From Balneolaceae bacterium (GTDB lineage: Bacteria > Bacteroidota > Rhodothermia > Balneolales > Balneolaceae), in contig JAEPQE010000001.1 of assembly GCA_017640665.1 (NCBI GenBank), positions 1,381,262-1,445,261 on the forward strand: a DNA stretch of 64,000 nucleotides, written 5' to 3'. The notes beneath the pieces are model-generated. The model saw only the letters and a list, made by a program, of their open reading frames with translations, was not told the DNA's origin and did not search any database. Made by a program: the position numbers and the translations under genes. The first letter of the stretch is position 1. Each line of letters begins with the position of its first letter. This document shows positions 1 through 64,000 of the stretch, piece by piece.

Positions 1-770
1 TTTGCTTCAACTTCTTCGCCTTCCTGAGCTTCTTTGGCTTCAACAGATGCTTGCTCTAGAACTTCTTCTTCATTGTGGGCTTCGCGCTCTGCAGCGCCTT
101 CAATAATAGCGTCAGCAACTTGTGAACTAATCAACTGGATAGTTCGTGCAGAGTCATCATTACAAGGAATAATGAAATCAGGAACATCAGGATCACTATT
201 GGTATCAACCATAGCAATGATAGGGATGTGAAGTTTGATGGCTTCACTTACAGCAAGGTGTTCTTTGATGATATCAACAACGAAGATTGCACCTGGAAGT
301 CGGCTCATGTTCGCAATACCACCTAAAGTATCTTCAAGTTTGCCTTGCTCACGGGTAAGCATTAAACCCTCCTTTTTAGTTAGCTCAGCAAACGTACCAT
401 CAGTTTTCATACGCTCAATCTCTTCCATACGAGAGATGCTTTTACGAACGGTAGAAAAGTTAGTCAACATTCCACCTAACCATCGGTGAGTTACATAAGG
501 CATTCCTGCGCGGATTGCTTCTGTTTTGATGATATCGGTAGACTGTTTTTTAGTTCCTACAAAAAGAATAGTTTTACCGGCACGGGAAAGTTTTTGAACT
601 TCGTCAAGTGCTTCCTGTAGGTAATTTTGAGTTTTTTTGAGGTCAATGATGTGAATCCCGTTACGTGACATAAAGATGAAATCCTTCATTTTTGGATTCC
701 AACGGCGGGTTAAGTGACCGAAATGTGCACCTGATTTTAACAGGTTTTCAATAGATGCTGCTTTAGGCAT
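1..770 (-). CDS. rpsB: 30S ribosomal protein S2 (partial, 3' end off the window)
   Basis: Reading leftwards from the ATG at 770, the frame stays open to base 1 (about 256 codons) without a stop. It begins [19 protein letters not shown] and continues with the S2 hallmarks [30 protein letters not shown] and the late DTNSDP segment. S2 sits on the head and platform of the small subunit and is needed for bS1 docking. The body matches the usual length of about 240 residues. The visible tail is an extra Glu-rich extension, as is common in Bacteroidota-type S2. It lies downstream of rplM and rpsI on the same strand after a 126-bp gap that holds two dyads. The next gene would be expected to be tsf, outside the window. 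Confidence 0.97.
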
Positions 771-827
771 TTTAGTAGTATGTATGTTTAGGTTTGTCCG
801 CTGTGTGGGTCTGCCCCAAAAAACCAA

Positions 828-873
828 TCAGTCAATCGACTGACACCAGGCTTTGAGTCACCACACATGTGTG
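828..873 (-). promoter_or_regulatory. Two dyads in the rpsI-rpsB gap, possible S2 leader
   Basis: The 126-bp gap upstream of rpsB holds a 6-bp stem with a 4-nt loop (TCAGTC-aatc-GACTGA, 828-843) and a perfect 12-bp palindrome CACACATGTGTG (862-873). Both would lie in the transcript just ahead of the rpsB start. Autoregulatory leaders of ribosomal protein genes are well known, but I do not recognise a described S2 leader fold here, so the role is inference. Confidence 0.35.
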
Positions 874-896
874 ATTTAAATTGTACAGCGTAAGTA

Positions 897-1283
897 TTAA
901 CGCTTAGAGAACTGGAATTTCTTACGTGCTTTTGGCTGACCCGGTTTTTTACGCTCAACCATTCTTGAATCACGGGTAAGAAGACCATGCTCCTTCAAAA
1001 TAGAGTGCATTTCTTCATTCTCTCCATCAAGTCCACGAGCCAGAGCGTGCGAAATTGCACCAGCCTGACCAGCTTTCCCGCCACCGCGTACAGTAACTTT
1101 GATGTCGTACTTTCCTTCCGTTTCAGTAACGTGCATAGGAAGTAGTGCAATGTTGCGGATAGATTTTACAGGAAGATATTCTTCAATAGGAGTTTTGTTA
1201 ACGAGGAACTCGCCTTTACCCGGCTTGATGTACAAGCGAGCTGTAGAGGTTTTTCGTCGTCCGATGTAATTAGCTTGTGCCAT
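897..1283 (-). CDS. rpsI: 30S ribosomal protein S9
   Basis: A 128-residue protein starting MAQANYIGRRKTSTARLYI with the S9 signature GGGKAGQAGAISHALARGL in the middle and the basic tail KARKKFQFSKR. In S9 the C-terminal Lys-Arg tail reaches the P-site tRNA anticodon loop. Length is typical for bacterial S9. It starts 12 bp after the end of rplM on the same strand, the near-universal rplM-rpsI pair, and is followed by rpsB. Identification is certain from the motif and context. Confidence 0.98.
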   Translation of the reverse strand: MAQANYIGRRKTSTARLYIKPGKGEFLVNKTPIEEYLPVKSIRNIALLPMHVTETEGKYDIKVTVRGGGKAGQAGAISHALARGLDGENEEMHSILKEHGLLTRDSRMVERKKPGQPKARKKFQFSKR

Positions 1284-1295
1284 TATAAAAATCGA

Positions 1296-1739
1296 TTAAA
1301 TCTCGATGGTTTCGGGGTTCTGTGCCGTTTGCTCATGTACAGGACCTGCATACACACGAAGGTTGGTCAATATCTTACGACCAATTTTATTCTTCGGAAG
1401 CATTCCTTTAACAGCTTTCATAACTAGTGAGGTAGGATCTTTAGCCAACATATCTTCTGCACTTGTAAAGCGCTCACCACCAGGATAGAACGTATGACGG
1501 AAATACATTTTATCAGTCATTTTTTTTCCGGTCAATTTCACCTTTTCGGCATTGATAACAATTACATTGTCTCCGGTATCCATGTGAGGAGTGAATGTGG
1601 GCTTGGTCTTGCCTCTCAAAATAGATGCTACAACAGTACTCAATCTACCCAAGGGTACATCTTCTGCGTCAACTAATACCCACTTCTTCTCGATGTCGCT
1701 GGGCTTTGCTGAGTATGTTTTAAAACTTAAAGTATTCAC
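1296..1739 (-). CDS. rplM: 50S ribosomal protein L13 (GTG start)
   Basis: L13 of 147 residues when read from the GTG at 1739. The frame stays open further upstream for about 47 codons, but that extension is hydrophobic and low in resemblance to L13. The family normally begins with a short lead into the [16 protein letters not shown] segment, so the GTG is preferred. Other L13 landmarks are [28 protein letters not shown], and [14 protein letters not shown]13 is an early-assembly 23S rRNA-binding protein. No clear Shine-Dalgarno sequence precedes the GTG, which is usual for Bacteroidota relatives. It is the first gene of rplM-rpsI-rpsB and is divergent from acnA. Confidence 0.95.
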
Positions 1740-1784
1740 GATAACTCGTTTATTTGCTTTTTTGGAAAGACACAAAAAATACGG

Positions 1785-1792
1785 CAAAAATA
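1785..1792 (-). promoter_or_regulatory. Possible -7 element for rplM
   Basis: On the minus strand these bases read TATTTTTG, matching the Bacteroidota -7 consensus TAnnTTTG, about 46 bp ahead of the GTG. There is no good TTG element 19-21 bp upstream, so support is weak. Confidence 0.3.
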
Positions 1793-1814
1793 TTTCCATA
1801 TCAACAACTATTTG

Positions 1815-1822
1815 TACTTTTG
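1815..1822 (+). promoter_or_regulatory. Possible -7 element for acnA
   Basis: TACTTTTG fits the TAnnTTTG consensus of Bacteroidota promoters. The upstream -33 region is only T-rich rather than TTG. If used, the acnA leader would be about 135 nt and would carry the small hairpin AGAGGC-TTAT-GCCTCT (1837-1852) and the 9-bp dyad at 1917-1937. Confidence 0.35.
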
Positions 1823-1916
1823 TTGTCGAAATGTTGAGAGGCTTATGCCTCTTATTTATTAAGTTGAAATGAAGAAGCAAGTGAAAAGGTTATTACCCCA
1901 AAGACAATGCACTAAA

Positions 1917-1937
1917 AGATTTGTATCTTACAAATCT
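1917..1937 (+). promoter_or_regulatory. Perfect 9-bp inverted repeat ahead of acnA
   Basis: AGATTTGTA and TACAAATCT are exact reverse complements separated by TCT, ending 26 bp before the aconitase ATG. The symmetry suits either a dimeric regulator operator or an RNA hairpin in the leader. No known operator is recognised; function is inference. Confidence 0.45.
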
Positions 1938-1963
1938 ACTCGAATTTTAAAAAGACAGTTGAA

Positions 1964-4666
1964 ATGAGCGACAAATTTAAAAGCACCAAACAAACCTTTA
2001 ACACCGGAAGCGGCGAAGCTACTTTTTACAGCCTGCCAAAATTGAAAGAGTTAGGGTATTCTGTTGATAAACTCCCGTTCTCTATAAAGCTGCTTCTGGA
2101 AGCAGTGTTAAGGGAAAATGATGGATATGCTATTACCGATGCGGATATCGAAACACTGGCAACCTACAATGCAGCAAAGCCCGAAGGAGAAATTCCCTTC
2201 AAACCTTCACGTGTGGTTCTGCAGGATTTTACAGGCGTACCTGCAGTAGTTGATTTGGCAGCACTAAGATCCGCAATGAAAAGAATGGGGGGAAGTCCTA
2301 CCGATATCAATCCTCAGGTTCCGGTTGATTTAGTAATTGATCACTCTGTCCAAGTAGATATGTTTGGTCAGGATGCGGCGCTCATGTTTAATGTTGAAAA
2401 AGAAATGGAGCGTAACAACGAGCGCTATGAGTTTTTGAAATGGGGTAAAGAAGCCTTTGATAATTTCCGTGTTGTTCCTCCGGGGCGTGGAATCGTTCAC
2501 CAGGTTAATCTTGAGTACTTAGGACGAGGCGTATTTACACGAGAAGAGGCTGATGGTACAATTACGGCATATCCTGATACATTGGTTGGAACCGATTCCC
2601 ATACTACGATGATCAACGGACTTGGAATTCTTGGCTGGGGTGTTGGTGGTATTGAAGCAGAAGCTGCAATGCTTGGTCAGCCTATTTCTATGTTAGTTCC
2701 CGAAGTGGTTGGAATGAAATTAACCGGAAAACTTCGTGAAGGAGTTACAGCTACCGATCTTACGCTTACGGTAACTCAGATGCTTAGAAAGCATAAAGTA
2801 GTAGGTAAATTTGTAGAATTTTATGGTGATGGAATCAGCAACATGAGTTTGCCTGATCGCGCAACTATCGCAAACATGGCCCCTGAATATGGAGCAACAA
2901 TGGGATTTTTTCCGATTGATGATGAATCCTTAAGATACATGAGCAGAACGGGTCGATCTGAGGAGCTCGTTAAGTTGGTTGAAAATTATACTAAAGCACA
3001 AAGGTTATTCAGAACTGATGACACACCTGATCCGGAATTCACATCTACACTGGAATTAGATCTTGGAACAGTTGAAACTTCTTTGGCAGGCCCAAAGCTT
3101 CCGCACGATCGTATCACATTAAACAATATGAAGCGTGCGTTTGAAAATTCGCTAACCAGCGATAACCCAACAATGGGTTTCAACCTTGCAAAAGAAAAGC
3201 TTTCAAATAAAGGGCTGTATAAAAACGGCCAGGAAATTGAAATGAAGCACGGGGATGTGGTTATTGCTGCCATCACCAGTTGCACGAACACTTCTAACCC
3301 AAGCGTAATGTTAGGTGCAGGGATTGTTGCTAAGAAGGCTGTAGAAAAAGGATTGAAAGTACCGGCTTATGTAAAAACTTCGTTGGCACCTGGGTCGCGT
3401 GTAGTAACAGAATATTTAAACGAAGCTGGATTGACTGATTATATGGACCAGCTTGGATTTAACCTTGTTGGTTACGGATGTACAACCTGTATCGGTAACT
3501 CAGGCCCGCTTCCTGAGCCTGTTGAGAAGGCCATTCGTGAGGGTGATTTAATTGCAGCTGGAGTACTCTCAGGTAACCGAAATTTTGAAGGTCGGATTCA
3601 CCCTTGGGTGAAAGCAAACTTCCTGGCTTCCCCACCATTGGTAGTAGCTTATGCTCTTGCGGGCACGGTTGATATAGACCTGAGCAACGAGCCTCTTGGA
3701 AAAGACAAGGATGGAAATGATGTTTACCTGAAAGATTTGTGGCCTACGACTGAAGAAATTGCGGAGCATTTGGATAGTGCTATTCGCCCGGAATTGTTTG
3801 ATAAGTTATATGCGGATATTTTTGAATCCCCGGCCTGGGAAGAAATTCCGGTTTCTGGTGGTGACTTATTCAATTGGGATGAAAAATCCACCTACATTCA
3901 GGAGCCTCCATTCTTCATGAATATGAGTGAAGAACCAGAGCCGATTAAATCCATTGAAGGAGCCCGTGTTCTTGTAAAAGTGGGAGATTCCATCACAACA
4001 GATCATATATCACCAGCTGGAAACATCAAAGAAGACGCCCCTGCTGGTGTATACTTGAAAGAACATGGCGTCGAGAAGAAAGACTTCAACTCTTATGGTT
4101 CGCGACGTGGTAACGATCGGGTGATGACCAGAGGTACTTTCGCAAATGTTCGATTTAAAAATCAGCTTGCTCCCGGTACCGAAGGTGGATTTACTAAGTA
4201 CCATCCTACTGGAGAAGTGACTACGATCTACGACGCGTCACTGAAATACAAAGAAAGTAATACTCCGCTTATTGCTATTGCAGGAAATCAATACGGTACC
4301 GGATCATCACGTGATTGGGCTGCTAAAGGAACCAACTTACTTGGCGTGAAAGCAGTAATCGCAGAATCTTATGAGCGGATTCACCGATCTAACCTTGTTC
4401 AGATGGGTGTGATTCCTCTACAGTTTAAAGAAGGTGATACACCGGAGTCTTTAGGACTTGATGGTTCAGAAACCTTTACTATTCATTTAAGCGATGATAT
4501 CAAAGCCCGTGGCGAAGTGAAAGTAACTGCTGTTAAAGAAGGTGGCGAAGAAATCAACTTCACAACCACCAGCAGAATTGATACTCCCGTTGAGGTTGAC
4601 TACTACCGAAATGGAGGTATTCTCCATACGGTATTACTCGATTACCTGAAAAAGAGCAAATCTTAG
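1964..4666 (+). CDS. acnA: Aconitate hydratase (aconitase A / IRP type)
   Basis: A 900-residue monomeric aconitase of the AcnA/IRP1 class, which interconverts citrate and isocitrate in the TCA cycle. The three [4Fe-4S] ligands are visible: C440 in [11 protein letters not shown] and C506/C509 in [12 protein letters not shown]. Other landmarks are the early [18 protein letters not shown], the [23 protein letters not shown] block, the swivel-domain [15 protein letters not shown] and the late [32 protein letters not shown]. Length agrees with the family (about 890-900). The start at 1964 gives a normal AcnA N terminus. It is divergent from rplM with a 224-bp gap holding a perfect inverted repeat, and ends in a strong terminator. 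AcnA-type proteins can bind RNA when the cluster is lost; nothing in the sequence tests that here. Confidence 0.98.
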
Positions 4667-4680
4667 GTTTTCATTCACTA

Positions 4681-4718
4681 AATCCCCGGTCACTTTTGAT
4701 CGGGGATTTTTTGTTTTT
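4681..4718 (+). terminator. Rho-independent terminator after acnA
   Basis: An 8-bp GC-rich stem (AATCCCCG, 4681-4688, with CGGGGATT, 4701-4708), a 12-nt loop and a T-rich tail (T-run 4707-4712 then a second T-run). Confidence 0.9.
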
Positions 4719-4773
4719 CTGAAGTGTAAACATCATCTTCAGAAATTATTTTCCCAAAACGTATAATTTGTGA

Positions 4774-5907
4774 ATGGCAGAAAATTATAAACACATGCAG
4801 TTGTTGCTTCACGCGATTGAAGGAATCAATCGTACTATGGAGCTTAAGTCTCTGTTGCTAAAATGTATGAACTCTGCTTGCCAGGTGATGGAAGCCGAGG
4901 CCAGCTCACTAATGCTGATTGATGAAGTCACAGGAGAACTTCATGTGAGTATCCCAACAGGACCGATTAAAGATAAAATTAAAGGGATGAGCATTCCCAG
5001 GGATAAAGGGGTTGCCGGATGGGTGCTTAAATCCAAAGAACCTTATTTCACAAATGAGCTTAAAGATTCTGATATTTTCTGGGGAGAACTCAGCTCAGAG
5101 TTTAGCAGCCAAAGCATTATGTGTGTGCCTCTTCTCAATTCAAAAAAAGAAGCCATTGGGGTGCTTCAGGTATTGAATAAGTTGAATGGAAAGGAATTTA
5201 AGAAAGAAGAGATTCCGGTATTCGAAACATTGGCAGGTCATGTAGCGCTTTCTATTGAAAAGGTGAAGGAAGTAGATGACCTCAAAAAAAAGATCAAAGA
5301 AAAAGAGTCGAAGCTAAAAGAAGTTCACCAGGGTTTGAAAAGCAATCTTGCAGCGATAAATGCACTTATACAATTAGAGGTGCCAACTATAGATGATGAA
5401 CTTGCTCAGTTTGTACTAAAAGCTACCGGTTCAAGAATAGAGGCGATTTCCAACGCACATCATATACTTTATAATCAGGATGAGTTCGAATATCTGGACT
5501 TAGGACTTTATTTAGGCCGTTTGACATCGATCGTTTCTGAAATTTTTGAGCAGGAGGGAAAAGAAATAAGCCTTCTTTTAGATATGGATAAAATTGCTCT
5601 GAAAGCGAGTGTGGCGCTAACGGTAGGTTTAATTGTAAACGAAGTACTTGTAAATATGTACAAGGATGCTTTTGTGATCGAATCTTATGGAAAAATTACG
5701 CTGGCTGTAAAAAAAGATGAACAGAACTGTGTAGCCATCAGCATTTCTGATGATGGAGGCGGACTTAAATCAAATCTGGATGGTAGTGAGGAAGATTCCC
5801 TCGGGTCAATAATTATAAAAACACTGGCCAGTAAATTGGATGCCACGCTCACCCAGCGCACTAACGATGCAGGTGGGACTACTTTTACGATACTGTTTTA
5901 TAACTGA
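4774..5907 (+). CDS. GAF-domain sensor histidine kinase (HisKA_2 type)
   Basis: A 377-residue soluble protein. Residues about 10-170 form a GAF domain (ASSLMLIDEVTGELHVSIP, GVAGWVLKSKEPYF, MCVPLLNSKKEAIGVLQVLN). A short coiled coil (about 172-190, rich in Lys/Glu) leads to KEVHQGLKSNLAAINALI, which aligns with the phosphoacceptor block EIHHRVKNNLQ of HisKA_2 kinases and keeps the His. The C-terminal ATPase part has an N-box-like NEVLVNMYKDAF and a G1 box ISDDGGGL. No membrane segment or signal peptide is present, so it probably senses a cytoplasmic cue through GAF. There is no response regulator beside it. It stands between the acnA terminator and an SLC13 transporter, 46 bp upstream of the latter, so it may influence that gene, which is inference. 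Confidence 0.88.
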   Translation: MAENYKHMQLLLHAIEGINRTMELKSLLLKCMNSACQVMEAEASSLMLIDEVTGELHVSIPTGPIKDKIKGMSIPRDKGVAGWVLKSKEPYFTNELKDSDIFWGELSSEFSSQSIMCVPLLNSKKEAIGVLQVLNKLNGKEFKKEEIPVFETLAGHVALSIEKVKEVDDLKKKIKEKESKLKEVHQGLKSNLAAINALIQLEVPTIDDELAQFVLKATGSRIEAISNAHHILYNQDEFEYLDLGLYLGRLTSIVSEIFEQEGKEISLLLDMDKIALKASVALTVGLIVNEVLVNMYKDAFVIESYGKITLAVKKDEQNCVAISISDDGGGLKSNLDGSEEDSLGSIIIKTLASKLDATLTQRTNDAGGTTFTILFYN

Positions 5908-5953
5908 ATAACTTAAAGCTGATCTTAAATCTCAAACCCCTATTTTCATCGAG

Positions 5954-7375
5954 ATGGAATTAGCACGTCTATTTAAACTTTTATTGGGGCCGATACTTTT
6001 CTTTGCAGGCGCGGCTATTGGTGGATTCGATAATGACCAGGCCCTGATGATTGGTATCATGCTTTGGATGTTGAGTTGGTGGATAACAGAAGTGGTTCCT
6101 TTAGCAGTTACCGCTCTCCTTCCAATGATTTTGTTCCCGATGGCGGGAATACTTGAGCTTAGGGAAACCACCATCAATTATGCGAACCCGGTAATCTATT
6201 TATTCTTCGGGGGATTTGTACTTGGGCTGGCCATCGAAAAGTGGGGGTTACACAAACGAATCGCTCTTAACATAATGAATCTTGCGGGAGAGAAACCTTC
6301 GAGAGTGATTTTGGGATGTATGCTGGCAACTTCTCTTCTTTCTATGTGGATTAGCAATACCGCAACTACAGTAATGATGTTACCCATTGGGATGTCGGTA
6401 GTAGCATTGCTCAAAGACAAAATTGATGATGGAGCCGGAGCAAAAAACTTTGCCCTTACCTTGATGCTGGGCATTGCTTATGCTGCGAATATCGGGGGAA
6501 TCACTACCCTTATCGGGACCCCACCAAACTTGGTACTGGCTAGTATTGTGGATGAGACAGGACTCGACCCACTCGGGTTTTCTGAGTGGCTGTTTTTTGC
6601 ATTCCCTTTAGTGATTATTCTATTTACCGCAGTTTATCTCATTAATACAAAGCTGGTGTTCCCGGTTCGAATCAAAAAGCTGGAAGGAATAAGTGAACTG
6701 ATTTCAGGAGAACTGAAAGGGCTCGGGAAAATAGGAAAAAGCGAGCGCAATGTGTTGATGATATTAGTAGTAACCGCTCTACTGTGGATTTTTCGAGCTC
6801 AACTTACAAAGATCATTTGGCTAGAGGGATTAAATGACACAATCATCGCCATTTTTGCTTCCATAATGTTGTTTATCTGGCCTTCTGAGAAAAAGTCAAC
6901 GCCTATACTAGTTTGGTCAGATACGAAAAAACTTCCATGGGATATCCTCCTACTTTTTGGGGGTGGGATTTCGCTTGCAAAAGGGCTTGAAATAACCAAT
7001 GTAGTGGGGATTTTAGGAGATTGGATCAGCACTACGGTAGCTCCAAATCCACTATTAGTAATTCTGGTGGTATGTGCGTTTGCGGTATTTCTAACAGAAG
7101 TAATGAGCAATGTAGCTCTGGTAGCAGTATTTATACCGGTCTCTTTTGTAATTGCCCAGAACTTTGGATTTAGTGAACTTCAGCTTGCTATTCCTCTTAC
7201 TATTGGCGCAAGTTGTGCATTCATGTTTCCCATATCAACACCACCCAATGCGATTGTTTTTTCGAGTGGCTATATCAATATGAATCAGATGGCAAGAGTA
7301 GGAATTATTCTGAACATAACCTGTATTCTTATTATCACCTTGTACAGTTATTTCTTCCAGGGATTATTCTTCTGA
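5954..7375 (+). CDS. SLC13/DASS family sodium-anion symporter
   Basis: A 473-residue polytopic membrane protein with about 11-12 hydrophobic segments. Both family-defining SNT/SNV-type hairpin motifs are present: SNTATTVMMLPIGMS (about residue 135) and SNVALVAVFIPVSF (about 385), each followed by a proline-rich TPPN element (GTPPNLVLASI and STPPNAIVFSSGY). In this family these motifs build the two pseudo-symmetric substrate and sodium sites, moving dicarboxylates, citrate or sulfate into the cell. Location near aconitase makes a di- or tricarboxylate plausible, but the substrate cannot be read from sequence. The 3' end overlaps the end of the convergent Fe-S gene by 12 bp. Confidence 0.92.
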   Translation: MELARLFKLLLGPILFFAGAAIGGFDNDQALMIGIMLWMLSWWITEVVPLAVTALLPMILFPMAGILELRETTINYANPVIYLFFGGFVLGLAIEKWGLHKRIALNIMNLAGEKPSRVILGCMLATSLLSMWISNTATTVMMLPIGMSVVALLKDKIDDGAGAKNFALTLMLGIAYAANIGGITTLIGTPPNLVLASIVDETGLDPLGFSEWLFFAFPLVIILFTAVYLINTKLVFPVRIKKLEGISELISGELKGLGKIGKSERNVLMILVVTALLWIFRAQLTKIIWLEGLNDTIIAIFASIMLFIWPSEKKSTPILVWSDTKKLPWDILLLFGGGISLAKGLEITNVVGILGDWISTTVAPNPLLVILVVCAFAVFLTEVMSNVALVAVFIPVSFVIAQNFGFSELQLAIPLTIGASCAFMFPISTPPNAIVFSSGYINMNQMARVGIILNITCILIITLYSYFFQGLFF

Positions 7376-8023
7376 TCTAAATTCTGCCTCTTTATGGCTA
7401 CCATCACAGAACGGTTTATTGGAAGAAGCACCGCATCTGCAAAAACTCATTTTCTTTTGGGTTGAAATAGCCTGATCCGATCCATTTAGAGTATAATTTC
7501 CTTCAACAACAAAAGGTGCATTAGGGAATATCGTAACAGACAGTTCGCCACCACTTTCGTCAGTTTCTTCCAAAAGAAGTCGCTCTGGGTTATACTCAGT
7601 TCCTGCTTTAAATTCTGCTTTGATGTGTGAATTATCGCAATAAGGTTTGTTTGTCGATTTTCCACACCTACAAAAGGCTGCCCGGGTTTCTTCAGCAATC
7701 ACTTCTCCATCCAGATTCTTGATATTAAGATTTCCCTTCAGATAAACCGGACCATCTTCAACCAAAGTCAGATCATTTCTGCGAGGGATGGGTTCTTTCT
7801 CACCCCCATCTTTTCTTTTAAACTGCAGCGCACCCGTTGGGCATTTAGTAATTACCTTAGCAACTTTATCAGCGGCAGATTTTCCAGGCTGGATCCAGGG
7901 TTTTTCATCAATATTAAACACTCCGGGCAAACCATGTACACATTCCTTGGCATGAATACATTTGAATTTATCCCATGTTACTTCAATTTCATCGGATTCG
8001 TAGGTATATATTTTTTCAGGCAT
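7364..8023 (-). CDS. Iron-sulfur protein: Fer4_19 domain plus two CDGSH domains
   Basis: A 219-residue protein with three likely metal sites. Residues about 8-75 resemble the YjdI-type mono-cluster domain (KCIHAKECVHGLPGVF and later ITKCPTGAL). Two CDGSH-type zinc-finger/mitoNEET-like motifs follow: FCRCGKSTNKPYCDNSHIKAEF-like at about 115-140, where the third element is CDNSH, and FCRCGASSNKPFCDGSH near the C terminus. CDGSH proteins bind [2Fe-2S] clusters through three Cys and one His and act in redox sensing or Fe-S transfer. No signal peptide, so cytoplasmic. It is convergent with the SLC13 gene (12-bp overlap) and 102 bp downstream of a membrane-protein gene on the same strand. The precise partner is unknown. 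Confidence 0.9.
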   Translation of the reverse strand: MPEKIYTYESDEIEVTWDKFKCIHAKECVHGLPGVFNIDEKPWIQPGKSAADKVAKVITKCPTGALQFKRKDGGEKEPIPRRNDLTLVEDGPVYLKGNLNIKNLDGEVIAEETRAAFCRCGKSTNKPYCDNSHIKAEFKAGTEYNPERLLLEETDESGGELSVTIFPNAPFVVEGNYTLNGSDQAISTQKKMSFCRCGASSNKPFCDGSHKEAEFRSEE

Positions 8024-8125
8024 AGCGGTAAATATTTGAAAAATAATTTTGGTGCAGATAATAGTAATCAGATTGAATATGTAATTCTGAAGTCAATCTT
8101 ACAAATGGGTAGTCTTGGCTAATCG

Positions 8126-8671
8126 TTATTCCTTGCTGTTATTTTTTTGAGTAATGAAGCTATAAATAAATCTGGGCAGCTTATAAATTGTAAAGAATAA
8201 AATCATCAGAATGATTCCTGCGGTAATTGGAATATTGGCACCAAGCACATACATAGCACCCAGGACAAAACCCATTAGATATTCTCCAAAATGCAAAGGA
8301 ATGAAAAGGGATATAGCAAATAGTCCAAGCATCATGTATTCGGGAGCCTTAGAACCAATGGAGAAGAAATAAGTCAGCAAAACTCCAAATATTATACCTG
8401 AAATAAACCGATATATAACAACCTGGTTTTGTGAGGTTTCTGATTCGTTCGAGTTATTCCTTTTCTCTATTCTAAGAAGTACCAACCATGATGTGATGGG
8501 AACAGTTAATAAACCCCACCAATTTGAAATGCCGGGGAGACTATCATTCTGAAAGAAATAGTGGGTTACAACACCGCCTTGGAAATGTTCAATTAGCAAA
8601 TGTGCCAGAACAAGCAGAGTGAATGACGCTGTGATGAGAGCTTTGTTATTTTCTAAGAAATTCGGATGCAT
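8126..8671 (-). CDS. Membrane protein of unknown function in the ABC/M1 operon
   Basis: A 181-residue protein with about five hydrophobic segments (roughly residues 12-30, 48-66, 86-107, 110-130 and 136-160) and a basic tail (FITQKNNSKE). I do not recognise a family. An early segment LLIEHFQGGVVTHYFF, with two His near a membrane boundary, and HFGEYLMGF later are the only polar features inside otherwise apolar stretches. It starts 12 bp after the permease-peptidase fusion on the same strand, so it is almost surely co-transcribed with the ABC transporter and could be an accessory subunit. Confidence 0.85.
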   Translation of the reverse strand: MHPNFLENNKALITASFTLLVLAHLLIEHFQGGVVTHYFFQNDSLPGISNWWGLLTVPITSWLVLLRIEKRNNSNESETSQNQVVIYRFISGIIFGVLLTYFFSIGSKAPEYMMLGLFAISLFIPLHFGEYLMGFVLGAMYVLGANIPITAGIILMILFFTIYKLPRFIYSFITQKNNSKE

Positions 8672-8683
8672 ATTTAACTGTTT

Positions 8684-11600
8684 TTAAAAGTGAGCCGTAT
8701 TACTACGAACTCCGGAGATAGTTACAGCATTATCCTCGGGTTTTCGATCGATGAGCTTTTCCAATGGATCAATACCTGCTTTGGTTGGTTTTTGGTTTAC
8801 AGTGATTTCTATTTCTGTAAACTCGTCTGTGATTCGGTGCTTTTTTAGATAGATCAGTTCTTCATCTCCATATTCATTTGTACCATAAATCCCGATATCA
8901 ATCCAGTCATTTATAGCTACTGTCTCTTCAGCTCCGGATTCATTCACCCTGAGTTTGGTTACATCTATTTCCAGTTTTACCACGAATTGATTCTTTGAAG
9001 ACTCTTCATAGCTGGCCGAAACAGCTTTATTCTCATATAGAGTAATGGTCTCAAATAAATCTTCAATCACATACTGTAAACTGTCCGGGGTAATAGCACG
9101 GAAGTAGTCTAACAGATCTTTGGTTGTGGCATAGCGATCTGTTTGTAGTTTCAATAAACCGGTTGTACTATTCCAATCCCTCAAAAAGCGATGGAGCGCC
9201 AGGTTTACGCTGTCTTCCGAAATATAATCCTGAAGCGCATATAAAGTAACACCTCCTTTACCATAGTGAATGTAATCCTGTCCGGATTCTACCAATACAA
9301 GCGGCACTTCCTGTTGTTCCTCATTAGATCTCCCTTTCAAATAACGATTCATTTGATGCTTCAAAAGTTGGTGCACTTTCTCTTGCGGATACTCACTCTT
9401 CAATACCATTAAAGCAGCGTACTGTGCCAATGACTCAGAAATCATTGATTTTCCCTGAACATTTGCCGGGTTCACCTGGTGTCCCCACCATTGATGGGCA
9501 ACTTCATGAGCAGTTACAACAAATGCCATATCCACATCTTTTTCATCATCAATATCCATCACAAATCCCAATGCCTCTGAAAATGGAACTGTATTTGGAA
9601 AGGATTGAGCAAAACTCCGGTACCTTGGAAATTCCATGATTCGCATTTGCCGGTACTGGTACGGGCTAAAGTTTTCACTGAAATAATTGAGGGATTTCTT
9701 CATCCCATTCATCATCCTTTCCAGGTTATATTCATGCCCCTTTTGATAATATATTTCCAGGTTTACAGGCTCATTCGGCTCTTGAAACCAAACATCTTTT
9801 GTCACTTCATAATCGGCAGAAACGATGGAGTAGAAGTTGGTAATTGGTTGGTCTGTTTTATACCGAAAGTAAGATCGGTTTCCTTCTGTCCACTGATTTT
9901 GCAGGCGACCGGGTGCAATAGCTATCTGGTTCTTATCTGTACCTATTGTCACTTCAAAATGGATTTCTTCTCCATCATCTTCAGCCATACCTTCTTTAAG
10001 TGCGATTGGGTCATGTATGCTTGCTCTCCTTTTCTTTGGTTCTAACCCATGCTCTTTTCGATCGGCAATGTCTTCCAGTTCGATGTCCTCATCATATCCT
10101 AGTGAGGGAAAGTAAGTATTGCTGAAAAATGTGCCATTGTATACAATATCGGTATTCGAATTATCTTCAAATCCCTTAGTTGTGAATGTTTGCTTAAACG
10201 TCATTTTAAGTGAATCCCCCGGCAATAAAGGATTCTCTAAAGTATAGATGTAGTAACCATAGTTTTCGAAGGTATTATTTAGGGTTGATGCTCTTTCGAA
10301 ATACACAGAGTGAAGAGTGATGGAATTTGTAGGAGGCTTTTGGATGTGTACTTCTTTTATAGGATGATCATGCTTGTTTACTAGTATAAAATAGCCTTCT
10401 GCAATGAAGTCTCTCTCATGGGGGTATAAGTCCACATTCAGATTACCAGCAACGATTTTTGGTTGGGGGAGATGCTCGAATTTCTTTAGCTCTTTCTCAT
10501 AATTCGCCCGGTATTCTTTCTGAGTAGAAGGAAAAGAAAACTCATTTAGAATGTTTGTATTGTAGAAAATGTAGCTTCCCGAACACACAAAAAAGAGGAA
10601 TGCACCTAACGCTGTCCGAACCAAAGGCTTTGTGAATCTCTGTTTCGCTAATTTTATCCTGGTTATAAAGCCGATCTCTGTTCCTCTTACCATTAAAAGA
10701 GTGGCCATAACAAATAGCATAACGGAAAATGAGAACCAGTATGCTTTGATCCAAAAATAAGGCTCCAATAAATGTCCGTACCCGTTCATTTCAGAAAAAG
10801 TGGGTAGGAAACTCCCTCCGAATAAGTATAAGGGATGACTCCATCCAAATTGATTCAACAAGCCAATTCCTGTGAATAGGAAAGCTGCTACACCAATATG
10901 CAATGCATATTTGTTATTCAGAACGGATTGAAAGAAAAAGGAGAGGAATGTCAAAAGAAGAAGAAAGACAAAAATTCCTGCAAAAAACTCCATGAAGTAC
11001 AATCTCAAATCGTAGTTATGATATCCTTCAAATGTCTGGAACAGGATTCCTGCTGATACCATAAATAAAAGAAGTAGAGCCAGAATTAAAGCCAGTCCTA
11101 TAAACTTTCCGGCAAAGCTAGTGAAGTCTGAAACAGGCAGGGCATCATGTATCTGATCGAATTTAGAATCCCGCTCTTTCCAGATCAGTTCTCCGGAATA
11201 GAAGATGATGATGAGCAGGAAGAAGAAAATAGAAAGCTCAATCAGCTCACTTATGATCAGGTAAGTTCCCGGGTAACTGTTAACACCATAAATGGTGCTC
11301 AGGTTAATCGAGTTGATGAAAATGGTCGCTACTGCACAGGCTGCAATTACCCAGAAGGACGATTCTTTCAGAATTAATTTGCAGTAGAACGCGGCATGCT
11401 TTATGAGTTGCCAGATTTTGGTTTTGATATCAAACCGAATCGAAATAGTTGGGATTTGAAGATTTGAAGGTTCATTTAGTAGTTCTTTAAACCCGTTCGT
11501 CTGAGATGTTTTCTTTGAAGATTTATCACGAACAACGTTAAAGTTGAACCTGGAATAACCTGCAATCAAAGCTAAAACTCCGCCCGTGATCCATATCAAC

Positions 11601-12319
11601 CGATTGTACAGAAGCATTCCAGTAAATGGAACCAATTGGCTGTTCTTTTCTAAAGGAGTCCAAAACTCCGTTAACTCTCGAATTGTTTGAAAAGAAAACG
11701 GATCAAGAAGTGTCACACTAGTTTGGTTTCCTGAGCCTTCAGCAAGCTGAAGTGTAAAGATATAAAGAATCAAAAATAGAATGCCCTGTGCATATACAAC
11801 CATCATTTTTCTGCTTAATGCACCTGTTACAAAAAAGAACGATCCTCCAAAAAATAACGTAGGCAAAACCACGGTAAGAAAAGGCTGCAGATAATTCCAG
11901 AAATGGAAAGGGATTAAGGTTTCAGAATCTTTCCAGGGCATAAAATCTCCCAGCATAGTCCCAATTAACAAAGCACTGAAAATGCCAAGCAAAACCACAA
12001 AAGAACCCAGGTAACGACCGCCCAGATAGGCACTTTTTTGTACCGGGTTGATGAACATGAGCGATTCCATATTATGCTCAAAGTCTCGAAGGATGGATAC
12101 TCCCATTACCATGGAAACAACTACCATAAAGAAGGCAGTAACAATACCCATCGTCCGGGCAATGATAACAGGTGCATTCATTTTAATTGAGTCAGGAAAA
12201 CCCCCGAATAAGGAGTCAACAGCAATCAGGGAATACAAAAAGAGCGCAGCAAAAAATATATACGTTTCAGGACGCCTAAGGCGGTACCTAATTTCAAATT
12301 TGAATATTTCGAATAACAT
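8684..12319 (-). CDS. ABC-2 type permease fused to an M1-family metallopeptidase
   Basis: A 1211-residue fusion. Residues about 1-260 are a first ABC-2 membrane domain with six hydrophobic segments. Residues about 315-590 form a second membrane set. The remainder is an extracytoplasmic M1 (gluzincin) peptidase. The zinc motif HEVAHQWWGH lies near residue 937, and ISESLAQYAALMVL supplies the third ligand Glu about 20 residues on, a spacing I believe is usual for this fusion type. A YGKGGVTLYAL segment downstream fits the position of the catalytic Tyr region. Known members of this architecture occur in Bacteroidota and pair with a separate ATPase, which here is the gene immediately upstream (26-bp gap). 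The role is probably export or processing of peptides at the cell surface; the substrate is unknown. Confidence 0.92.
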   Translation of the reverse strand: MLFEIFKFEIRYRLRRPETYIFFAALFLYSLIAVDSLFGGFPDSIKMNAPVIIARTMGIVTAFFMVVVSMVMGVSILRDFEHNMESLMFINPVQKSAYLGGRYLGSFVVLLGIFSALLIGTMLGDFMPWKDSETLIPFHFWNYLQPFLTVVLPTLFFGGSFFFVTGALSRKMMVVYAQGILFLILYIFTLQLAEGSGNQTSVTLLDPFSFQTIRELTEFWTPLEKNSQLVPFTGMLLYNRLIWITGGVLALIAGYSRFNFNVVRDKSSKKTSQTNGFKELLNEPSNLQIPTISIRFDIKTKIWQLIKHAAFYCKLILKESSFWVIAACAVATIFINSINLSTIYGVNSYPGTYLIISELIELSIFFFLLIIIFYSGELIWKERDSKFDQIHDALPVSDFTSFAGKFIGLALILALLLLFMVSAGILFQTFEGYHNYDLRLYFMEFFAGIFVFLLLLTFLSFFFQSVLNNKYALHIGVAAFLFTGIGLLNQFGWSHPLYLFGGSFLPTFSEMNGYGHLLEPYFWIKAYWFSFSVMLFVMATLLMVRGTEIGFITRIKLAKQRFTKPLVRTALGAFLFFVCSGSYIFYNTNILNEFSFPSTQKEYRANYEKELKKFEHLPQPKIVAGNLNVDLYPHERDFIAEGYFILVNKHDHPIKEVHIQKPPTNSITLHSVYFERASTLNNTFENYGYYIYTLENPLLPGDSLKMTFKQTFTTKGFEDNSNTDIVYNGTFFSNTYFPSLGYDEDIELEDIADRKEHGLEPKKRRASIHDPIALKEGMAEDDGEEIHFEVTIGTDKNQIAIAPGRLQNQWTEGNRSYFRYKTDQPITNFYSIVSADYEVTKDVWFQEPNEPVNLEIYYQKGHEYNLERMMNGMKKSLNYFSENFSPYQYRQMRIMEFPRYRSFAQSFPNTVPFSEALGFVMDIDDEKDVDMAFVVTAHEVAHQWWGHQVNPANVQGKSMISESLAQYAALMVLKSEYPQEKVHQLLKHQMNRYLKGRSNEEQQEVPLVLVESGQDYIHYGKGGVTLYALQDYISEDSVNLALHRFLRDWNSTTGLLKLQTDRYATTKDLLDYFRAITPDSLQYVIEDLFETITLYENKAVSASYEESSKNQFVVKLEIDVTKLRVNESGAEETVAINDWIDIGIYGTNEYGDEELIYLKKHRITDEFTEIEITVNQKPTKAGIDPLEKLIDRKPEDNAVTISGVRSNTAHF

Positions 12320-12345
12320 GATAGAAGGATTAAAATGATAATTGA

Positions 12346-13239
12346 TCAGGCGGTTCCGGATAGTGACTTGTCTCCAAAGATCTGGGAGAAGTACACGTCA
12401 TTTAGGTCCGCTTCTATGGGTACAAACCCGTTACCCGGATTACTATCTGAGTAAATGTGAATCACTTTTCTTCCCTGAAAGAGACGTTCTGCAATCACAT
12501 TGTACGCCTGTTGATATGCCTCCAATCCTTCTTTCTTGATTGTTTTTGAATACACATTCCCTTTTACCTGTTCGATTGCTCGAAGTGGATTATCCTGTAG
12601 CAATACTTCCCCATTATTGATAATGGCCATATTGGGGCATAATTCTTTCACATCATCAACAATGTGTGTTGAAAGAATCACCACAGTATGTTCACCCAAT
12701 TCACAAAGAATGTTGTGGAACCTATTCCGTTCTGCCGGATCGAGTCCCGCAGTAGGTTCATCCACAATGATGAGTTTTGGATTTGATAACAATGCCTGCG
12801 CAATTCCAAAGCGCTGCTTCATTCCCCCGGAATACTCCTTTAGTTTTTTCTTCCGATGGATATATAGGTTCGTTTTATGAAGCAGAGTTTCAACCAGTTC
12901 TTTGCGCTCTTTCGTTTTTCGGATGCCTTTCAAAACTGCCAGATGATCAAGTAAAAATTCTGCAGAAACTTTAGGATACACCCCGAATTCCTGTGGGAGG
13001 TAGCCGGTAATTTTTCTAACCTCATTTTTCTGTTTTAGTACATCAATTTCTCCGAAAGTGATGGAGCCAGTATCTGCTTCCTGAAGAGTAGCAATGGTTC
13101 GCATGAGTGTGGACTTTCCCGCTCCGTTTGGACCGAGTAAGCCAAACATGCCGGTAGGTATTTCAAGCGAGACATTATTAAGTGCCCGTACTCCGTTTGA
13201 GTATGTTTTTGAAAGATTTGTAATAGTAAGATTGTTCAT
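12346..13239 (-). CDS. ABC transporter ATP-binding protein
   Basis: A 297-residue ATPase with all ABC motifs: Walker A GPNGAGKST (about residues 37-45), Q-loop in TGYLPQEFGVYP, signature YSGGMKQRFGIAQALL (about 140), Walker B LIIVDEPTAGLD (about 158-169) and the switch His in STHIVDDV. The order ATPase, permease-M1 fusion, small membrane protein, all on the minus strand with gaps of 26 and 12 bp, marks one transport operon. The gene is divergent from the histidine kinase/LytTR regulator pair, which suggests that pair controls it. About 70 C-terminal residues beyond the ATPase fold are typical of ABC-2 exporter ATPases. Confidence 0.95.
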   Translation of the reverse strand: MNNLTITNLSKTYSNGVRALNNVSLEIPTGMFGLLGPNGAGKSTLMRTIATLQEADTGSITFGEIDVLKQKNEVRKITGYLPQEFGVYPKVSAEFLLDHLAVLKGIRKTKERKELVETLLHKTNLYIHRKKKLKEYSGGMKQRFGIAQALLSNPKLIIVDEPTAGLDPAERNRFHNILCELGEHTVVILSTHIVDDVKELCPNMAIINNGEVLLQDNPLRAIEQVKGNVYSKTIKKEGLEAYQQAYNVIAERLFQGRKVIHIYSDSNPGNGFVPIEADLNDVYFSQIFGDKSLSGTA

Positions 13240-13352
13240 AACATGGATTCGTTTTGAACAAATCTACCATAGGGACTCTGTGCGAAGAAGGGACAGGGAC
13301 AAACGGAGTACATCAGGGCTTAGAAACCTGAATCCGATATTCGAAGGTACTT

Positions 13353-13371
13353 CATACCACTAAGGAGTATG
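13353..13371. promoter_or_regulatory. Inverted repeat in the ABC/two-component divergent gap
   Basis: CATAC and GTATG arms are separated by nine bases in the 200-bp gap between the ABC operon and the histidine kinase gene. It could be an operator for the LytTR regulator encoded next door, but LytTR sites are usually direct repeats, so support is weak. Confidence 0.25.
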
Positions 13372-13439
13372 TTTGTATGCAGGTTAAATCCGTTCATCAA
13401 CTTCTTTGATTGATGCCAGATACATGACTACTTTTATTG

Positions 13440-14219
13440 ATGATCTCATTCATTAAAAAGCGCGGCTTACTATTTATCATTCTGGGATACTTCACACTTT
13501 TTGTTATGATGGTGGTATCGGAAGGGATGGAGAACGGAGGAGATATGGAAGCATTCTCAGCTCTCGGAATGTTTATTTTCACCTTGGTGGTGACTATTCC
13601 CTGGGTTATCTGGAAGATCCGATCGCTGATGCAGCTAAAGCATGAAAAGGCGAAAACGGAGCTTTTGCATCTCAAAAGCCAGGTGAACCCCCACTTCTTT
13701 TTCAACACGCTGAATAATTTGTACGCTCTTGTAGGCAGAGATACAGATAAGGCAAAAGAGATGATCCTGAAATTATCTGATATGATGCGGTATAGCATTT
13801 ATGAAGGACAAAAAGACTGGGTTACATTGGAGGAAGAAATAGAATATCTCCAAAATTATATTGAGCTACATAAAATGCGATATCACAAAGAAATAGATAT
13901 TTCTTTCAACGTTGATGTTCAGGAAGAAGGATATCGAATCATGCCTTTATTATTTATCATACTTCTTGAAAACGCATTTAAGCATGGAGCAGAAAAACTG
14001 AAAGAAGGAGCCTATGTAAAGCTGAATATGATCGCTAATAAGAAACTGCTTAACTTTTCTATTGAAAATAATTATGATGATTCGCTGGATGATGAGGAGG
14101 GGATAGGATTGAAAAACTTAAAGCGCAGACTGGAATTGGCATATCCCAAAAAGCATTTTCTTACTACTTCGAAGGTGGATGGTATTTTTAAAGCTCAACT
14201 ATCCATCAAGCTCACATGA
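13440..14219 (+). CDS. LytS/YehU-type sensor histidine kinase
   Basis: A 259-residue kinase from the ATG at 13440; a TTG one codon upstream is possible but less likely. Two membrane segments (about residues 10-28 and 40-60) flank a short acidic outer loop. The His_kinase domain follows, with the phosphoacceptor His85 in SQVNPHFFFNTLNNLYAL and the helix MILKLSDMMRYSIY. The ATPase part has the N-box LLENAFKHGAE and a late G-box EGIGLKNLKRRL. The family phosphorylates LytTR response regulators, and exactly such a gene follows with a 4-bp ATGA overlap. The very short outer loop suggests it senses the membrane or a partner transporter rather than a soluble ligand, in line with the divergent ABC operon; this is inference. 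Confidence 0.93.
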   Translation: MISFIKKRGLLFIILGYFTLFVMMVVSEGMENGGDMEAFSALGMFIFTLVVTIPWVIWKIRSLMQLKHEKAKTELLHLKSQVNPHFFFNTLNNLYALVGRDTDKAKEMILKLSDMMRYSIYEGQKDWVTLEEEIEYLQNYIELHKMRYHKEIDISFNVDVQEEGYRIMPLLFIILLENAFKHGAEKLKEGAYVKLNMIANKKLLNFSIENNYDDSLDDEEGIGLKNLKRRLELAYPKKHFLTTSKVDGIFKAQLSIKLT

Positions 14220-14917
14220 TTACATACCTGATCATAGACGATGAATATCTGGCACATGAGGTGATCAAGGATTACTGTGATATGCTACCCAACATGCAGT
14301 TGCAAAAGAACTGTTACAATGCCTTGGAAGCCCTGGAGTATTTGAGCAATCATTCTGTAGATCTGATTTTCCTGGACTTGAATATGCCCAAGCTAAAAGG
14401 CTTTGATTTTCTGAAAACACTTTCCGCACCTCCCAAGGTAATTGTTACCACGGCCTACAGTGAGTTTGCCCTGGAAGGATATGAGTTGAATGTGGTGGAT
14501 TATCTGTTAAAACCGTTCAGTTTTGAACGGTTTTTGAAAGCAGTAAATAAAGCGATAGGAGGAGCTAAACCTTCCAGCAAAGCTTCGATCTCTACTGCTG
14601 TTGAAGAAAGACTTAAAGCTATTTTTCTTCGGGAAAACAAGAAATACGTACAGGTTGTTATTGATGATATTCAATACGTCGAGTCCTCCGGAAACTATGT
14701 AAAAGTTATTGCCGGAACCGAAACAATCACGGTAAGAGATAAAATCTCTGGGCTTCTGGAAATGCTACCTGATACCGAGTTCATCCAGGTACACAAATCC
14801 TTTGCCATTGCCATAAAACACATCAAAAGCGTTCAGGGAAACCGGATATTCCTGGGAGAACATATCATCCCAATCGGAAAAGTGTACAAGATGAAAGTGA
14901 ATGAGCTGTTGGGGTAG
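14216..14917 (+). CDS. LytTR-family response regulator
   Basis: A 233-residue regulator. The receiver domain (about 1-120) has the acidic pair in IIDDEYLAHE, phosphoacceptor Asp54 in IFLDLNMP, Thr in VTTAYSEFALEGY and Lys in YLLKPFSFERF. The LytTR DNA-binding domain (about 135-233) has IQYVESSGNYVKVI, ITVRDKISGLLEMLP and FIQVHKSFAIAIKHIKSVQGNRIFL. It overlaps its kinase gene by 4 bp, so the two are translationally coupled. It likely regulates the divergent ABC/M1 operon and possibly itself. Confidence 0.95.
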   Translation: MITYLIIDDEYLAHEVIKDYCDMLPNMQLQKNCYNALEALEYLSNHSVDLIFLDLNMPKLKGFDFLKTLSAPPKVIVTTAYSEFALEGYELNVVDYLLKPFSFERFLKAVNKAIGGAKPSSKASISTAVEERLKAIFLRENKKYVQVVIDDIQYVESSGNYVKVIAGTETITVRDKISGLLEMLPDTEFIQVHKSFAIAIKHIKSVQGNRIFLGEHIIPIGKVYKMKVNELLG

Positions 14918-15016
14918 CACAAGCGGATACTGGATCAAGTTCGGCACAGGCAACTCGTGCTAGTGGGGTAATTGCAATGTGCTCGAATTTAGCGTTGGCA
15001 TTATTCAAACACTTTC

Positions 15017-15352
15017 TCATTTCGCAGGATAAGCTGTTATCAATCTTGGCACTTCCGAGTCATTTTCAATTATCCAAACTGAAACGATACACGGGTTTCT
15101 TTCATCTGGTGTCTCAATGTCACATTCGATTTGATATTTCTTTCCAAAAGGAGAGTCATTTTTATTGACAACTTCCCTTACAATCGCATGTGTTTTCAAT
15201 GCTTCTTCAAAAAAGGCTGGCGAACTTTTATCAAATCCAAAGCTTTTGAAAAAAGCAGCTTTATGTTTTCCTAGATCGTGTGTGTCGCTTAGTAAATAAT
15301 CCATAATCTTATTTATGTCCACAACGGCTTCTGTGTTATTCGGAATTTTCAC
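15017..15352 (-). CDS. DUF6883-type protein, fourth gene of the hsd operon
   Basis: A 111-residue acidic protein. I recognise the DUF6883 pattern: N-terminal VVDINKIMDYLLS, the helix GKHKAAFFKSFGF, a central FGKKYQIECDI strand pair, and the end VSVWIIENDSEVPRLITAYP. The family has no proven function. In my recollection its members occur both alone and at the C terminus of larger toxin-like proteins. The start lies only 4 bp after the hsdR stop, and the gene has no promoter space of its own, so it is expressed with the type I restriction genes. A role in restriction control, immunity or as a toxin component is inference. Confidence 0.8.
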   Translation of the reverse strand: MKIPNNTEAVVDINKIMDYLLSDTHDLGKHKAAFFKSFGFDKSSPAFFEEALKTHAIVREVVNKNDSPFGKKYQIECDIETPDERNPCIVSVWIIENDSEVPRLITAYPAK

Positions 15353-15356
15353 GGGC

Positions 15357-18300
15357 TTACTTCAATTTGATTTGATCGCCCATTACTGTTTCAATGAAAC
15401 TGGAACCATTAACTATAAATTCTACTTCATATGCTTTCCTTTTTTCGTAAATATGAACCACAGAACCTATCGAACCTTCAGGTACTTCACCAATTTTACT
15501 TGCTGCAATTACCATTGCATATTCAGCGATTTCCTGACTACTTCCTGTTTCCTCCATATTAATATAAGTTTTAGGTTCAGCAGCTAATGAAATAGTATCA
15601 TCAGTTGGGAATATAATGCTTGGTTTCTTTAAAGCTCTTTCAAAATCATCACAAAGCTGATTAAGAATATCTTTAGTTTCGCTTTTAAAAAAGTCGCCAA
15701 GATTCTTGTTGATTATGGTATACTTCCTATAAAGTCTTTCAAAATCCGAATAAATTTCTTCTTGTGTAAAAGCAGAGCCATGATCTGTAATTTTAGCAAC
15801 TAATCTTTTCCCAATATTATCAGATTTTATATAGGCAAAGAAGCTGGTAATCTTATCTTCAAAGTCTTTGATCAATTCTGCTATCGCTTCTTCTTCCTGA
15901 TTCCGCTTCTCAATTACCTTGAGAATGTTGTATTTATATTTATTTGGTGCGTCAGAGTCTGTTGGATTGGGATTTCGTGGTTTATTCTTTGTTTCTTTCT
16001 CTTCTCCGGGTGCAACAATACCTATTCGATTGTCAAAGTAGATTTCTACATCATCAATAAGTTCGTCAGATCTATTAATGTAGTTATAGAGAGTGTTATA
16101 CTTTCTCCAAAATTCAAGGAATACGGCATCGCTGTAAATTGGATTTAGCTCAATAACAAATTCGATAAGATTTAGGATTTTGAAATAGGAGCCGATAGTT
16201 TTTTTGAGGTGTTTGGCTTCTTTCGGTGAAGCATTGATATATCTTTCAAATGCTTCTTCCATATTTAGAATTATGGAAATGTCCTTGCTGTCTTTTTGGT
16301 AAACTTCAAACTTCTTAAAATGGTCTTCATAAAGGCTGTGGGCTTTGAGCTCGTCAAGGTAAACACCCAACTTCTCTTCATCGCCCAATGGGTCAAAATC
16401 AGAAACCACTACGTTACTAAAATGCTCAAATGCAGACTTAATATTCTTGACATTGATATTCTTATAAGAGAAATCAACAATCTTACAGTCATTCTTATAT
16501 TTGGCTGTTCTGTTTACTCTTGAAATAGTTTGAATAGCATTGATTCCCCTGATTTCTTTGTCAAGAAAAAGGGTGTGCAGTTTAGGTTCATCAAAACCTG
16601 TTTGAAGCTTGTCCACGACAATCATTAACCCATTTTTTGCCAGCTTAAAGCTTTGTAGTACCGTTTTCTCATTTAATCCATCATTCAGGCTGCGACTACT
16701 CTGATGCTCCTGGCTATCTGAATACACAATGTAAATCGGAGCATCTTTGAATCGTTCGTATTTCTGTTCCTGCACTAGCTCATTGAAATACTTTGTAATA
16801 AACCCTTTGTACTTGATGGCTGCAGGAATAGAAGAAGCGGCTAGCATGGCCTTTGCTGTTCCCCGAATATTTGGATAAACGGCTGTTACCAATCTTTTGG
16901 CAGTGAACTTTGAAATAGCTTCAATTCTTTCAGTGTTCGCATAGATTCGCTTTTTCCGAATGGCATATTTTCTGCCTTCTTCATCAATGCCTGTGTCGGT
17001 GTTGTCGGGTATTTCTTCATAACCTGTGTCGCCTTTAAAACCTTCTAGTTCATTATCAGGAATTTCAAAGAACATTTTGGCTGAAACGGGAACAATGCCT
17101 TTAATGGGGTTAAGAATGTAACCGTCCATGATGGCTTCCTTCATCGTGTAGCTATCGAATGGAACCCAAATTTTTTCTGCTTCTGCGTATTTGTTGTATT
17201 CTCCAAAGCGAGCTAATGTGTGGTCGCTTGGCGTTGCAGTGAAACCAACAATCAGGTTTTTCTTGGTTGCTAGTTCTTTGTAAGTCTTACTATTGTCAAA
17301 ACTCGATTGCAGTTCATCAAATACACTAACCATTTCGGAGTGTTGAACTCCGCTCTGGCTTCTGTGTATTTCATCAATCAAAAATGCGATACGTAGCTTA
17401 GAGAGTTTTGCTGTTAGGTCTGTATCAAGAATGTCAGTGATTGAAGAAAACTTCTGAACATTAACAACCACAATCCTCTTATCGCTGGAAAGTGCCTTGA
17501 TAAAGCTCTTTTTGTCTGAAGCTTCTATAAACATCCCTTTTTGAATGTTCATGTTGTGCATTTTGCTATCAAGCTGGTCTCTTAGTTGAAGCCTGTCAAC
17601 CACCAACATGATTTTATCATACACATAAGCATCATTCCGCCTGAGGTCTTTGAGTTGAAGCGCGGTCCAGCCAATGATATTGCTCTTACCAAAGCCTGCG
17701 GCATATTGCAAGAGCAGGGAGTAAACGGTTTTGTTGTTCTGATACTTGCTCCTTTTGTGTACTAATTCTTTGATCTGCTCTTCACCCAAGCCCCGTTCTT
17801 TTAGTTCGGCTTCTAGTTTTTTGAGAAAATAATCGGGTTCGTTTTCGTGTGCTAAAAACTCATCAATCTTGCTGAGTACTTTATCTGTTCCGAATTTTTG
17901 TTTGGGTCTGGGAGCAATTAAGCGACCGTCATTGTGTTTGTATTCCTTGGTTTTACTGCCTTCCTTTTTAATGAGTTCACGCTCTATGAAGTTGTAATAG
18001 AGAATCTCTTTTTCAATCATTCTCTTGTCATACAGTGCCTTGAAAACTTCTTCAAAACGCTCTGTTTTTACTTCATGTTTCTCTCTTAATGGATAGGGCT
18101 TAAAGTCTTTGAAAACCTTCTTTTCGTAGTTCTCAAAATCATAACTACCTGCATTTATGGTGGACTTTATCTCATCGAAATGGTTGGCAATAGTTCTTAT
18201 TACAAAGGTCTCATTGATATCTGTTGCTGTGATATGAATGGCCTTTTCAAAGATTTTTAGAAATCGCTTACGTATGGTCTGGTTTAGGTCATTGTCTTTG

Positions 18301-18884
18301 GCGATTTGCAGATATTCCTGAATAGCTGTGAGATAATCTTTGGCTACTTTCTTCCTGCCTTGTTTGCGTGCGCTCTGATTGTTGTAATTGCTTTTAAGCT
18401 CGCTGTAGCCTAAGTAAATTCCATTGATAAAAAACGTAAGGTCAGGGCGGAAGGAAAAGAGTTGTTTGTCTTTATGCTTAAAAGTGTAGGGTAATTCCTG
18501 AACAACCGAAAAAATATTCTGATTGAATAATTTGTCTCCATGTGTTTCGGTACCACTAGGGTAGAACAAATGCAGTTTGGTACCTTCAAACGTTACCGAT
18601 TGGTTGTTGTGAATGAAGATTGCCATATTCATAGAAGAACTAATTCGCTCGTCCAGGAATTGGGTAAATGCAGTAAGTAATTCTTTTTCTGAATCGAATT
18701 TTCGGAGAAGCTTTTTATAGTTGACTTTGTTCAGCTCTGTTTCTGATAGAAGCTGCTTGAGGTCTTCAATGACGAAGAAATTAGACGAAACAGTATTAGC
18801 CTTTGCTTCATTGTATTGCAAGCCATCTGCACGCTTGCACAGGAAGTTCATCAGGTATTTATCCTGTAAGTCTAATTCTTTCAT
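15357..18884 (-). CDS. hsdR: Type I restriction endonuclease subunit R
   Basis: A 1175-residue motor/nuclease subunit. The N-terminal nuclease part shows a PD-ExK core: Asp148 in FRPDLTFFINGIYLG and Glu162-x-Lys164 in YSELKSN. The SF2 helicase motor follows with a Walker A variant AAGFGKSNI (about residue 395), motif II LIDEIHRSQSG (about 503), motif III VGFTATPSD, and motif VI-like AIQTISRVNRT after KLQTGFDEPKLHTLFLD. The C terminus (about 950-1175) is helical and would bind the HsdM/HsdS core. The protein translocates DNA and cuts unmethylated invader DNA. All key residues are present, so it looks intact. It overlaps hsdS by 4 bp. Confidence 0.95.
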   Translation of the reverse strand: MKELDLQDKYLMNFLCKRADGLQYNEAKANTVSSNFFVIEDLKQLLSETELNKVNYKKLLRKFDSEKELLTAFTQFLDERISSSMNMAIFIHNNQSVTFEGTKLHLFYPSGTETHGDKLFNQNIFSVVQELPYTFKHKDKQLFSFRPDLTFFINGIYLGYSELKSNYNNQSARKQGRKKVAKDYLTAIQEYLQIAKDNDLNQTIRKRFLKIFEKAIHITATDINETFVIRTIANHFDEIKSTINAGSYDFENYEKKVFKDFKPYPLREKHEVKTERFEEVFKALYDKRMIEKEILYYNFIERELIKKEGSKTKEYKHNDGRLIAPRPKQKFGTDKVLSKIDEFLAHENEPDYFLKKLEAELKERGLGEEQIKELVHKRSKYQNNKTVYSLLLQYAAGFGKSNIIGWTALQLKDLRRNDAYVYDKIMLVVDRLQLRDQLDSKMHNMNIQKGMFIEASDKKSFIKALSSDKRIVVVNVQKFSSITDILDTDLTAKLSKLRIAFLIDEIHRSQSGVQHSEMVSVFDELQSSFDNSKTYKELATKKNLIVGFTATPSDHTLARFGEYNKYAEAEKIWVPFDSYTMKEAIMDGYILNPIKGIVPVSAKMFFEIPDNELEGFKGDTGYEEIPDNTDTGIDEEGRKYAIRKKRIYANTERIEAISKFTAKRLVTAVYPNIRGTAKAMLAASSIPAAIKYKGFITKYFNELVQEQKYERFKDAPIYIVYSDSQEHQSSRSLNDGLNEKTVLQSFKLAKNGLMIVVDKLQTGFDEPKLHTLFLDKEIRGINAIQTISRVNRTAKYKNDCKIVDFSYKNINVKNIKSAFEHFSNVVVSDFDPLGDEEKLGVYLDELKAHSLYEDHFKKFEVYQKDSKDISIILNMEEAFERYINASPKEAKHLKKTIGSYFKILNLIEFVIELNPIYSDAVFLEFWRKYNTLYNYINRSDELIDDVEIYFDNRIGIVAPGEEKETKNKPRNPNPTDSDAPNKYKYNILKVIEKRNQEEEAIAELIKDFEDKITSFFAYIKSDNIGKRLVAKITDHGSAFTQEEIYSDFERLYRKYTIINKNLGDFFKSETKDILNQLCDDFERALKKPSIIFPTDDTISLAAEPKTYINMEETGSSQEIAEYAMVIAASKIGEVPEGSIGSVVHIYEKRKAYEVEFIVNGSSFIETVMGDQIKLK

Positions 18885-20191
18885 GCTTGCACTTTGTTTT
18901 CGGCTGGCTCATACACTCGTATTTTGCCCGTTACCACATTGTTGATTAAAGTCTTGCGCAATTCCTTTAATTGGTCTATCTGATTCGTAATATTTTGGAT
19001 GATTTTGTCAATGGTTACAGTTTTCTGGTCAAGGAATTCGGCTATTTTGGTTTGTTCTTCTTCTGATGGAAAAGGAACAACCATTGAAAGAAATCTATCT
19101 TTCTTAATAGTGTTTCTTAAACCCGTGTACATAAAGGAGAGCTTTTTAGATTGATCGGCCATCAAGTACAAATAATAGAAATAGTTATTTATAGCTCCAT
19201 TTCCTTTGTTCTTGATAATCGTATATGCTCCGGTTATCATTCCTTTGTGCCTTGCAATACCTACTGTTCTTGGCGTTACATCTAAATCAAACAGACAGAA
19301 TACTAAGTCTTCAGGCTTAACAATTTGATATGTATTAAATTCAGCTGGAAACTTACCTTCATTACTTTCAACATCTCTAACAATTACGCCTTTCTGAGTT
19401 AAAGAAAGTAAAGTGAAATCGCTTGAATTCTCTCCCACTTGAACCTTATCGATTTGATACAAATCTTTCATCCTAATTTGACCCCAATGCTCAGGAATCT
19501 GACCAATCCAATCAATGCCGCTGTCTTTGAGTATAACCGATTTATCCAAGCCTTTTGTAACAGCTTCGTTGATAAGCGATTTTCGCAGCTCTTTGTAGTA
19601 GTCTATTTTTTGCTCAAGTAGGGTTACTTTTTTGTCAATGGCGTTGGTCTTGGCGTCTAAATATTGAGCAATAGCTTGTTGTTCGGAGAGAGGAGGATAA
19701 ATACAGGTTAAGCTGGAGAGTTCGGTTGCATTTATTGCTGGGTAGCTCACCCCTTTACTGTTTTTAACAACCAAGTCAATGAAAGAGTCACTTTGACAAT
19801 AAAATGCAAGAAACTGTGGCCTCACAACATGCCTTGGGGAAAGAACAGCAAAACCCGTGGAAGCTATATAGTTCTTTGGCTGAAAATCAATAAAAGCAAC
19901 GGCCTTTAAATATGTTCGTACTGTAGAAATGATAATGTCCTTTTCACGAAGTATTCTTCTTGCTCGGCTCGGAGCTTCATGAAACTCCATTAATTCAGGA
20001 TCATTTTCAATTCCCTGTTGATTGACATTGCTAATATCAATATATCTGAATTGATAAAATGGCTCTGTATCTTTAGATAAAGACTTTCTGTTTACGAGTG
20101 AGAGGTCTTTATGTCTTTTTAAATTCCAATGACTTGGTATTCTTGACAACCGATCCGAATCTATTTCTTTATAACTCTTATAGGTCATCAT
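18881..20191 (-). CDS. hsdS: Type I restriction-modification specificity subunit S
   Basis: A 436-residue protein with two target-recognition halves, each ending in a conserved helical spacer. The first spacer reads YPPLSEQQAIAQYLDAKT...LRKSLINEAVTKGL (about 165-215) and the second FPSEEEQTKIAEFLDQKT...LRKTLINNVVTGKI (about 370-425). Each half begins with a typical entry (SRIPSHWNLKRHKDL and GQIPEHWGQIRMKDL). The two halves read the two parts of a bipartite site, whose sequence cannot be predicted by eye. It overlaps hsdM by 4 bp upstream and hsdR by 4 bp downstream, so the M-S-R order is fully coupled. Confidence 0.95.
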   Translation of the reverse strand: MMTYKSYKEIDSDRLSRIPSHWNLKRHKDLSLVNRKSLSKDTEPFYQFRYIDISNVNQQGIENDPELMEFHEAPSRARRILREKDIIISTVRTYLKAVAFIDFQPKNYIASTGFAVLSPRHVVRPQFLAFYCQSDSFIDLVVKNSKGVSYPAINATELSSLTCIYPPLSEQQAIAQYLDAKTNAIDKKVTLLEQKIDYYKELRKSLINEAVTKGLDKSVILKDSGIDWIGQIPEHWGQIRMKDLYQIDKVQVGENSSDFTLLSLTQKGVIVRDVESNEGKFPAEFNTYQIVKPEDLVFCLFDLDVTPRTVGIARHKGMITGAYTIIKNKGNGAINNYFYYLYLMADQSKKLSFMYTGLRNTIKKDRFLSMVVPFPSEEEQTKIAEFLDQKTVTIDKIIQNITNQIDQLKELRKTLINNVVTGKIRVYEPAENKVQA

Positions 20192-22254
20192 AAGGCCAAT
20201 TCTGCTTCTAGGTTTTTCAAAGCGTTTTCTAAATCGTCAATATCAGCTGTTATTTCTGATACCGTTCTTAATTGCTCTGGCTGATAGAAAACCTTATTGA
20301 AGTTGAGCTCAACGCCAATTACATTGTCTAAATACTCAAACGGTCGGGTAACATACTTTGCCATGAAATCGGCAATGTTTTGTTGGTTGGTTGCTTCGAC
20401 AGGGCTGTAAGGAATAATCTCGTAATCCTTTTCTAAATCTTTGGTCAATTCAACCGTAATGGCAATGTGCTCCTTTTTGGTTTTGGTTACTTTCTTATAA
20501 CTGGCTTTCACTACTATTTTACCACAACCTAACACTGTTTGGGTACCATCATCTTCTATAATGGTTTCTCGGTCATTATCATACCAATGGGTTACACCTT
20601 TTGAAATCACTTTTAAGTCGGATTCCTTATAGTCGATATTATCAATTTTGGGTTTAAGTATCTTGCTGTAGTATTCTTTTAAATTCTTAAAGTTTTTGTC
20701 ATCAAACTCTTTAATAACAAACTTCGAGATTTCATAAGCTTCACCGTTGAGCTCATATACAAGTTTTGTGGGATTGAGTTTGACAGACTTGGCTTCTACA
20801 ACATCTCCAGCCCGGTTGGTTTTAGTTGGCATATTAATGCTGTTGCCGTCTTCATCTATGTTAGTCAACATGATTGACTGCTTGTTATAGTAGAAGTTCC
20901 ATTTATCAAAGACCTTGGCAAAATCGTTGTCTTCAAATTGAGTAAAGGCGTTAACAATTTTAGCTCGGTGGTCTGGGTTCATTTGCCTGCGCTTTTTACC
21001 CTTGCTCTTTTTAAGCTGTTCCCAAAGGTTACTACCGTCAATCAGGATCAATTTATCTTTTCTGTCAGCAGGCTTGTTCTTGTTGAAAATCCACAAATAG
21101 GTATAAATTCCCGTGTTGAAGAATTCATCGGTGGGCATTTGGATAATGGCTTCTACCCAATCGTTTTCAAAGAAGTGTTTTCTGATATTGCTTTCTCCTC
21201 CACCTGCATCTCCACTGAAAAGGGTAGAACCGTTGTGTACTACAACTGATAAACCGTCATCCGCTAAGTGGTGTAAAATGTGTTGTGTAAAAAGGAATTG
21301 GCCATCAGAAATAGAGGGGAGGGCAACAAACCTTTCGGTTGTGTCATTTTCAATATCTTTTTTGTAGCCTTTCCAATCAACACCATAAGGTGGATTGGCT
21401 ACCACAATGTCAAATTTCTTTTCAATGTGGAAAATGCTGGTTAGCGTATTCCCATGTCTGATTTCACTATCATTTCTAAAACGACTTTCAATTTTAGCCA
21501 AGGCGTATAAAGTGTCGTTCCATTCATCACCATGCGTTTTGGTTGGGCGGTTGAACTTTTGTTGGATTTTGTCTTCAACACCAAATAGCAAGTTTGCACC
21601 ACCACAGGTTGGGTCATAAATAGTTAAGAACTTGTCATTATCATCAATCTTTGAAGCAATGATCTCAGTAATTAAGTCAATGATATCTTCGGGAGTGTAT
21701 TGTTCCCCTGCGGTTTCTGCTGAGATATCCGCCCATCTTCTTTTTATGTGTTCTTCAAGCGTTGTGATTTCAGAGTTGTTAAAAGGCGTTAGGTCAATTT
21801 CACTCCAAGCTTTAACTGTATCAAAGAGTATGTCTTTCTTTTTGAGCAGTCCTGCAATTCCTGAAATGTCCAAGAACTTCTCTTCATCAGTTCCTTTGTC
21901 TACTCCAAGTAAGTAGCGGGTTTCAGGGTCAAAGGCTCTGATATAAGCATAGAAGTCCACATCAAAAGTTTTGTCGTTCTGACAAATGGTTTTCAATGTT
22001 TTCCCTTCTCGAATGGCATAGTCGTTGTATCCAAGACCTTCGAGCTGAAACATTTCAACGAAATCATCCATGTTGTCTTTCCCGATCTCTTCTTCTAGTC
22101 TTTTTGATTCACGAATTAATCTACTTTCCACCATTACAAGAGCGAAAAAGGGCATCATGTATTTTGGAAAATCTGACTGTTTTATTCCTGCTCCAATGAG
22201 TAGGTCGGCTGTTTTCCAAACGTCTGATTCGTGTTTGAGTATATTTTCAACCAT
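20188..22254 (-). CDS. hsdM: Type I restriction-modification DNA methyltransferase subunit M
   Basis: A 688-residue N6-adenine methyltransferase subunit. The helical N-terminal region leads to the EQYTPEDIIDLITEII segment that precedes motif I, here TIYDPTCGGANLLFGVED (about residues 210-228), and motif IV VVANPPYGVDW (about 280-290), the catalytic NPPY. Adenine methylation protects host DNA and forms the core with HsdS. It is longer than the classical enzymes of about 500 residues because of an extended C-terminal part with a helical end (ITADIDDLENALKNLEAELAL). It is the first gene of the operon; the 247-bp region upstream shows no clear promoter consensus. Confidence 0.95.
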   Translation of the reverse strand: MVENILKHESDVWKTADLLIGAGIKQSDFPKYMMPFFALVMVESRLIRESKRLEEEIGKDNMDDFVEMFQLEGLGYNDYAIREGKTLKTICQNDKTFDVDFYAYIRAFDPETRYLLGVDKGTDEEKFLDISGIAGLLKKKDILFDTVKAWSEIDLTPFNNSEITTLEEHIKRRWADISAETAGEQYTPEDIIDLITEIIASKIDDNDKFLTIYDPTCGGANLLFGVEDKIQQKFNRPTKTHGDEWNDTLYALAKIESRFRNDSEIRHGNTLTSIFHIEKKFDIVVANPPYGVDWKGYKKDIENDTTERFVALPSISDGQFLFTQHILHHLADDGLSVVVHNGSTLFSGDAGGGESNIRKHFFENDWVEAIIQMPTDEFFNTGIYTYLWIFNKNKPADRKDKLILIDGSNLWEQLKKSKGKKRRQMNPDHRAKIVNAFTQFEDNDFAKVFDKWNFYYNKQSIMLTNIDEDGNSINMPTKTNRAGDVVEAKSVKLNPTKLVYELNGEAYEISKFVIKEFDDKNFKNLKEYYSKILKPKIDNIDYKESDLKVISKGVTHWYDNDRETIIEDDGTQTVLGCGKIVVKASYKKVTKTKKEHIAITVELTKDLEKDYEIIPYSPVEATNQQNIADFMAKYVTRPFEYLDNVIGVELNFNKVFYQPEQLRTVSEITADIDDLENALKNLEAELAL

Positions 22255-22501
22255 CCGTAAAATTCATTTAATTAATTTCTAATTCTAAGGTAGAGACTGG
22301 ATTTTGAAGCCTCAAAAATTCTCCTTCAACCCGATGAACAAACCCATTTAGTTTCTTTTTAAAGCTTCCAAAATCAGTTGTTTTCTCAGTAAATCCAACA
22401 TACCAAAATACATGTAATTATTTAATATCTCATCGAAGGAGTATAAATATAGTCGACTAGCTTTCAGATAGATCTGTAAAGTAAAAACAATGCCTTTTTT
22501 A

Positions 22502-23659
22502 TCAGAACCCAACTTCCTCAAGTCCCCGCATGGTAAACAGTTTTGCCATTTTATCATGAAAAGGTTTTTTAAGCATGGCTTTTACCAGAGCTGTTCGGAA
22601 AGGGTGGAGTATGGTCTTTTTACCAAGAGACATATTAAAAGCGGCTCGTCGAGTTACTTTTTTGGCGATGGGTCGTTGCTTGGCTTCATACACAAACAAA
22701 TCGGCAATGGGGAGATCTTTGGAAATACCCCGACAGAAGGACATTACATTCGCAAGGTGCCAGGCATCCAGCCAGCCCAGATTCATTCCCTGTCCGCCAA
22801 TCGGGCTTACTACGTGAGCCGCATCGCCTGCAAGTAAAATCCGATCCTTTACAAAATGATCAGCTATGAAATGAGATACTCCGAAGCCGCTTACCATTGA
22901 ATTAGAAGCCGGATCAACTTCCTTCGAAACCCGATCTTTAATAAGTTGTGCGATAAGCTCTGGTGTTGGTTCAGAAATATAATCCGAGGTCTTAACCACC
23001 CATCTTCTTTTTTGATTAGGGAGAGGAAAGCATTCTACCAGCCCTTCTTTGGTGAGGTATACAACTGCATCACTTCCATAAGAGGTTGAATCTTCAAAAT
23101 CACCCATTATATAGGAGTCGGGATATCTTTTTCCTCTGAAGCCGATTCCTGCTGCTTTCCTTACAAAGCTACTTTTTCCATCACACCCAATCACGTAACC
23201 TGCTTCCAGAGTATGTTCTTTTCCTTCCTTTTTTATAGTGAGCGAGACACATCCAAACTCCTCTTCAAGCCCGATTACTTCAGCTCCGTTAATTAAAGAA
23301 TCAGGATTCAGATTCAAAAAACGATCTCTTAGAATACGTTCGGTTTCGAATTGTGGGTTAATCAGAATGTATTGATAGGGAGTAGGACAGGATTTAAAAT
23401 CAATGGATCCAATTTCTTTTGTTCCATTGTGAGCAATTCCTTTTTCAACGTTAATCCCGCTTTTGAGGAACTCGTCAACAATGCCCAATTTTTCAAAAAG
23501 CTCAAGAGACACAGGGTGGATTCCCAATGAACGGGACTCTTTTACTGTCTCTGTTCTTTGTTCAATAATAGTACAGGGAATGCCATGGTGATGAAGGCAA
23601 ATACCCATGAATAAGCCAACGGGACCACCACCTACAATAAGTACATCTTCAGTGTTCAT
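22502..23659 (-). CDS. FAD-dependent monooxygenase of the phenolic-lipid operon (SrsC-like)
   Basis: A 385-residue flavoprotein when read from the ATG at 23659. A longer frame to 23695 exists, but it would overlap the upstream gene by 47 bp and add residues ahead of the FAD fold. The dinucleotide motif is VLIVGGGPVGLFMG (residues about 6-19), then GYVIGCDGKSSFVRKAAG (DG motif) and ILLAGDAAHVVSPIGGQGMNLG (GD motif), the set typical of aromatic-ring hydroxylases. It ends a three-gene run type III PKS, methyltransferase, flavoprotein. The same content and order as srsA-srsB-srsC of Streptomyces griseus suggests ring hydroxylation of an alkylresorcinol to a quinone. Overlap with the methyltransferase is 11 bp. 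Confidence 0.9.
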   Translation of the reverse strand: MNTEDVLIVGGGPVGLFMGICLHHHGIPCTIIEQRTETVKESRSLGIHPVSLELFEKLGIVDEFLKSGINVEKGIAHNGTKEIGSIDFKSCPTPYQYILINPQFETERILRDRFLNLNPDSLINGAEVIGLEEEFGCVSLTIKKEGKEHTLEAGYVIGCDGKSSFVRKAAGIGFRGKRYPDSYIMGDFEDSTSYGSDAVVYLTKEGLVECFPLPNQKRRWVVKTSDYISEPTPELIAQLIKDRVSKEVDPASNSMVSGFGVSHFIADHFVKDRILLAGDAAHVVSPIGGQGMNLGWLDAWHLANVMSFCRGISKDLPIADLFVYEAKQRPIAKKVTRRAAFNMSLGKKTILHPFRTALVKAMLKKPFHDKMAKLFTMRGLEEVGF

Positions 23660-24347
23660 AGCTGAGCAACAATCTAAAAGGAAAGGAACGTTCAACCTTC
23701 CAGTCGGAAGGGGCTATTTCTGTAAGTTCTTTTTTAGTGTAACACCGCTTGATGGAGGTAAGTCCGTCTTCGGTTATAAACGAATTCCAAAAAAGAGGCC
23801 GGGAAAGCACATTGAACAGCGAGTAGCCGATATCACTTCGTTCAATATCATTGAAGATAACAAGAGAAGTTGCCAGGCTTTTTGCTTCATCAAGAATCTG
23901 AAGTGTGTTTTGCTCATCAAGGTGATGAAGTACATGATTCGAAATTACGATATCAAATTTTTGTTGTTGTTTTACCAAATCGGTAGAACTACAGTTTAAA
24001 AAAGCAACCGAGGAACTTTCGGGCAGACTTTTAGCGAACTCAAACGCTCTGTCATCTGTTTCAATGGCAGTTATTTTCAGATGATAGCCATCCTGTGTTG
24101 CCCACTTAGAAATCGAAATAGGGATATCTCCCCCGCCAAAGCCAATATCCAGTAAAGAACATTCTTTTTCAGGGGTAATGCTTAGAATAGGTCGTATTTG
24201 GTTTCTGTAAATTCGCTTCCAATTGGAAAGCATTCCATTGATTACTGAAAACTGGTTGTACGTATTATTCAGTTTTACAGGGTCACAATCCTTCTTGTCC
24301 ATCTGTTCGACTAAATCAGGTTGCCGGCGGGACAGGAAAACTGGCAT
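23649..24347 (-). CDS. SAM-dependent methyltransferase (SrsB-like position)
   Basis: A 232-residue class I methyltransferase. Motif I is SLLDIGFGGGDIPISISK (residues about 64-81), with the acidic loop AIETDDRAFEFAK and motif IV FDIVISNHVLHHLDEQNTL. The N-terminal NQFSVINGMLSNWKRIYRNQI helix is an added lid as seen in small-molecule enzymes. It starts one base after the polyketide synthase and overlaps the flavoprotein. Context points to O- or C-methylation of a polyketide phenol; the target atom is unknown. Confidence 0.9.
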   Translation of the reverse strand: MPVFLSRRQPDLVEQMDKKDCDPVKLNNTYNQFSVINGMLSNWKRIYRNQIRPILSITPEKECSLLDIGFGGGDIPISISKWATQDGYHLKITAIETDDRAFEFAKSLPESSSVAFLNCSSTDLVKQQQKFDIVISNHVLHHLDEQNTLQILDEAKSLATSLVIFNDIERSDIGYSLFNVLSRPLFWNSFITEDGLTSIKRCYTKKELTEIAPSDWKVERSFPFRLLLSYEH

Positions 24348-24348
24348 A

Positions 24349-25446
24349 TTATGAAGTTACTTTAAGTAGCCCCGACTCTATGGTTAGGCCTGGTCCAAAC
24401 GCCATAGGAAGAACAGTGGAACCAGCCTCAGGCTTAGAATTAAGTATCTCTTTTAAAACAAAAAGTACCGTGACACTACTCATATTGCCAAATTCAGCTA
24501 ATACTTTTCGGGATGCACTTACCTGATTTTCACTAAGTTCCATACCTTGTTCAACTTTATCAACGATAGCACGACCGCCGGGATGGACCGCCCAAAGATC
24601 CACATCATTTTTTGAGATAGAAAGTTTTTCAAACAAGGGAGCTAATACATTTTCTAAATTTGAGGCTATTATATCGGGTACATAACTTGAAAGAATCATA
24701 TTGAATCCAGTATTTCCTATAGTCCATGCCATATCTTTCTCACCCTCGTAGGCTAATGAAGTGGCAAAATCTACCATGTCGTACCCTCTTTTTGCAGGTT
24801 GTTTTGTAGAAACTAAAGCCCCGGCCGCACCATCAGCAAAAACTGAAAATGCAATCAGGCTATCAGAATCACTTTTATTTTGAAGGTGAAGGGTACAAAG
24901 CTCATTACAAATTACAAGCACGGTGGCATCGGCGTCTGCCTCACAAAAAGATTTTGCCATTTTTAAAGCCGGAAGTGCAGCATAACACCCCATAAAACCG
25001 AGGTGAAATCGATGGGTGTTTGGGCTTAATCCGAGACCTTGAACCACATCAAAATCTGGACCGGGAGCATAAAAACCAGTACATGAAACGGTAATCACAT
25101 GTGTAATATCCTTCTTCTGGATAGAAGGGTTTTGATCTAAAAGCTTTTCTCCTATTTCGAGAAAAAGTTTGGAAGCTTCAATCTTATAAATCTCATTTCG
25201 CTCATACGTGGTAGGCTGGTCGTCAACAGATAAAGCACGTTCAACAAATGTATCTGCTGAATCTTTATGTAGATAATTAAGGAAAGTGTATCGCTTATTA
25301 ATACCCGATTGGGAATACAAGCGATGAATTATAGCCTGCGTAAGCCGGTCTTTTCCAAGCCCTTCTTTCATAAGATTACGGATAGTAATCTGATCGGTAG
25401 ATGTTTCTGGGTTTGCCGTTACTATGTCGTGTATATAAATGCCCAT
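24349..25446 (-). CDS. Type III polyketide synthase
   Basis: A 365-residue chalcone/stilbene synthase family enzyme. The catalytic triad is complete: Cys154 in GFMGCYAALPALKMA, His288 in WAVHPGGRAIVDKVE and Asn321 in EFGNMSSVTVLFVLKEIL. Also present are SCTGFYAPGPDFDVV early and the C-terminal MAFGPGLTIESGLL. These homodimers extend an acyl-CoA starter with malonyl-CoA and cyclise it, giving alkylresorcinols or alkylpyrones in bacteria. Adjacent methyltransferase and flavoprotein genes and an upstream MATE exporter (62-bp gap) form a plausible pathway cassette. The acyl chain length cannot be predicted here. Confidence 0.95.
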   Translation of the reverse strand: MGIYIHDIVTANPETSTDQITIRNLMKEGLGKDRLTQAIIHRLYSQSGINKRYTFLNYLHKDSADTFVERALSVDDQPTTYERNEIYKIEASKLFLEIGEKLLDQNPSIQKKDITHVITVSCTGFYAPGPDFDVVQGLGLSPNTHRFHLGFMGCYAALPALKMAKSFCEADADATVLVICNELCTLHLQNKSDSDSLIAFSVFADGAAGALVSTKQPAKRGYDMVDFATSLAYEGEKDMAWTIGNTGFNMILSSYVPDIIASNLENVLAPLFEKLSISKNDVDLWAVHPGGRAIVDKVEQGMELSENQVSASRKVLAEFGNMSSVTVLFVLKEILNSKPEAGSTVLPMAFGPGLTIESGLLKVTS

Positions 25447-25508
25447 AATCCAGGGTACAACTTTTGTTCTAAATTAAAATCCCGGGTCAAAAAAAGATAT
25501 GCCATAGG

Positions 25509-26849
25509 TTATGCATTTTTAGTAAGAAGATGAAACCTAAGATTGTGTAAAATAGCGGCTACAGAGAGCCCGGAAATCAAGCCAATCCAGAGTCCTTTCG
25601 GTCCAAGATGTGTATGAATTCCTAAATAGTAGCCTACTGAAAATCCTATCAGCCAGTACGAAATGAAATTTACTACCATGGGCACCCGGGTATCTTTTAA
25701 CCCTCGAAGTGCACCGAAACCACCAACCTGTAAACCGTCTGAGATCTGGAAAAGCCCAGCCATAAATACCAATGAAACCGCTAATTTTTTCACGTCAGGA
25801 TCGCTGGTATAAATTCCAACTATAGGGTCTGGTATAGTGAAAATTAATACAGCAGTGAAAACCATGATGAGCGTACAAATTGCTGTTCCAACGAACCCCC
25901 TGAAACGGGCTTTTTCTATGGAACCCTGACCTGCAGCTAAGCCTACCCGCTGGGAAATGGCCATAGAAAGACCAAACGGAATCATAAATACTGTTGCAGC
26001 TATGCTTATAGAAATTTGATGCGCGGCAGACGCGGTTACGCTTAACGTTCCCATCAATACACTAACTGAAGCAAATAGTAACACTTCTAAAGTAGAACTT
26101 GCTCCATTAGGAAGCCCAACATAGAGCAGTTCTTTAATATATCTCCATTCAGGACCTCGGGTACGGGCAAAAATATTGAACCTTTTAAAAGGCTTAAAGG
26201 AGGCGGCAAAAATAACCATTGTTATTGCCGATGCCAGTTGTACTACCGTTGTAGCGTAACCGGTACCTTCAGCTCCCATCGCTGGAAACCCAAGCTTACC
26301 GTACATCAGAACATAATCAGCGGGGATGTTGAGAAGGAGCATTAGAAACGACAAATACATGGCTGGTTTGGTAATTGCGAGTCCTTCACTGAAATATCTA
26401 AGACCTGCAAAAATAAGTAACCCGGGAATACCCCAGGCTACAGCTTTAAGGTATTTGCTTGAGAGTGGAATGATTTCCGGGTCTACCTTTACCAGATGCA
26501 TAATGAAATCCAGGTTTCTAACCACAAAAAAAGAAGGAATCGCGAGAAAGAAAATCAACCAAAGCATTTGGCGGACACTTTTTCCAATTTCAAAAAACTT
26601 TCTTGCACCAAGGTATTGCGAAACAATTGGATTGATTGCAACTAAGGTTGCCATTCCAAACAAAGTAACAGGAAGGTATAAGGCGTTTCCAACGGCAACT
26701 CCGGCCAGATCGGCAGCTGAAAGTTGCCCTGCCATAATTGTATCTGTTACGTTCAACCCCATCGAAAGTAGCTGAGTACCAACAATAGGAACTCCGATTT
26801 TGAGCAGAGTTGAGGTTTCTTTTTTTATGTCTGGAAGATGTGTTTTCAA
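25509..26849 (-). CDS. MATE family efflux transporter
   Basis: A 446-residue multidrug and toxin extrusion protein with about 12 membrane helices in two matching halves. Landmarks are the N-terminal LKIGVPIVGTQLLSMGLNVTDTIMAGQLSAADLAG and the second-half YVGLPNGASSTLEVLLFASVSVLMG with later QISISIAATVFMIPFGLSMAIS and ALRGLKDTRVP. MATE pumps exchange Na+ or H+ for organic cations or phenolics. It lies between the large histidine kinase (51 bp upstream) and the polyketide synthase (62 bp downstream), so export of the phenolic product is a reasonable inference. Confidence 0.94.
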   Translation of the reverse strand: MKTHLPDIKKETSTLLKIGVPIVGTQLLSMGLNVTDTIMAGQLSAADLAGVAVGNALYLPVTLFGMATLVAINPIVSQYLGARKFFEIGKSVRQMLWLIFFLAIPSFFVVRNLDFIMHLVKVDPEIIPLSSKYLKAVAWGIPGLLIFAGLRYFSEGLAITKPAMYLSFLMLLLNIPADYVLMYGKLGFPAMGAEGTGYATTVVQLASAITMVIFAASFKPFKRFNIFARTRGPEWRYIKELLYVGLPNGASSTLEVLLFASVSVLMGTLSVTASAAHQISISIAATVFMIPFGLSMAISQRVGLAAGQGSIEKARFRGFVGTAICTLIMVFTAVLIFTIPDPIVGIYTSDPDVKKLAVSLVFMAGLFQISDGLQVGGFGALRGLKDTRVPMVVNFISYWLIGFSVGYYLGIHTHLGPKGLWIGLISGLSVAAILHNLRFHLLTKNA

Positions 26850-26900
26850 GGCAGAGTAAATGGAAATCTATGGTAAGGAAGTTCCCTGAAAATTACTTAG

Positions 26901-29900
26901 CTACTTTCGCGAAAGTGGGATTCGAACGGTAAAAGAAGTCCCCTGACCACTTGTGGAGATAAAGCTGATTTCGCCATCATGCTCTTCAATAATTTTTTTG
27001 GTGATGGCGAGCCCCAACCCCGTTCCACTCGATTTGGTAGAAAAATTCGGGACAAAAATCTTATCCTGATCTTCCAACGAAATGCCTTCTCCGTTATCTG
27101 TAACGGTAACAAATGCATGGCTGTTCTTTGCATCAGAAAAAGTAGAAATGGAAATCTTTCCCTGATCGTCTAAGGCTTCTTTTGCATTTTTGATGAGGTT
27201 CACGAGCACCCTTCTTAACTCTTCTTTAGCCCCTAAAACAGGTAGTTCTTTTTTTGAGAAATCTGTTAAAAGGATAAAGCTTTCGTCTGCCTTATACATA
27301 TCTGCAACCGAATGTGCGAGATCATTCAGATCAATTCGAGTGAATTCATGTTCGATAGGTTTGGCAAACTTAGAGAAATCAGACGCAATTTTATTAAGCG
27401 AATCGATCTGTTCAATCATATTGGAAGCAATCTTAGCTACTTTTGGTTTTAAAGAAGTAAGATCTTTTTCAGTACCTTCAAGTTGCCGTTCCAGATGTTG
27501 AAGGTTTAACTTCATGGGAGTGAGCGGGTTTTTGATTTCATGCGCGATTTGCTGAGCCATTTCTTTCCAGGCTGCTTCCCGTTCGGTCTCTGCTAGTTCT
27601 TTTTGAACCGTTTTCAAGCGCTTAGTCATCAGATTATACGCTTTGGTTAAAGTTCCAATTTCATCTTCACTGTTAACAGGGAGTTTTATATCCAGGTCAC
27701 CATCCGAGATTTTTTTGAGGGCATTACTAATTTCTTCAAGCGGTGAAGTGAGCTGGGAAGAAATAAAACCAACCACCATCATTAACAGCCCAAAAATTAC
27801 CGTATAAAAGGCAATTAAATAGCTGGTGGTGGAGAGTAATCGTTCATAAAATTTTGGAGCTTTAAGGAAAGTAGGAATTGATGCGATCCCGGCAATTTGA
27901 TTGTTCTGATCAAACCAGGGTTGGTATCCGATCATCATTTGCTGGTTATCAAGTTCGACTATTGATAATTCCCGGTTACTCTCGTTATTCAGAATTCGGG
28001 TATACACTTCCCAGGGTATGGTAGTGGGTAGTAAATGCTGAGTAAAAATTTGGGAAGTTGTAGAATTCATCAGCACCGCTTCAGTATAAAGGGATGCGTC
28101 TACATCCAGAATGGATGTGATTCTCTGAAGTTCGGAAGGATCGGTTGCAGCAGAAGAAGATTCGCTTTCAAGGTTTGAAACCAGATTTTCAAGCCTGTTA
28201 AATAACTGATCCTCTACATCTTCATTATTTTGTTGATTTAGCACAAAGTAGGAAGCACCCACCAGGGCCAGTAAACAGACAAGGCTGGCTAAGATAAAGC
28301 GGTCTATAAGTCGATCTTTGAATCGCCGGGAAGATCCAAAAATCTGCCAGTTCGGGTTCCAGGAGAAAAGGAACATAACAATGATTCCCAGAATGATAAG
28401 AACAAAAAATAATCTCAGGAAAGAAAACGTGTGTTGAGCCACGCTGATTCGTCTGCTGGCAACCCGAACTATGTTTTCCTCACTTTTTTTAACAAATAGC
28501 TCCTTAATTTCACCTCCTCCATAAGAGAAAGAAGAGGTATAAATTGAATCTCTGTAGACTATAGTTCTGATTTGTTCAGAAAGAATAGAGGGTTCAGGAA
28601 TTTCTAACGGGATTCCGGTTAACATGCTCCGAATAGCAACTCCGTTTTCATATTCTGAAGAGAGTAAAGTTTCTCCCCAGTTTCCGGATTGTTGGGATGA
28701 TATTACTGTTCTTAGAGGCCGATCAAGTTGAGGAAGTTCTTCATATACAGAACACAAAATCCAACCGATTCTATTGTCTGATTCTGAACTTTCAAAAATG
28801 GGAATCCAACCACGTATAAAAGAGGAGTAACTGGCATTTATTGTGTTGATAGGACGACGACGTAGTACCGGCCTCAGATTTTCCCTTCGTATTTGTTCGT
28901 CTTCAAAAGGGATTTCAAGCTCGGCTATTCTGAATGCAGTACTCCATTGCGGCGGGGAAAGACTGGTGGTATAGTCGGTAAACCTGTCTCCTTCAGAATC
29001 AATAATCTGAACAGAGATTGAGTACCTGAGCCAGTCAGGTTTGAGAAAATCTTCAATAAATTGATCGAAGAAAGCATCATCGAAAGCGCTTTGAGGGGTA
29101 TTGCTAAGTTCACTACTCAAAGCCAGAAGTAAATCTACGGTGATGTTTTGGATTTGATTTTTTTCATCAAGGGAAAATGTCTCTGCCGCTTCGAGCATTC
29201 TTAAATCCTGGCGAGCTGTATTCCCACTAGCATAAGCTATGTATACGAAGCAAACGGCCAAGTAGCTGACGAAGATTAATGATCTAAGTTTTGATGATTT
29301 TATAAAGACCGGTTTTTTCCTAGTCACATATACTGAAAAAACTATCGTTAAGAAAACAAATAGCGTCGTTATTACAACAATCCAGTTAAGATTGCTTTCC
29401 TGAGCAAAACTCACCTTACTAATTATGGCAAAGGTTGCTACCCCAAGAATCAAACCTAAAACATAATACCAAGAATATTTAGCCGTGCTCTTTAAAGTGA
29501 ACCAACTAATAGCAATGAAAAGTATAAATAAAGAAATGAATGAAATGCTTGAGCAAAGGTAGAAAATCAAAGTAGATAAAGAAGGCAACAGCTCAAGATC
29601 CATCACCTTGATATTAGAATTAATGATTACTGACGTGGTATTGGAGAGAAAATCAAAAAAGATAGCACCAGCTGATGCACTTACTATTATTCCGATGATC
29701 ACAAACCCGGCAGGGCTGACAGAAATCTTAGACTTCTTCTTTGTTATAAGAAAAGAAGTAATTGAAAAACAGATCAGTAATGTATAAATGGAATTAACTA
29801 GATAATTAACCAGGTACAGGTTGGCTAATAAAGGAATATTAAATGCCTGAATATTGATAAGGGGATATAGTGTTTTTATCAAGAGCCAGATACATGTAAA

Positions 29901-30740
29901 GGCAGCTAGTTGAACGAATATTCCTGTCCAACCATCTAATTCTTTTGAAAAGGAAAAAGCAAGTGTTCCAATTAGAATTAAGAAACAAGCAAGAAAAAGT
30001 GCTCGAAAAATACCTGCAGTTTCGAGGTGATAAGCTTTGTATTGTTCATAACCTGCATGGAGAGTGTATATCTCGCCAAGAGAATCAGAACTTACGGTAG
30101 ATATAACAGACGATGCCAATGCGTCTGGCTGGGTGAACTCATTGAAATCAAAAACAACAGGATATTTATCAGGGTTTGTGAACAACCGTTCCGGGGATAG
30201 CTCAAGGTTTTTACCGATGGAAAGAATATTTACCTGAGAAATTTTTACCCGATTATAGACATCATACCTAACCACGGTATCCTGTTGTTCCACAAAAAAG
30301 GGAATCAAGCTAAACAAGAAAGTTACATTGTTCTCTGTATCTATAGAGATATGCAGAGATTCATCATTATTGTATGATGGATAAGGAAGACTATCCGGAA
30401 CAAATCCGTCCCAAGCTATTTTCTTACCCTCTTTGAAGATAACAGACCCCCAAAAAGAATACGTCTGATGCGCTTGATCAAAGTACAACTCAGCGTTTTC
30501 GTTATTCTCTATTGCTGTTTTTAACTTATTAGTAAAATCGGTAGAGTTATTTGTGAACTGGAAAACAAATTGTTTAAAGTTTTCGGAAGCAGATGCAACA
30601 GATTCTTCGGCAAGAGATACGACTTCATTATCTTGCGGTGCATTTTGAAAGTTTAACCACTCAAAAAGACTGTACCCAAGGGCTAGCAGACAAAGCAATC
30701 CAAAAAGGATTGAGGTTCTATTTTTTTTTAGGATACTCAC
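26901..30740 (-). CDS. Very large NtrY-like membrane sensor histidine kinase
   Basis: A 1279-residue kinase (GTG start). One N-terminal membrane helix (about 10-29), a periplasmic region to about 245, a block of eight helices (about 247-500), a second long periplasmic region (about 505-765), two more helices (about 770-835), a third outer loop, a last helix near 985-1005, then HAMP (SDGDLDIKLPVNSEDEIGTL). HisKA has His1067 in QQIAHEIKNPLTPMKLNL. The ATPase part has RVLVNLIKNAKEAL, VTDNGEGIS and FSTKSSGTGLGLAITKKI. The catalytic end resembles NtrY, but that family is usually about 700-750 residues, so the sensory part is greatly enlarged. There is no response regulator beside it. It follows the 2-hydroxyacid dehydrogenase after 23 bp. 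Confidence 0.93.
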   Translation of the reverse strand: MSILKKNRTSILFGLLCLLALGYSLFEWLNFQNAPQDNEVVSLAEESVASASENFKQFVFQFTNNSTDFTNKLKTAIENNENAELYFDQAHQTYSFWGSVIFKEGKKIAWDGFVPDSLPYPSYNNDESLHISIDTENNVTFLFSLIPFFVEQQDTVVRYDVYNRVKISQVNILSIGKNLELSPERLFTNPDKYPVVFDFNEFTQPDALASSVISTVSSDSLGEIYTLHAGYEQYKAYHLETAGIFRALFLACFLILIGTLAFSFSKELDGWTGIFVQLAAFTCIWLLIKTLYPLINIQAFNIPLLANLYLVNYLVNSIYTLLICFSITSFLITKKKSKISVSPAGFVIIGIIVSASAGAIFFDFLSNTTSVIINSNIKVMDLELLPSLSTLIFYLCSSISFISLFILFIAISWFTLKSTAKYSWYYVLGLILGVATFAIISKVSFAQESNLNWIVVITTLFVFLTIVFSVYVTRKKPVFIKSSKLRSLIFVSYLAVCFVYIAYASGNTARQDLRMLEAAETFSLDEKNQIQNITVDLLLALSSELSNTPQSAFDDAFFDQFIEDFLKPDWLRYSISVQIIDSEGDRFTDYTTSLSPPQWSTAFRIAELEIPFEDEQIRRENLRPVLRRRPINTINASYSSFIRGWIPIFESSESDNRIGWILCSVYEELPQLDRPLRTVISSQQSGNWGETLLSSEYENGVAIRSMLTGIPLEIPEPSILSEQIRTIVYRDSIYTSSFSYGGGEIKELFVKKSEENIVRVASRRISVAQHTFSFLRLFFVLIILGIIVMFLFSWNPNWQIFGSSRRFKDRLIDRFILASLVCLLALVGASYFVLNQQNNEDVEDQLFNRLENLVSNLESESSSAATDPSELQRITSILDVDASLYTEAVLMNSTTSQIFTQHLLPTTIPWEVYTRILNNESNRELSIVELDNQQMMIGYQPWFDQNNQIAGIASIPTFLKAPKFYERLLSTTSYLIAFYTVIFGLLMMVVGFISSQLTSPLEEISNALKKISDGDLDIKLPVNSEDEIGTLTKAYNLMTKRLKTVQKELAETEREAAWKEMAQQIAHEIKNPLTPMKLNLQHLERQLEGTEKDLTSLKPKVAKIASNMIEQIDSLNKIASDFSKFAKPIEHEFTRIDLNDLAHSVADMYKADESFILLTDFSKKELPVLGAKEELRRVLVNLIKNAKEALDDQGKISISTFSDAKNSHAFVTVTDNGEGISLEDQDKIFVPNFSTKSSGTGLGLAITKKIIEEHDGEISFISTSGQGTSFTVRIPLSRK

Positions 30741-30763
30741 AGTTCAAGCTAGTTAAAAAGTTA

Positions 30764-31741
30764 CTAACCGGTAACCAGATTTGAAATCTCTTTATCAGGA
30801 ACCCCATTAAAGACTTTTATGATCGCTTTGGCTGCTAGCATACCAATAGCTTCTCTGGTTTCGAAAGTGGCGCTGGCTATGTGCGGCAGCATAGTACAAT
30901 TTGGTGCTGAAAGTAAACGGGGGTGAACTTCAGGTTCACGTTCAAATACATCAAGTCCCGCTCCTGCAATTTCTTTATTGTGAAGGGCTTCAGCCAATGC
31001 CTCCTCATCAACCACAGGTCCTCTGGATATATTTATCAGGATGGCATGTTTGGGCATAGTGGTAAGAATATCTTTATCAACTAAGTGATGGGTTTCTGAA
31101 GTTAACGGACAATTCAAACTTAATACATCACTTTGGCGGGCAAGTTCCTCAGTTGTAGAAATAAAAGAGCAGTCCAGTTCTTCTTCAATTTGTTTGGGTA
31201 ATCTGGAGCGGTTGTGATAGCTGATGTTCATTCCGAATGCTTTTGCACGGTGCGCAAAGGCCTGGCCGATTCTACCCATGCCTACTATACCCAGAGTTTT
31301 GCCACGTAATTCCATTCCCAGAAAACCAAGCGGCTCCCATCCTTTAAATTTTCCCTCACGTAAATAGGTTTCCGCTTGATAGAAATTACGTGTTGTTGCC
31401 ATCAGTAAAGCCATAGCGAAATCACCGCAGGCTTCAGTAAGCACATCCGGAGTATTGGCAACTTTAATATCCAGATTAGTTGCAGTTTTTACGTCAATAT
31501 TGTTGTAGCCAACGGCAAAGTTTGCGACAATTTTCAAGTTAGGGGCAGAACGTAACACCTTTTTGGTTACAGGAGTCGAGAGCATACAAAGAAGTGCATC
31601 ATAGTTCTTGAGTACATCAATTAATGCTTCTTCAGAATTGTATTGTCCTTTCTCTCCAACTGTAACTTCACCGAACTCTTTGAGATGAGAAATCACCGTT
31701 TGTGGGATAGGCTCGGTGATAAGAATCCGGGGATTTTTCAT
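30764..31741 (-). CDS. D-2-hydroxyacid dehydrogenase (glyoxylate/hydroxypyruvate reductase type)
   Basis: A 325-residue NAD(P)-dependent enzyme. The Rossmann motif is LGIVGMGRIGQAFAHRAKAFGM (about residue 150). Catalytic Arg is in NISRGPVVDEEAL, Glu in DVFEREPEVHPRL and His in MLPHIASATFETRE. The substrate-binding N terminus is typical (NLKIVANFAVGYNNIDV). The order Arg-Glu-His and the fit to glyoxylate/hydroxypyruvate reductases are clear, but lactate or other substrates cannot be excluded. It begins 6 bp after rsfS. Confidence 0.93.
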   Translation of the reverse strand: MKNPRILITEPIPQTVISHLKEFGEVTVGEKGQYNSEEALIDVLKNYDALLCMLSTPVTKKVLRSAPNLKIVANFAVGYNNIDVKTATNLDIKVANTPDVLTEACGDFAMALLMATTRNFYQAETYLREGKFKGWEPLGFLGMELRGKTLGIVGMGRIGQAFAHRAKAFGMNISYHNRSRLPKQIEEELDCSFISTTEELARQSDVLSLNCPLTSETHHLVDKDILTTMPKHAILINISRGPVVDEEALAEALHNKEIAGAGLDVFEREPEVHPRLLSAPNCTMLPHIASATFETREAIGMLAAKAIIKVFNGVPDKEISNLVTG

Positions 31742-31747
31742 TTCAAA

Positions 31748-32149
31748 TCAGCTTTCATTTTCGATATAAGTAACTTTAGCATCGTTCCACATATTCTCGA
31801 TATTATAGAACTCGCGCTTCTCTTTACTCATTACATGCACAACCGTATTGATAAAATCCAGAATAATCCATGAACGAGCTTGTAGTCCTTCCTTTTTCCA
31901 GGCTTTTTCACCTGCCTCTTCTAATAATTCCTCTTCCACAGAATCTGCAATCGCCTTGATCTGTGTATCTGAGTTACCACTACATACAACAAAGTAATCG
32001 GTGAGGGTGGTCAATTCAGAGACATCAAGAATGACAATATCCTGCGCTTTTCTTTTTCGTAATCCCTCTATAATTAATTCTACCAACTTCTTTGATTCAG
32101 GCTTTGCGTCGATAAACTGATTGTTTGCTGGTTTTTTTATATCTGTCAT
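31748..32149 (-). CDS. rsfS: Ribosome silencing factor RsfS
   Basis: A 133-residue Iojap-type protein with the family core LTDYFVVCSGNSDTQIKAIAD, then EGLQARSWIILDFINTVVHVM and a C-terminal YNIENMWNDA. RsfS binds L14 on the large subunit and blocks subunit joining in slow growth. An N-terminal lead of about 20 residues precedes the conserved body. The start follows directly on the stop of the LytR_C gene (adjacent TAA-ATG), so the two are coupled. Confidence 0.96.
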   Translation of the reverse strand: MTDIKKPANNQFIDAKPESKKLVELIIEGLRKRKAQDIVILDVSELTTLTDYFVVCSGNSDTQIKAIADSVEEELLEEAGEKAWKKEGLQARSWIILDFINTVVHVMSKEKREFYNIENMWNDAKVTYIENES

Positions 32150-32614
32150 TTATTCTCTGTTAAGCTGTTCGTAATCGTGACCAATTACCACGGTTACATC
32201 TAAAAAATAATCAGGTGATTCTTCTCTTATAACATGAATCGGTTCAACTCCAAGTGCGCTGGCAACTCGTTTTGCGTTATCCAATACCCCGCTTCTTGAA
32301 ATTACGATTGTTTTCTCGAGGTTAAAGTGATCAAAATTTCCTGTTTCAACCACATCAAATCCATTTGATCGTAACACGCCGGTGTAGGCATTTGCGATTC
32401 CTGGAATTCCACAACCATTTAATACTTCAATTTGGATAATCTCGCTAATAAGCTGAGAAGATGCTTCAACGCGTTGGTTGAAAATTCTTGGATATATAAT
32501 CCGTGTAGAGAGTGCAACCAAAAGTACGATTAAAAGGATGCTTAGAAATCCTATAGCTGCATTTAAAAAAAGGTTTTCGGAACTGGAAGGTTTTTCTGGT
32601 TGGTTTTCACCCAT
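32150..32614 (-). CDS. LytR C-terminal domain protein, membrane-anchored
   Basis: A 154-residue protein: a short cytoplasmic head (EKPSSSENLF), one membrane helix (about 15-42), then a LytR_C domain outside (IEVLNGCGIPGIANAYTGVLRSNGFDVVETGN, later SALGVEPIHVI and DVTVVIGHDY). The domain occurs at the C terminus of LytR-CpsA-Psr cell-wall enzymes; here the catalytic part is absent. A binding role at the envelope is inference. Close to rsfS, it mirrors the LCP-rsfS neighbourhood known in other phyla. Confidence 0.88.
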   Translation of the reverse strand: MGENQPEKPSSSENLFLNAAIGFLSILLIVLLVALSTRIIYPRIFNQRVEASSQLISEIIQIEVLNGCGIPGIANAYTGVLRSNGFDVVETGNFDHFNLEKTIVISRSGVLDNAKRVASALGVEPIHVIREESPDYFLDVTVVIGHDYEQLNRE

Positions 32615-32625
32615 TCAACATACTC

Positions 32626-33159
32626 TTAATACCAAAACCCGTAGCGGTCATATCTGTTGTTATATCTTCCAAACCGGCTATACCCAAATGGATCATAGCC
32701 GTAACCACCGTATCCATAATAACCGGCAGGTAATTGTTGATACTGAAACCGAATGGTTGCGTTATCACTGATTTTATAGTTCAGTTCTGCGTTTCGAATA
32801 ATTACCTGATTTTGAAAACTGTTTTGTCCTTGCGCCAGATTATTTCCAAATGGAGAGTGTAGAAAAGAAACGTCAACACGACCGTCCATTCTTGGGCTGA
32901 TGTCGAAGGTTAGTGTATTGGTGTAAGCATTTACATTTTGATACCCGCCACCATACGCAGAAAAACTCATGCTGTAAGAATGACTCATATCTATGCTGTT
33001 AAAAAAACGGTTTAAACCCGATTCAACTGTAGGGGCGCTTCTGTTTATGATTGGACCGCTATAATCATACGGTGAAGACAACTCAGAACGAAGCTGAGCA
33101 TTGGCAATACCAACAAATAAAAATGAGAAAAATGTGAGTGATAGTAGAGTTCTTTTCAT
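32626..33159 (-). CDS. Small exported protein with a Tyr/Gly-rich tail
   Basis: A 178-residue protein from the ATG at 33159, which is preceded by a good AGGAG ribosome site; 14 codons upstream of it are open but not needed. A signal peptide MKRTLLSLTFFSFLFVGIANA is clear. The mature part has alternating beta-like segments (NAYTNTLTFDISPRMDGRVDVSF, NYKISDNATIRFQYQQLP) and a tail of repeated Gly-Tyr-Arg units (YGYGGYGYDPFGYSRFGRY). No family is recognised. An outer-membrane or surface location is inferred from the signal peptide and strands. It begins the long minus-strand gene run and lies 11 bp upstream of the LytR_C gene. Confidence 0.85.
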   Translation of the reverse strand: MKRTLLSLTFFSFLFVGIANAQLRSELSSPYDYSGPIINRSAPTVESGLNRFFNSIDMSHSYSMSFSAYGGGYQNVNAYTNTLTFDISPRMDGRVDVSFLHSPFGNNLAQGQNSFQNQVIIRNAELNYKISDNATIRFQYQQLPAGYYGYGGYGYDPFGYSRFGRYNNRYDRYGFWY

Positions 33160-33402
33160 GGGCTCCTGAATTATAAATGAACACCAGAACTGAATGCACA
33201 TTATAATGAATTGAAGGTAAATAATAAACTTATGTTCGCTATTGAAACGTTAATTTTTGTGATGTTGAACATTAGGAAAAACAAAAAGCACATCGTTTAT
33301 AAAGCACTAATCTTGTTCTTAGTAAAAACTAACGCCTGTGAGAGGTGAAAAGTTTGCTTTCAGTTTAAATCATTTAATAAAAAAGGTAACTACATACTCG
33401 CA

Positions 33403-33433
33403 TTGATATACATCGAAAAAAACACTATTTTTG
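33403..33433 (+). promoter_or_regulatory. Bacteroidota-type promoter for queA-ispD-ispF-dedA
   Basis: TTG at 33403-33405 and TATTTTTG at 33426-33433 are separated by 20 bp, matching the TTG-N(19-21)-TAnnTTTG consensus of Bacteroidota sigma factors. A start point near 33440 would give a leader of about 45 nt, with an AGGAGAG ribosome site before the queA ATG. The rest of the 324-bp divergent gap shows no other clear signal. Confidence 0.7.
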
Positions 33434-33483
33434 CTCTCTTTTCGAAAAAGCAAACTAACACTCCAACAACAAGCTGAGGAGAG

Positions 33484-34539
33484 ATGAAACTCACCGATTT
33501 TAGATACGAGATTGAAGGGCTTAATGTGCCTGAAGAACCTTTAAAAAAACGAGATTCCGCCAAACTTATGGTGTTGAACCGTGCAGAGCAAACCATAGAG
33601 CATAAAAAATTCTCTGATATTCATAAGTATCTGAATGAAGGCGATGTAATTATCTATAATAACACCAAGGTTTTTCCTGCCCGCCTGAATGGTAAGAAGG
33701 AAAAGACAGAAGCTGATATTGAAGTGTTTTTACTTCGTGAGCTTCAGCCGGAAAACATGCTTTGGGATGTATTGGTTGAGCCTGCCCGAAAAATTCGAAT
33801 TGGAAACAAATTGTACTTTGGCGAAGGTGATGATGAGTTAATGGCTGAAGTAGTCGATAATACAACTTCACGCGGACGAACAATTCGTTTCTTGTATGAG
33901 GGTCCAAATGATGAGTTGTATGACAAGCTTGATGAGTTAGGTAAAATGCCACTCCCTCCTTATATAGAGCGTGAGCCAGTAGATGCAGATAAAGAACGCT
34001 ACCAAACGGTATTTGCAACAGAGCGTGGCGCAGTAGCTGCCCCTACAGCTGGAATGCATTTTACTCCCGAGTTGGTAGAAAAAATTGAGAAGAAGGGAGT
34101 GGAGTTTCTTCCAATCACACTTCATATAGGTTGGGGTACTTTCAGAAATGTGGAGGTTGAAGATTTGACCAAACACAGAATGGATTCAGAAAACTATTTC
34201 ATTTCAAAAGATACTTCTGATAAAATTAATACTGCCCTAAAAAAGAAAAAGAACAAAGTAGTTGCGATTGGAACAAGCGCTGTACGTACAATCGAAACCA
34301 GTGTGATGGCGAGTGGGATGTCTAAAATGGGAACAGGCTGGACTGATAAATTCATCTACCCACCTTACCAGTTCAAAATCACTGAGGCGCTGATTACGAA
34401 TTTTCATCGCCCGGAATCAACACTCTTGATGTTAGGGGCTGCCTTCGCCGGATATGATTTCCTTATGAAGGCGTATGAAGAAGCTAAAGAAAAAGATTAC
34501 CGCCTGTTTTCCTTTGGCGATGCAATGCTGATTATTTAA
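33484..34539 (+). CDS. queA: S-adenosylmethionine:tRNA ribosyltransferase-isomerase
   Basis: A 351-residue QueA, which transfers the ribosyl of SAM to preQ1 at tRNA position 34 in queuosine synthesis. Landmarks are RDSAKLMVLNRAEQTIEH, IIYNNTKVFPARL, AAPTAGMHFTPELVEKI and ITLHIGWGTFRNVEVED near the active site, with TNFHRPESTLLMLGAAF at the end. Length and motifs match the family. The ATG follows an AGGAGAG ribosome site. IspD starts at the base after its stop. Confidence 0.97.
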   Translation: MKLTDFRYEIEGLNVPEEPLKKRDSAKLMVLNRAEQTIEHKKFSDIHKYLNEGDVIIYNNTKVFPARLNGKKEKTEADIEVFLLRELQPENMLWDVLVEPARKIRIGNKLYFGEGDDELMAEVVDNTTSRGRTIRFLYEGPNDELYDKLDELGKMPLPPYIEREPVDADKERYQTVFATERGAVAAPTAGMHFTPELVEKIEKKGVEFLPITLHIGWGTFRNVEVEDLTKHRMDSENYFISKDTSDKINTALKKKKNKVVAIGTSAVRTIETSVMASGMSKMGTGWTDKFIYPPYQFKITEALITNFHRPESTLLMLGAAFAGYDFLMKAYEEAKEKDYRLFSFGDAMLII

Positions 34540-35238
34540 ATGTCTAAGCTGGCGGTCATAATTCCGGCTGCCGGTTCGGGCTCCCGTATGGGGGCTCGCG
34601 TTCCTAAGCCATTTCTAAAACTTCGAGGTGTTTCAATTCTGGAGCATACCATTCGGGCTTTCGCAAGAGTTGATGAAGTTGATCAGATTATAGTTTCAAC
34701 CTCAAGTGAGTGGATTATTGAGGTAAAAACTATTCTGGAAAATTTTAAAGGTGAAGTTAAAAGTCTGGATGTAGTAGTAGGAGGGAAGGAACGTCAGGAT
34801 TCCATTTATAATGCCTTTTCAAAAATATCAGTAGAGATTGATTTAATTGCAGTGCACGATGCTGTAAGGCCATTTATCTGTAAAGAGCTGATCAAAGAAT
34901 GCTGCGAGACTGCTTCGGCAGTGGGCGGTGCTATCGTTGCTGTTCCGGCTAAAGATACCATCAAGAAAGTAAATATCGATTTGGTAATAAATAGTACTCC
35001 CGATAGAAGTGACTTGTGGCAGGCCCAGACCCCTCAGATTTTTCAGAAAAATCTGTTGATAGAGGCGTACGACTCTGCAATTCAAGAAAAATTTATGGGT
35101 ACTGATGACGCTTCATTGGTAGAGCGAATTGGAGGAGTCGTTAAAATTATTGAAGGTGATCGGCGAAACCTGAAGATTACTTATCCGATAGATCTTAAGG
35201 TCGCAGAATTAATTTTGGATGAACGAGGTGAAGAATGA
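34540..35238 (+). CDS. ispD: 2-C-methyl-D-erythritol 4-phosphate cytidylyltransferase
   Basis: A 232-residue nucleotidyltransferase of the MEP isoprenoid pathway. The CTP-binding N terminus is [20 protein letters not shown]. Later comes the conserved [13 protein letters not shown] block, then [10 protein letters not shown], the WQAQTPQIF segment and [11 protein letters not shown]. It adjoins queA directly and overlaps ispF by 4 bp (ATGA). Confidence 0.97.
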
Positions 35239-35708
35239 GAATAGGATACGGATTTGATATTCACCAATTAGCAGAAGGAAGAAAATTGATATTGGGTGGA
35301 ATGGAAATTCCATTTGAAAAAGGTCTGCTTGGTCATTCTGATGCAGATGTGCTGCTTCATGCAATTACAGACGCCTTGCTTGGCGCTCTCGCATTGGGAG
35401 ATATCGGTCAACACTTCCCGGATACCGATCCGGAGCATAAAGATGCTGATAGTAGAGCTCTTCTTAAGTATTGTTATGAGCTAGTGAAAGAGAGGGGATA
35501 TCATCTCTCAAACCTGGACGCTACTATTGTTGCCGAACGTCCAAAGCTGATGCCTCATCTTTCACAAATAAGAAAGATAATAGCCACAGACCTTCAGGTT
35601 GATCTTAATCAGGTTTCTGTAAAGGCTACAACTTCTGAAAAGATGGGGTTCGTTGGAAGAGAGGAAGGGATCTCGGCAACTGCAGTAGTTCTAATCGAAA
35701 AAAGATAA
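35235..35708 (+). CDS. ispF: 2-C-methyl-D-erythritol 2,4-cyclodiphosphate synthase
   Basis: A 157-residue trimeric zinc enzyme, converting CDP-ME2P to MEcPP. Metal ligands are visible: Asp8 and His10 in [13 protein letters not shown], and His in [21 protein letters not shown]. The conserved [15 protein letters not shown] closes the nucleotide pocket. It overlaps ispD by 4 bp and the dedA start by 1 bp, so the genes are translated together. Confidence 0.97.
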
Positions 35709-36349
35709 TGGCGGATCAGGTTGTACAAGCAATAGTTGATTGGATAAGTGTAGTCCCGCCTATTGGCGTATATCTTATTTTTACCGTAATCGCTTACCTC
35801 GAAAATGTGTTACCTCCTGTTCCCGGTGATATACTTCTCGCATTTGGGGGGTACCTCGCTGCAGATGGTTTGCTCTCACTTCCTCTCATCTGGATACTCA
35901 CAGTTTTAGCCTCCGTAGTAGGTTTTATGAACATGTACTGGATTGGCTATAAGCTTGGCGGGCAAATTGAGGATAAAAAAGATGAGCATTTTCTGCTTCG
36001 GTTCATCAATTACCGGTACTTCAGAAAAGGAAAATTCTGGATGTATAAATATGGACAATGGGTAATTTTTGGAAATCGCTTTTTAGCTGGTACACGCTCA
36101 GTAATCTCATTAACGGCAGGGATGTCACACCTCAAAATCAGTCATACAGTAGCTAATTCCCTGATAAGCTCCGCTTTATGGAACTCAATTCTATTATTTA
36201 TGGGGTGGTTTATTCGGGATAATTGGCAAGTTATCGGGGGGTATCTTTCAACCTATGGTAAAGTTATACTGGTTTGTATCGGGCTACTTATCATTATCCG
36301 AATTTTCTGGTCTAAAAAGAAGTCTGACAACTCTAACGAAGAGATGTAG
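35708..36349 (+). CDS. DedA family membrane protein
   Basis: A 213-residue protein with the DedA/VTT features: the re-entrant PPVPGDILLAFGG (about residue 38), a Gly-rich second helix, the later NRFLAGTRSVISLTAGMSHLKIS with the conserved Arg, and several membrane segments. Family members act as undecaprenyl phosphate or phospholipid flippases. The ATG overlaps the ispF stop by one base. Since IspD and IspF lead to undecaprenyl phosphate, the grouping is functionally sensible. Confidence 0.93.
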   Translation: MADQVVQAIVDWISVVPPIGVYLIFTVIAYLENVLPPVPGDILLAFGGYLAADGLLSLPLIWILTVLASVVGFMNMYWIGYKLGGQIEDKKDEHFLLRFINYRYFRKGKFWMYKYGQWVIFGNRFLAGTRSVISLTAGMSHLKISHTVANSLISSALWNSILLFMGWFIRDNWQVIGGYLSTYGKVILVCIGLLIIIRIFWSKKKSDNSNEEM

Positions 36350-36377
36350 AAATCTCAAAAATTTTATGCTTTAAATA

Positions 36378-36408
36378 TTGACAATCTTTAAAGACATAGG
36401 TATTTTTG
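36378..36408 (+). promoter_or_regulatory. Promoter of the tRNA-tuf block
   Basis: TTG at 36378-36380 (as TTGACA) and TATTTTTG at 36401-36408, 20 bp apart: the same TTG-N20-TATTTTTG as ahead of queA. It ends 16 bp before the first tRNA. Confidence 0.75.
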
Positions 36409-36424
36409 GAGTCTTTCGCAAAAA

Positions 36425-36497
36425 GCCAGTGTAGCTCAGTTGGTAGAGCAACGGTTTTGTAAACCGTCGGTCATCGGTTCAAATCCGGTCACTGGCT
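36425..36497 (+). tRNA. tRNA-Thr (anticodon TGT)
   Basis: Full cloverleaf: acceptor GCCAGTG pairs with CACTGGC, D-loop AGCTCAGTTGGTAGAGC, anticodon loop TTTGTAA with TGT, T-loop GGTTCAAATCC. CCA is not encoded. Confidence 0.97.
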
Positions 36498-36509
36498 CTT
36501 TCTGTGAAT

Positions 36510-36592
36510 GGGGAGATACCAAAGCGGCCAACTGGGGCAGACTGTAAATCTGTTGTCTTACGACTTCGTAGGTTCGAATCCTGCTCTCCCCA
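36510..36592 (+). tRNA. tRNA-Tyr (anticodon GTA)
   Basis: Acceptor GGGGAGA pairs with TCTCCCC, discriminator A. Anticodon GTA lies in CAGACTGTAAATCTG. The long variable arm (class II) is present, and the T-loop is GGTTCGAATCC. Length is 83 nt. Confidence 0.97.
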
Positions 36593-36609
36593 CATTGACA
36601 TATTGACAA

Positions 36610-36682
36610 GCGAGCGTAACTCAATTGGTAGAGTGTCAGCCTTCCAAGCTGAATGTTGCCGGTTCGATCCCGGTCGCTCGCT
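36610..36682 (+). tRNA. tRNA-Gly (anticodon TCC)
   Basis: Acceptor GCGAGCG pairs with CGCTCGC, discriminator T. Anticodon stem TCAGC/GCTGA holds loop CTTCCAA with TCC. T-loop GGTTCGATCCC. Confidence 0.97.
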
Positions 36683-36694
36683 CAAAAAAACTAA

Positions 36695-36766
<72 letters not shown>

Positions 36767-36824
36767 CTGTTGTTGGTAGATGCGGAAAACAATTTTTTAA
36801 CAATACACATAATTAGATTTAATC

Positions 36825-38012
36825 ATGGCAAAAGAGACCTTTCAACGCACCAAGCCCCACGTGAATGTGGGAACCATTGGTCACGTAGATCACGGAAAGA
36901 CAACATTGACAGCGGCGATTACTACCGTAATGGCGAAGACCTACGGTGGAGTAGCGCAGGCGTTTGATCAGATTGACAACGCCCCGGAAGAGCGCGAGCG
37001 TGGGATTACCATTGCGACGGCGCATGTGGAGTATGAGTCAGACGCTCGTCACTACGCCCACGTAGACTGCCCGGGTCACGCCGACTATGTGAAGAACATG
37101 GTAACGGGTGCGGCTCAAATGGATGGAGCTATTTTAGTAGTAGCTGCCACGGATGGTCCTATGCCACAGACCCGCGAGCACATCCTGCTAGCCCGTCAGG
37201 TAGGAGTGCCTCAGATCGTGGTATTCATGAACAAAGTTGACCTGGTAGACGATGAAGAACTTCTGGAGCTGGTAGAGCTTGAAGTACGTGAGTTACTCTC
37301 GAGCTACGAGTTTGACGGAGACGATATTCCTGTGATCCAGGGATCAGCCCTTGGCGCCCTGAACGGGGAAGCGCAGTGGGAAGAGAAAATTGTAGAGTTA
37401 ATCACTGCGGTTGACGAGACCATTCCAACGCCGGAGCGTGATGTAGACAAGCCATTCCTGATGCCGGTAGAAGATGTATTCAGTATTACTGGACGTGGAA
37501 CCGTAGCAACAGGTCGTATCGAGCGTGGTGTTCTAAAGCTGAACGATGAGATCGAGATCGTAGGGATTGTAGAAGATCCGTTAAAGAGTGTGGTAACCGG
37601 AATCGAAATGTTCCGAAGATTACTTGATCAGGGACAAGCGGGTGACAATGCAGGTATTCTGCTTCGGGGAATCAACAAAGAGCAGATTCAGCGTGGAATG
37701 GTATTGTGTAAGCCAGGCTCGATCAACCCACACAAGAAGTTTGAGTGTGAGGTATACGTACTATCGAAAGACGAAGGCGGGCGACACACGCCGTTCTTCA
37801 AAGGCTACCGCCCGCAGTTCTATTTCAGAACCACGGATGTGACCGGAGCGTGCGAGCTTCCATCCGGGGTAGAGATGGTAATGCCTGGGGATAATGTGAA
37901 GTTATCTGTGGAGCTCATCCAGCCGGTAGCGATGGAAGAAGGATTGCGATTTGCGATCCGTGAAGGAGGCCGTACCGTAGGTGCCGGTGTTGTAACTAAA
38001 ATCTTAGATTAA
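36825..38012 (+). CDS. tuf: Translation elongation factor Tu
   Basis: A 395-residue EF-Tu. GTPase motifs are [11 protein letters not shown] (residues 19-29), DCPGHADY and NKVDL. Domains 2 and 3 follow with [14 protein letters not shown] and the end [14 protein letters not shown]. It carries aminoacyl-tRNA to the ribosome. In several sampled stretches the gene is GC-richer than its neighbours (about 55 percent against 47 percent for rpoB/rpoC sample lines, by eye). It follows four tRNA genes and ends before a hairpin and tRNA-Trp. Confidence 0.98.
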
Positions 38013-38040
38013 TCTGAGAAACATATTGACAGCACATCTG

Positions 38041-38066
38041 GAGTAGGTGACTTTGGTCGCCTACTC
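38041..38066 (+). terminator. Hairpin after tuf
   Basis: An 11-bp stem (GAGTAGGTGAC with GTCGCCTACTC, one G-U pair) and a TTTG loop, 28 bp after the tuf stop. The T-run after it is poor, so it may be a partial terminator or a processing signal ahead of tRNA-Trp. Confidence 0.65.
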
Positions 38067-38078
38067 TTGTGTGTATCT

Positions 38079-38151
38079 ACGGGTGTAGCTCAGTTGGTAG
38101 AGCACTGGTCTCCAAAACCAGGTGTCGGGAGTTCGAGTCTCTCCACCCGTG
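38079..38151 (+). tRNA. tRNA-Trp (anticodon CCA)
   Basis: Acceptor ACGGGTG pairs with CACCCGT, discriminator G. Anticodon stem CTGGT/ACCAG with loop CTCCAAA, giving CCA. T-loop AGTTCGAGTCT. It sits between tuf and secE as in many bacteria. Confidence 0.97.
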
Positions 38152-38172
38152 CAAACATATTAGTACTGTAAC

Positions 38173-38355
38173 ATGGAAAAAATCATAAATTTTTTTGAGA
38201 GTGTTGGTAACGAGTTCAAGAAAGTGTCTTGGCCAACTCAGAAGGAATTAGTAGACAATACAATTATTGTAGTGGTATTCTCGATCATTATATCCGCATT
38301 TATTTTCGGTGTTGATCAGGTGTACAGCACAGTACTAGAAGCTATTTATCAATAA
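38173..38355 (+). CDS. secE: Preprotein translocase subunit SecE
   Basis: A 60-residue single-span SecE: an amphipathic head FFESVGNEFKKVSWPTQKEL with the family SWPT turn, then one membrane helix (about 30-55). It clamps SecY in the translocon. The stop overlaps the nusG start by one base (TAATG). Confidence 0.95.
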   Translation: MEKIINFFESVGNEFKKVSWPTQKELVDNTIIVVVFSIIISAFIFGVDQVYSTVLEAIYQ

Positions 38356-38909
38356 TGAGTAAAGAACTAGAACATGGCTGGTATGTGGTTCGCTGCTTTT
38401 CCAGTCATGAAAAAAAAGTAAAAGAGTTTCTCGATCGTGAAATCGAAGACCAGGATTTGGGCGACAAGATCATTGACGTTCTTGTTCCAACCGAAACTGT
38501 GGTTGAAATTCGCGGTGGAAAGAAACGAACCAGAGAGAAGAATTTCTTTCCGGGATACATTTTAGTGAATACTCATTATGACGAAGAGGTAAATAACCTC
38601 ATACAAAGTGCACCGTCCTGTTTAGGATTTTTAAAAGGCAAGACTGATACGGTGCCCTCTCCGCTGAAAAAGCACGAAGTTCAACGCATCATTGGGCGAG
38701 TGCAAGAAGCTGGAGATGAATTACGGAATGTTGAAATTCCGTACAGCGAAGGCGACTTGGTAAAAGTAATATCCGGACCGTTTAAAGATTTTGATGGAAC
38801 GGTACAGGAAGTTAATCCAGAGAAATTAAAGCTCCGCGTTTTGGTGAGCATATTTGGACGACGTACCCCTGTGGAAGTGGATGTGAATCAAGTCGAGTCC
38901 GCAACATAA
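38355..38909 (+). CDS. nusG: Transcription termination/antitermination protein NusG
   Basis: A 184-residue NusG. The NGN domain begins WYVVRCFSSHEKKVKEFL and has FFPGYILVNTHYDEEVNNLI. The KOW domain is present at the end (EGDLVKVISGPFKDFDGTVQEVNPEKLKLRV). It binds RNA polymerase and couples to ribosomes or Rho. One-base overlap with secE and position before rplK are canonical. Confidence 0.97.
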   Translation: MSKELEHGWYVVRCFSSHEKKVKEFLDREIEDQDLGDKIIDVLVPTETVVEIRGGKKRTREKNFFPGYILVNTHYDEEVNNLIQSAPSCLGFLKGKTDTVPSPLKKHEVQRIIGRVQEAGDELRNVEIPYSEGDLVKVISGPFKDFDGTVQEVNPEKLKLRVLVSIFGRRTPVEVDVNQVESAT

Positions 38910-38985
38910 AGAACCTAGTTGATGCAACACTAGCTATTACGCGATAAACTGAAGTTATATAAATAGATTAGGATCCTGAAAATCC

Positions 38986-39417
38986 ATGGCTAAAAAAGTT
39001 GAAAGAATCCTGAAGCTCCAAATTGTTGGTGGACAGGCAAACCCTGCTCCCCCTGTAGGACCGGCGCTCGGTCAGGCAGGTATCAACATTATGGAGTTTT
39101 GCAAAGCCTTTAATGCTAAGACTCAGGACAAAGCCGGAACGGTTATCCCTGTTGAGATTACTGTGTTCGCGGATAAGTCTTTTACATTTAAGACAAAAAC
39201 CCCGCCAGCACCTGTACTTCTCAAAAAGGCAGCGAAAATCAAATCCGGCTCAGGCGAACCAAACCGTGTTAAAGTGGGAACGGTAACCTGGAGCCAATGC
39301 AAAGAAATTGCGGAGGAGAAAATGGAGGACTTAAACGCGTTCGACGTTGAAGCTGCTGCAGAAATGATTGCAGGAACGGCTCGTAGTATGGGTCTTAGAG
39401 TTAATCGCGACAGGTAA
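38986..39417 (+). CDS. rplK: 50S ribosomal protein L11
   Basis: A 143-residue L11: [30 protein letters not shown] at the N terminus (rRNA/IF2-side domain) and an RNA-binding C-terminal domain ending [11 protein letters not shown]. It forms the GTPase-associated centre with 23S rRNA. The 76-bp gap after nusG shows no fold I can identify, though L1 leaders often lie here. Confidence 0.98.
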
Positions 39418-39431
39418 AGGAAATAGAACTC

Positions 39432-40133
39432 ATGGCAAAAAGAGGAAAAAAATATGAACAGGCCGCAGCGCTGGTAAATCCGGAGTTGGAATATACTTTG
39501 GAAGAAGCTTGTGACCTTGTTAAAAAAACATCGAGCACCAATTTTGATGCTTCTGTCGATATCGATATCCGTTTGGGTGTTGATCCTCGACATGCAGATC
39601 AAATGGTACGTGGAACTGTGAGTTTGCCTCACGGAACCGGTAAAGAAGTTCGGGTTTTGGCTCTCGTAAACGAGGCTAAACAAGGCGAAGCTACTGAAGC
39701 TGGCGCAGACTTTGTAGGTCTGGATGAATATATCGCAAAAATTGAAGAAGGCTGGGCGGAAATCGACGTGATTATCGCTACGCCGGATGTAATGGGCAAA
39801 CTCGGTAAGCTTGGACGCTTTTTAGGTCCTCGTGGATTGATGCCAAACCCCAAAAGTGGAACTGTAACAATGGATGTGGCTGCTGCTGTAAAGCAGGTTA
39901 AAGCCGGTCAGATTGATTTCCGTGTTGATAAAGCCGGAATCCTCCATACATCTGTTGGTAAAGTAAGTTTCGGAGCTAGCGACCTGAAAGAAAATGCAGA
40001 AGCATTTCTTCAGACTGTGATGCGAATGAAGCCTGCTTCTGCGAAAGGTATTTACGTGAAAAGCGTATACATGAGCAGCACGATGGGACCAAGCATTCCG
40101 ATAAGCAGAACCGCAGTTACATCTCTTAATTAG
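39432..40133 (+). CDS. rplA: 50S ribosomal protein L1
   Basis: A 233-residue L1 with [51 protein letters not shown] and the late [18 protein letters not shown]. It forms the mobile L1 stalk and represses its own operon in many bacteria. The gene is 14 bp after rplK. Confidence 0.98.
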
Positions 40134-40146
40134 GAGGAATTAAATT

Positions 40147-40668
40147 ATGCCAACTGCAGAAAAGAAAGCAGTTTTAGATGAAATCGCAGAAAGACTGAAT
40201 AGTGCTAACGCCATCTATGTTACCAACTATTCCGGAATGTCTGTAGATGAAGCTAACGAGCTGCGTGGTGCATTTCGTAAGGGAAATGTCTTCTTCAAAG
40301 TATATAAAAACAAACTGATGAAACTTGCTATGCAAGAGGTTGGAGGTTACGACTCTGTAATTCCATCTCTTAACGAGCAAAATGCATTCGCATTTGTTGA
40401 AGAAGAATTATCTGCACCTGCAAAGGTTTTAAAAGATTTTATCAAGGACAATAATAAGCCGCAATTTAAAGGAGCCATCGTTGATGGCGAATTTTATGGC
40501 GAGGACAAGCTTGAAGCGCTTGCCGCAATGAAATCTAAAAATGAGATCATTGGCGATATCCTTGGTTTACTTGCTGCCCCAATGTCGAATGTACTTGGTG
40601 CTCTGAACTCGCAGGGATCTAACCTTGTCGGTGCTGTAAAAGCAATCGCTGAAAAAGGCGAAAATTAA
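40147..40668 (+). CDS. rplJ: 50S ribosomal protein L10
   Basis: A 173-residue L10: N-terminal RNA-binding part (AIYVTNYSGMSVDEANELRGAFR, YKNKLMKLAMQEV) and a C-terminal helix for L7/L12 dimers. It starts with a strong AGGAGG site 13 bp after rplA. Confidence 0.97.
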   Translation: MPTAEKKAVLDEIAERLNSANAIYVTNYSGMSVDEANELRGAFRKGNVFFKVYKNKLMKLAMQEVGGYDSVIPSLNEQNAFAFVEEELSAPAKVLKDFIKDNNKPQFKGAIVDGEFYGEDKLEALAAMKSKNEIIGDILGLLAAPMSNVLGALNSQGSNLVGAVKAIAEKGEN

Positions 40669-40718
40669 CCCCTTATATCAACTAAGAATTTTACTTAAAA
40701 AAACAACTGGAGATAAAA

Positions 40719-41099
40719 ATGGCTGACGTTAACAAACTAGCTGAAGAGCTTGTCAACCTAACTATCAAAGAAGCTAACGAACTTGCTAAAGTTCTCGAAG
40801 AAGAATACGATATCAAACCTGCTGCTGCAGCTGTTGCTGTAGCCGGACCTGCTGGTGGTGGAGACGCTGCTGGTGGAGCTGAAGAAAAAACTGAGTTTGA
40901 TGTAGTTCTTGAGTCTGCTGGAGCTAAGAAAATCGCTGTAATTAAAGAAGTACGCGGTATTACTGGCTTAGGTCTTAAAGAAGCTAAGGAACTAGTAGAC
41001 GGCGCTCCTAATACCATTAAGGAAGCTGTTGCTAAAGACGAAGCTGAAGAGATCAAAGGAAAGCTTGAAGAAGCTGGAGCAACTGTAGAGCTCAAATAA
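40719..41099 (+). CDS. rplL: 50S ribosomal protein L7/L12
   Basis: A 126-residue L7/L12: an N-terminal helical dimer part, an Ala/Gly-rich hinge ([23 protein letters not shown], written here only as its region about residues 33-55), then the factor-binding domain with [15 protein letters not shown]. It recruits translation GTPases. It lies 50 bp after rplJ and before two hairpins. Confidence 0.98.
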
Positions 41100-41122
41100 G
41101 CACTTTGTTTACATTTCGTTGG

Positions 41123-41152
41123 TAGCCAATGTCGTGAAAACGGCATTGGCTA
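41123..41152 (+). promoter_or_regulatory. Hairpin in the rplL-rpoB gap (attenuator or processing site)
   Basis: A 13-bp stem with one U-G pair (TAGCCAATG-T-CGT with ACG-G-CATTGGCTA) capped by a GAAA tetraloop. No T-run follows, so it resembles the RNase III/attenuator stem between rplL and rpoB in E. coli more than a terminator. Confidence 0.65.
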
Positions 41153-41170
41153 TTGGCGTCTATATCATTT

Positions 41171-41195
41171 AACCCCTGAGTTTTCAAGGGTTTTT
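41171..41195 (+). terminator. Terminator-like attenuator ahead of rpoB
   Basis: AACCC-c-TGA pairs with TCA-a-GGGTT (one mismatch) around GTTT, followed by TTT. It ends 40 bp before the rpoB start. Partial termination here would lower rpoBC relative to ribosomal genes, as known in other bacteria. Confidence 0.6.
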
Positions 41196-41234
41196 ACTGT
41201 ACAATCACCCTTCAACTAAAAGGAGAGGTTCCTT

Positions 41235-44200
41235 TTGAGCAAGAAGATGCAAATTATTCCTAATACGGAACGCCAATCTTTTGGGCGCACACAACATGTT
41301 TTAGACTATCCGGATTTTCTGGATATCCAATTAGAGTCTTTCGAAAATTTCGTACAACTTGATATCGCTCCTAACGAGCGTGCAAATCAAGGGCTGCAAC
41401 GAATCTTTAACGAGAATTTCCCAATACAGGATACTCGAGAGACTCACATTCTTGAATTTCTTTATTTCAATGTTGACGTGCCCCGTTACACAATTAAAGA
41501 ATGCCAGGATCGTGGCTTAACTTATTCGGTACCATTGAAAGCAAAACTTCGTCTATCATCTGTGGATGACAGCGACGAAGCCAGCGAAACCATCGAACAG
41601 GAAGTTTTCTTAGGAGACCTTCCCTGGATGACCAATCGTGGTACTTTTATCATTAATGGGGCTGAACGAGTTATCGTAAGCCAGTTACACCGTTCACCTG
41701 GTGTATTCTTTGGCCAGTCTGTTCACCCGAATGGTACACAATTATATTCCGCGCGGGTTATTCCATTTAAAGGATCATGGATTGAATTTACTACCGACAT
41801 CCGTGACGTACTTTGGGCATACATCGACCGAAAGAAAAAGATTCCGGCAACTACTCTGCTTCGAGCATTAGGATATTCTTCTGATATTGAGTTGCTAAGC
41901 TTGTTCGAACTTTCTGATGAAATTAAGTTCGGAACTAAGGCAGACTACAACAAGAAGCTGGTTGATCAGCGTCTTGCTCAGAACATCATCGTTGAAGAAA
42001 TGGAAGAAGTAGTTGACGATGAAACCGGTGAAGTAACCGAAGCACTCAATAGAAAGGTAATTTTCGAACGTGATCACAAGCTCACAGAAGATGATTACGG
42101 CATGTTGAAAGAAGCGGAAGTTAAAACGGTTCTTGTACAGAAAATCACTGCTGAAGAATCTGAGCGTTCTGTAGTAATGAATACGCTTAGAAAAGATCCA
42201 ACCTGGGATGAGCACTCTGCACTTGGTGAAGTTTATCAACAAATTCGTTCTGGCGAAATGCCGGATCCGGAAACCTCACGTGCAATCCTTGAACGATTGT
42301 TCTTCAGTGATAAAAAATATGATCTTGGTGAAGTAGGTCGTTACCGACTTAATAAAAGACTTCGCCTTGACGATACTGATGTTCAATATCTAACAAAAGA
42401 AGACATTGTAGCCATCATTAAAGAGGTTATTCGTCTTAAGAATATGAAATCTCAGGTTGATGATATTGATCACCTGAGTAACAGACGTATCAGAACTGTA
42501 GGGGAGCAACTTGGTCAGCAATTCGCGATCGGTCTCGCCCGTATGGCACGTACCATCAAAGAGAGAATGAACTCTCGGGATGCTGAGCAGTTGACACCAC
42601 AGGACCTAGTGAACGCACGTACTATTTCGAGTGTAATCAACACGTTCTTTGGTACCAATCAGCTTTCTCAGTTCATGGATCAAACAAACCCACTTGCGGA
42701 GTTGACGCACAAGCGTCGTATGTCAGCGCTTGGCCCTGGTGGTTTGACTCGTGAACGTGCTGGTTTTGAGGTTCGTGATGTACATTATACTCACTACGGT
42801 CGTCTGTGTCCGATTGAAACCCCGGAAGGTCCAAACATTGGTTTGATATCTTCTCTGTGTATCCACGCAAAAGTGAATGACTTCGGGTTTATCGAAACTC
42901 CTTATCGAAAAGTGAAAGATGGTAAAGTGAGTAAGTCGGTTGAGTATCTTGCTGCTGAGCAAGAAGATGAGACGGTAATTGCTCAGGCGAATGCTGAACT
43001 CGACGACAAAGGAATGTTTAAAAACGAGATGGTTTTCTCTCGTATGCGCGAAGGTAACTACAACAATGCGCGAAAGGATGAAATCGAATATATGGACGTT
43101 GCTACCAACCAGATTACTTCGTTGGCAGCAGCATTGATTCCATTTATTGAGCATGATGATGCAAACCGTGCTTTGATGGGCTCTAACATGCAGCGTCAGG
43201 CCGTTCCTCTGCTTCGCCCTGAAGCACCTGTAGTTGGAACCGGTCTGGAGCATCGTGCTGCGCGAGATTCGCGAGCTATTGTTACTGCAGAAGCTAACGG
43301 TGAAGTAGTATATGTAAGCGCAACGGAAGTTCGTGTTAAATACGAGCGAAGTGAAACCGAGCAACACTGTTATTTTGATGGTGGTATTAAATCCTACAAG
43401 CTGGAGAAGTTTACCAGAACGAATCAGGATACGGCTACTAACCAGCGACCAATTGTTAAAGTTGGGGACAAGGTTAAAAAAGGTCAGGCAATTGTTGATG
43501 GTTGTTCTACTGATGGTGGAGAGCTTGCTCTTGGTCGTAACCTGCTTGTGGCATTCATGCCTTGGAGAGGATATAACTTTGAGGATGCGATTGTAATTTC
43601 CGAGCGTATCGTTCAGGAAGATATTTACACCTCTATTCACGTAACAGAATTCGAGCAACAGGTACGAGACACCAAGCGTGGTGAAGAAGAGCTGACTCGT
43701 GAGATTCCAAACGTAAGTGAAGAAGCTACTCGTAATCTGAATGAGCAGGGAATGATTCGCGTAGGTGCGAAAATCAATCCAGGTGACATTCTTGTTGGTA
43801 AAATCACTCCAAAAGGGGAAACAGATCCAACTCCTGAAGAGAAATTGCTTCGTGCAATCTTTGGTGATAAAGCGGGAGATGTAAAAGATGCTTCACTGAA
43901 AACACCTCCGGGCGTTTCGGGAACAGTTATCAATACCAAGCTATTCAGCCGTAAGCGTGATGAGCTCGTTTCAAGAAAAGAAGAAAAGAAACGCGTTGAG
44001 CAGGAGCAAGAGCGTCATGCTCAAAAACTTGCTGAATTGAATCAGCAATGGGCGGATAAGATGTACTCACTACTGCGTGATAAAACTTCTCCCGGTGTTC
44101 TTGATTACAGCAACTATGAGCTTATTCCGAAAGGTGAGAAGTACAAGAAATCTGTATTCGAAGAAATTGATCCTGTAAACATCAATGAAAATATTGATTG

Positions 44201-45059
44201 GGCGACAGACAAAGACCTTGTTGAGCATGTTAAATTGTTGTTCCATAATTACAGAGAGCTTCGTCGTGAAATCGATAGTGAAGCGAAGAGAAGAACATTT
44301 GCGATTCAGGTAGGAGACGAGCTTCCTCCGGGAATCATCCAGAAAGCCAAAGTTTACATTGCTAAAAAGCGTAAACTACAGGTAGGCGATAAGATGGCGG
44401 GTCGCCACGGTAATAAAGGTGTTGTTGCTAAAATTGTACCGGTTGAAGATATGCCATTCATGGAAGACGGCACCCCGGTAGACATCTGTCTGAACCCACT
44501 TGGTGTACCTTCTCGTATGAACCTTGGTCAGATTTACGAAACCATTCTGGGATGGGCAGCGAAAAAGCTTGGAACCACATTTGCTTCACCAATTTTTGAT
44601 GGTGCAAGCATGGATGATGTGAAAGAACAGCTTCGTGCAGCAGGTCTTCCGGAAGATGGTCGTGTTAACCTTTATGACGGTAGAAGTGGAGAGCCATTCT
44701 CTCAGAAAACTACAGTCGGTTACATCTACATGATCAAACTGAATCACTTGGTTCAGGACAAGATGCACTCCCGTTCAATCGGGCCATACTCGCTGATTAC
44801 ACAGCAACCATTGGGCGGTAAAGCTCAGTTTGGTGGCCAGCGACTTGGTGAGATGGAGGTTTGGGCACTGTATGCATATGGTGCTTCCAGCATCCTGAAA
44901 GAAATGCTCACTGTAAAAAGTGATGACGTAAAAGGGCGTTCCAAAGTTTATGAAGCCATTGTAAAAGGTGAAAACCTTCCTGATGGAGACGTGCCGGAAT
45001 CATTCAAGGTATTACTACGAGAGCTTATGGGTCTCGGTCTTGAAATCCACTTAGACTAA
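41235..45059 (+). CDS. rpoB: DNA-directed RNA polymerase subunit beta (TTG start)
   Basis: A 1274-residue beta subunit. The rifampicin-pocket segment NQLSQFMDQTNPLAELTHKR is wild-type-like, then SALGPGGLTRERAGFEVRDV, PIETPEGPNIGLI, and GDKMAGRHGNKGVV in the catalytic part. The TTG at 41235 is chosen because AGGAGAGG at 41221-41228 is well placed; the first ATG is four codons in. Length is normal for the phylum. It is separated from rpoC by 31 bp. Confidence 0.97.
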   Translation: MSKKMQIIPNTERQSFGRTQHVLDYPDFLDIQLESFENFVQLDIAPNERANQGLQRIFNENFPIQDTRETHILEFLYFNVDVPRYTIKECQDRGLTYSVPLKAKLRLSSVDDSDEASETIEQEVFLGDLPWMTNRGTFIINGAERVIVSQLHRSPGVFFGQSVHPNGTQLYSARVIPFKGSWIEFTTDIRDVLWAYIDRKKKIPATTLLRALGYSSDIELLSLFELSDEIKFGTKADYNKKLVDQRLAQNIIVEEMEEVVDDETGEVTEALNRKVIFERDHKLTEDDYGMLKEAEVKTVLVQKITAEESERSVVMNTLRKDPTWDEHSALGEVYQQIRSGEMPDPETSRAILERLFFSDKKYDLGEVGRYRLNKRLRLDDTDVQYLTKEDIVAIIKEVIRLKNMKSQVDDIDHLSNRRIRTVGEQLGQQFAIGLARMARTIKERMNSRDAEQLTPQDLVNARTISSVINTFFGTNQLSQFMDQTNPLAELTHKRRMSALGPGGLTRERAGFEVRDVHYTHYGRLCPIETPEGPNIGLISSLCIHAKVNDFGFIETPYRKVKDGKVSKSVEYLAAEQEDETVIAQANAELDDKGMFKNEMVFSRMREGNYNNARKDEIEYMDVATNQITSLAAALIPFIEHDDANRALMGSNMQRQAVPLLRPEAPVVGTGLEHRAARDSRAIVTAEANGEVVYVSATEVRVKYERSETEQHCYFDGGIKSYKLEKFTRTNQDTATNQRPIVKVGDKVKKGQAIVDGCSTDGGELALGRNLLVAFMPWRGYNFEDAIVISERIVQEDIYTSIHVTEFEQQVRDTKRGEEELTREIPNVSEEATRNLNEQGMIRVGAKINPGDILVGKITPKGETDPTPEEKLLRAIFGDKAGDVKDASLKTPPGVSGTVINTKLFSRKRDELVSRKEEKKRVEQEQERHAQKLAELNQQWADKMYSLLRDKTSPGVLDYSNYELIPKGEKYKKSVFEEIDPVNINENIDWATDKDLVEHVKLLFHNYRELRREIDSEAKRRTFAIQVGDELPPGIIQKAKVYIAKKRKLQVGDKMAGRHGNKGVVAKIVPVEDMPFMEDGTPVDICLNPLGVPSRMNLGQIYETILGWAAKKLGTTFASPIFDGASMDDVKEQLRAAGLPEDGRVNLYDGRSGEPFSQKTTVGYIYMIKLNHLVQDKMHSRSIGPYSLITQQPLGGKAQFGGQRLGEMEVWALYAYGASSILKEMLTVKSDDVKGRSKVYEAIVKGENLPDGDVPESFKVLLRELMGLGLEIHLD

Positions 45060-45090
45060 TCACTGTTAATTAAATTCGGAGGAAACACCC

Positions 45091-48000
45091 TTGCCAATTA
45101 CACAAACATTAGCAGTAACGAACGACTTTAAAAGCATTGGAATCTCCCTTGCTTCTGCTGAAACTATATTATCACGTTCTCATGGTGAAGTATTAACACC
45201 AGAGACCATCAACTACAGAACCTTTAAGCCAGAGATGGACGGTCTTTTCTGTGAAAAGATTTTCGGACCGGTTAAGGATTACGAATGCCATTGCGGTAAA
45301 TACAAGCGTATCCGTTATAAAGGGATCATCTGTGACCGTTGTGGTGTTGAAGTAACCAGAAAAGCAGTTCGCCGCGAGCGAATGGGGCACATCACCTTAA
45401 CGGTGCCTGTGGTTCATATCTGGTATTTCAAATCTCTGCCAAACAAAATCGCTTACCTTCTTGGTCTTTCTTCAAAGAACCTTGATCGTATCGTGTATTA
45501 TGAGACTTTTGTAATCATTAATCCGGGTCTTGCTCGTGATCTTGGTTACGCGAAAGGTGATCTGATTTCGGAAGAAGAGAAGTATGACATCTTTGATCAA
45601 CTTCCGGAAGACAACTTTGATCTTGATGATGACGATGATGACAAATTCATCGTGAAGGAAGGAGCAGACGCACTTGCCTCCATGCTTGCTGACCTTGATC
45701 TGGACGAACTTGCATACCAATTACGTTATGAAGTGAAGCATGAAACTTCGCAGATGCGTAAGAAAAAGAAATTGAAACGACTTCAGGTAATTGAGTCTTT
45801 CCGTGCAGCGGCAAAGCATACTGAAAACCGCCCTGAGTGGATGTGCCAAAGTGTGATTCCTGTAATTCCACCGGAATTACGTCCACTTGTACCTCTTGAA
45901 GGTGGTCGATTTGCGACTTCGGATTTAAATGACTTATACCGTCGTGTAATTATCAGAAACAACCGTCTTAAGAGACTGATTGACATCAAAGCTCCTGATG
46001 TAATTCTCCGTAACGAGAAACGCATGCTACAGGAAGCTGTTGACTCTCTCTACGACAACTCCAGAAAATCTAACGCAGTACGAAACAACAACCGTCCTCT
46101 TAAATCACTTTCAGACATGCTGAAAGGAAAGAGTGGTCGTTTCCGTCAAAACCTTCTTGGTAAGCGTGTTGATTATTCCGGACGTTCTGTAATTGTGGTA
46201 GGACCTGAGCTCAAAATGCATGAGTGTGGTCTTCCAAAAGAAATGGCGGTTGAGCTGTACAAGCCATTTATCATTCGTCGTTTGATTGAGCGCGGGTATG
46301 TAAAAACCGTGAAAAGCGCGAAGAAAGTAGTTGATCGCAGAGACGCTGTAGTTTGGGAGGTTCTCGAAAATGTAATTGATGGACACCCGGTAATGCTAAA
46401 CCGTGCTCCAACACTTCACCGTTTAGGTATTCAGGCATTTCAGCCGGTACTTATCGAAGAGAAAGCGATTCGCCTCCATCCATTAGCATGTACAGCGTTC
46501 AACGCTGACTTTGATGGTGACCAGATGGCGGTTCACTTACCACTGAGCCATGACGCGGTACTTGAAGCTTCTGTATTGATGCTTGGTTCACACAACATTA
46601 TGAGCCCTGCAAGTGGTGGACCGATTGCGGTTCCTTCTCAGGACATGATTTTGGGTCTGTACTATCTCACAAAGCCAAGAAGTGGACAGCGTGGAGAAGG
46701 AAAGACTTTTGCATCAGCCGACGAAGTAATTATTGCATTCGATCAGGATCGTATTGATGTTCACACAAAGATTAACGTTCGGATTGACACCAAAAATGAA
46801 GAAGGTGAAACCGTTTCTGAAGTAGTTAAGACTTCAACAGGACGCGTGATCTTTAATGCGATTGTTCCTGAAGAAATGGGCTTCATCAACAAAACACTTG
46901 GTAAGAAAGAGCTTCGTGTGTTGATCGGTGATATCCATGGAAAATGTGGAACAGCCAGAACAGCTACTTTCCTTGATGATATGAAGAAGATTGGATATGA
47001 AAACGCTACCCTTGGTGGTCTTTCATTCTCTCTCGAAGACATTATCATCCCGGATGCTAAAGCGAATTTAATTACCGGAGCCAAAGATGAAGTGACTGAT
47101 ATTCAAGGTCGCTACGAAATGGGCTTCATTACTGATAATGAGCGATACAATCAGGTTATTGATAAGTGGACAAGTACCACAAACCGTGTATCTGAAACCT
47201 TATTCCAGGCATTAGCTGATGATCGCGAAGGATTTAACCCTGTGTTCATGATGGCCGACTCTGGCGCGAGAGGCTCGAAAGAGCAGATTCGCCAGTTAGG
47301 TGGTATGCGTGGATTGATGGCGAAGCCTCAAAAAAGCTCCATGCAACAAGGAAACGAGGTTATCGAAAACCCGATTCTTTCATCATTCAAAGAAGGATTG
47401 ACGGTACTTGAGTACTTCATCTCTACACACGGTGCTCGTAAAGGTCTTGCTGATACGGCTCTTAAAACTGCCGATGCAGGTTACCTGACTCGTCGACTTG
47501 TTGATGTTTCTCAGGATGTAATTATTACAGAAGAAGATTGTGGTACTCTCCGTGGTATTAAGATGTCTGCATTGAAAGACAACGAGGATATCATCGAGCG
47601 GCTGGAAGATCGTATTATCGGTCGTTACTCTCTGTATGATGTAGTTGATCCTATTTCTGATGAGACGATTTGTGAAGCAAATCAAATGATTGATGAAGAA
47701 GTTGCAAAGAAGATTGCAGAAACTTCCATCGAAGAAGTAGATATCCGTTCTGTACTTACCTGTGAAACCGGACGCGGTGTATGTGCCAAATGTTATGGCC
47801 GTGACCTTGCCCGTGGAACTGTAGTGGAGAAAGGGGAAGCAGTAGGTGTTATCGCAGCTCAGTCTATTGGTGAGCCGGGTACTCAGCTTACACTTCGTAC
47901 TTTCCACGTTGGTGGTACGGCTTCCCGTCTTGAGGCGGACTCACAACACAAAGCGAAATTCGACGGTAAAGTTGAATTCGAAAATGTACGTGTGGTTGTG

Positions 48001-49398
48001 TATGATGATGGTGAAGAAGAACATAATGTTGTTCTTAGCCGTGCGGGTGAATTGAAGATTGTAGATGATGAAGGCAAAGTACTTATCAGCTACAATGTGC
48101 CGTATGGTTGTGAAATGATGGTTGAAGAAGGTGATATGGTGCCAAAAGGAGCTCAGCTCTGTAAGTGGGATCCATACAACGCACTGATCTTCTCAGAAAT
48201 TGAAGGTACCCTTGAGTACAAGGATATTATCGAAGGAATCACCTTTACCGATGATACCGATGCTCAAACTGGTCACCGCGAAAAAGTAATTGTAGATTCG
48301 AAAGATCGTTCACTTGTTCCAACACTTGTTGTGAAAGGGAAAGGCGACATCTTAAGAGAAAGTACGCTCCCTGTAGACACACATATTACCGTTGAAGATG
48401 GTGAAAAGGTTGCTTCAGGACAGGTAATCGCTAAGATTCCACGTGCTACTTCAAAATCGAAAGATATTACTGCGGGTCTTCCGCGTGTTACTGAGCTCTT
48501 TGAGGCTCGTTCACCAAGCGATCCGGCTGCAGTATCTGAGATTGATGGTATCGTGGAAATGGGTGGAAGAAAGAGAGGTTCTCAGGAGGTAATCGTTAAG
48601 TCTAAAGACGGTACTGACGAGAAGAAATACCTCATTTCCCTAAGCAAGCACATTCTTGTTCAGTCTAACGATTTCGTTAGAGCAGGACAGCCGCTTTCTG
48701 ATGGAACCATTCCGGCACAGGATATCCTGAATATCCTCGGACCTTATGCGGTACAATCGTATCTGGTGAATGAGATCCAGGAGGTATACCGACTTCAGGG
48801 TGTGAAAATTAACGATAAGCATATTGAGGTTATCGTGAGCACCATGATGCAGAAAGTAGAAATCACTGATCCGGGCGACACCATGTTCCTTGAAGGCGAT
48901 AAAGTAGATCGTTTTGAAGTGAATGTTCGCAACGATGAGTTGATTGGTAAATTTGTGATTACTGATGCTGGTGGAAGTGAGCTTAAGAAAGGTACCATTC
49001 TTGATCGACGTGAAGTACGAGACGTTAACAACACATTGATCAAAGAAGGAAAAGATGAGCTTCAGACACGAGAAGCAGAACCGGCAATTTCTAAGCCGAT
49101 TCTTCTAGGTATTACAAGAGCTGCACTTTCTACTGAAAGTTGGTTATCGGCCGCATCTTTTCAGGAGACAACTAAAGTTCTTACTCAGGCTTCTATCGAA
49201 GCTAAGAAAGACTGGCTACGTGGACTTAAAGAAAACGTGGTTGTTGGTCATAAGGTGCCTGCAGGTACTGGTCTTCGAGAGTACAACGATATTATTGTTG
49301 GCTCTAAAAGAGACATGGAAGAAGGCGACGAAGAAATCGCAAAAGTATTCGAAGCCCTTGGTGGAGAAGATGCAGAAACAGTAGAAGGGGAAGAATAA
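45091..49398 (+). CDS. rpoC: DNA-directed RNA polymerase subunit beta' (TTG start)
   Basis: A 1435-residue beta' subunit. The N-terminal zinc site is in [20 protein letters not shown], the catalytic motif in [16 protein letters not shown], and the second zinc site in [19 protein letters not shown]. The clamp and bridge regions are intact. It starts with TTG after GGAGG at 45078-45082. An acidic C-terminal tail ([19 protein letters not shown]) is present. The gene ends at a strong terminator, closing the tRNA-to-rpoC block. Confidence 0.97.
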
Positions 49399-49424
49399 GC
49401 CTGAAACTGATTATTAATTTGAAA

Positions 49425-49456
49425 AGCCATCTTGTAAATTCAAGATGGCTTTTTTT
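49425..49456 (+). terminator. Rho-independent terminator after rpoC
   Basis: A perfect 10-bp stem (AGCCATCTTG, 49425-49434, with CAAGATGGCT, 49441-49450), a 6-nt loop, and a run of T at 49450-49456. Confidence 0.95.
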
Positions 49457-49475
49457 ATAGCCGCGATTTAAAATG

Positions 49476-49495
49476 TAAATCAAAACATGTTTACT
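49476..49495 (+). promoter_or_regulatory. Dyad upstream of the GH30 gene
   Basis: Perfect palindrome AAACATGTTT (49483-49492) inside outer arms GTAAA and TTTAC. It lies about 40 bp before the GTG. It could be an operator but has no AGCGCT core like the sites upstream of the CBM gene. Confidence 0.3.
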
Positions 49496-49531
49496 TATTT
49501 TGTTTGAATTAACCATAATGAAAGTCTCTCT

Positions 49532-50938
49532 GTGAAAGCTTTAAAAACGATCTTATTCTTAGCATTATTTATATGGTTTATTAACTGCAAGTCTGCCAAT
49601 ACTAATGTTTCAGAAAAAAATATGATGTGGTTGACTACAGCAAATCAAGAAGTGCTATTTGAAAAGATTGAGGGAGGTATTTCTCCTGCTAGTACAGGCG
49701 CTGACGACCCGTTAATAGAAGTAAATACGAGTATTACCTATCAGGAAATAGACGGTTATGGTTTTTCATTAACCGGCGGTAGTGCTATCCACATTAATGG
49801 AATGGAAGACTCTGAAAGGGAGAAACTATTAAAAGAACTCTTTGGAACCGCAGATGGGGAAATAGGAATAAGTTATTTGCGGGTCAGCATTGGTGCTTCT
49901 GATCTCGATCCTGAACCGTTTTCCTATAATGATTTACCGCAAGGTGAGACAGATATGGATTTGAATAATTTCAGTATAGAGCGAGATCAGAATAATTTAA
50001 TTCCGGTGCTCAAAGAGATCCTTGCAATTAATCCTAAATTGAAAATCATGGGTTCATCTTGGTCTCCTCCTGTATGGATGAAGACAAATAACTCAACTAT
50101 TGGCGGTAGATTAAGAACAGAATATTATGATGTATATGCTAACTATTTTGTTAAGTATATCAAAGCAATGGAAGAAGAAGGAATCTCAATTGAGGCAATA
50201 ACCGTACAAAATGAGCCGGAGCACGGGGGGAATAATCCTAGTATGGTAATGACTAGCGAAGAACAAAAAGTATTCATTAAAAACCACTTAGGGCCAAAAT
50301 TTGCGGAAGAAAATATCGACACAAAAATAATTATCTGGGACCATAACGCTGATAACCCTGATTACCCGATTAGCATTCTAAACGATCCTGATGCAAATAA
50401 GTACATTAACGGTTCCGCGTTTCATTTATATGCGGGAGAAATCACTTCGTTAAGTGAAGTACATAATGCACACCCTGATAAAAATATCTACTTTACAGAG
50501 CAATGGATTGGTGCGCCGGGAAATTTTAGTCAAGATTTGGCATGGCATACCAGAAACCTGATTGTGGGGGCTACAAGAAATTGGAGTAAAACCATATTAC
50601 AATGGAATCTCGCTTCTGATGCCAATCAAGAACCACATACGGTTGGGGGTTGCGACAGTTGTTTAGGTGGAGTTACTATAGAAGGCAATTTAGTGACAAG
50701 AAACCCTGGATATTATATAATCGCTCATGCCTCAAAATTTGTAAGACCTGGTTCAATAAGGGTAGATTCTTCTTACCCCGAAGACTTACCAAATGTGGCC
50801 TTCACTACCCCTGAAGATGAACTAGTATTAATTATATTAAACGATTCATCAAATAATAAAAAAGTTAATCTTTCTGCTGACGGTGAAACGTATTCGGTCA
50901 CTCTTCCGAAAGGTGCTGTTACAACACTCGTTCTATAA
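49532..50938 (+). CDS. GH30-family glycoside hydrolase, lipoprotein (GTG start)
   Basis: A 468-residue enzyme. The leader MKALKTILFLALFIWFINCKS ends in a lipobox with Cys, so it is lipid-anchored. The (beta/alpha)8 body has the GH30 features GYGFSLTGGSAIHI, SSWSPPVWMKTNN, acid/base Glu228 in TVQNEPEHGG and nucleophile Glu323 in YFTEQWIG. A beta side domain ends the protein. Family members are retaining glucosylceramidases, beta-1,6-glucanases or related; beta-1,6-glucanase fits best, by inference. The GTG is the only start that yields the signal peptide. It is 133 bp after rpoC, past the terminator, and one base ahead of the next start. Confidence 0.9.
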   Translation: MKALKTILFLALFIWFINCKSANTNVSEKNMMWLTTANQEVLFEKIEGGISPASTGADDPLIEVNTSITYQEIDGYGFSLTGGSAIHINGMEDSEREKLLKELFGTADGEIGISYLRVSIGASDLDPEPFSYNDLPQGETDMDLNNFSIERDQNNLIPVLKEILAINPKLKIMGSSWSPPVWMKTNNSTIGGRLRTEYYDVYANYFVKYIKAMEEEGISIEAITVQNEPEHGGNNPSMVMTSEEQKVFIKNHLGPKFAEENIDTKIIIWDHNADNPDYPISILNDPDANKYINGSAFHLYAGEITSLSEVHNAHPDKNIYFTEQWIGAPGNFSQDLAWHTRNLIVGATRNWSKTILQWNLASDANQEPHTVGGCDSCLGGVTIEGNLVTRNPGYYIIAHASKFVRPGSIRVDSSYPEDLPNVAFTTPEDELVLIILNDSSNNKKVNLSADGETYSVTLPKGAVTTLVL

Positions 50939-50939
50939 T

Positions 50940-52748
50940 ATGGAAGCTTCAGCCAATAAGAGCATGTCATTAACATCTTCTAAAAAAATTATCTTTTGGG
51001 GAATAACAATTTTATTTCCCTTTCTTTTTCTCTTACTAGTAGAGGTAGGACTTAGAATAGGTGGTTATAATGAAGAAGCTCAGGAATTATTTATTGAAGC
51101 TCCAAGTGATTCTAATTTTTTGGTTACAAACTCTTCATTTATTGGAAGGTACTTTCCCGCATTCACACCTACTGTAGCGCCCAATCCTTTTAGGAAAGAA
51201 AAGAAACCCAATACCTTTAGAGTATTTGTGTTCGGCGGGTCGTCAGCTCAGGGTTTTCCTTATAATTTCTACTATAGCTTTGCTGAACAATTAGAACAAA
51301 AGTTGCTACTTAATACAGAAGGTTTAACTGTTGAAGTGATCAATCTAGGGATGACAGCAGTGAACAGTTACGTGATTAGGGATTTATCATATAGAACATT
51401 GCCATATCAGCCAGATGCAATATTAATCTATGCCGGTCACAATGAATACTATGGTTCATTTGGGGTCGGGTCAACTCAGTTTGGATTAATGAATAGCAGA
51501 AGACTGAAGCTTTGTATTTTAGGTCTTAAAAATCTAAGGCTTTATCAATATTTAGAGAGTTTATTAAAGCAGAGCCATTCCCCAACTAATGACAGAAGGA
51601 CTTTGATGGCTAAGGTGGTAAAAGAATCAGATATTGCGCTCAAAGGGTCAATTTTCAGGGACGGGGTCGAACAGTTCGAACAAAATATGAATGACGTTCT
51701 GGATTTATATGAAAAAGAGAAAGTCCCTGTTTATTTAAGTACAATTGCTTCAAACCTAAAGGATCAAGCTCCTTTAAGTGATAACCGGGAGGCTATACAA
51801 AAGTTTGAGGAGGCTCAGAGCTTTTATTCGAATAGTGAATATTCTTTGGCATTAGCCAGTTTTATTGAAGCAAAAGAATTAGACGGCATCAGGTTTCGAG
51901 CTCCTGAAAGAGTAAATGAAGCAATTAGGGATTTCGCAAAAACAAGTAACGTTGAGTTGGTGGAAGTTGAGTCTTTGCTCAGGGAAAAGTCGGACAGTAA
52001 AATTGAAGATGCTTCATTGTTTATTGATCACCTGCATCCGAACTCTAAAGGTCATAAACTAATTGCGAGTAAATTTTTTGATCATTTATTGGAATTAGAA
52101 ATAATCAAAGATCATTATCGCCCCACTGATTTTAAGGTGCCTCAGTCAGTAAGTAAATTTGAGGAAACCTATTCAAATACCTCGATTTCTCGTCTTCTTA
52201 TGGGATATCCATTTCAAAAAAACCTGTCACAGGAGGAAGAACTTAGGCGCTTCGATAAAATCTATACCACCTATTTAAAATCATCTTACATAGATTCAAT
52301 TGCTGCTTCAGCGGCTAGAAATCGTCATGTAGTAGCCGAAGCCTTAACGAAAGTCATAAATGAAGGGAGAAATAGAAATGATACACTTACGGTTGTATCT
52401 CATTATTATGAACTCCTAAAGTGGCAATTAAATTCAACAGAGCTAATTGATAAAGGTATTGAGTATACCGTAAACAATAGATCAATTGATAATTATCTTA
52501 TAAACATTCTCTCTCAGATTCTAAATGAAGGTCAATATGACCCCAGATATATGGATGTCCTTTCAGCAGTTTATATCATTAACGGAGAATTAGATAAAGC
52601 AAAATATTGGCTGGATGAAAGTGAGCGTATGGGTTCAAATACACCAATGTTATATTATAATTTGGCACGCTATCATATTTTAAAAGGTGATACTGTAAAA
52701 GCTAGCGGGTATTATAATAGATTTAGACAGTCTCAGCAGTCCAATTAA
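50940..52748 (+). CDS. SGNH/GDSL-type hydrolase with helical C-terminal repeats
   Basis: A 602-residue protein from the ATG at 50940. The frame is open further upstream, inside the GH30 gene, but that part is not expected to be used. A membrane helix lies at about 17-37. The hydrolase part has block I FGGSSAQGFP with Ser101, block III AGHNEYYG with Asn168, and block V DHLHPNSKGH (Asp and His). A helical C-terminal half (about 400-602) with TPR-like pairs (IINGELDKAKYWLDESERM, YYNLARYHILKGDTVKASGYY) is unusual. It may remove acyl groups from glycans or transfer them at the envelope; substrate unknown. It is one base after the GH30 stop (TAAT-ATG), so coupled. Confidence 0.85.
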   Translation: MEASANKSMSLTSSKKIIFWGITILFPFLFLLLVEVGLRIGGYNEEAQELFIEAPSDSNFLVTNSSFIGRYFPAFTPTVAPNPFRKEKKPNTFRVFVFGGSSAQGFPYNFYYSFAEQLEQKLLLNTEGLTVEVINLGMTAVNSYVIRDLSYRTLPYQPDAILIYAGHNEYYGSFGVGSTQFGLMNSRRLKLCILGLKNLRLYQYLESLLKQSHSPTNDRRTLMAKVVKESDIALKGSIFRDGVEQFEQNMNDVLDLYEKEKVPVYLSTIASNLKDQAPLSDNREAIQKFEEAQSFYSNSEYSLALASFIEAKELDGIRFRAPERVNEAIRDFAKTSNVELVEVESLLREKSDSKIEDASLFIDHLHPNSKGHKLIASKFFDHLLELEIIKDHYRPTDFKVPQSVSKFEETYSNTSISRLLMGYPFQKNLSQEEELRRFDKIYTTYLKSSYIDSIAASAARNRHVVAEALTKVINEGRNRNDTLTVVSHYYELLKWQLNSTELIDKGIEYTVNNRSIDNYLINILSQILNEGQYDPRYMDVLSAVYIINGELDKAKYWLDESERMGSNTPMLYYNLARYHILKGDTVKASGYYNRFRQSQQSN

Positions 52749-52829
52749 TTGGGATACGTACTATATATCTGGGAACTTGATATGTGAGTAAATTTCATCT
52801 CATATCAATCCTTAGTATATATAAGAATA

Positions 52830-53843
52830 TTAAGTTGAATTTCTTATCGACAGGGAGACCGGAATAACACTTAAAATTCCGCTATGAGAGGAGGAATTCT
52901 CTGAAACCATTTTTTCGGTAAGAATATTAAGCGTTTTTTTTGCCAGCACTTCATAGTCTGTATGTACCGAAGTAATAGCTGGGTGCAAATAATTACAGAT
53001 CGGTAAATCATCGTAGCCGGCTACTGCTACATCATCTGGTACTTTAAGTCCATTCATTGCTGCTTGCTCGAGAAAACCTAAAGCCATGTAATCGTTACTG
53101 GAAAAAATTGCTCGAGGTTTTTTTCTAAGTGAATTATATGACTCAAACGCCTTTTTCCCTGATTCGAAACTATAATCACCTACAAATTTCCAGATCTGGT
53201 TCATGTCATCTTTTTGATTTATAAAATCTAGGAACCCGTTTTTTCTTAGTAAAGCTTCGTTCTTGTTCATTGGTCCGGTTATTATTCCAACATCCCTATA
53301 TGTTCTGTCATAAAAATGCTTAGCAACAATATATCCACCTCGATAAGAGTCAAAAGTAACGGTGTCAAGAATAGGATTAAACAAAGGGGCTACAGAAAGT
53401 ATGGTGAAATCTTTAGGTGCTGACCTAAGCAGCTCTTCATAGTCTTTGTCCTGGAATAAAGGGAGAAATAAAATTGCTGCGTCTATTGAGTTATAGCTCA
53501 ACTGAGTAATAAAATCGGATAGGTTGTTTTTTTGGGGATCAAAAGAATACAAAGAAATAGTAACATTAAAATCTAATGACGCCTCATTAAAGCCGCAGAA
53601 AAAGGTGGAGTAAAATTCATCTGGATAAAAGTTGGTGATTAATGCGACCTGTATTCTCTTCCTGTAATTATATTTACCGTTTAGTAATCTGGTATTAATT
53701 GGATAATTAATTTCTTGAGCGACTTTAATTGTTAATTCAACATTTTCTGGGCTTGTCTTAGATTCTCCGCGCAAAATCCTCGAAACAGTTGAAACTGAGA
53801 GGCCTGTCTTCTCTGCTATGTCATGTAGTGTTGCTTTAATCAT
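52830..53843 (-). CDS. LacI-family transcriptional regulator
   Basis: A 337-residue regulator. The helix-turn-helix is TLHDIAEKTGLSVSTVSRILRG (here residues about 5-26) with hinge helix following. The ligand domain is of the sugar-binding PBP-I type with SYRGGYIVAKHFYDRTYRD and ALGFLEQAAMNGLKVPDDVAVAGYDD, ending in SVIPVSLSIRNS. The gene is convergent with the SGNH gene and divergent from the CBM protein gene, across the 325-bp gap with AGCGCT sites. It probably controls the adjacent glycan genes in response to an oligosaccharide. Confidence 0.94.
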   Translation of the reverse strand: MIKATLHDIAEKTGLSVSTVSRILRGESKTSPENVELTIKVAQEINYPINTRLLNGKYNYRKRIQVALITNFYPDEFYSTFFCGFNEASLDFNVTISLYSFDPQKNNLSDFITQLSYNSIDAAILFLPLFQDKDYEELLRSAPKDFTILSVAPLFNPILDTVTFDSYRGGYIVAKHFYDRTYRDVGIITGPMNKNEALLRKNGFLDFINQKDDMNQIWKFVGDYSFESGKKAFESYNSLRKKPRAIFSSNDYMALGFLEQAAMNGLKVPDDVAVAGYDDLPICNYLHPAITSVHTDYEVLAKKTLNILTEKMVSENSSSHSGILSVIPVSLSIRNST

Positions 53844-53906
53844 ATAGAATAATAACCAAATTCATGATAAAATTTCTAAAAAATAGGAGAAAAGTTGCCC
53901 AATTCA

Positions 53907-53968
53907 GGAAGCGCTTTCAGGTATCTTTATTAGATAGGTTAACTATTTTAGTACTGGTAGCGCTTTTC
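53907..53968. promoter_or_regulatory. Two LacI-type operator candidates
   Basis: GGAAGCGCTTTC (53907-53918) and GGTAGCGCTTTTC (53956-53968) share the AGCGCTT core, whose central CG is typical of LacI-family operators. Their centres are 49 bp apart. They lie next to the lacI-like gene in the 325-bp gap. Binding by that regulator is inference. Confidence 0.55.
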
Positions 53969-53997
53969 TACTTAAAAAAATAATCCATAGCATGTCC

Positions 53998-54037
53998 GTG
54001 AGAAAATTTCTCACAAAAGCTGAAAATTTTAGCTTTT
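53998..54037 (+). promoter_or_regulatory. Two adjacent AT-rich dyads in the control region
   Basis: A perfect 8-bp inverted repeat GTGAGAAAATTTCTCAC (53998-54014) is followed at once by AAAAGCT / AGCTTTT arms (54015-54037) around AAAATTTT, then TTATT. The second looks like a weak terminator. Both lie about 130-170 bp before the CBM gene. They may be operators or leader attenuators. Confidence 0.45.
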
Positions 54038-54168
54038 TATTGTTGTTTCTTTGGAAGGGTTTCTATAAAATGGGTATTAATGGTAATTCAGATTGGATTT
54101 GTATTAAATCAGCATTTTCATAACGTTAAAAGACCATTAATAAATTTTTAATAAACTTAGGATAAAAC

Positions 54169-56580
54169 ATGATTAAAGCTACTATAAAACGGTTAGCATC
54201 ATTTTCTTTAATGATTTTGCTGGCAGTTATTTCTACTAGTACAGCTCAGGCTCAAAATACTTTAATGGGCCCGGAACTTATCGACCAGGGTGATTTTGCT
54301 GGAGATACGTTGGCAGCAAGCTGGAATGTTGAAGGCGGAGCTAATGGTATGGCAGCTGTAGTTAACGGTGAGCTTGCTATTACTGATCTTGCTGAAGTCG
54401 CGAACATTTATGACTTTCAGGTAAATCAAAATTTAAGTGCAGAAGATATTGCAGAATTAGCAAAAGGTGGTACTTTCGAGGTTTCATTTGATGCCCGTTC
54501 TGAGCTTTCTGAAAAAACATTTCACGTGTTTCTGGGTGAAGTTGGAGGAAGTTGGGCACGTTACTGGCAGCCGGGTGCTGACGGAGACGTTACCGTTACT
54601 AATGAGACACAAAGATATACTTTAACTACCAATGTTGAGCAAGCATGGGATGCCATGAGATTAGGATTTGAAGTAGCTGGCGACACATCAGATCTTTTCC
54701 TTGATAATATTAGTCTAAGAAGAGTTGAAGATAATATCCTAATTGACGGTGAAGTTGTAATCGGTGAAGATTCACTAAGTACTGCTTGGACTCAGCTTAC
54801 ATCTCCAGCCTCAGCAACATTTTCTGTTGCTAATGGTGCGGTAAAGATTTCAGAAATATCCGGAATTGTAAATTCTTACGATGTTCAGTTCATTCAGATT
54901 TTGAATGAAGAACAGGTAGACTCAATCTATGCTGGTCCATACGAATTTATTTTTGATGCTAGAACCTCAGCTAGCGAGAAGCAAATACAAGCTTATTTTG
55001 GTAATAATGGTACAGATGGTGACTGGACAAACTTTGCACCAACTGTTATGCTTGATGATACCATGAGAAGATATAAATTGAATGTAGATGCTTCTCAAAA
55101 CTGGACTGGAATGAAGGTTGGTTTCGAAGTTTCAGCTGATACATCTTCTGTATGGTTTGATAACATCATACTTCGAAGAGTTCGTGAAGTTGCCCCTGAA
55201 GCTCCAAACTTTACTCTGGCAACCACTGATGGAGTGGTTACAATAACTGCTGACGGATTAGAAGGAGGTTTTGAATACGAAGTGTATTTTGCAGATTCAG
55301 CCTTCACGTCAACTGATGGTGCTACCTCTGTTGGTACTTTTCTTGCAAGTGAGGGATTAACATTTCAGCACTCAACGGATGCTCCTCACCCAAGTTTAGC
55401 TACTGATTTTACAGCACACTATGGTTTAGTTGCAAAAACAGAAAAAGGTTCTGCAAGTGAAGTAACTGTTAGCTCGATTGAAACAGGAATGACCGCAGCT
55501 GAGAACTACATTGTTGAGCTTTCAGGAACTGCGGCAGACGCGGTATTTGATGCAATTGATGCCGGGACAGTACCGGAAGCGTCTGTTCTAGCAGGCTTTT
55601 TCCCTGATGGGTATAAGCCATTTGAAATCAGTGAAAGTAGCGGTCGTAAAATCATAGAAAATGGAAGTGGTGGAGATGACGACGCCGATATTTCCGGGAA
55701 AATGTGGATAGGTTTCGATGCCGCTTCATCTTATTTGTTTATCTATGCAGAAATAACTGATGATGTGTTAGTTCCAACTCCAAAAACAACTACCGGTGGT
55801 GGTGGATGGCAATATGATAGCTGGGAAATGGGTATAGGTGCTTACTCTCCAGAATCATTTATTAATGGATCAGACCATCAAAGCTTTGAAGGTGCGGATG
55901 AGCCTGATTTTCAGCTTAGAGCTGGTATAAGGGCAGATACAGCTGATTACATGCATGGTAACGACGGAGGAACATCGTTTGATGTAGATAATATCAACAA
56001 TTCAGCAACAATAGGTGATGATAGTCCAACTGGGATGTATAGATTACTCTCTATTGTAAATACTAATGCATTTCAAACATATAATGCTGAAGCAGCTGCC
56101 TTCGTTTTTCCAACAGGTACGGGAGTTAGCACTATTCCGTTTACCTGGACTATAAATGACGCTGATGCGGGTACCCGAGATACTCAGGTTGGATGGTCTA
56201 CCAAAGGTGGGCAGGATGACTGGTGGAACACACCAGCACGCTGGGAAACAGTAGCATTAGTTGGAGCCGATGCGATTCCAACTTCTAACGAAGATGAAGG
56301 ACAAGATAGAGTTAGTGAGTTCTCGCTTGACCAAAACTATCCGAATCCATTCAACCCTACTACTAATATCTCATTTAAGTTAGGTACATCGAGTAACGTA
56401 ACTCTAGAAGTTTATAACCTGCTAGGTCAAAAAGTTGCTACAATACTACAGAACCAAAAGCTAAGTGCTGGTTCTCATAGTCAGAAGTTTGATGCTTCAA
56501 GATTGGCTTCAGGATTGTATGTGTACCGTATTAGTACAGAGTCATTTACTCAGTCTCGAAAAATGATGCTTATCAAATAA
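54169..56580 (+). CDS. Secreted carbohydrate-binding protein with Por (T9SS) sorting tail
   Basis: An 803-residue exported protein. A signal peptide occupies residues 1-29 (ending QAQ). Two tandem repeats of about 150 residues (about 30-190 and 195-340) share WNVEGG-like beta-sandwich ends and the closing DNISLRRVE / DNIILRRVR, a CBM4/9-type fold in appearance. A fibronectin-like segment (about 345-440) follows, then a CBM9-like domain (WIGFDAASSYLFIYAEITDD, YDSWEMGIGAY). The end (about 720-803) is a type A Por sorting domain starting SLDQNYPNPFNPTTN and ending in YRISTESFTQSRKMMLIK. No catalytic residues are recognised, so it is probably a surface glycan-binding protein. It is the first gene of the TonB operon. 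Confidence 0.85.
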   Translation: MIKATIKRLASFSLMILLAVISTSTAQAQNTLMGPELIDQGDFAGDTLAASWNVEGGANGMAAVVNGELAITDLAEVANIYDFQVNQNLSAEDIAELAKGGTFEVSFDARSELSEKTFHVFLGEVGGSWARYWQPGADGDVTVTNETQRYTLTTNVEQAWDAMRLGFEVAGDTSDLFLDNISLRRVEDNILIDGEVVIGEDSLSTAWTQLTSPASATFSVANGAVKISEISGIVNSYDVQFIQILNEEQVDSIYAGPYEFIFDARTSASEKQIQAYFGNNGTDGDWTNFAPTVMLDDTMRRYKLNVDASQNWTGMKVGFEVSADTSSVWFDNIILRRVREVAPEAPNFTLATTDGVVTITADGLEGGFEYEVYFADSAFTSTDGATSVGTFLASEGLTFQHSTDAPHPSLATDFTAHYGLVAKTEKGSASEVTVSSIETGMTAAENYIVELSGTAADAVFDAIDAGTVPEASVLAGFFPDGYKPFEISESSGRKIIENGSGGDDDADISGKMWIGFDAASSYLFIYAEITDDVLVPTPKTTTGGGGWQYDSWEMGIGAYSPESFINGSDHQSFEGADEPDFQLRAGIRADTADYMHGNDGGTSFDVDNINNSATIGDDSPTGMYRLLSIVNTNAFQTYNAEAAAFVFPTGTGVSTIPFTWTINDADAGTRDTQVGWSTKGGQDDWWNTPARWETVALVGADAIPTSNEDEGQDRVSEFSLDQNYPNPFNPTTNISFKLGTSSNVTLEVYNLLGQKVATILQNQKLSAGSHSQKFDASRLASGLYVYRISTESFTQSRKMMLIK

Positions 56581-56607
56581 GTAAAGACTGATTTTTTATT
56601 AAATAAT

Positions 56608-56648
56608 TTCGGGCACAGCATTTATGCTGTGCCCGAATTAAATTTTTT
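56608..56648 (+). terminator. Terminator or attenuator between the CBM and TonB genes
   Basis: A perfect 13-bp stem (TTCGGGCACAGCA with TGCTGTGCCCGAA, 56608-56637) with a 4-nt loop, followed by TTAAATTTTTT. It ends 4 bp before the TonB receptor ATG. It would uncouple expression of the abundant surface protein from the receptor. Confidence 0.8.
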
Positions 56649-56652
56649 AGCC

Positions 56653-59406
56653 ATGATTAAACTATTCTTATCAAAGTATGCCCTCCTTTCACTATTTGTC
56701 ATCCTTTTCACTAGTTCAACCGTATTTGCTCAATCAAAAGGTAAGATAAGTGGGATAGTTGAAGATGAATCAGGCGAGCCATTAATTGGTGTGCAAGTTC
56801 TAATCGAAGGAACAACACGAGGTGTATTAACAGATTTGGATGGTAACTACTCCATAATAAATCTGGAGGCAGGTACTTATGTAATAGTGTTCAGATATAT
56901 TGGGTTCGCTACTACCAGAGTTGAAGAAGTTGAGGTACGTCTGGATCGTACTACTGAAATAGATGTCGTATTAAGAGAAGAAGTAATTGAAGGACAGGAA
57001 ATTGTAGTTACTGCAGAACGTCCTATTGTTGAAAAAGATCGAACTACCACTACAGCGTATGTAAGTTCGGAACAGTTAGAAGAATTGCCAATTGTAAGTT
57101 TGAATGAAGCAGTAAATCAGCAGGCAGGGGTTGTAGACGGTCACTTTAGAGGAGGTAGAATTGGTGAGGTGGCATACCTGGTAAATGGTGTGCCTATTAA
57201 TAACGCATTCAATAATAATGCGGCCTTTGAGGTGGAGCAAAATATGGTTTCCAGCCTTGAAGTAATCAGTGGAGTTTTTAATGCAGAGTATGGTCAGGCC
57301 TTGAGTGGTGTTGTAAATATTGTAACAAAAGGGGTGGCCAGTGAGTGGACAGCAAGCTTTTTAGGATATGTAGGTACTGTCGTTAGCGACAGAGAACTCG
57401 AAATGGTAAACAGAACTACTGGACCAGGAGCTTTTTTAAGTGCTGATGATTTTGTGAACGAAAGAATTACTTATACAGAGGCTTATGAGACATTTGGCAG
57501 TAGAGATGTTCAATTCTCTGTAGGTGGTCCGATTATTAAAGATAAACTAGGTATCCAGGCTACCTTGAGATATGTTTCTGATCCTGGTACTCTAATAGGA
57601 CGAGATTTATTCAGCCCTGACGATGATCAGAATGAGACTATTACTTCTGAGGAAAGAGAGGACTGGATTATTGAGTCAACAGGGAGTGGTGAACTAGTTG
57701 GTTTAAATTTCAACGACAGATATTCTTTAAATACTTCGCTGGTTTACGAGCTCAACAGTAGATTTAAAATCGATTATAATCTTTTTCTTCAACAGAATGA
57801 CGGAAGAAATTATGATCACAGTTATAAGTATACGCCGGACGGTATTAATCAGTATTATAACTTTTCACAAAACCATATTCTTGGTTTAAGATACTCAATA
57901 GGGCAAAATTCATTTGCTAACTTCTCGTACAGTTATCTTTACGATAAGGGAGAAAGCTACCTATACAACGATGCTACAGCTACGGATTTAGATCAGAGAT
58001 ATGTTTCCAACAACTTTGCGAACCAGCAAGGTCAGTTTGCGTTTAACATGGGCGGTAATTATCTGGGGTCAGGACAGGGAATTACCAAAACACATACTAT
58101 TGTTACTGATTTTACGTCGCAGATTAATAATATCGTTTTATTTAAAACAGGACTTTCCGCACGTTTTCATAGCTTAGATAACGAAAGCTTTGGAATTACT
58201 AAGATTGGAAACTTTCCGGCTATTCGCGCTCCAAATGTGTACTCCAATAATTCTTTAGAAGTCACACCTTATGAGGCGGCGGGATATTCACAGGTTAAAT
58301 TAGAATTTGAGAATCTGATTGTAAACGCAGGCTTACGTTTCGATTATTTCCAACCCGATTTTGTTGTAGTGCGTGATATTTCGCAAGGGGAAAGTGAAGT
58401 AATTGCTGATGTAAGTACACCAGCTGTAGGAGATTCAATTTCAAATCGTATTGATGCTGACGATTCTTTTCAGCTAAGTCCTCGTTTAGGAATTGCATTT
58501 CCAATCTCAGAACGAGGTGTAATGCGGTTTTCTGCCGGTTTATTCTTCCAAACTCCTCAATTGAATTTACTTTATACCAATAATGAATTCGAAGCTAATC
58601 CGGCGAATGCCAGCATTACGTACGGAAATGCATCTCTAAAACCTGAAAGAACCCTTTCATTTGAGGTTGGTCTTCAGCAGGGATTGTCAGAGACATTAGG
58701 AATGGACCTGACCTTATACTCTAAAGATATACGTAACTTATCCGGGCTTGAATTTTTTCGGAATTTTAACGGACAATATACAGCTCAGCTCGTAAATCTT
58801 GATTATGGTACGGTGAAAGGATTTACATTATCACTCTATCAACGCGGAGCTGGACCTGTGAGCTGGACATTAGATTATACATTGCAGTTTGCTAATGGAT
58901 CGGCATCAGATCCACAAGAAACTCTACAAAGAGCGCTGAATGGTCAAGATCCTGTAATAAGAATCAACAGATTAAACTGGGATAGAAGAAATGTGTTAAA
59001 TAACACCATCACTTGGAATAGCCCTTATGGTTTAACAGTATCATTTATTAACTCCTTGCAATCAGGTAGTCCATATACGTCACAAAGAGATTTCAGACAA
59101 TCCAACATACCTAATAATGAAGATACTCCTGCATGGTTCAACTCAAATGCAAGAGTGTTCTATAAACCACCCGTATTAAAGCAGGATATTGAATTGTTCG
59201 TTCAGGTTAACAACGTATTCGATTCTACTCCCGAGTTTGGTGTATTCAGTGATACCGGACTCGCTACTGAATCTACAGAGCTAAATAGAAGGATTGAAGG
59301 TGGAGCAGAACCAGGGGGATTGAATACACTTACTGAGTGGTTCTTAAACCCTCAGAGTGTTGGAGCTCCAAGAACAGTAAGGGTTGGAATAAGCTTAAAA
59401 TTTTAA
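56653..59406 (+). CDS. SusC-like TonB-dependent receptor
   Basis: A 917-residue outer-membrane receptor from the ATG at 56653. A GTG upstream at 56629 would place the start inside the hairpin. A signal peptide ends VFAQS. Residues about 28-110 are a carboxypeptidase-regulatory-like beta domain (GKISGIVEDESGEPLIGVQVLI, LDGNYSIINLEAGTYVIVFRYIGF) as in SusC. The plug follows (SSEQLEELPIVSLNEAVNQQAGVV, LVNGVPINNAF, SGVFNAEYGQALSGVVNIVTKG), then a 22-strand-type barrel ending in RVGISLKF. It imports large ligands with TonB energy. There is no SusD gene next to it, which is unusual for a SusC-like receptor. Confidence 0.93.
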   Translation: MIKLFLSKYALLSLFVILFTSSTVFAQSKGKISGIVEDESGEPLIGVQVLIEGTTRGVLTDLDGNYSIINLEAGTYVIVFRYIGFATTRVEEVEVRLDRTTEIDVVLREEVIEGQEIVVTAERPIVEKDRTTTTAYVSSEQLEELPIVSLNEAVNQQAGVVDGHFRGGRIGEVAYLVNGVPINNAFNNNAAFEVEQNMVSSLEVISGVFNAEYGQALSGVVNIVTKGVASEWTASFLGYVGTVVSDRELEMVNRTTGPGAFLSADDFVNERITYTEAYETFGSRDVQFSVGGPIIKDKLGIQATLRYVSDPGTLIGRDLFSPDDDQNETITSEEREDWIIESTGSGELVGLNFNDRYSLNTSLVYELNSRFKIDYNLFLQQNDGRNYDHSYKYTPDGINQYYNFSQNHILGLRYSIGQNSFANFSYSYLYDKGESYLYNDATATDLDQRYVSNNFANQQGQFAFNMGGNYLGSGQGITKTHTIVTDFTSQINNIVLFKTGLSARFHSLDNESFGITKIGNFPAIRAPNVYSNNSLEVTPYEAAGYSQVKLEFENLIVNAGLRFDYFQPDFVVVRDISQGESEVIADVSTPAVGDSISNRIDADDSFQLSPRLGIAFPISERGVMRFSAGLFFQTPQLNLLYTNNEFEANPANASITYGNASLKPERTLSFEVGLQQGLSETLGMDLTLYSKDIRNLSGLEFFRNFNGQYTAQLVNLDYGTVKGFTLSLYQRGAGPVSWTLDYTLQFANGSASDPQETLQRALNGQDPVIRINRLNWDRRNVLNNTITWNSPYGLTVSFINSLQSGSPYTSQRDFRQSNIPNNEDTPAWFNSNARVFYKPPVLKQDIELFVQVNNVFDSTPEFGVFSDTGLATESTELNRRIEGGAEPGGLNTLTEWFLNPQSVGAPRTVRVGISLKF

Positions 59407-59412
59407 AAAAGA

Positions 59413-62400
59413 ATGATTAGTACAAGGAATATTTATATGCGGAATATCACGAAAATTTTTGTTCTTACAGCTTCTCTGTTCTTCATGGATACTGTGATGG
59501 CACAATCCATTCCTGATTCGTTGAATGGGGTAATCTACCGGGGGAGCGAAAACTCTATAGCAAGAGGGGTTCTTGATGGTAACCTTATACAAACAAACTT
59601 TAGAAATCATGGAGAACTTTCCAGATGGATGGATATTCCCTGGGGAGTTTGGCCGAGAGACGTTGGAGGTAGACATATTGATGGAGTAGGTGTTCTTGTA
59701 GCTGGTAAGGTAGTTGGTAACAGAACTACTCCTGACGTAGCCCCATACTTTACAGCGACTACTGATACTATACTTAATCCACTTAGTATCCATTATAGAC
59801 AAGCCGGATTGAGACAAAGTCCCAGAACGGGAGATATCTATGGCTGGCTTCCTCTACCCGGATTTAACAATCGAAGCAGAACAAATGATTTAGGACAAGC
59901 AGAACCTGTTCCTGCCTTATCTAACGATCCAAGCTCATGGCCAGACTTTTGGCCGGATAGATGTGAAGAAGAAGATCCTTGTTGGCCAGGCACATGGAAT
60001 GGTAGAGATGGAAGATTTGCAAGTGCAGACTTAGAGTCTTTCTATGTGATGGATGATTTCTCAGATTTAGAATATGCATTTGGTATCGAAGGAACCGGTC
60101 CTCACAGTGAAGATGGAGTCTATCATCCAAGCGATATGGATTCAACGATAGGTGGTCTTGCAATGCAAATGCAGGTAAGAATTTTCCAATGGGCAAATAT
60201 TTTAGCTGAGGACACAGCTTTTCTTATTTATCGAATTACAAATAAAGGGGATTACAAACAGGATAGCTTGTATTTCGCTCAAATTGTCGATTATGGATTG
60301 GGTTTTGAAGAAGCAGATGATAATGCCAACTATGATCCTCTTTTGGATGTAGTATATGGTTGGGATAGAGACGGTATTGGTGAACCAACTTTTGCAGGTC
60401 AGGGCACTTATGACTTAGGGTATACAGGTTTTGCTTTCCTTGAGTCTCCTGCTAATGATTTGAATGGTATTGATGATGACGTTGATGGAATCACTGATGA
60501 GTCAAGATTTGATAACAATTATATCGTATTAAGTTCTCAGGCAGAAATCGATGCCTATGTAGATGCCAATTATGACAGGGATGCATTTGAAGAGTTTAAT
60601 GGCGAAACAGTAGAAGAACGCCCTGCTTACCGGGCTGGCATTTGGTATACAACAGATGAAAACCTTGACTGGGTAGGCTTTGATGATGCAAATAACAATG
60701 GCATCCGGGATGAAGGAGAAGTGCTTAATAACGACGTAGGTAGGGATGGGCTGAGTAACTTCGATTTTGGTTACCCGGGACCAGATGAAGGTGAAGGAGA
60801 TGGAATACCTACTGATGGAGAGCCAAACTATAATCAAATTGATGTTGATGAATCAGATCAGATAGGTCTTACAGGTTTTGACTTGGGTACACGGCCGGAG
60901 TATGAATCAGGAGATAACCTGAGAGATGATACTTGGTTATGGGGTAAAATTGAGGAGCATTTATTTGATGATCCAAATCAACCACCACTGGTTAGTCCTT
61001 TAGCGGATGAAGAACCATTTGTATTATTTGTATCAGGTGCAGTAGAACTTGCCAATGAAGGATCAGCAGAAAAATCTACTGATTTTTTCTCTACAGCCTG
61101 GATATTTGGTGATGATGAAGAAGATTTTTTCAAGAATAGAAGAGTTGTTCAAAATATTTATAATGCAGATTACAATTTTGCACAACCGCCGTTAACCCCG
61201 GAACTTACAGCAGTTGCTGCAGATAACAGAGTGATACTATCTTGGGATGATGTAGCTTTACAAAGTTATGACAGGTTTCTTCAGGATTTTGATTTTGAAG
61301 GATTTAGATTGTATAGATCTTCAAATAATATTTTTAATGATATCAGAACTATTTCTGATGTAAATGGTACGCCAAAGTTTTATGAGCCTCTTGCTCAATG
61401 GGATTTAAATAACGATATAAGTGGGCCTGTACCTGTATTAGAAGGAGAAGCAATTTACGATCTTGGATCTAATTCCGGATTAGCATTTTCATACATAGAT
61501 GATGATGTTACAAATGGTAAGACATACTACTACGCCTTGGTTTCTTATGATAGAGGTATCTTAGGCGAAGGGGGTGCACCTGGTATAGATCCTCAGGAAA
61601 GCCCATTCAGAGTCACTGTAAATCAACAAGGACTGGTTTCAGGTACTTCTAAAAATACAGCTGCCGTTGTTCCAACAACACCGCCGGCTGGGTTTATTGC
61701 AGGGGGTTCATCTTCTGATTTAAGTTCTGTAACATTAGGGACAGCAACAGGTTCAGCCAAGGTAAATATCATAAATGAAGCTTTACTAAAAGATGAAAAT
61801 ATTTATGAAATTCAGTTTACAGATAGTGCGGCACCTCCTGAATTTGGAGATGCCCGGTATACTGAAAATTATCGATTAGTGCTTAAAACCCCTTCTGGTG
61901 ATAGTACGTTAATTGAAGAAACTTCTTTTTCAACTACAACCAAAGTAGTTGATGGTTTTACTGTGGAAATGACAAACTCTTCACCTGCTGATCTGGATGA
62001 GTTGAGGACGGGATATAGGTCAAATGCAGGAACGAACAATGAGATGTACGCTCAAAACCCGAACAATTTAGACGGTGTTTCTACAGATTGGGAATTATTT
62101 ATTCTTCCAAGAATAGGTGGGGTCGAAGATAATTTTGAGAAAACTGATAGCGATTTCGAACTTCTTTTTGTTGATCCAGCGGATTCCTTGTATACCCCGC
62201 CACGTTTATTTGGGTCGGACTTTGAACGGGCAGATATGCCTGTATTTGCAAGGAATGTAACGAAAGGGACTCCTGCGGAACTCTTTTTACTCGATACCGA
62301 TGAGTCGGAATCATTAACTGCCGGAGATCAACTGGTACTAGCTGAAGAAGTCAATACTAGTGTATATGTATATAGATATACCATTACGATAGATCCGGAT

Positions 62401-62838
62401 GGTAACAACCCTCCAGACCCGGGTGAAAAAATTTATGTTTCTACTACAAAACAGTTCGGAAGTGGAGATACATTCCAATTTAGTGTACAGAGTGGCTCAG
62501 TGAGTGATTCATTAGCAAGGTCGGAGATGGATGATATATTCGTGGCTCCGGATCCTTACATAGGTACTGCTTCATGGGAAAGACGGTCCAACTCAATTGG
62601 TAGAGGAGAAAGGAAAATTGAATTTTTCAACCTTCCGAGAGTTTGTACAATCAGGATTTTCAATATCAGAGGCGAGTTAGTAAGATCCATTGAACATGAA
62701 GGAGACTTCAATGATGGTTCGGCTTCATGGGATCTACTCACAGATAACAATGAAGATGTTGCTTACGGTGTTTACTTCTATCACGTAGAAGCGAAGGGCA
62801 TAGGAGAATTCACAGGAAAATTTGCAATCGTTAAATAA
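59413..62838 (+). CDS. Large secreted protein with acidic repeats and a FlgD-like tail
   Basis: A 1141-residue exported protein; start ATG at 59413, with a second candidate ATG at 59437 preceded by AAGGA. A signal peptide ends VMAQS. The body has many Asp/Asn-rich loops that look like calcium sites (DLNGIDDDVDGITDES, DDANNNGIRDEGE, DEGEGDGIPTDGEPN). A fibronectin III-like region lies at about 600-710 (RVILSWDDVAL, YYYALVSYDRG). The last about 80 residues form a FlgD/Por-type sorting end (IRIFNIRGELVRSIEHEGDF, VAYGVYFYHVEAK). I recognise no catalytic family. It starts 6 bp after the receptor and overlaps the next gene region, so it is the receptor's likely partner. Confidence 0.85.
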   Translation: MISTRNIYMRNITKIFVLTASLFFMDTVMAQSIPDSLNGVIYRGSENSIARGVLDGNLIQTNFRNHGELSRWMDIPWGVWPRDVGGRHIDGVGVLVAGKVVGNRTTPDVAPYFTATTDTILNPLSIHYRQAGLRQSPRTGDIYGWLPLPGFNNRSRTNDLGQAEPVPALSNDPSSWPDFWPDRCEEEDPCWPGTWNGRDGRFASADLESFYVMDDFSDLEYAFGIEGTGPHSEDGVYHPSDMDSTIGGLAMQMQVRIFQWANILAEDTAFLIYRITNKGDYKQDSLYFAQIVDYGLGFEEADDNANYDPLLDVVYGWDRDGIGEPTFAGQGTYDLGYTGFAFLESPANDLNGIDDDVDGITDESRFDNNYIVLSSQAEIDAYVDANYDRDAFEEFNGETVEERPAYRAGIWYTTDENLDWVGFDDANNNGIRDEGEVLNNDVGRDGLSNFDFGYPGPDEGEGDGIPTDGEPNYNQIDVDESDQIGLTGFDLGTRPEYESGDNLRDDTWLWGKIEEHLFDDPNQPPLVSPLADEEPFVLFVSGAVELANEGSAEKSTDFFSTAWIFGDDEEDFFKNRRVVQNIYNADYNFAQPPLTPELTAVAADNRVILSWDDVALQSYDRFLQDFDFEGFRLYRSSNNIFNDIRTISDVNGTPKFYEPLAQWDLNNDISGPVPVLEGEAIYDLGSNSGLAFSYIDDDVTNGKTYYYALVSYDRGILGEGGAPGIDPQESPFRVTVNQQGLVSGTSKNTAAVVPTTPPAGFIAGGSSSDLSSVTLGTATGSAKVNIINEALLKDENIYEIQFTDSAAPPEFGDARYTENYRLVLKTPSGDSTLIEETSFSTTTKVVDGFTVEMTNSSPADLDELRTGYRSNAGTNNEMYAQNPNNLDGVSTDWELFILPRIGGVEDNFEKTDSDFELLFVDPADSLYTPPRLFGSDFERADMPVFARNVTKGTPAELFLLDTDESESLTAGDQLVLAEEVNTSVYVYRYTITIDPDGNNPPDPGEKIYVSTTKQFGSGDTFQFSVQSGSVSDSLARSEMDDIFVAPDPYIGTASWERRSNSIGRGERKIEFFNLPRVCTIRIFNIRGELVRSIEHEGDFNDGSASWDLLTDNNEDVAYGVYFYHVEAKGIGEFTGKFAIVK

Positions 62839-62845
62839 TGAGTCT

Positions 62846-63913
62846 ATGAAATTCAGCTTAAAAACAATGAAAAATACATTAACATTATTTGTCCTGATTG
62901 CATTAGTAGGTAGTGTTCAAGTTCTTGCACAAAGTAGAGTTGGAACTTCTGCAGCACCGTTTCTAACTATGGGAGTTGGAGCCAAAGGTCAGGCTTTAGG
63001 GCATGCGAATACCATAAACACATCCGGTGCCGAAGCTTTATTTTGGAATCCGGCTGCTATTTCTATTGAGAACGGTGGTGGAACTTTTGGTTCAGGATTT
63101 TTTACGGTGAATCAACTTTTTGTTGATGTAGAAGCTTATGGAGCAGGAATTGTTCTACCATTCAGTGAAGGTTCTGGTAAGAACTTTGGCTTAAGTATCA
63201 ACTATGTAGACTATGGTCGACAGAAAGTTAGAACGGTTGAACTTCAAGATGGTACTGGAGCGACCTATGGGGCTAATGATTTGAGTTTAGGAATCACTTA
63301 CGCACAGAACTTAACCGAATCCTTTCATTTTGGCGGTACCGCAAAATTTATTCAGCAGAAGATATATGATATGCATGCTGAGACATTCGCTGTTGATCTG
63401 GGATTCATTTTGAAAACTAATTACTTCAATGGACTTACTATTGGGGCTTCTATCAGTAATTTTGGTGGAAAAATGCAAATGGATGGTATTAACTCCGAGT
63501 ATTTTATCGACATTGATGGAACAAGTGAAGGGGACAACGAAAATATTTTGGGTAGGGTAAAAATGGACCAATGGGATTTGCCTCTTTCATTTAAGGTTGG
63601 GTTATCCCTGCCTGTAATTAAGCAGGAAAATCTGGAATGGCTGATTTTGTCAGAAGCTCAACAAACAAGTGATAATGATCTGAACGTTGATTCAGGTTCA
63701 GAGATAAGTTATATCTCTAATACTGTGAAATTCCATATAAGAGGTGGGTATAAAGACTTATTACTTGGAGACAGAGTAGATTCTCATATAACTTATGGAG
63801 CCGGATTTGTATTAAAAACGTCTTCTGGCCTTGCGATTGGAGTTGATTTTGCTCAGGTTCCATTTGAGTATTTAGGTCAAACCACAATTGTAGATTTAAA
63901 GTTATTCTTCTAA
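62846..63913 (+). CDS. PorV/PorQ-like outer-membrane protein
   Basis: A 355-residue outer-membrane protein from the ATG at 62846; 8 codons of earlier frame overlap the previous gene. An alternative ATG is at 62867. A signal peptide ends VLAQS. The PorV/PorQ pattern follows: RVGTSAAPFLTMGVGAKGQALG, SGAEALFWNPAAIS and a series of beta strands ending in LGQTTIVDLKLFF. PorV proteins escort type IX cargo at the cell surface. Placement after two Por-tailed genes is fitting. Confidence 0.88.
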   Translation: MKFSLKTMKNTLTLFVLIALVGSVQVLAQSRVGTSAAPFLTMGVGAKGQALGHANTINTSGAEALFWNPAAISIENGGGTFGSGFFTVNQLFVDVEAYGAGIVLPFSEGSGKNFGLSINYVDYGRQKVRTVELQDGTGATYGANDLSLGITYAQNLTESFHFGGTAKFIQQKIYDMHAETFAVDLGFILKTNYFNGLTIGASISNFGGKMQMDGINSEYFIDIDGTSEGDNENILGRVKMDQWDLPLSFKVGLSLPVIKQENLEWLILSEAQQTSDNDLNVDSGSEISYISNTVKFHIRGGYKDLLLGDRVDSHITYGAGFVLKTSSGLAIGVDFAQVPFEYLGQTTIVDLKLFF

Positions 63914-63937
63914 ATGTTTTTTAAACATAGTTTCTTT

Positions 63938-63966
63938 AAAGGCTGCTTTAGTTTTAAGCGGCCTTT
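63938..63966 (+). terminator. Terminator-like hairpin after the PorV-like gene
   Basis: AAAGGC-T-GCTT pairs with AAGC-G-GCCTTT (one U-G pair) around a 7-nt loop, followed by a T-rich stretch. It probably closes the TonB/Por operon. Confidence 0.6.
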
Positions 63967-64000
63967 CTTATTTATTCTGGTTTCATGCTTTATTCTAGTT

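Follow-up and report, generated by a model that had tools for sequence, protein, structure and literature searches.

The susCD gene pair serves as a marker for finding polysaccharide loci and for calling which bacteria eat which glycan. The locus described here, from the 3.8 Mb genome (nine contigs) of a Balneolaceae bacterium, was initially annotated as a glycan acquisition locus with a SusC-type receptor and no SusD-type lipoprotein. It raises the question whether this receptor belongs to a SusC system at all, and which proteins work with it. By the window we mean the whole stretch of 64,000 nt that was analysed (C1:1381262-1445261).

Gene content and the receptor

All seven genes named in the initial annotation were found in place (Table 1). 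A Pfam/NCBIfam search backs the assignments of the GH30 lipoprotein, the GDSL/SGNH hydrolase, the LacI regulator, the Por tail of the 803-aa protein, the TonB receptor and the PorV/PorQ family of the barrel. The core of the locus is formed by the receptor, the 1141-aa protein (the large protein in the following) and the PorV-like barrel, to which we refer as the module. The closest named model to the GH30 lipoprotein is that of the endo-1,6-beta-glucanase BT3312 (NF053856, 396 bits, under its cut-off of 700). The hydrolase is retained next to the module mostly in close relatives. The listed ORF of the barrel overlaps the previous gene, and translation probably begins at an ATG located a few codons further on. 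The operon extends beyond the edge of the window, since the gene of a PPIase lipoprotein lies directly 3' of the barrel gene and ends outside.

Table 1. Features of the locus (window positions)
Feature	Position	Strand	Evidence
GH30 lipoprotein, probable endo-1,6-beta-glucanase, substrate enzyme of the locus	49532..50938	+	PF02055, 162 bits
SGNH/GDSL hydrolase with TPR-like tail	50883..52748	+	PF13472, 39.7 bits
LacI-family regulator, divergent from the module	52830..53843	-	PF00356, PF13377
Candidate LacI operator AGCGCTTTCA	53910..53919	+	Alignment of relatives' intergenic regions
Second candidate LacI operator AGCGCTTTTC	53959..53968	+	Alignment of relatives' intergenic regions
T9SS-secreted surface glycan-binding protein, 803 aa; two CBM4-like domains, CBM9-like domain, type A sorting tail	54169..56580	+	Por_Secre_tail; AlphaFold2 model
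TonB-dependent receptor (CarboxypepD_reg, plug, barrel), not SusC	56629..59406	+	Pfam/NCBIfam; genome-wide SusC scores
1141-aa protein, predicted at the surface	59413..62838	+	AlphaFold2 model; fold search; tail profile; synteny
PorV-family barrel dedicated to the module	62822..63913	+	NF033709, 140 bits (cut-off 90); PDB match to PorV 6h3i
Parvulin PPIase lipoprotein gene, 583 aa, first 87 bases in the window	63914..64000	+	L005:1175-2926

The N-terminal beta domain and the plug of the receptor had been described as SusC-type. This holds for residues 39-178, to which the likeness to SusC is restricted, but it does not hold for the protein as a whole, which scored 77 bits against the SusC/RagA model TIGR04056 with its curated cut-off of 368. 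The receptor contains a plug and a beta-barrel domain (PF07715 and PF00593, both above cut-off) and is thus a TonB-dependent receptor. Genome-wide, TIGR04056 recognised three genes at 805-840 bits, and the next best gene reached 105. The SusD genes in this genome are exactly three (Pfam models PF07980 and PF14322), each adjoining one of the three true SusC genes. In line with the initial annotation, none was found in the neighbourhood of the locus. The check for a pairing SusD elsewhere, which had been proposed there, revealed no hidden or unpaired SusD with either model in the genome, and since all three SusD genes pair with the three true SusC genes, no SusD is free for the receptor.

The curated model and the genome content together rule out the receptor as a SusC, and because it fails this model, a SusC that lost its SusD would be the wrong history. 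A regular SusC with its SusD gene at another site is suggested by the resemblance of the N-terminal domain and the plug, but we regard this as extremely improbable in view of the 77-79 bits scored here against 805-840 for the true SusC proteins, the pairing of all three SusD genes, and the distribution of SusD among other carriers of the module. Among 35 carriers tested outside the class of the window, just one (G188) had a PF14322 match, and one further weak match was obtained with PF07980, while SusD was present, in up to 43 copies, in 20 of 40 genomes from the phylum of the window in which the large protein had no match. The module is independent of SusD, and most carriers outside the class are without any SusD. 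For Melioribacter roseus, one SusCDE operon was published (PMC3534657). The sole fetched module locus near a SusD gene was L165 of Gracilimonas mengyeensis; there, the SusD gene is on the opposite strand next to another LacI gene, and two systems meet in one place.

A three-gene unit across several phyla

We searched 296 genomes of the phylum for the large protein and found matches in 142 of them, many with several copies; the weakest matches are partial. The neighbourhoods of 60 matches and then of 80 more from named contigs were fetched. Carriers belong to Balneolota, Rhodothermota, Ignavibacteriota, Fidelibacterota (Marinimicrobia) and Calditrichota, and include bins labelled Chlorobiota, Stahlbacteria and Caldisericaceae, although the taxon labels of metagenome bins can be wrong.

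For 119 large-protein genes, enough flanking sequence was available on both sides. According to ORF calling, the receptor gene was directly upstream and the barrel gene directly downstream on the same strand at 111 of these loci. After rescue by tblastn in six frames, this exact order was found at 116 loci, and the three genes were together at all 119. Conservation of gene order in related genomes, a test put forward in the initial annotation, is thus borne out for the three-gene core. Five of the eight exceptions were spurious ORFs which disappeared with tblastn. ORF calling does not account for the other three, which are real deviations: L079 has an extra ORF of 595 aa, in L113 the barrel gene precedes that of the large protein, and in L158 the PPIase gene lies between. 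The gaps between the module genes have a median of about 11 bases, and therefore the genes probably share one transcript. Frequent companions of the core are genes for a PPIase, for a surface protein carrying a secretion tail and for a LacI regulator.

The pairwise distances of the three proteins correlate with coefficients of 0.95, 0.92 and 0.89 (permutations gave about 0, and at most 0.11), a correlation which partly reflects species descent. For each of the three proteins, the two full copies in this genome are only 29-33% identical to one another, compared to mostly 50-77% between these copies and their orthologues in other genera (44-48% for the most distant one compared). Judged by these sequence comparisons, the three genes diverge as one unit and are inherited together across several phyla.

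The second full copy, L024 (C2:574-593 kb), is the closest one in the genome and comprises in a row (580-590 kb) the genes for PPIase, receptor, large protein, barrel, a protein with a T9SS tail, and LacI. A third, looser copy, L027 (C1:525-544 kb), contains a receptor adjoining a PorV-family barrel and a shorter relative of the large protein, together with a T9SS protein that has an LTD domain, a lipoprotein of 517 aa without family assignment, an NHL lipoprotein and a type I phosphodiesterase; it is perhaps a non-sugar version of the module. This genome also contains two PorV-family genes in tandem (L029, C3:542-560 kb), next to the gene of a 542-aa protein whose tail is T9SS-like. A truncated relative of the large protein (L114:7946-9964, 672 aa) corresponds to the N-terminal half only and stands without receptor or barrel; similarly short matches were detected in other genomes of the genus and family.

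Predicted folds, sugar genes and regulation

No Pfam family, the SusD domain included, matched the large protein at an E-value of 0.01, and the search for solved relatives by sequence gave no convincing hit (two matches near E 0.5, an Fn3 protein and a PorU tail). An AlphaFold2 model based on a 75-sequence alignment of the window and the fetched loci had a mean pLDDT of 87 and consists mostly of strands. In a structural search, nearly all of the 50 top matches belong to one fold class, the galactose mutarotase-like supersandwich, with Z-scores of 18-20 for stretches of about 260 residues (3.1-3.9 A) that lie mostly within residues 35-595. The matched folds are the supersandwich domains of GH15, GH94, GH116 and GH149 enzymes and aldose epimerases. 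Most of these proteins handle sugars, the exception being the periplasmic domain of YidC (Z 12.8). SusD was not among the matches listed for the models of the surface proteins, in lists whose silence on a family does not exclude it. The predicted layout comprises the mutarotase/GH94-like supersandwich (about 35-595), Fn3-like and other beta domains, and a T9SS-type C-terminal domain. A cluster of invariant or near-invariant Trp residues (W176, W180, W191, W195, W260) was noted, as well as conserved acidic loops at 354-363 and 441-482, which fit the calcium idea of the initial annotation without proving it. The tail was missed by the curated type IX models. In a profile-profile comparison, the last 110 residues matched T9SS type A tails at 94% (E 1e-7), compared to 0.2% for a mid-protein control, and a P[DN]P[YFW] motif is present in the tail of all 106 large-protein homologues.

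The 803-aa protein has a type A sorting domain (Por_Secre_tail, 49 bits; TIGR04183, 51 bits with a cut-off of 23). It had been annotated as a series of CBMs. Pfam gave no CBM4/9 match at E 0.01, but the AlphaFold2 model (pLDDT 73) argues for such domains: residues 37-186 are CBM4-like (Z 17, best to 1gui), residues 445-699 are CBM9-like (Z 19), and a second repeat (about 217-336), modelled with lower confidence, resembles another CBM4 copy. In relatives, the N-terminal modules vary, and the CBM9-like C-terminal part and the sorting tail are constant. The CBM protein is a predicted accessory surface binder. The proposal that the CBM protein and the large protein replace SusD is partly supported: no SusD is to spare, and the large protein, with a predicted fold like that of carbohydrate enzymes, may take its place, but the CBM protein is an accessory. 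The constant partners of the receptor are the large protein and the PorV-like barrel, which had been left uncounted.

The barrel exceeded the cut-off of the PorV/PorQ family (Table 1) and remained below that of the T9SS PorV equivalog (NF033710, 59 bits; cut-off 250). The core PorV is another gene, located beside PorU (L028). Along with this PorU, SprA (1488 bits) indicates that the T9SS is present in the genome.

The flanks of the module in relatives contain Pfam-confirmed genes for a GH130 mannooligosaccharide phosphorylase, a sugar-type ABC binding protein with two permeases, a sodium:solute symporter (SSS), GH3, GH16 and a glucoamylase-like protein. At least one sugar gene or LacI was found at 75 of the 83 long loci, a LacI-like gene at 46, and no recognised sugar gene at eight. 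Sugar families were matched by 306 of 963 flank ORFs and by none of 108 control ORFs taken from other parts of this genome, a comparison to be read as a measure of strength with a p-value that is too good, the families having been picked from the flanks themselves and the control being one genome. On the tree of the large protein, the loci with an ABC importer, with a symporter or with LacI only fall into few clades (nine changes, compared to a mean of 42 after shuffling); a given subfamily tends to retain a transport partner of its own. The conserved locus combines an outer-membrane importer with glycosidases and a regulator of sugar type, and by this gene content it is a polysaccharide utilisation locus in the broad sense. 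A secreted 430-aa protein without Pfam match (L077:13492-14784 and relatives) recurs in loci of the ABC type, often beside GH130.

Because a GH30 enzyme is encoded here, GH16 and GH3 in orthologous loci, and GH16 elsewhere in this genome, a beta-1,3/1,6-glucan, for example laminarin, is the probable substrate of the window copy. The surface protein of L024 has a match to the starch-binding CBM20, compared to the CBM4 and CBM9 folds in the window copy, and this fits a swapped specificity between the copies. L024 is probably an alpha-glucan system; some relatives of its branch have GH13 nearby.

In the intergenic region between LacI and the module, two AGCGCTTT words were revealed by alignment of the corresponding regions of relatives. 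We take this word to resemble the operators of LacI-family regulators. The first was aligned in four of six relatives (L060, L061, L063 and, with one mismatch, L059) and is absent in L062 and L064; the second is kept in three (L059, L060, L061). Three such words occur in the window, compared to 0.8 expected. The third, AGCGCTTTCT at 5244-5253, is far from the locus and is possibly another LacI-type site. Near-perfect 16-base palindromes were not found in the LacI intergenic region of the window. Downstream of the AGCGCTTT words, the stretch TTGTTTCTTTGGAAGGGTTTCTATAAAAT is also conserved and may be a promoter.

Proposed mechanism and known systems

We consider it likely that the locus is a polysaccharide uptake system based on a three-protein outer-membrane module which works without SusD. 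The large protein would be exported by the T9SS, aided on its way through the periplasm by the PPIase, and then taken over by the dedicated PorV-like barrel, which would hold it at the surface, as SprF does for SprB, in a complex with the receptor. This step is proposed by analogy with PorP-like barrels of the same FadL family, which hold their own secreted partners at the surface (PMC9143113). The supersandwich domain with its Trp cluster would lie over the receptor, bind oligosaccharides and pass them to the TonB-powered pore, so that the large protein would play at this receptor the role of SusD at SusC. The CBM protein would collect the polymer and set the specificity, and import across the inner membrane would rely on an ABC importer or a sodium symporter, as encoded in relatives. 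LacI would repress the operon via the AGCGCTTT sites.

That the large protein is instead an enzyme (a glycosidase, an epimerase or phosphorylase-like) and no binding lid could be argued from its closest folds, which are enzymes or their N-terminal domains, and from several invariant Asp and Glu residues. However, the matched supersandwich is a non-catalytic domain in GH94, GH15 and GH116, the model contains no catalytic alpha-barrel, no Pfam enzyme family was matched, and the protein is constant across loci serving different sugars; we regard an enzyme as unlikely. Quite unlikely is also a unit for export or surface assembly, consisting of receptor, PorV-like barrel and PPIase, with an adhesin or structural protein as its product and no import. 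In its favour, T9SS export involves PorV and PorP-like barrels, SprA has a PPIase as a binding partner (PMC9143113), and PPIase and T9SS tails belong to the operon, but the same gene runs harbour ABC or sodium sugar importers, GH130 and other inner-membrane or intracellular sugar genes. These count against an adhesin, since it would need none of them, and the fold of the large protein is that of sugar enzymes.

The module could also carry nutrients in general, with the sugar genes marking one large subclass only. The third copy in this genome, with its phosphodiesterase and NHL lipoprotein, and several distant branches without a recognised sugar gene point in this direction, but the 75 of 83 long loci mentioned above make it highly unlikely. 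Beyond the uptake system without SusD which we favour for this locus, it is tempting to speculate on a broader one. Lidded TonB-dependent glycan import may have arisen as an independent second solution, with a T9SS-secreted supersandwich lid clamped by a dedicated PorV-like barrel on a non-SusC receptor, and may serve Ignavibacteriota, Marinimicrobia and their neighbours as their main importer of polysaccharides; for this we see the chances as even.

If the lid model is true, the function of SusD would have been invented separately here. In a survey of paddy soil, susCD was scarce in the CAZyme gene clusters of Ignavibacteriales and absent from those of Kapabacteria (PMC10576277), and for this reason the route of glycan import in such bacteria was open. 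The module offers a testable answer and a new marker, and would extend the role of some of the many PorV-family paralogues found in these bacteria beyond general secretion. An earlier description of the trio of receptor, large protein and PorV-like barrel was not found in the open-access literature searched. Individual SusD-free loci have been described, among them that of Cytophaga hutchinsonii (PMC12016534), and a multi-phylum module of this kind was not found in the literature searched.

Several known systems share parts of the module. The cellulose locus chu_1276-1280 of C. hutchinsonii has in common with it a TBDT-like barrel, surface binders other than SusD, a glycosidase and the absence of SusD; by contrast, the locus is reported only in three related cellulolytic species, its binders are CBM-like of the SGBP-B type, and no PorV-family partner was found in the available part of the paper (PMC12016534). 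In the pairs of PorP/SprF-like barrels and type B CTD proteins, a FadL-family barrel likewise holds its own T9SS-secreted protein, as in SprF/SprB (PMC9143113), but here the barrel is of the PorV/PorQ family, the tail is related to type A, and both occur in combination with a TonB receptor and genes for sugar metabolism. A FadL-type barrel, BamG, is also the docking element for a surface protein in the Bacteroidota BAM, which serves barrel assembly and not nutrient uptake (PMC12578637). The N-terminal supersandwich of GH94, GH15 and GH116 and galactose mutarotase have the same predicted fold as the N-terminal half of the large protein, but in the latter we found no sequence relation to these proteins and no catalytic barrel, and the domain is joined to Fn3-like domains and a T9SS-type tail. 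Finally, the SusCD loci of Bacteroidota share with the present one a TonB-dependent transporter with an N-terminal CarboxypepD_reg domain, surface glycan binders, GH enzymes and a sugar-type regulator. In contrast to them, the receptor here fails the SusC model and has no SusD, the regulator is LacI, a PorV-like barrel and a PPIase are added, and the large binder is a predicted secreted beta protein with a T9SS-like tail instead of a helical lipoprotein.
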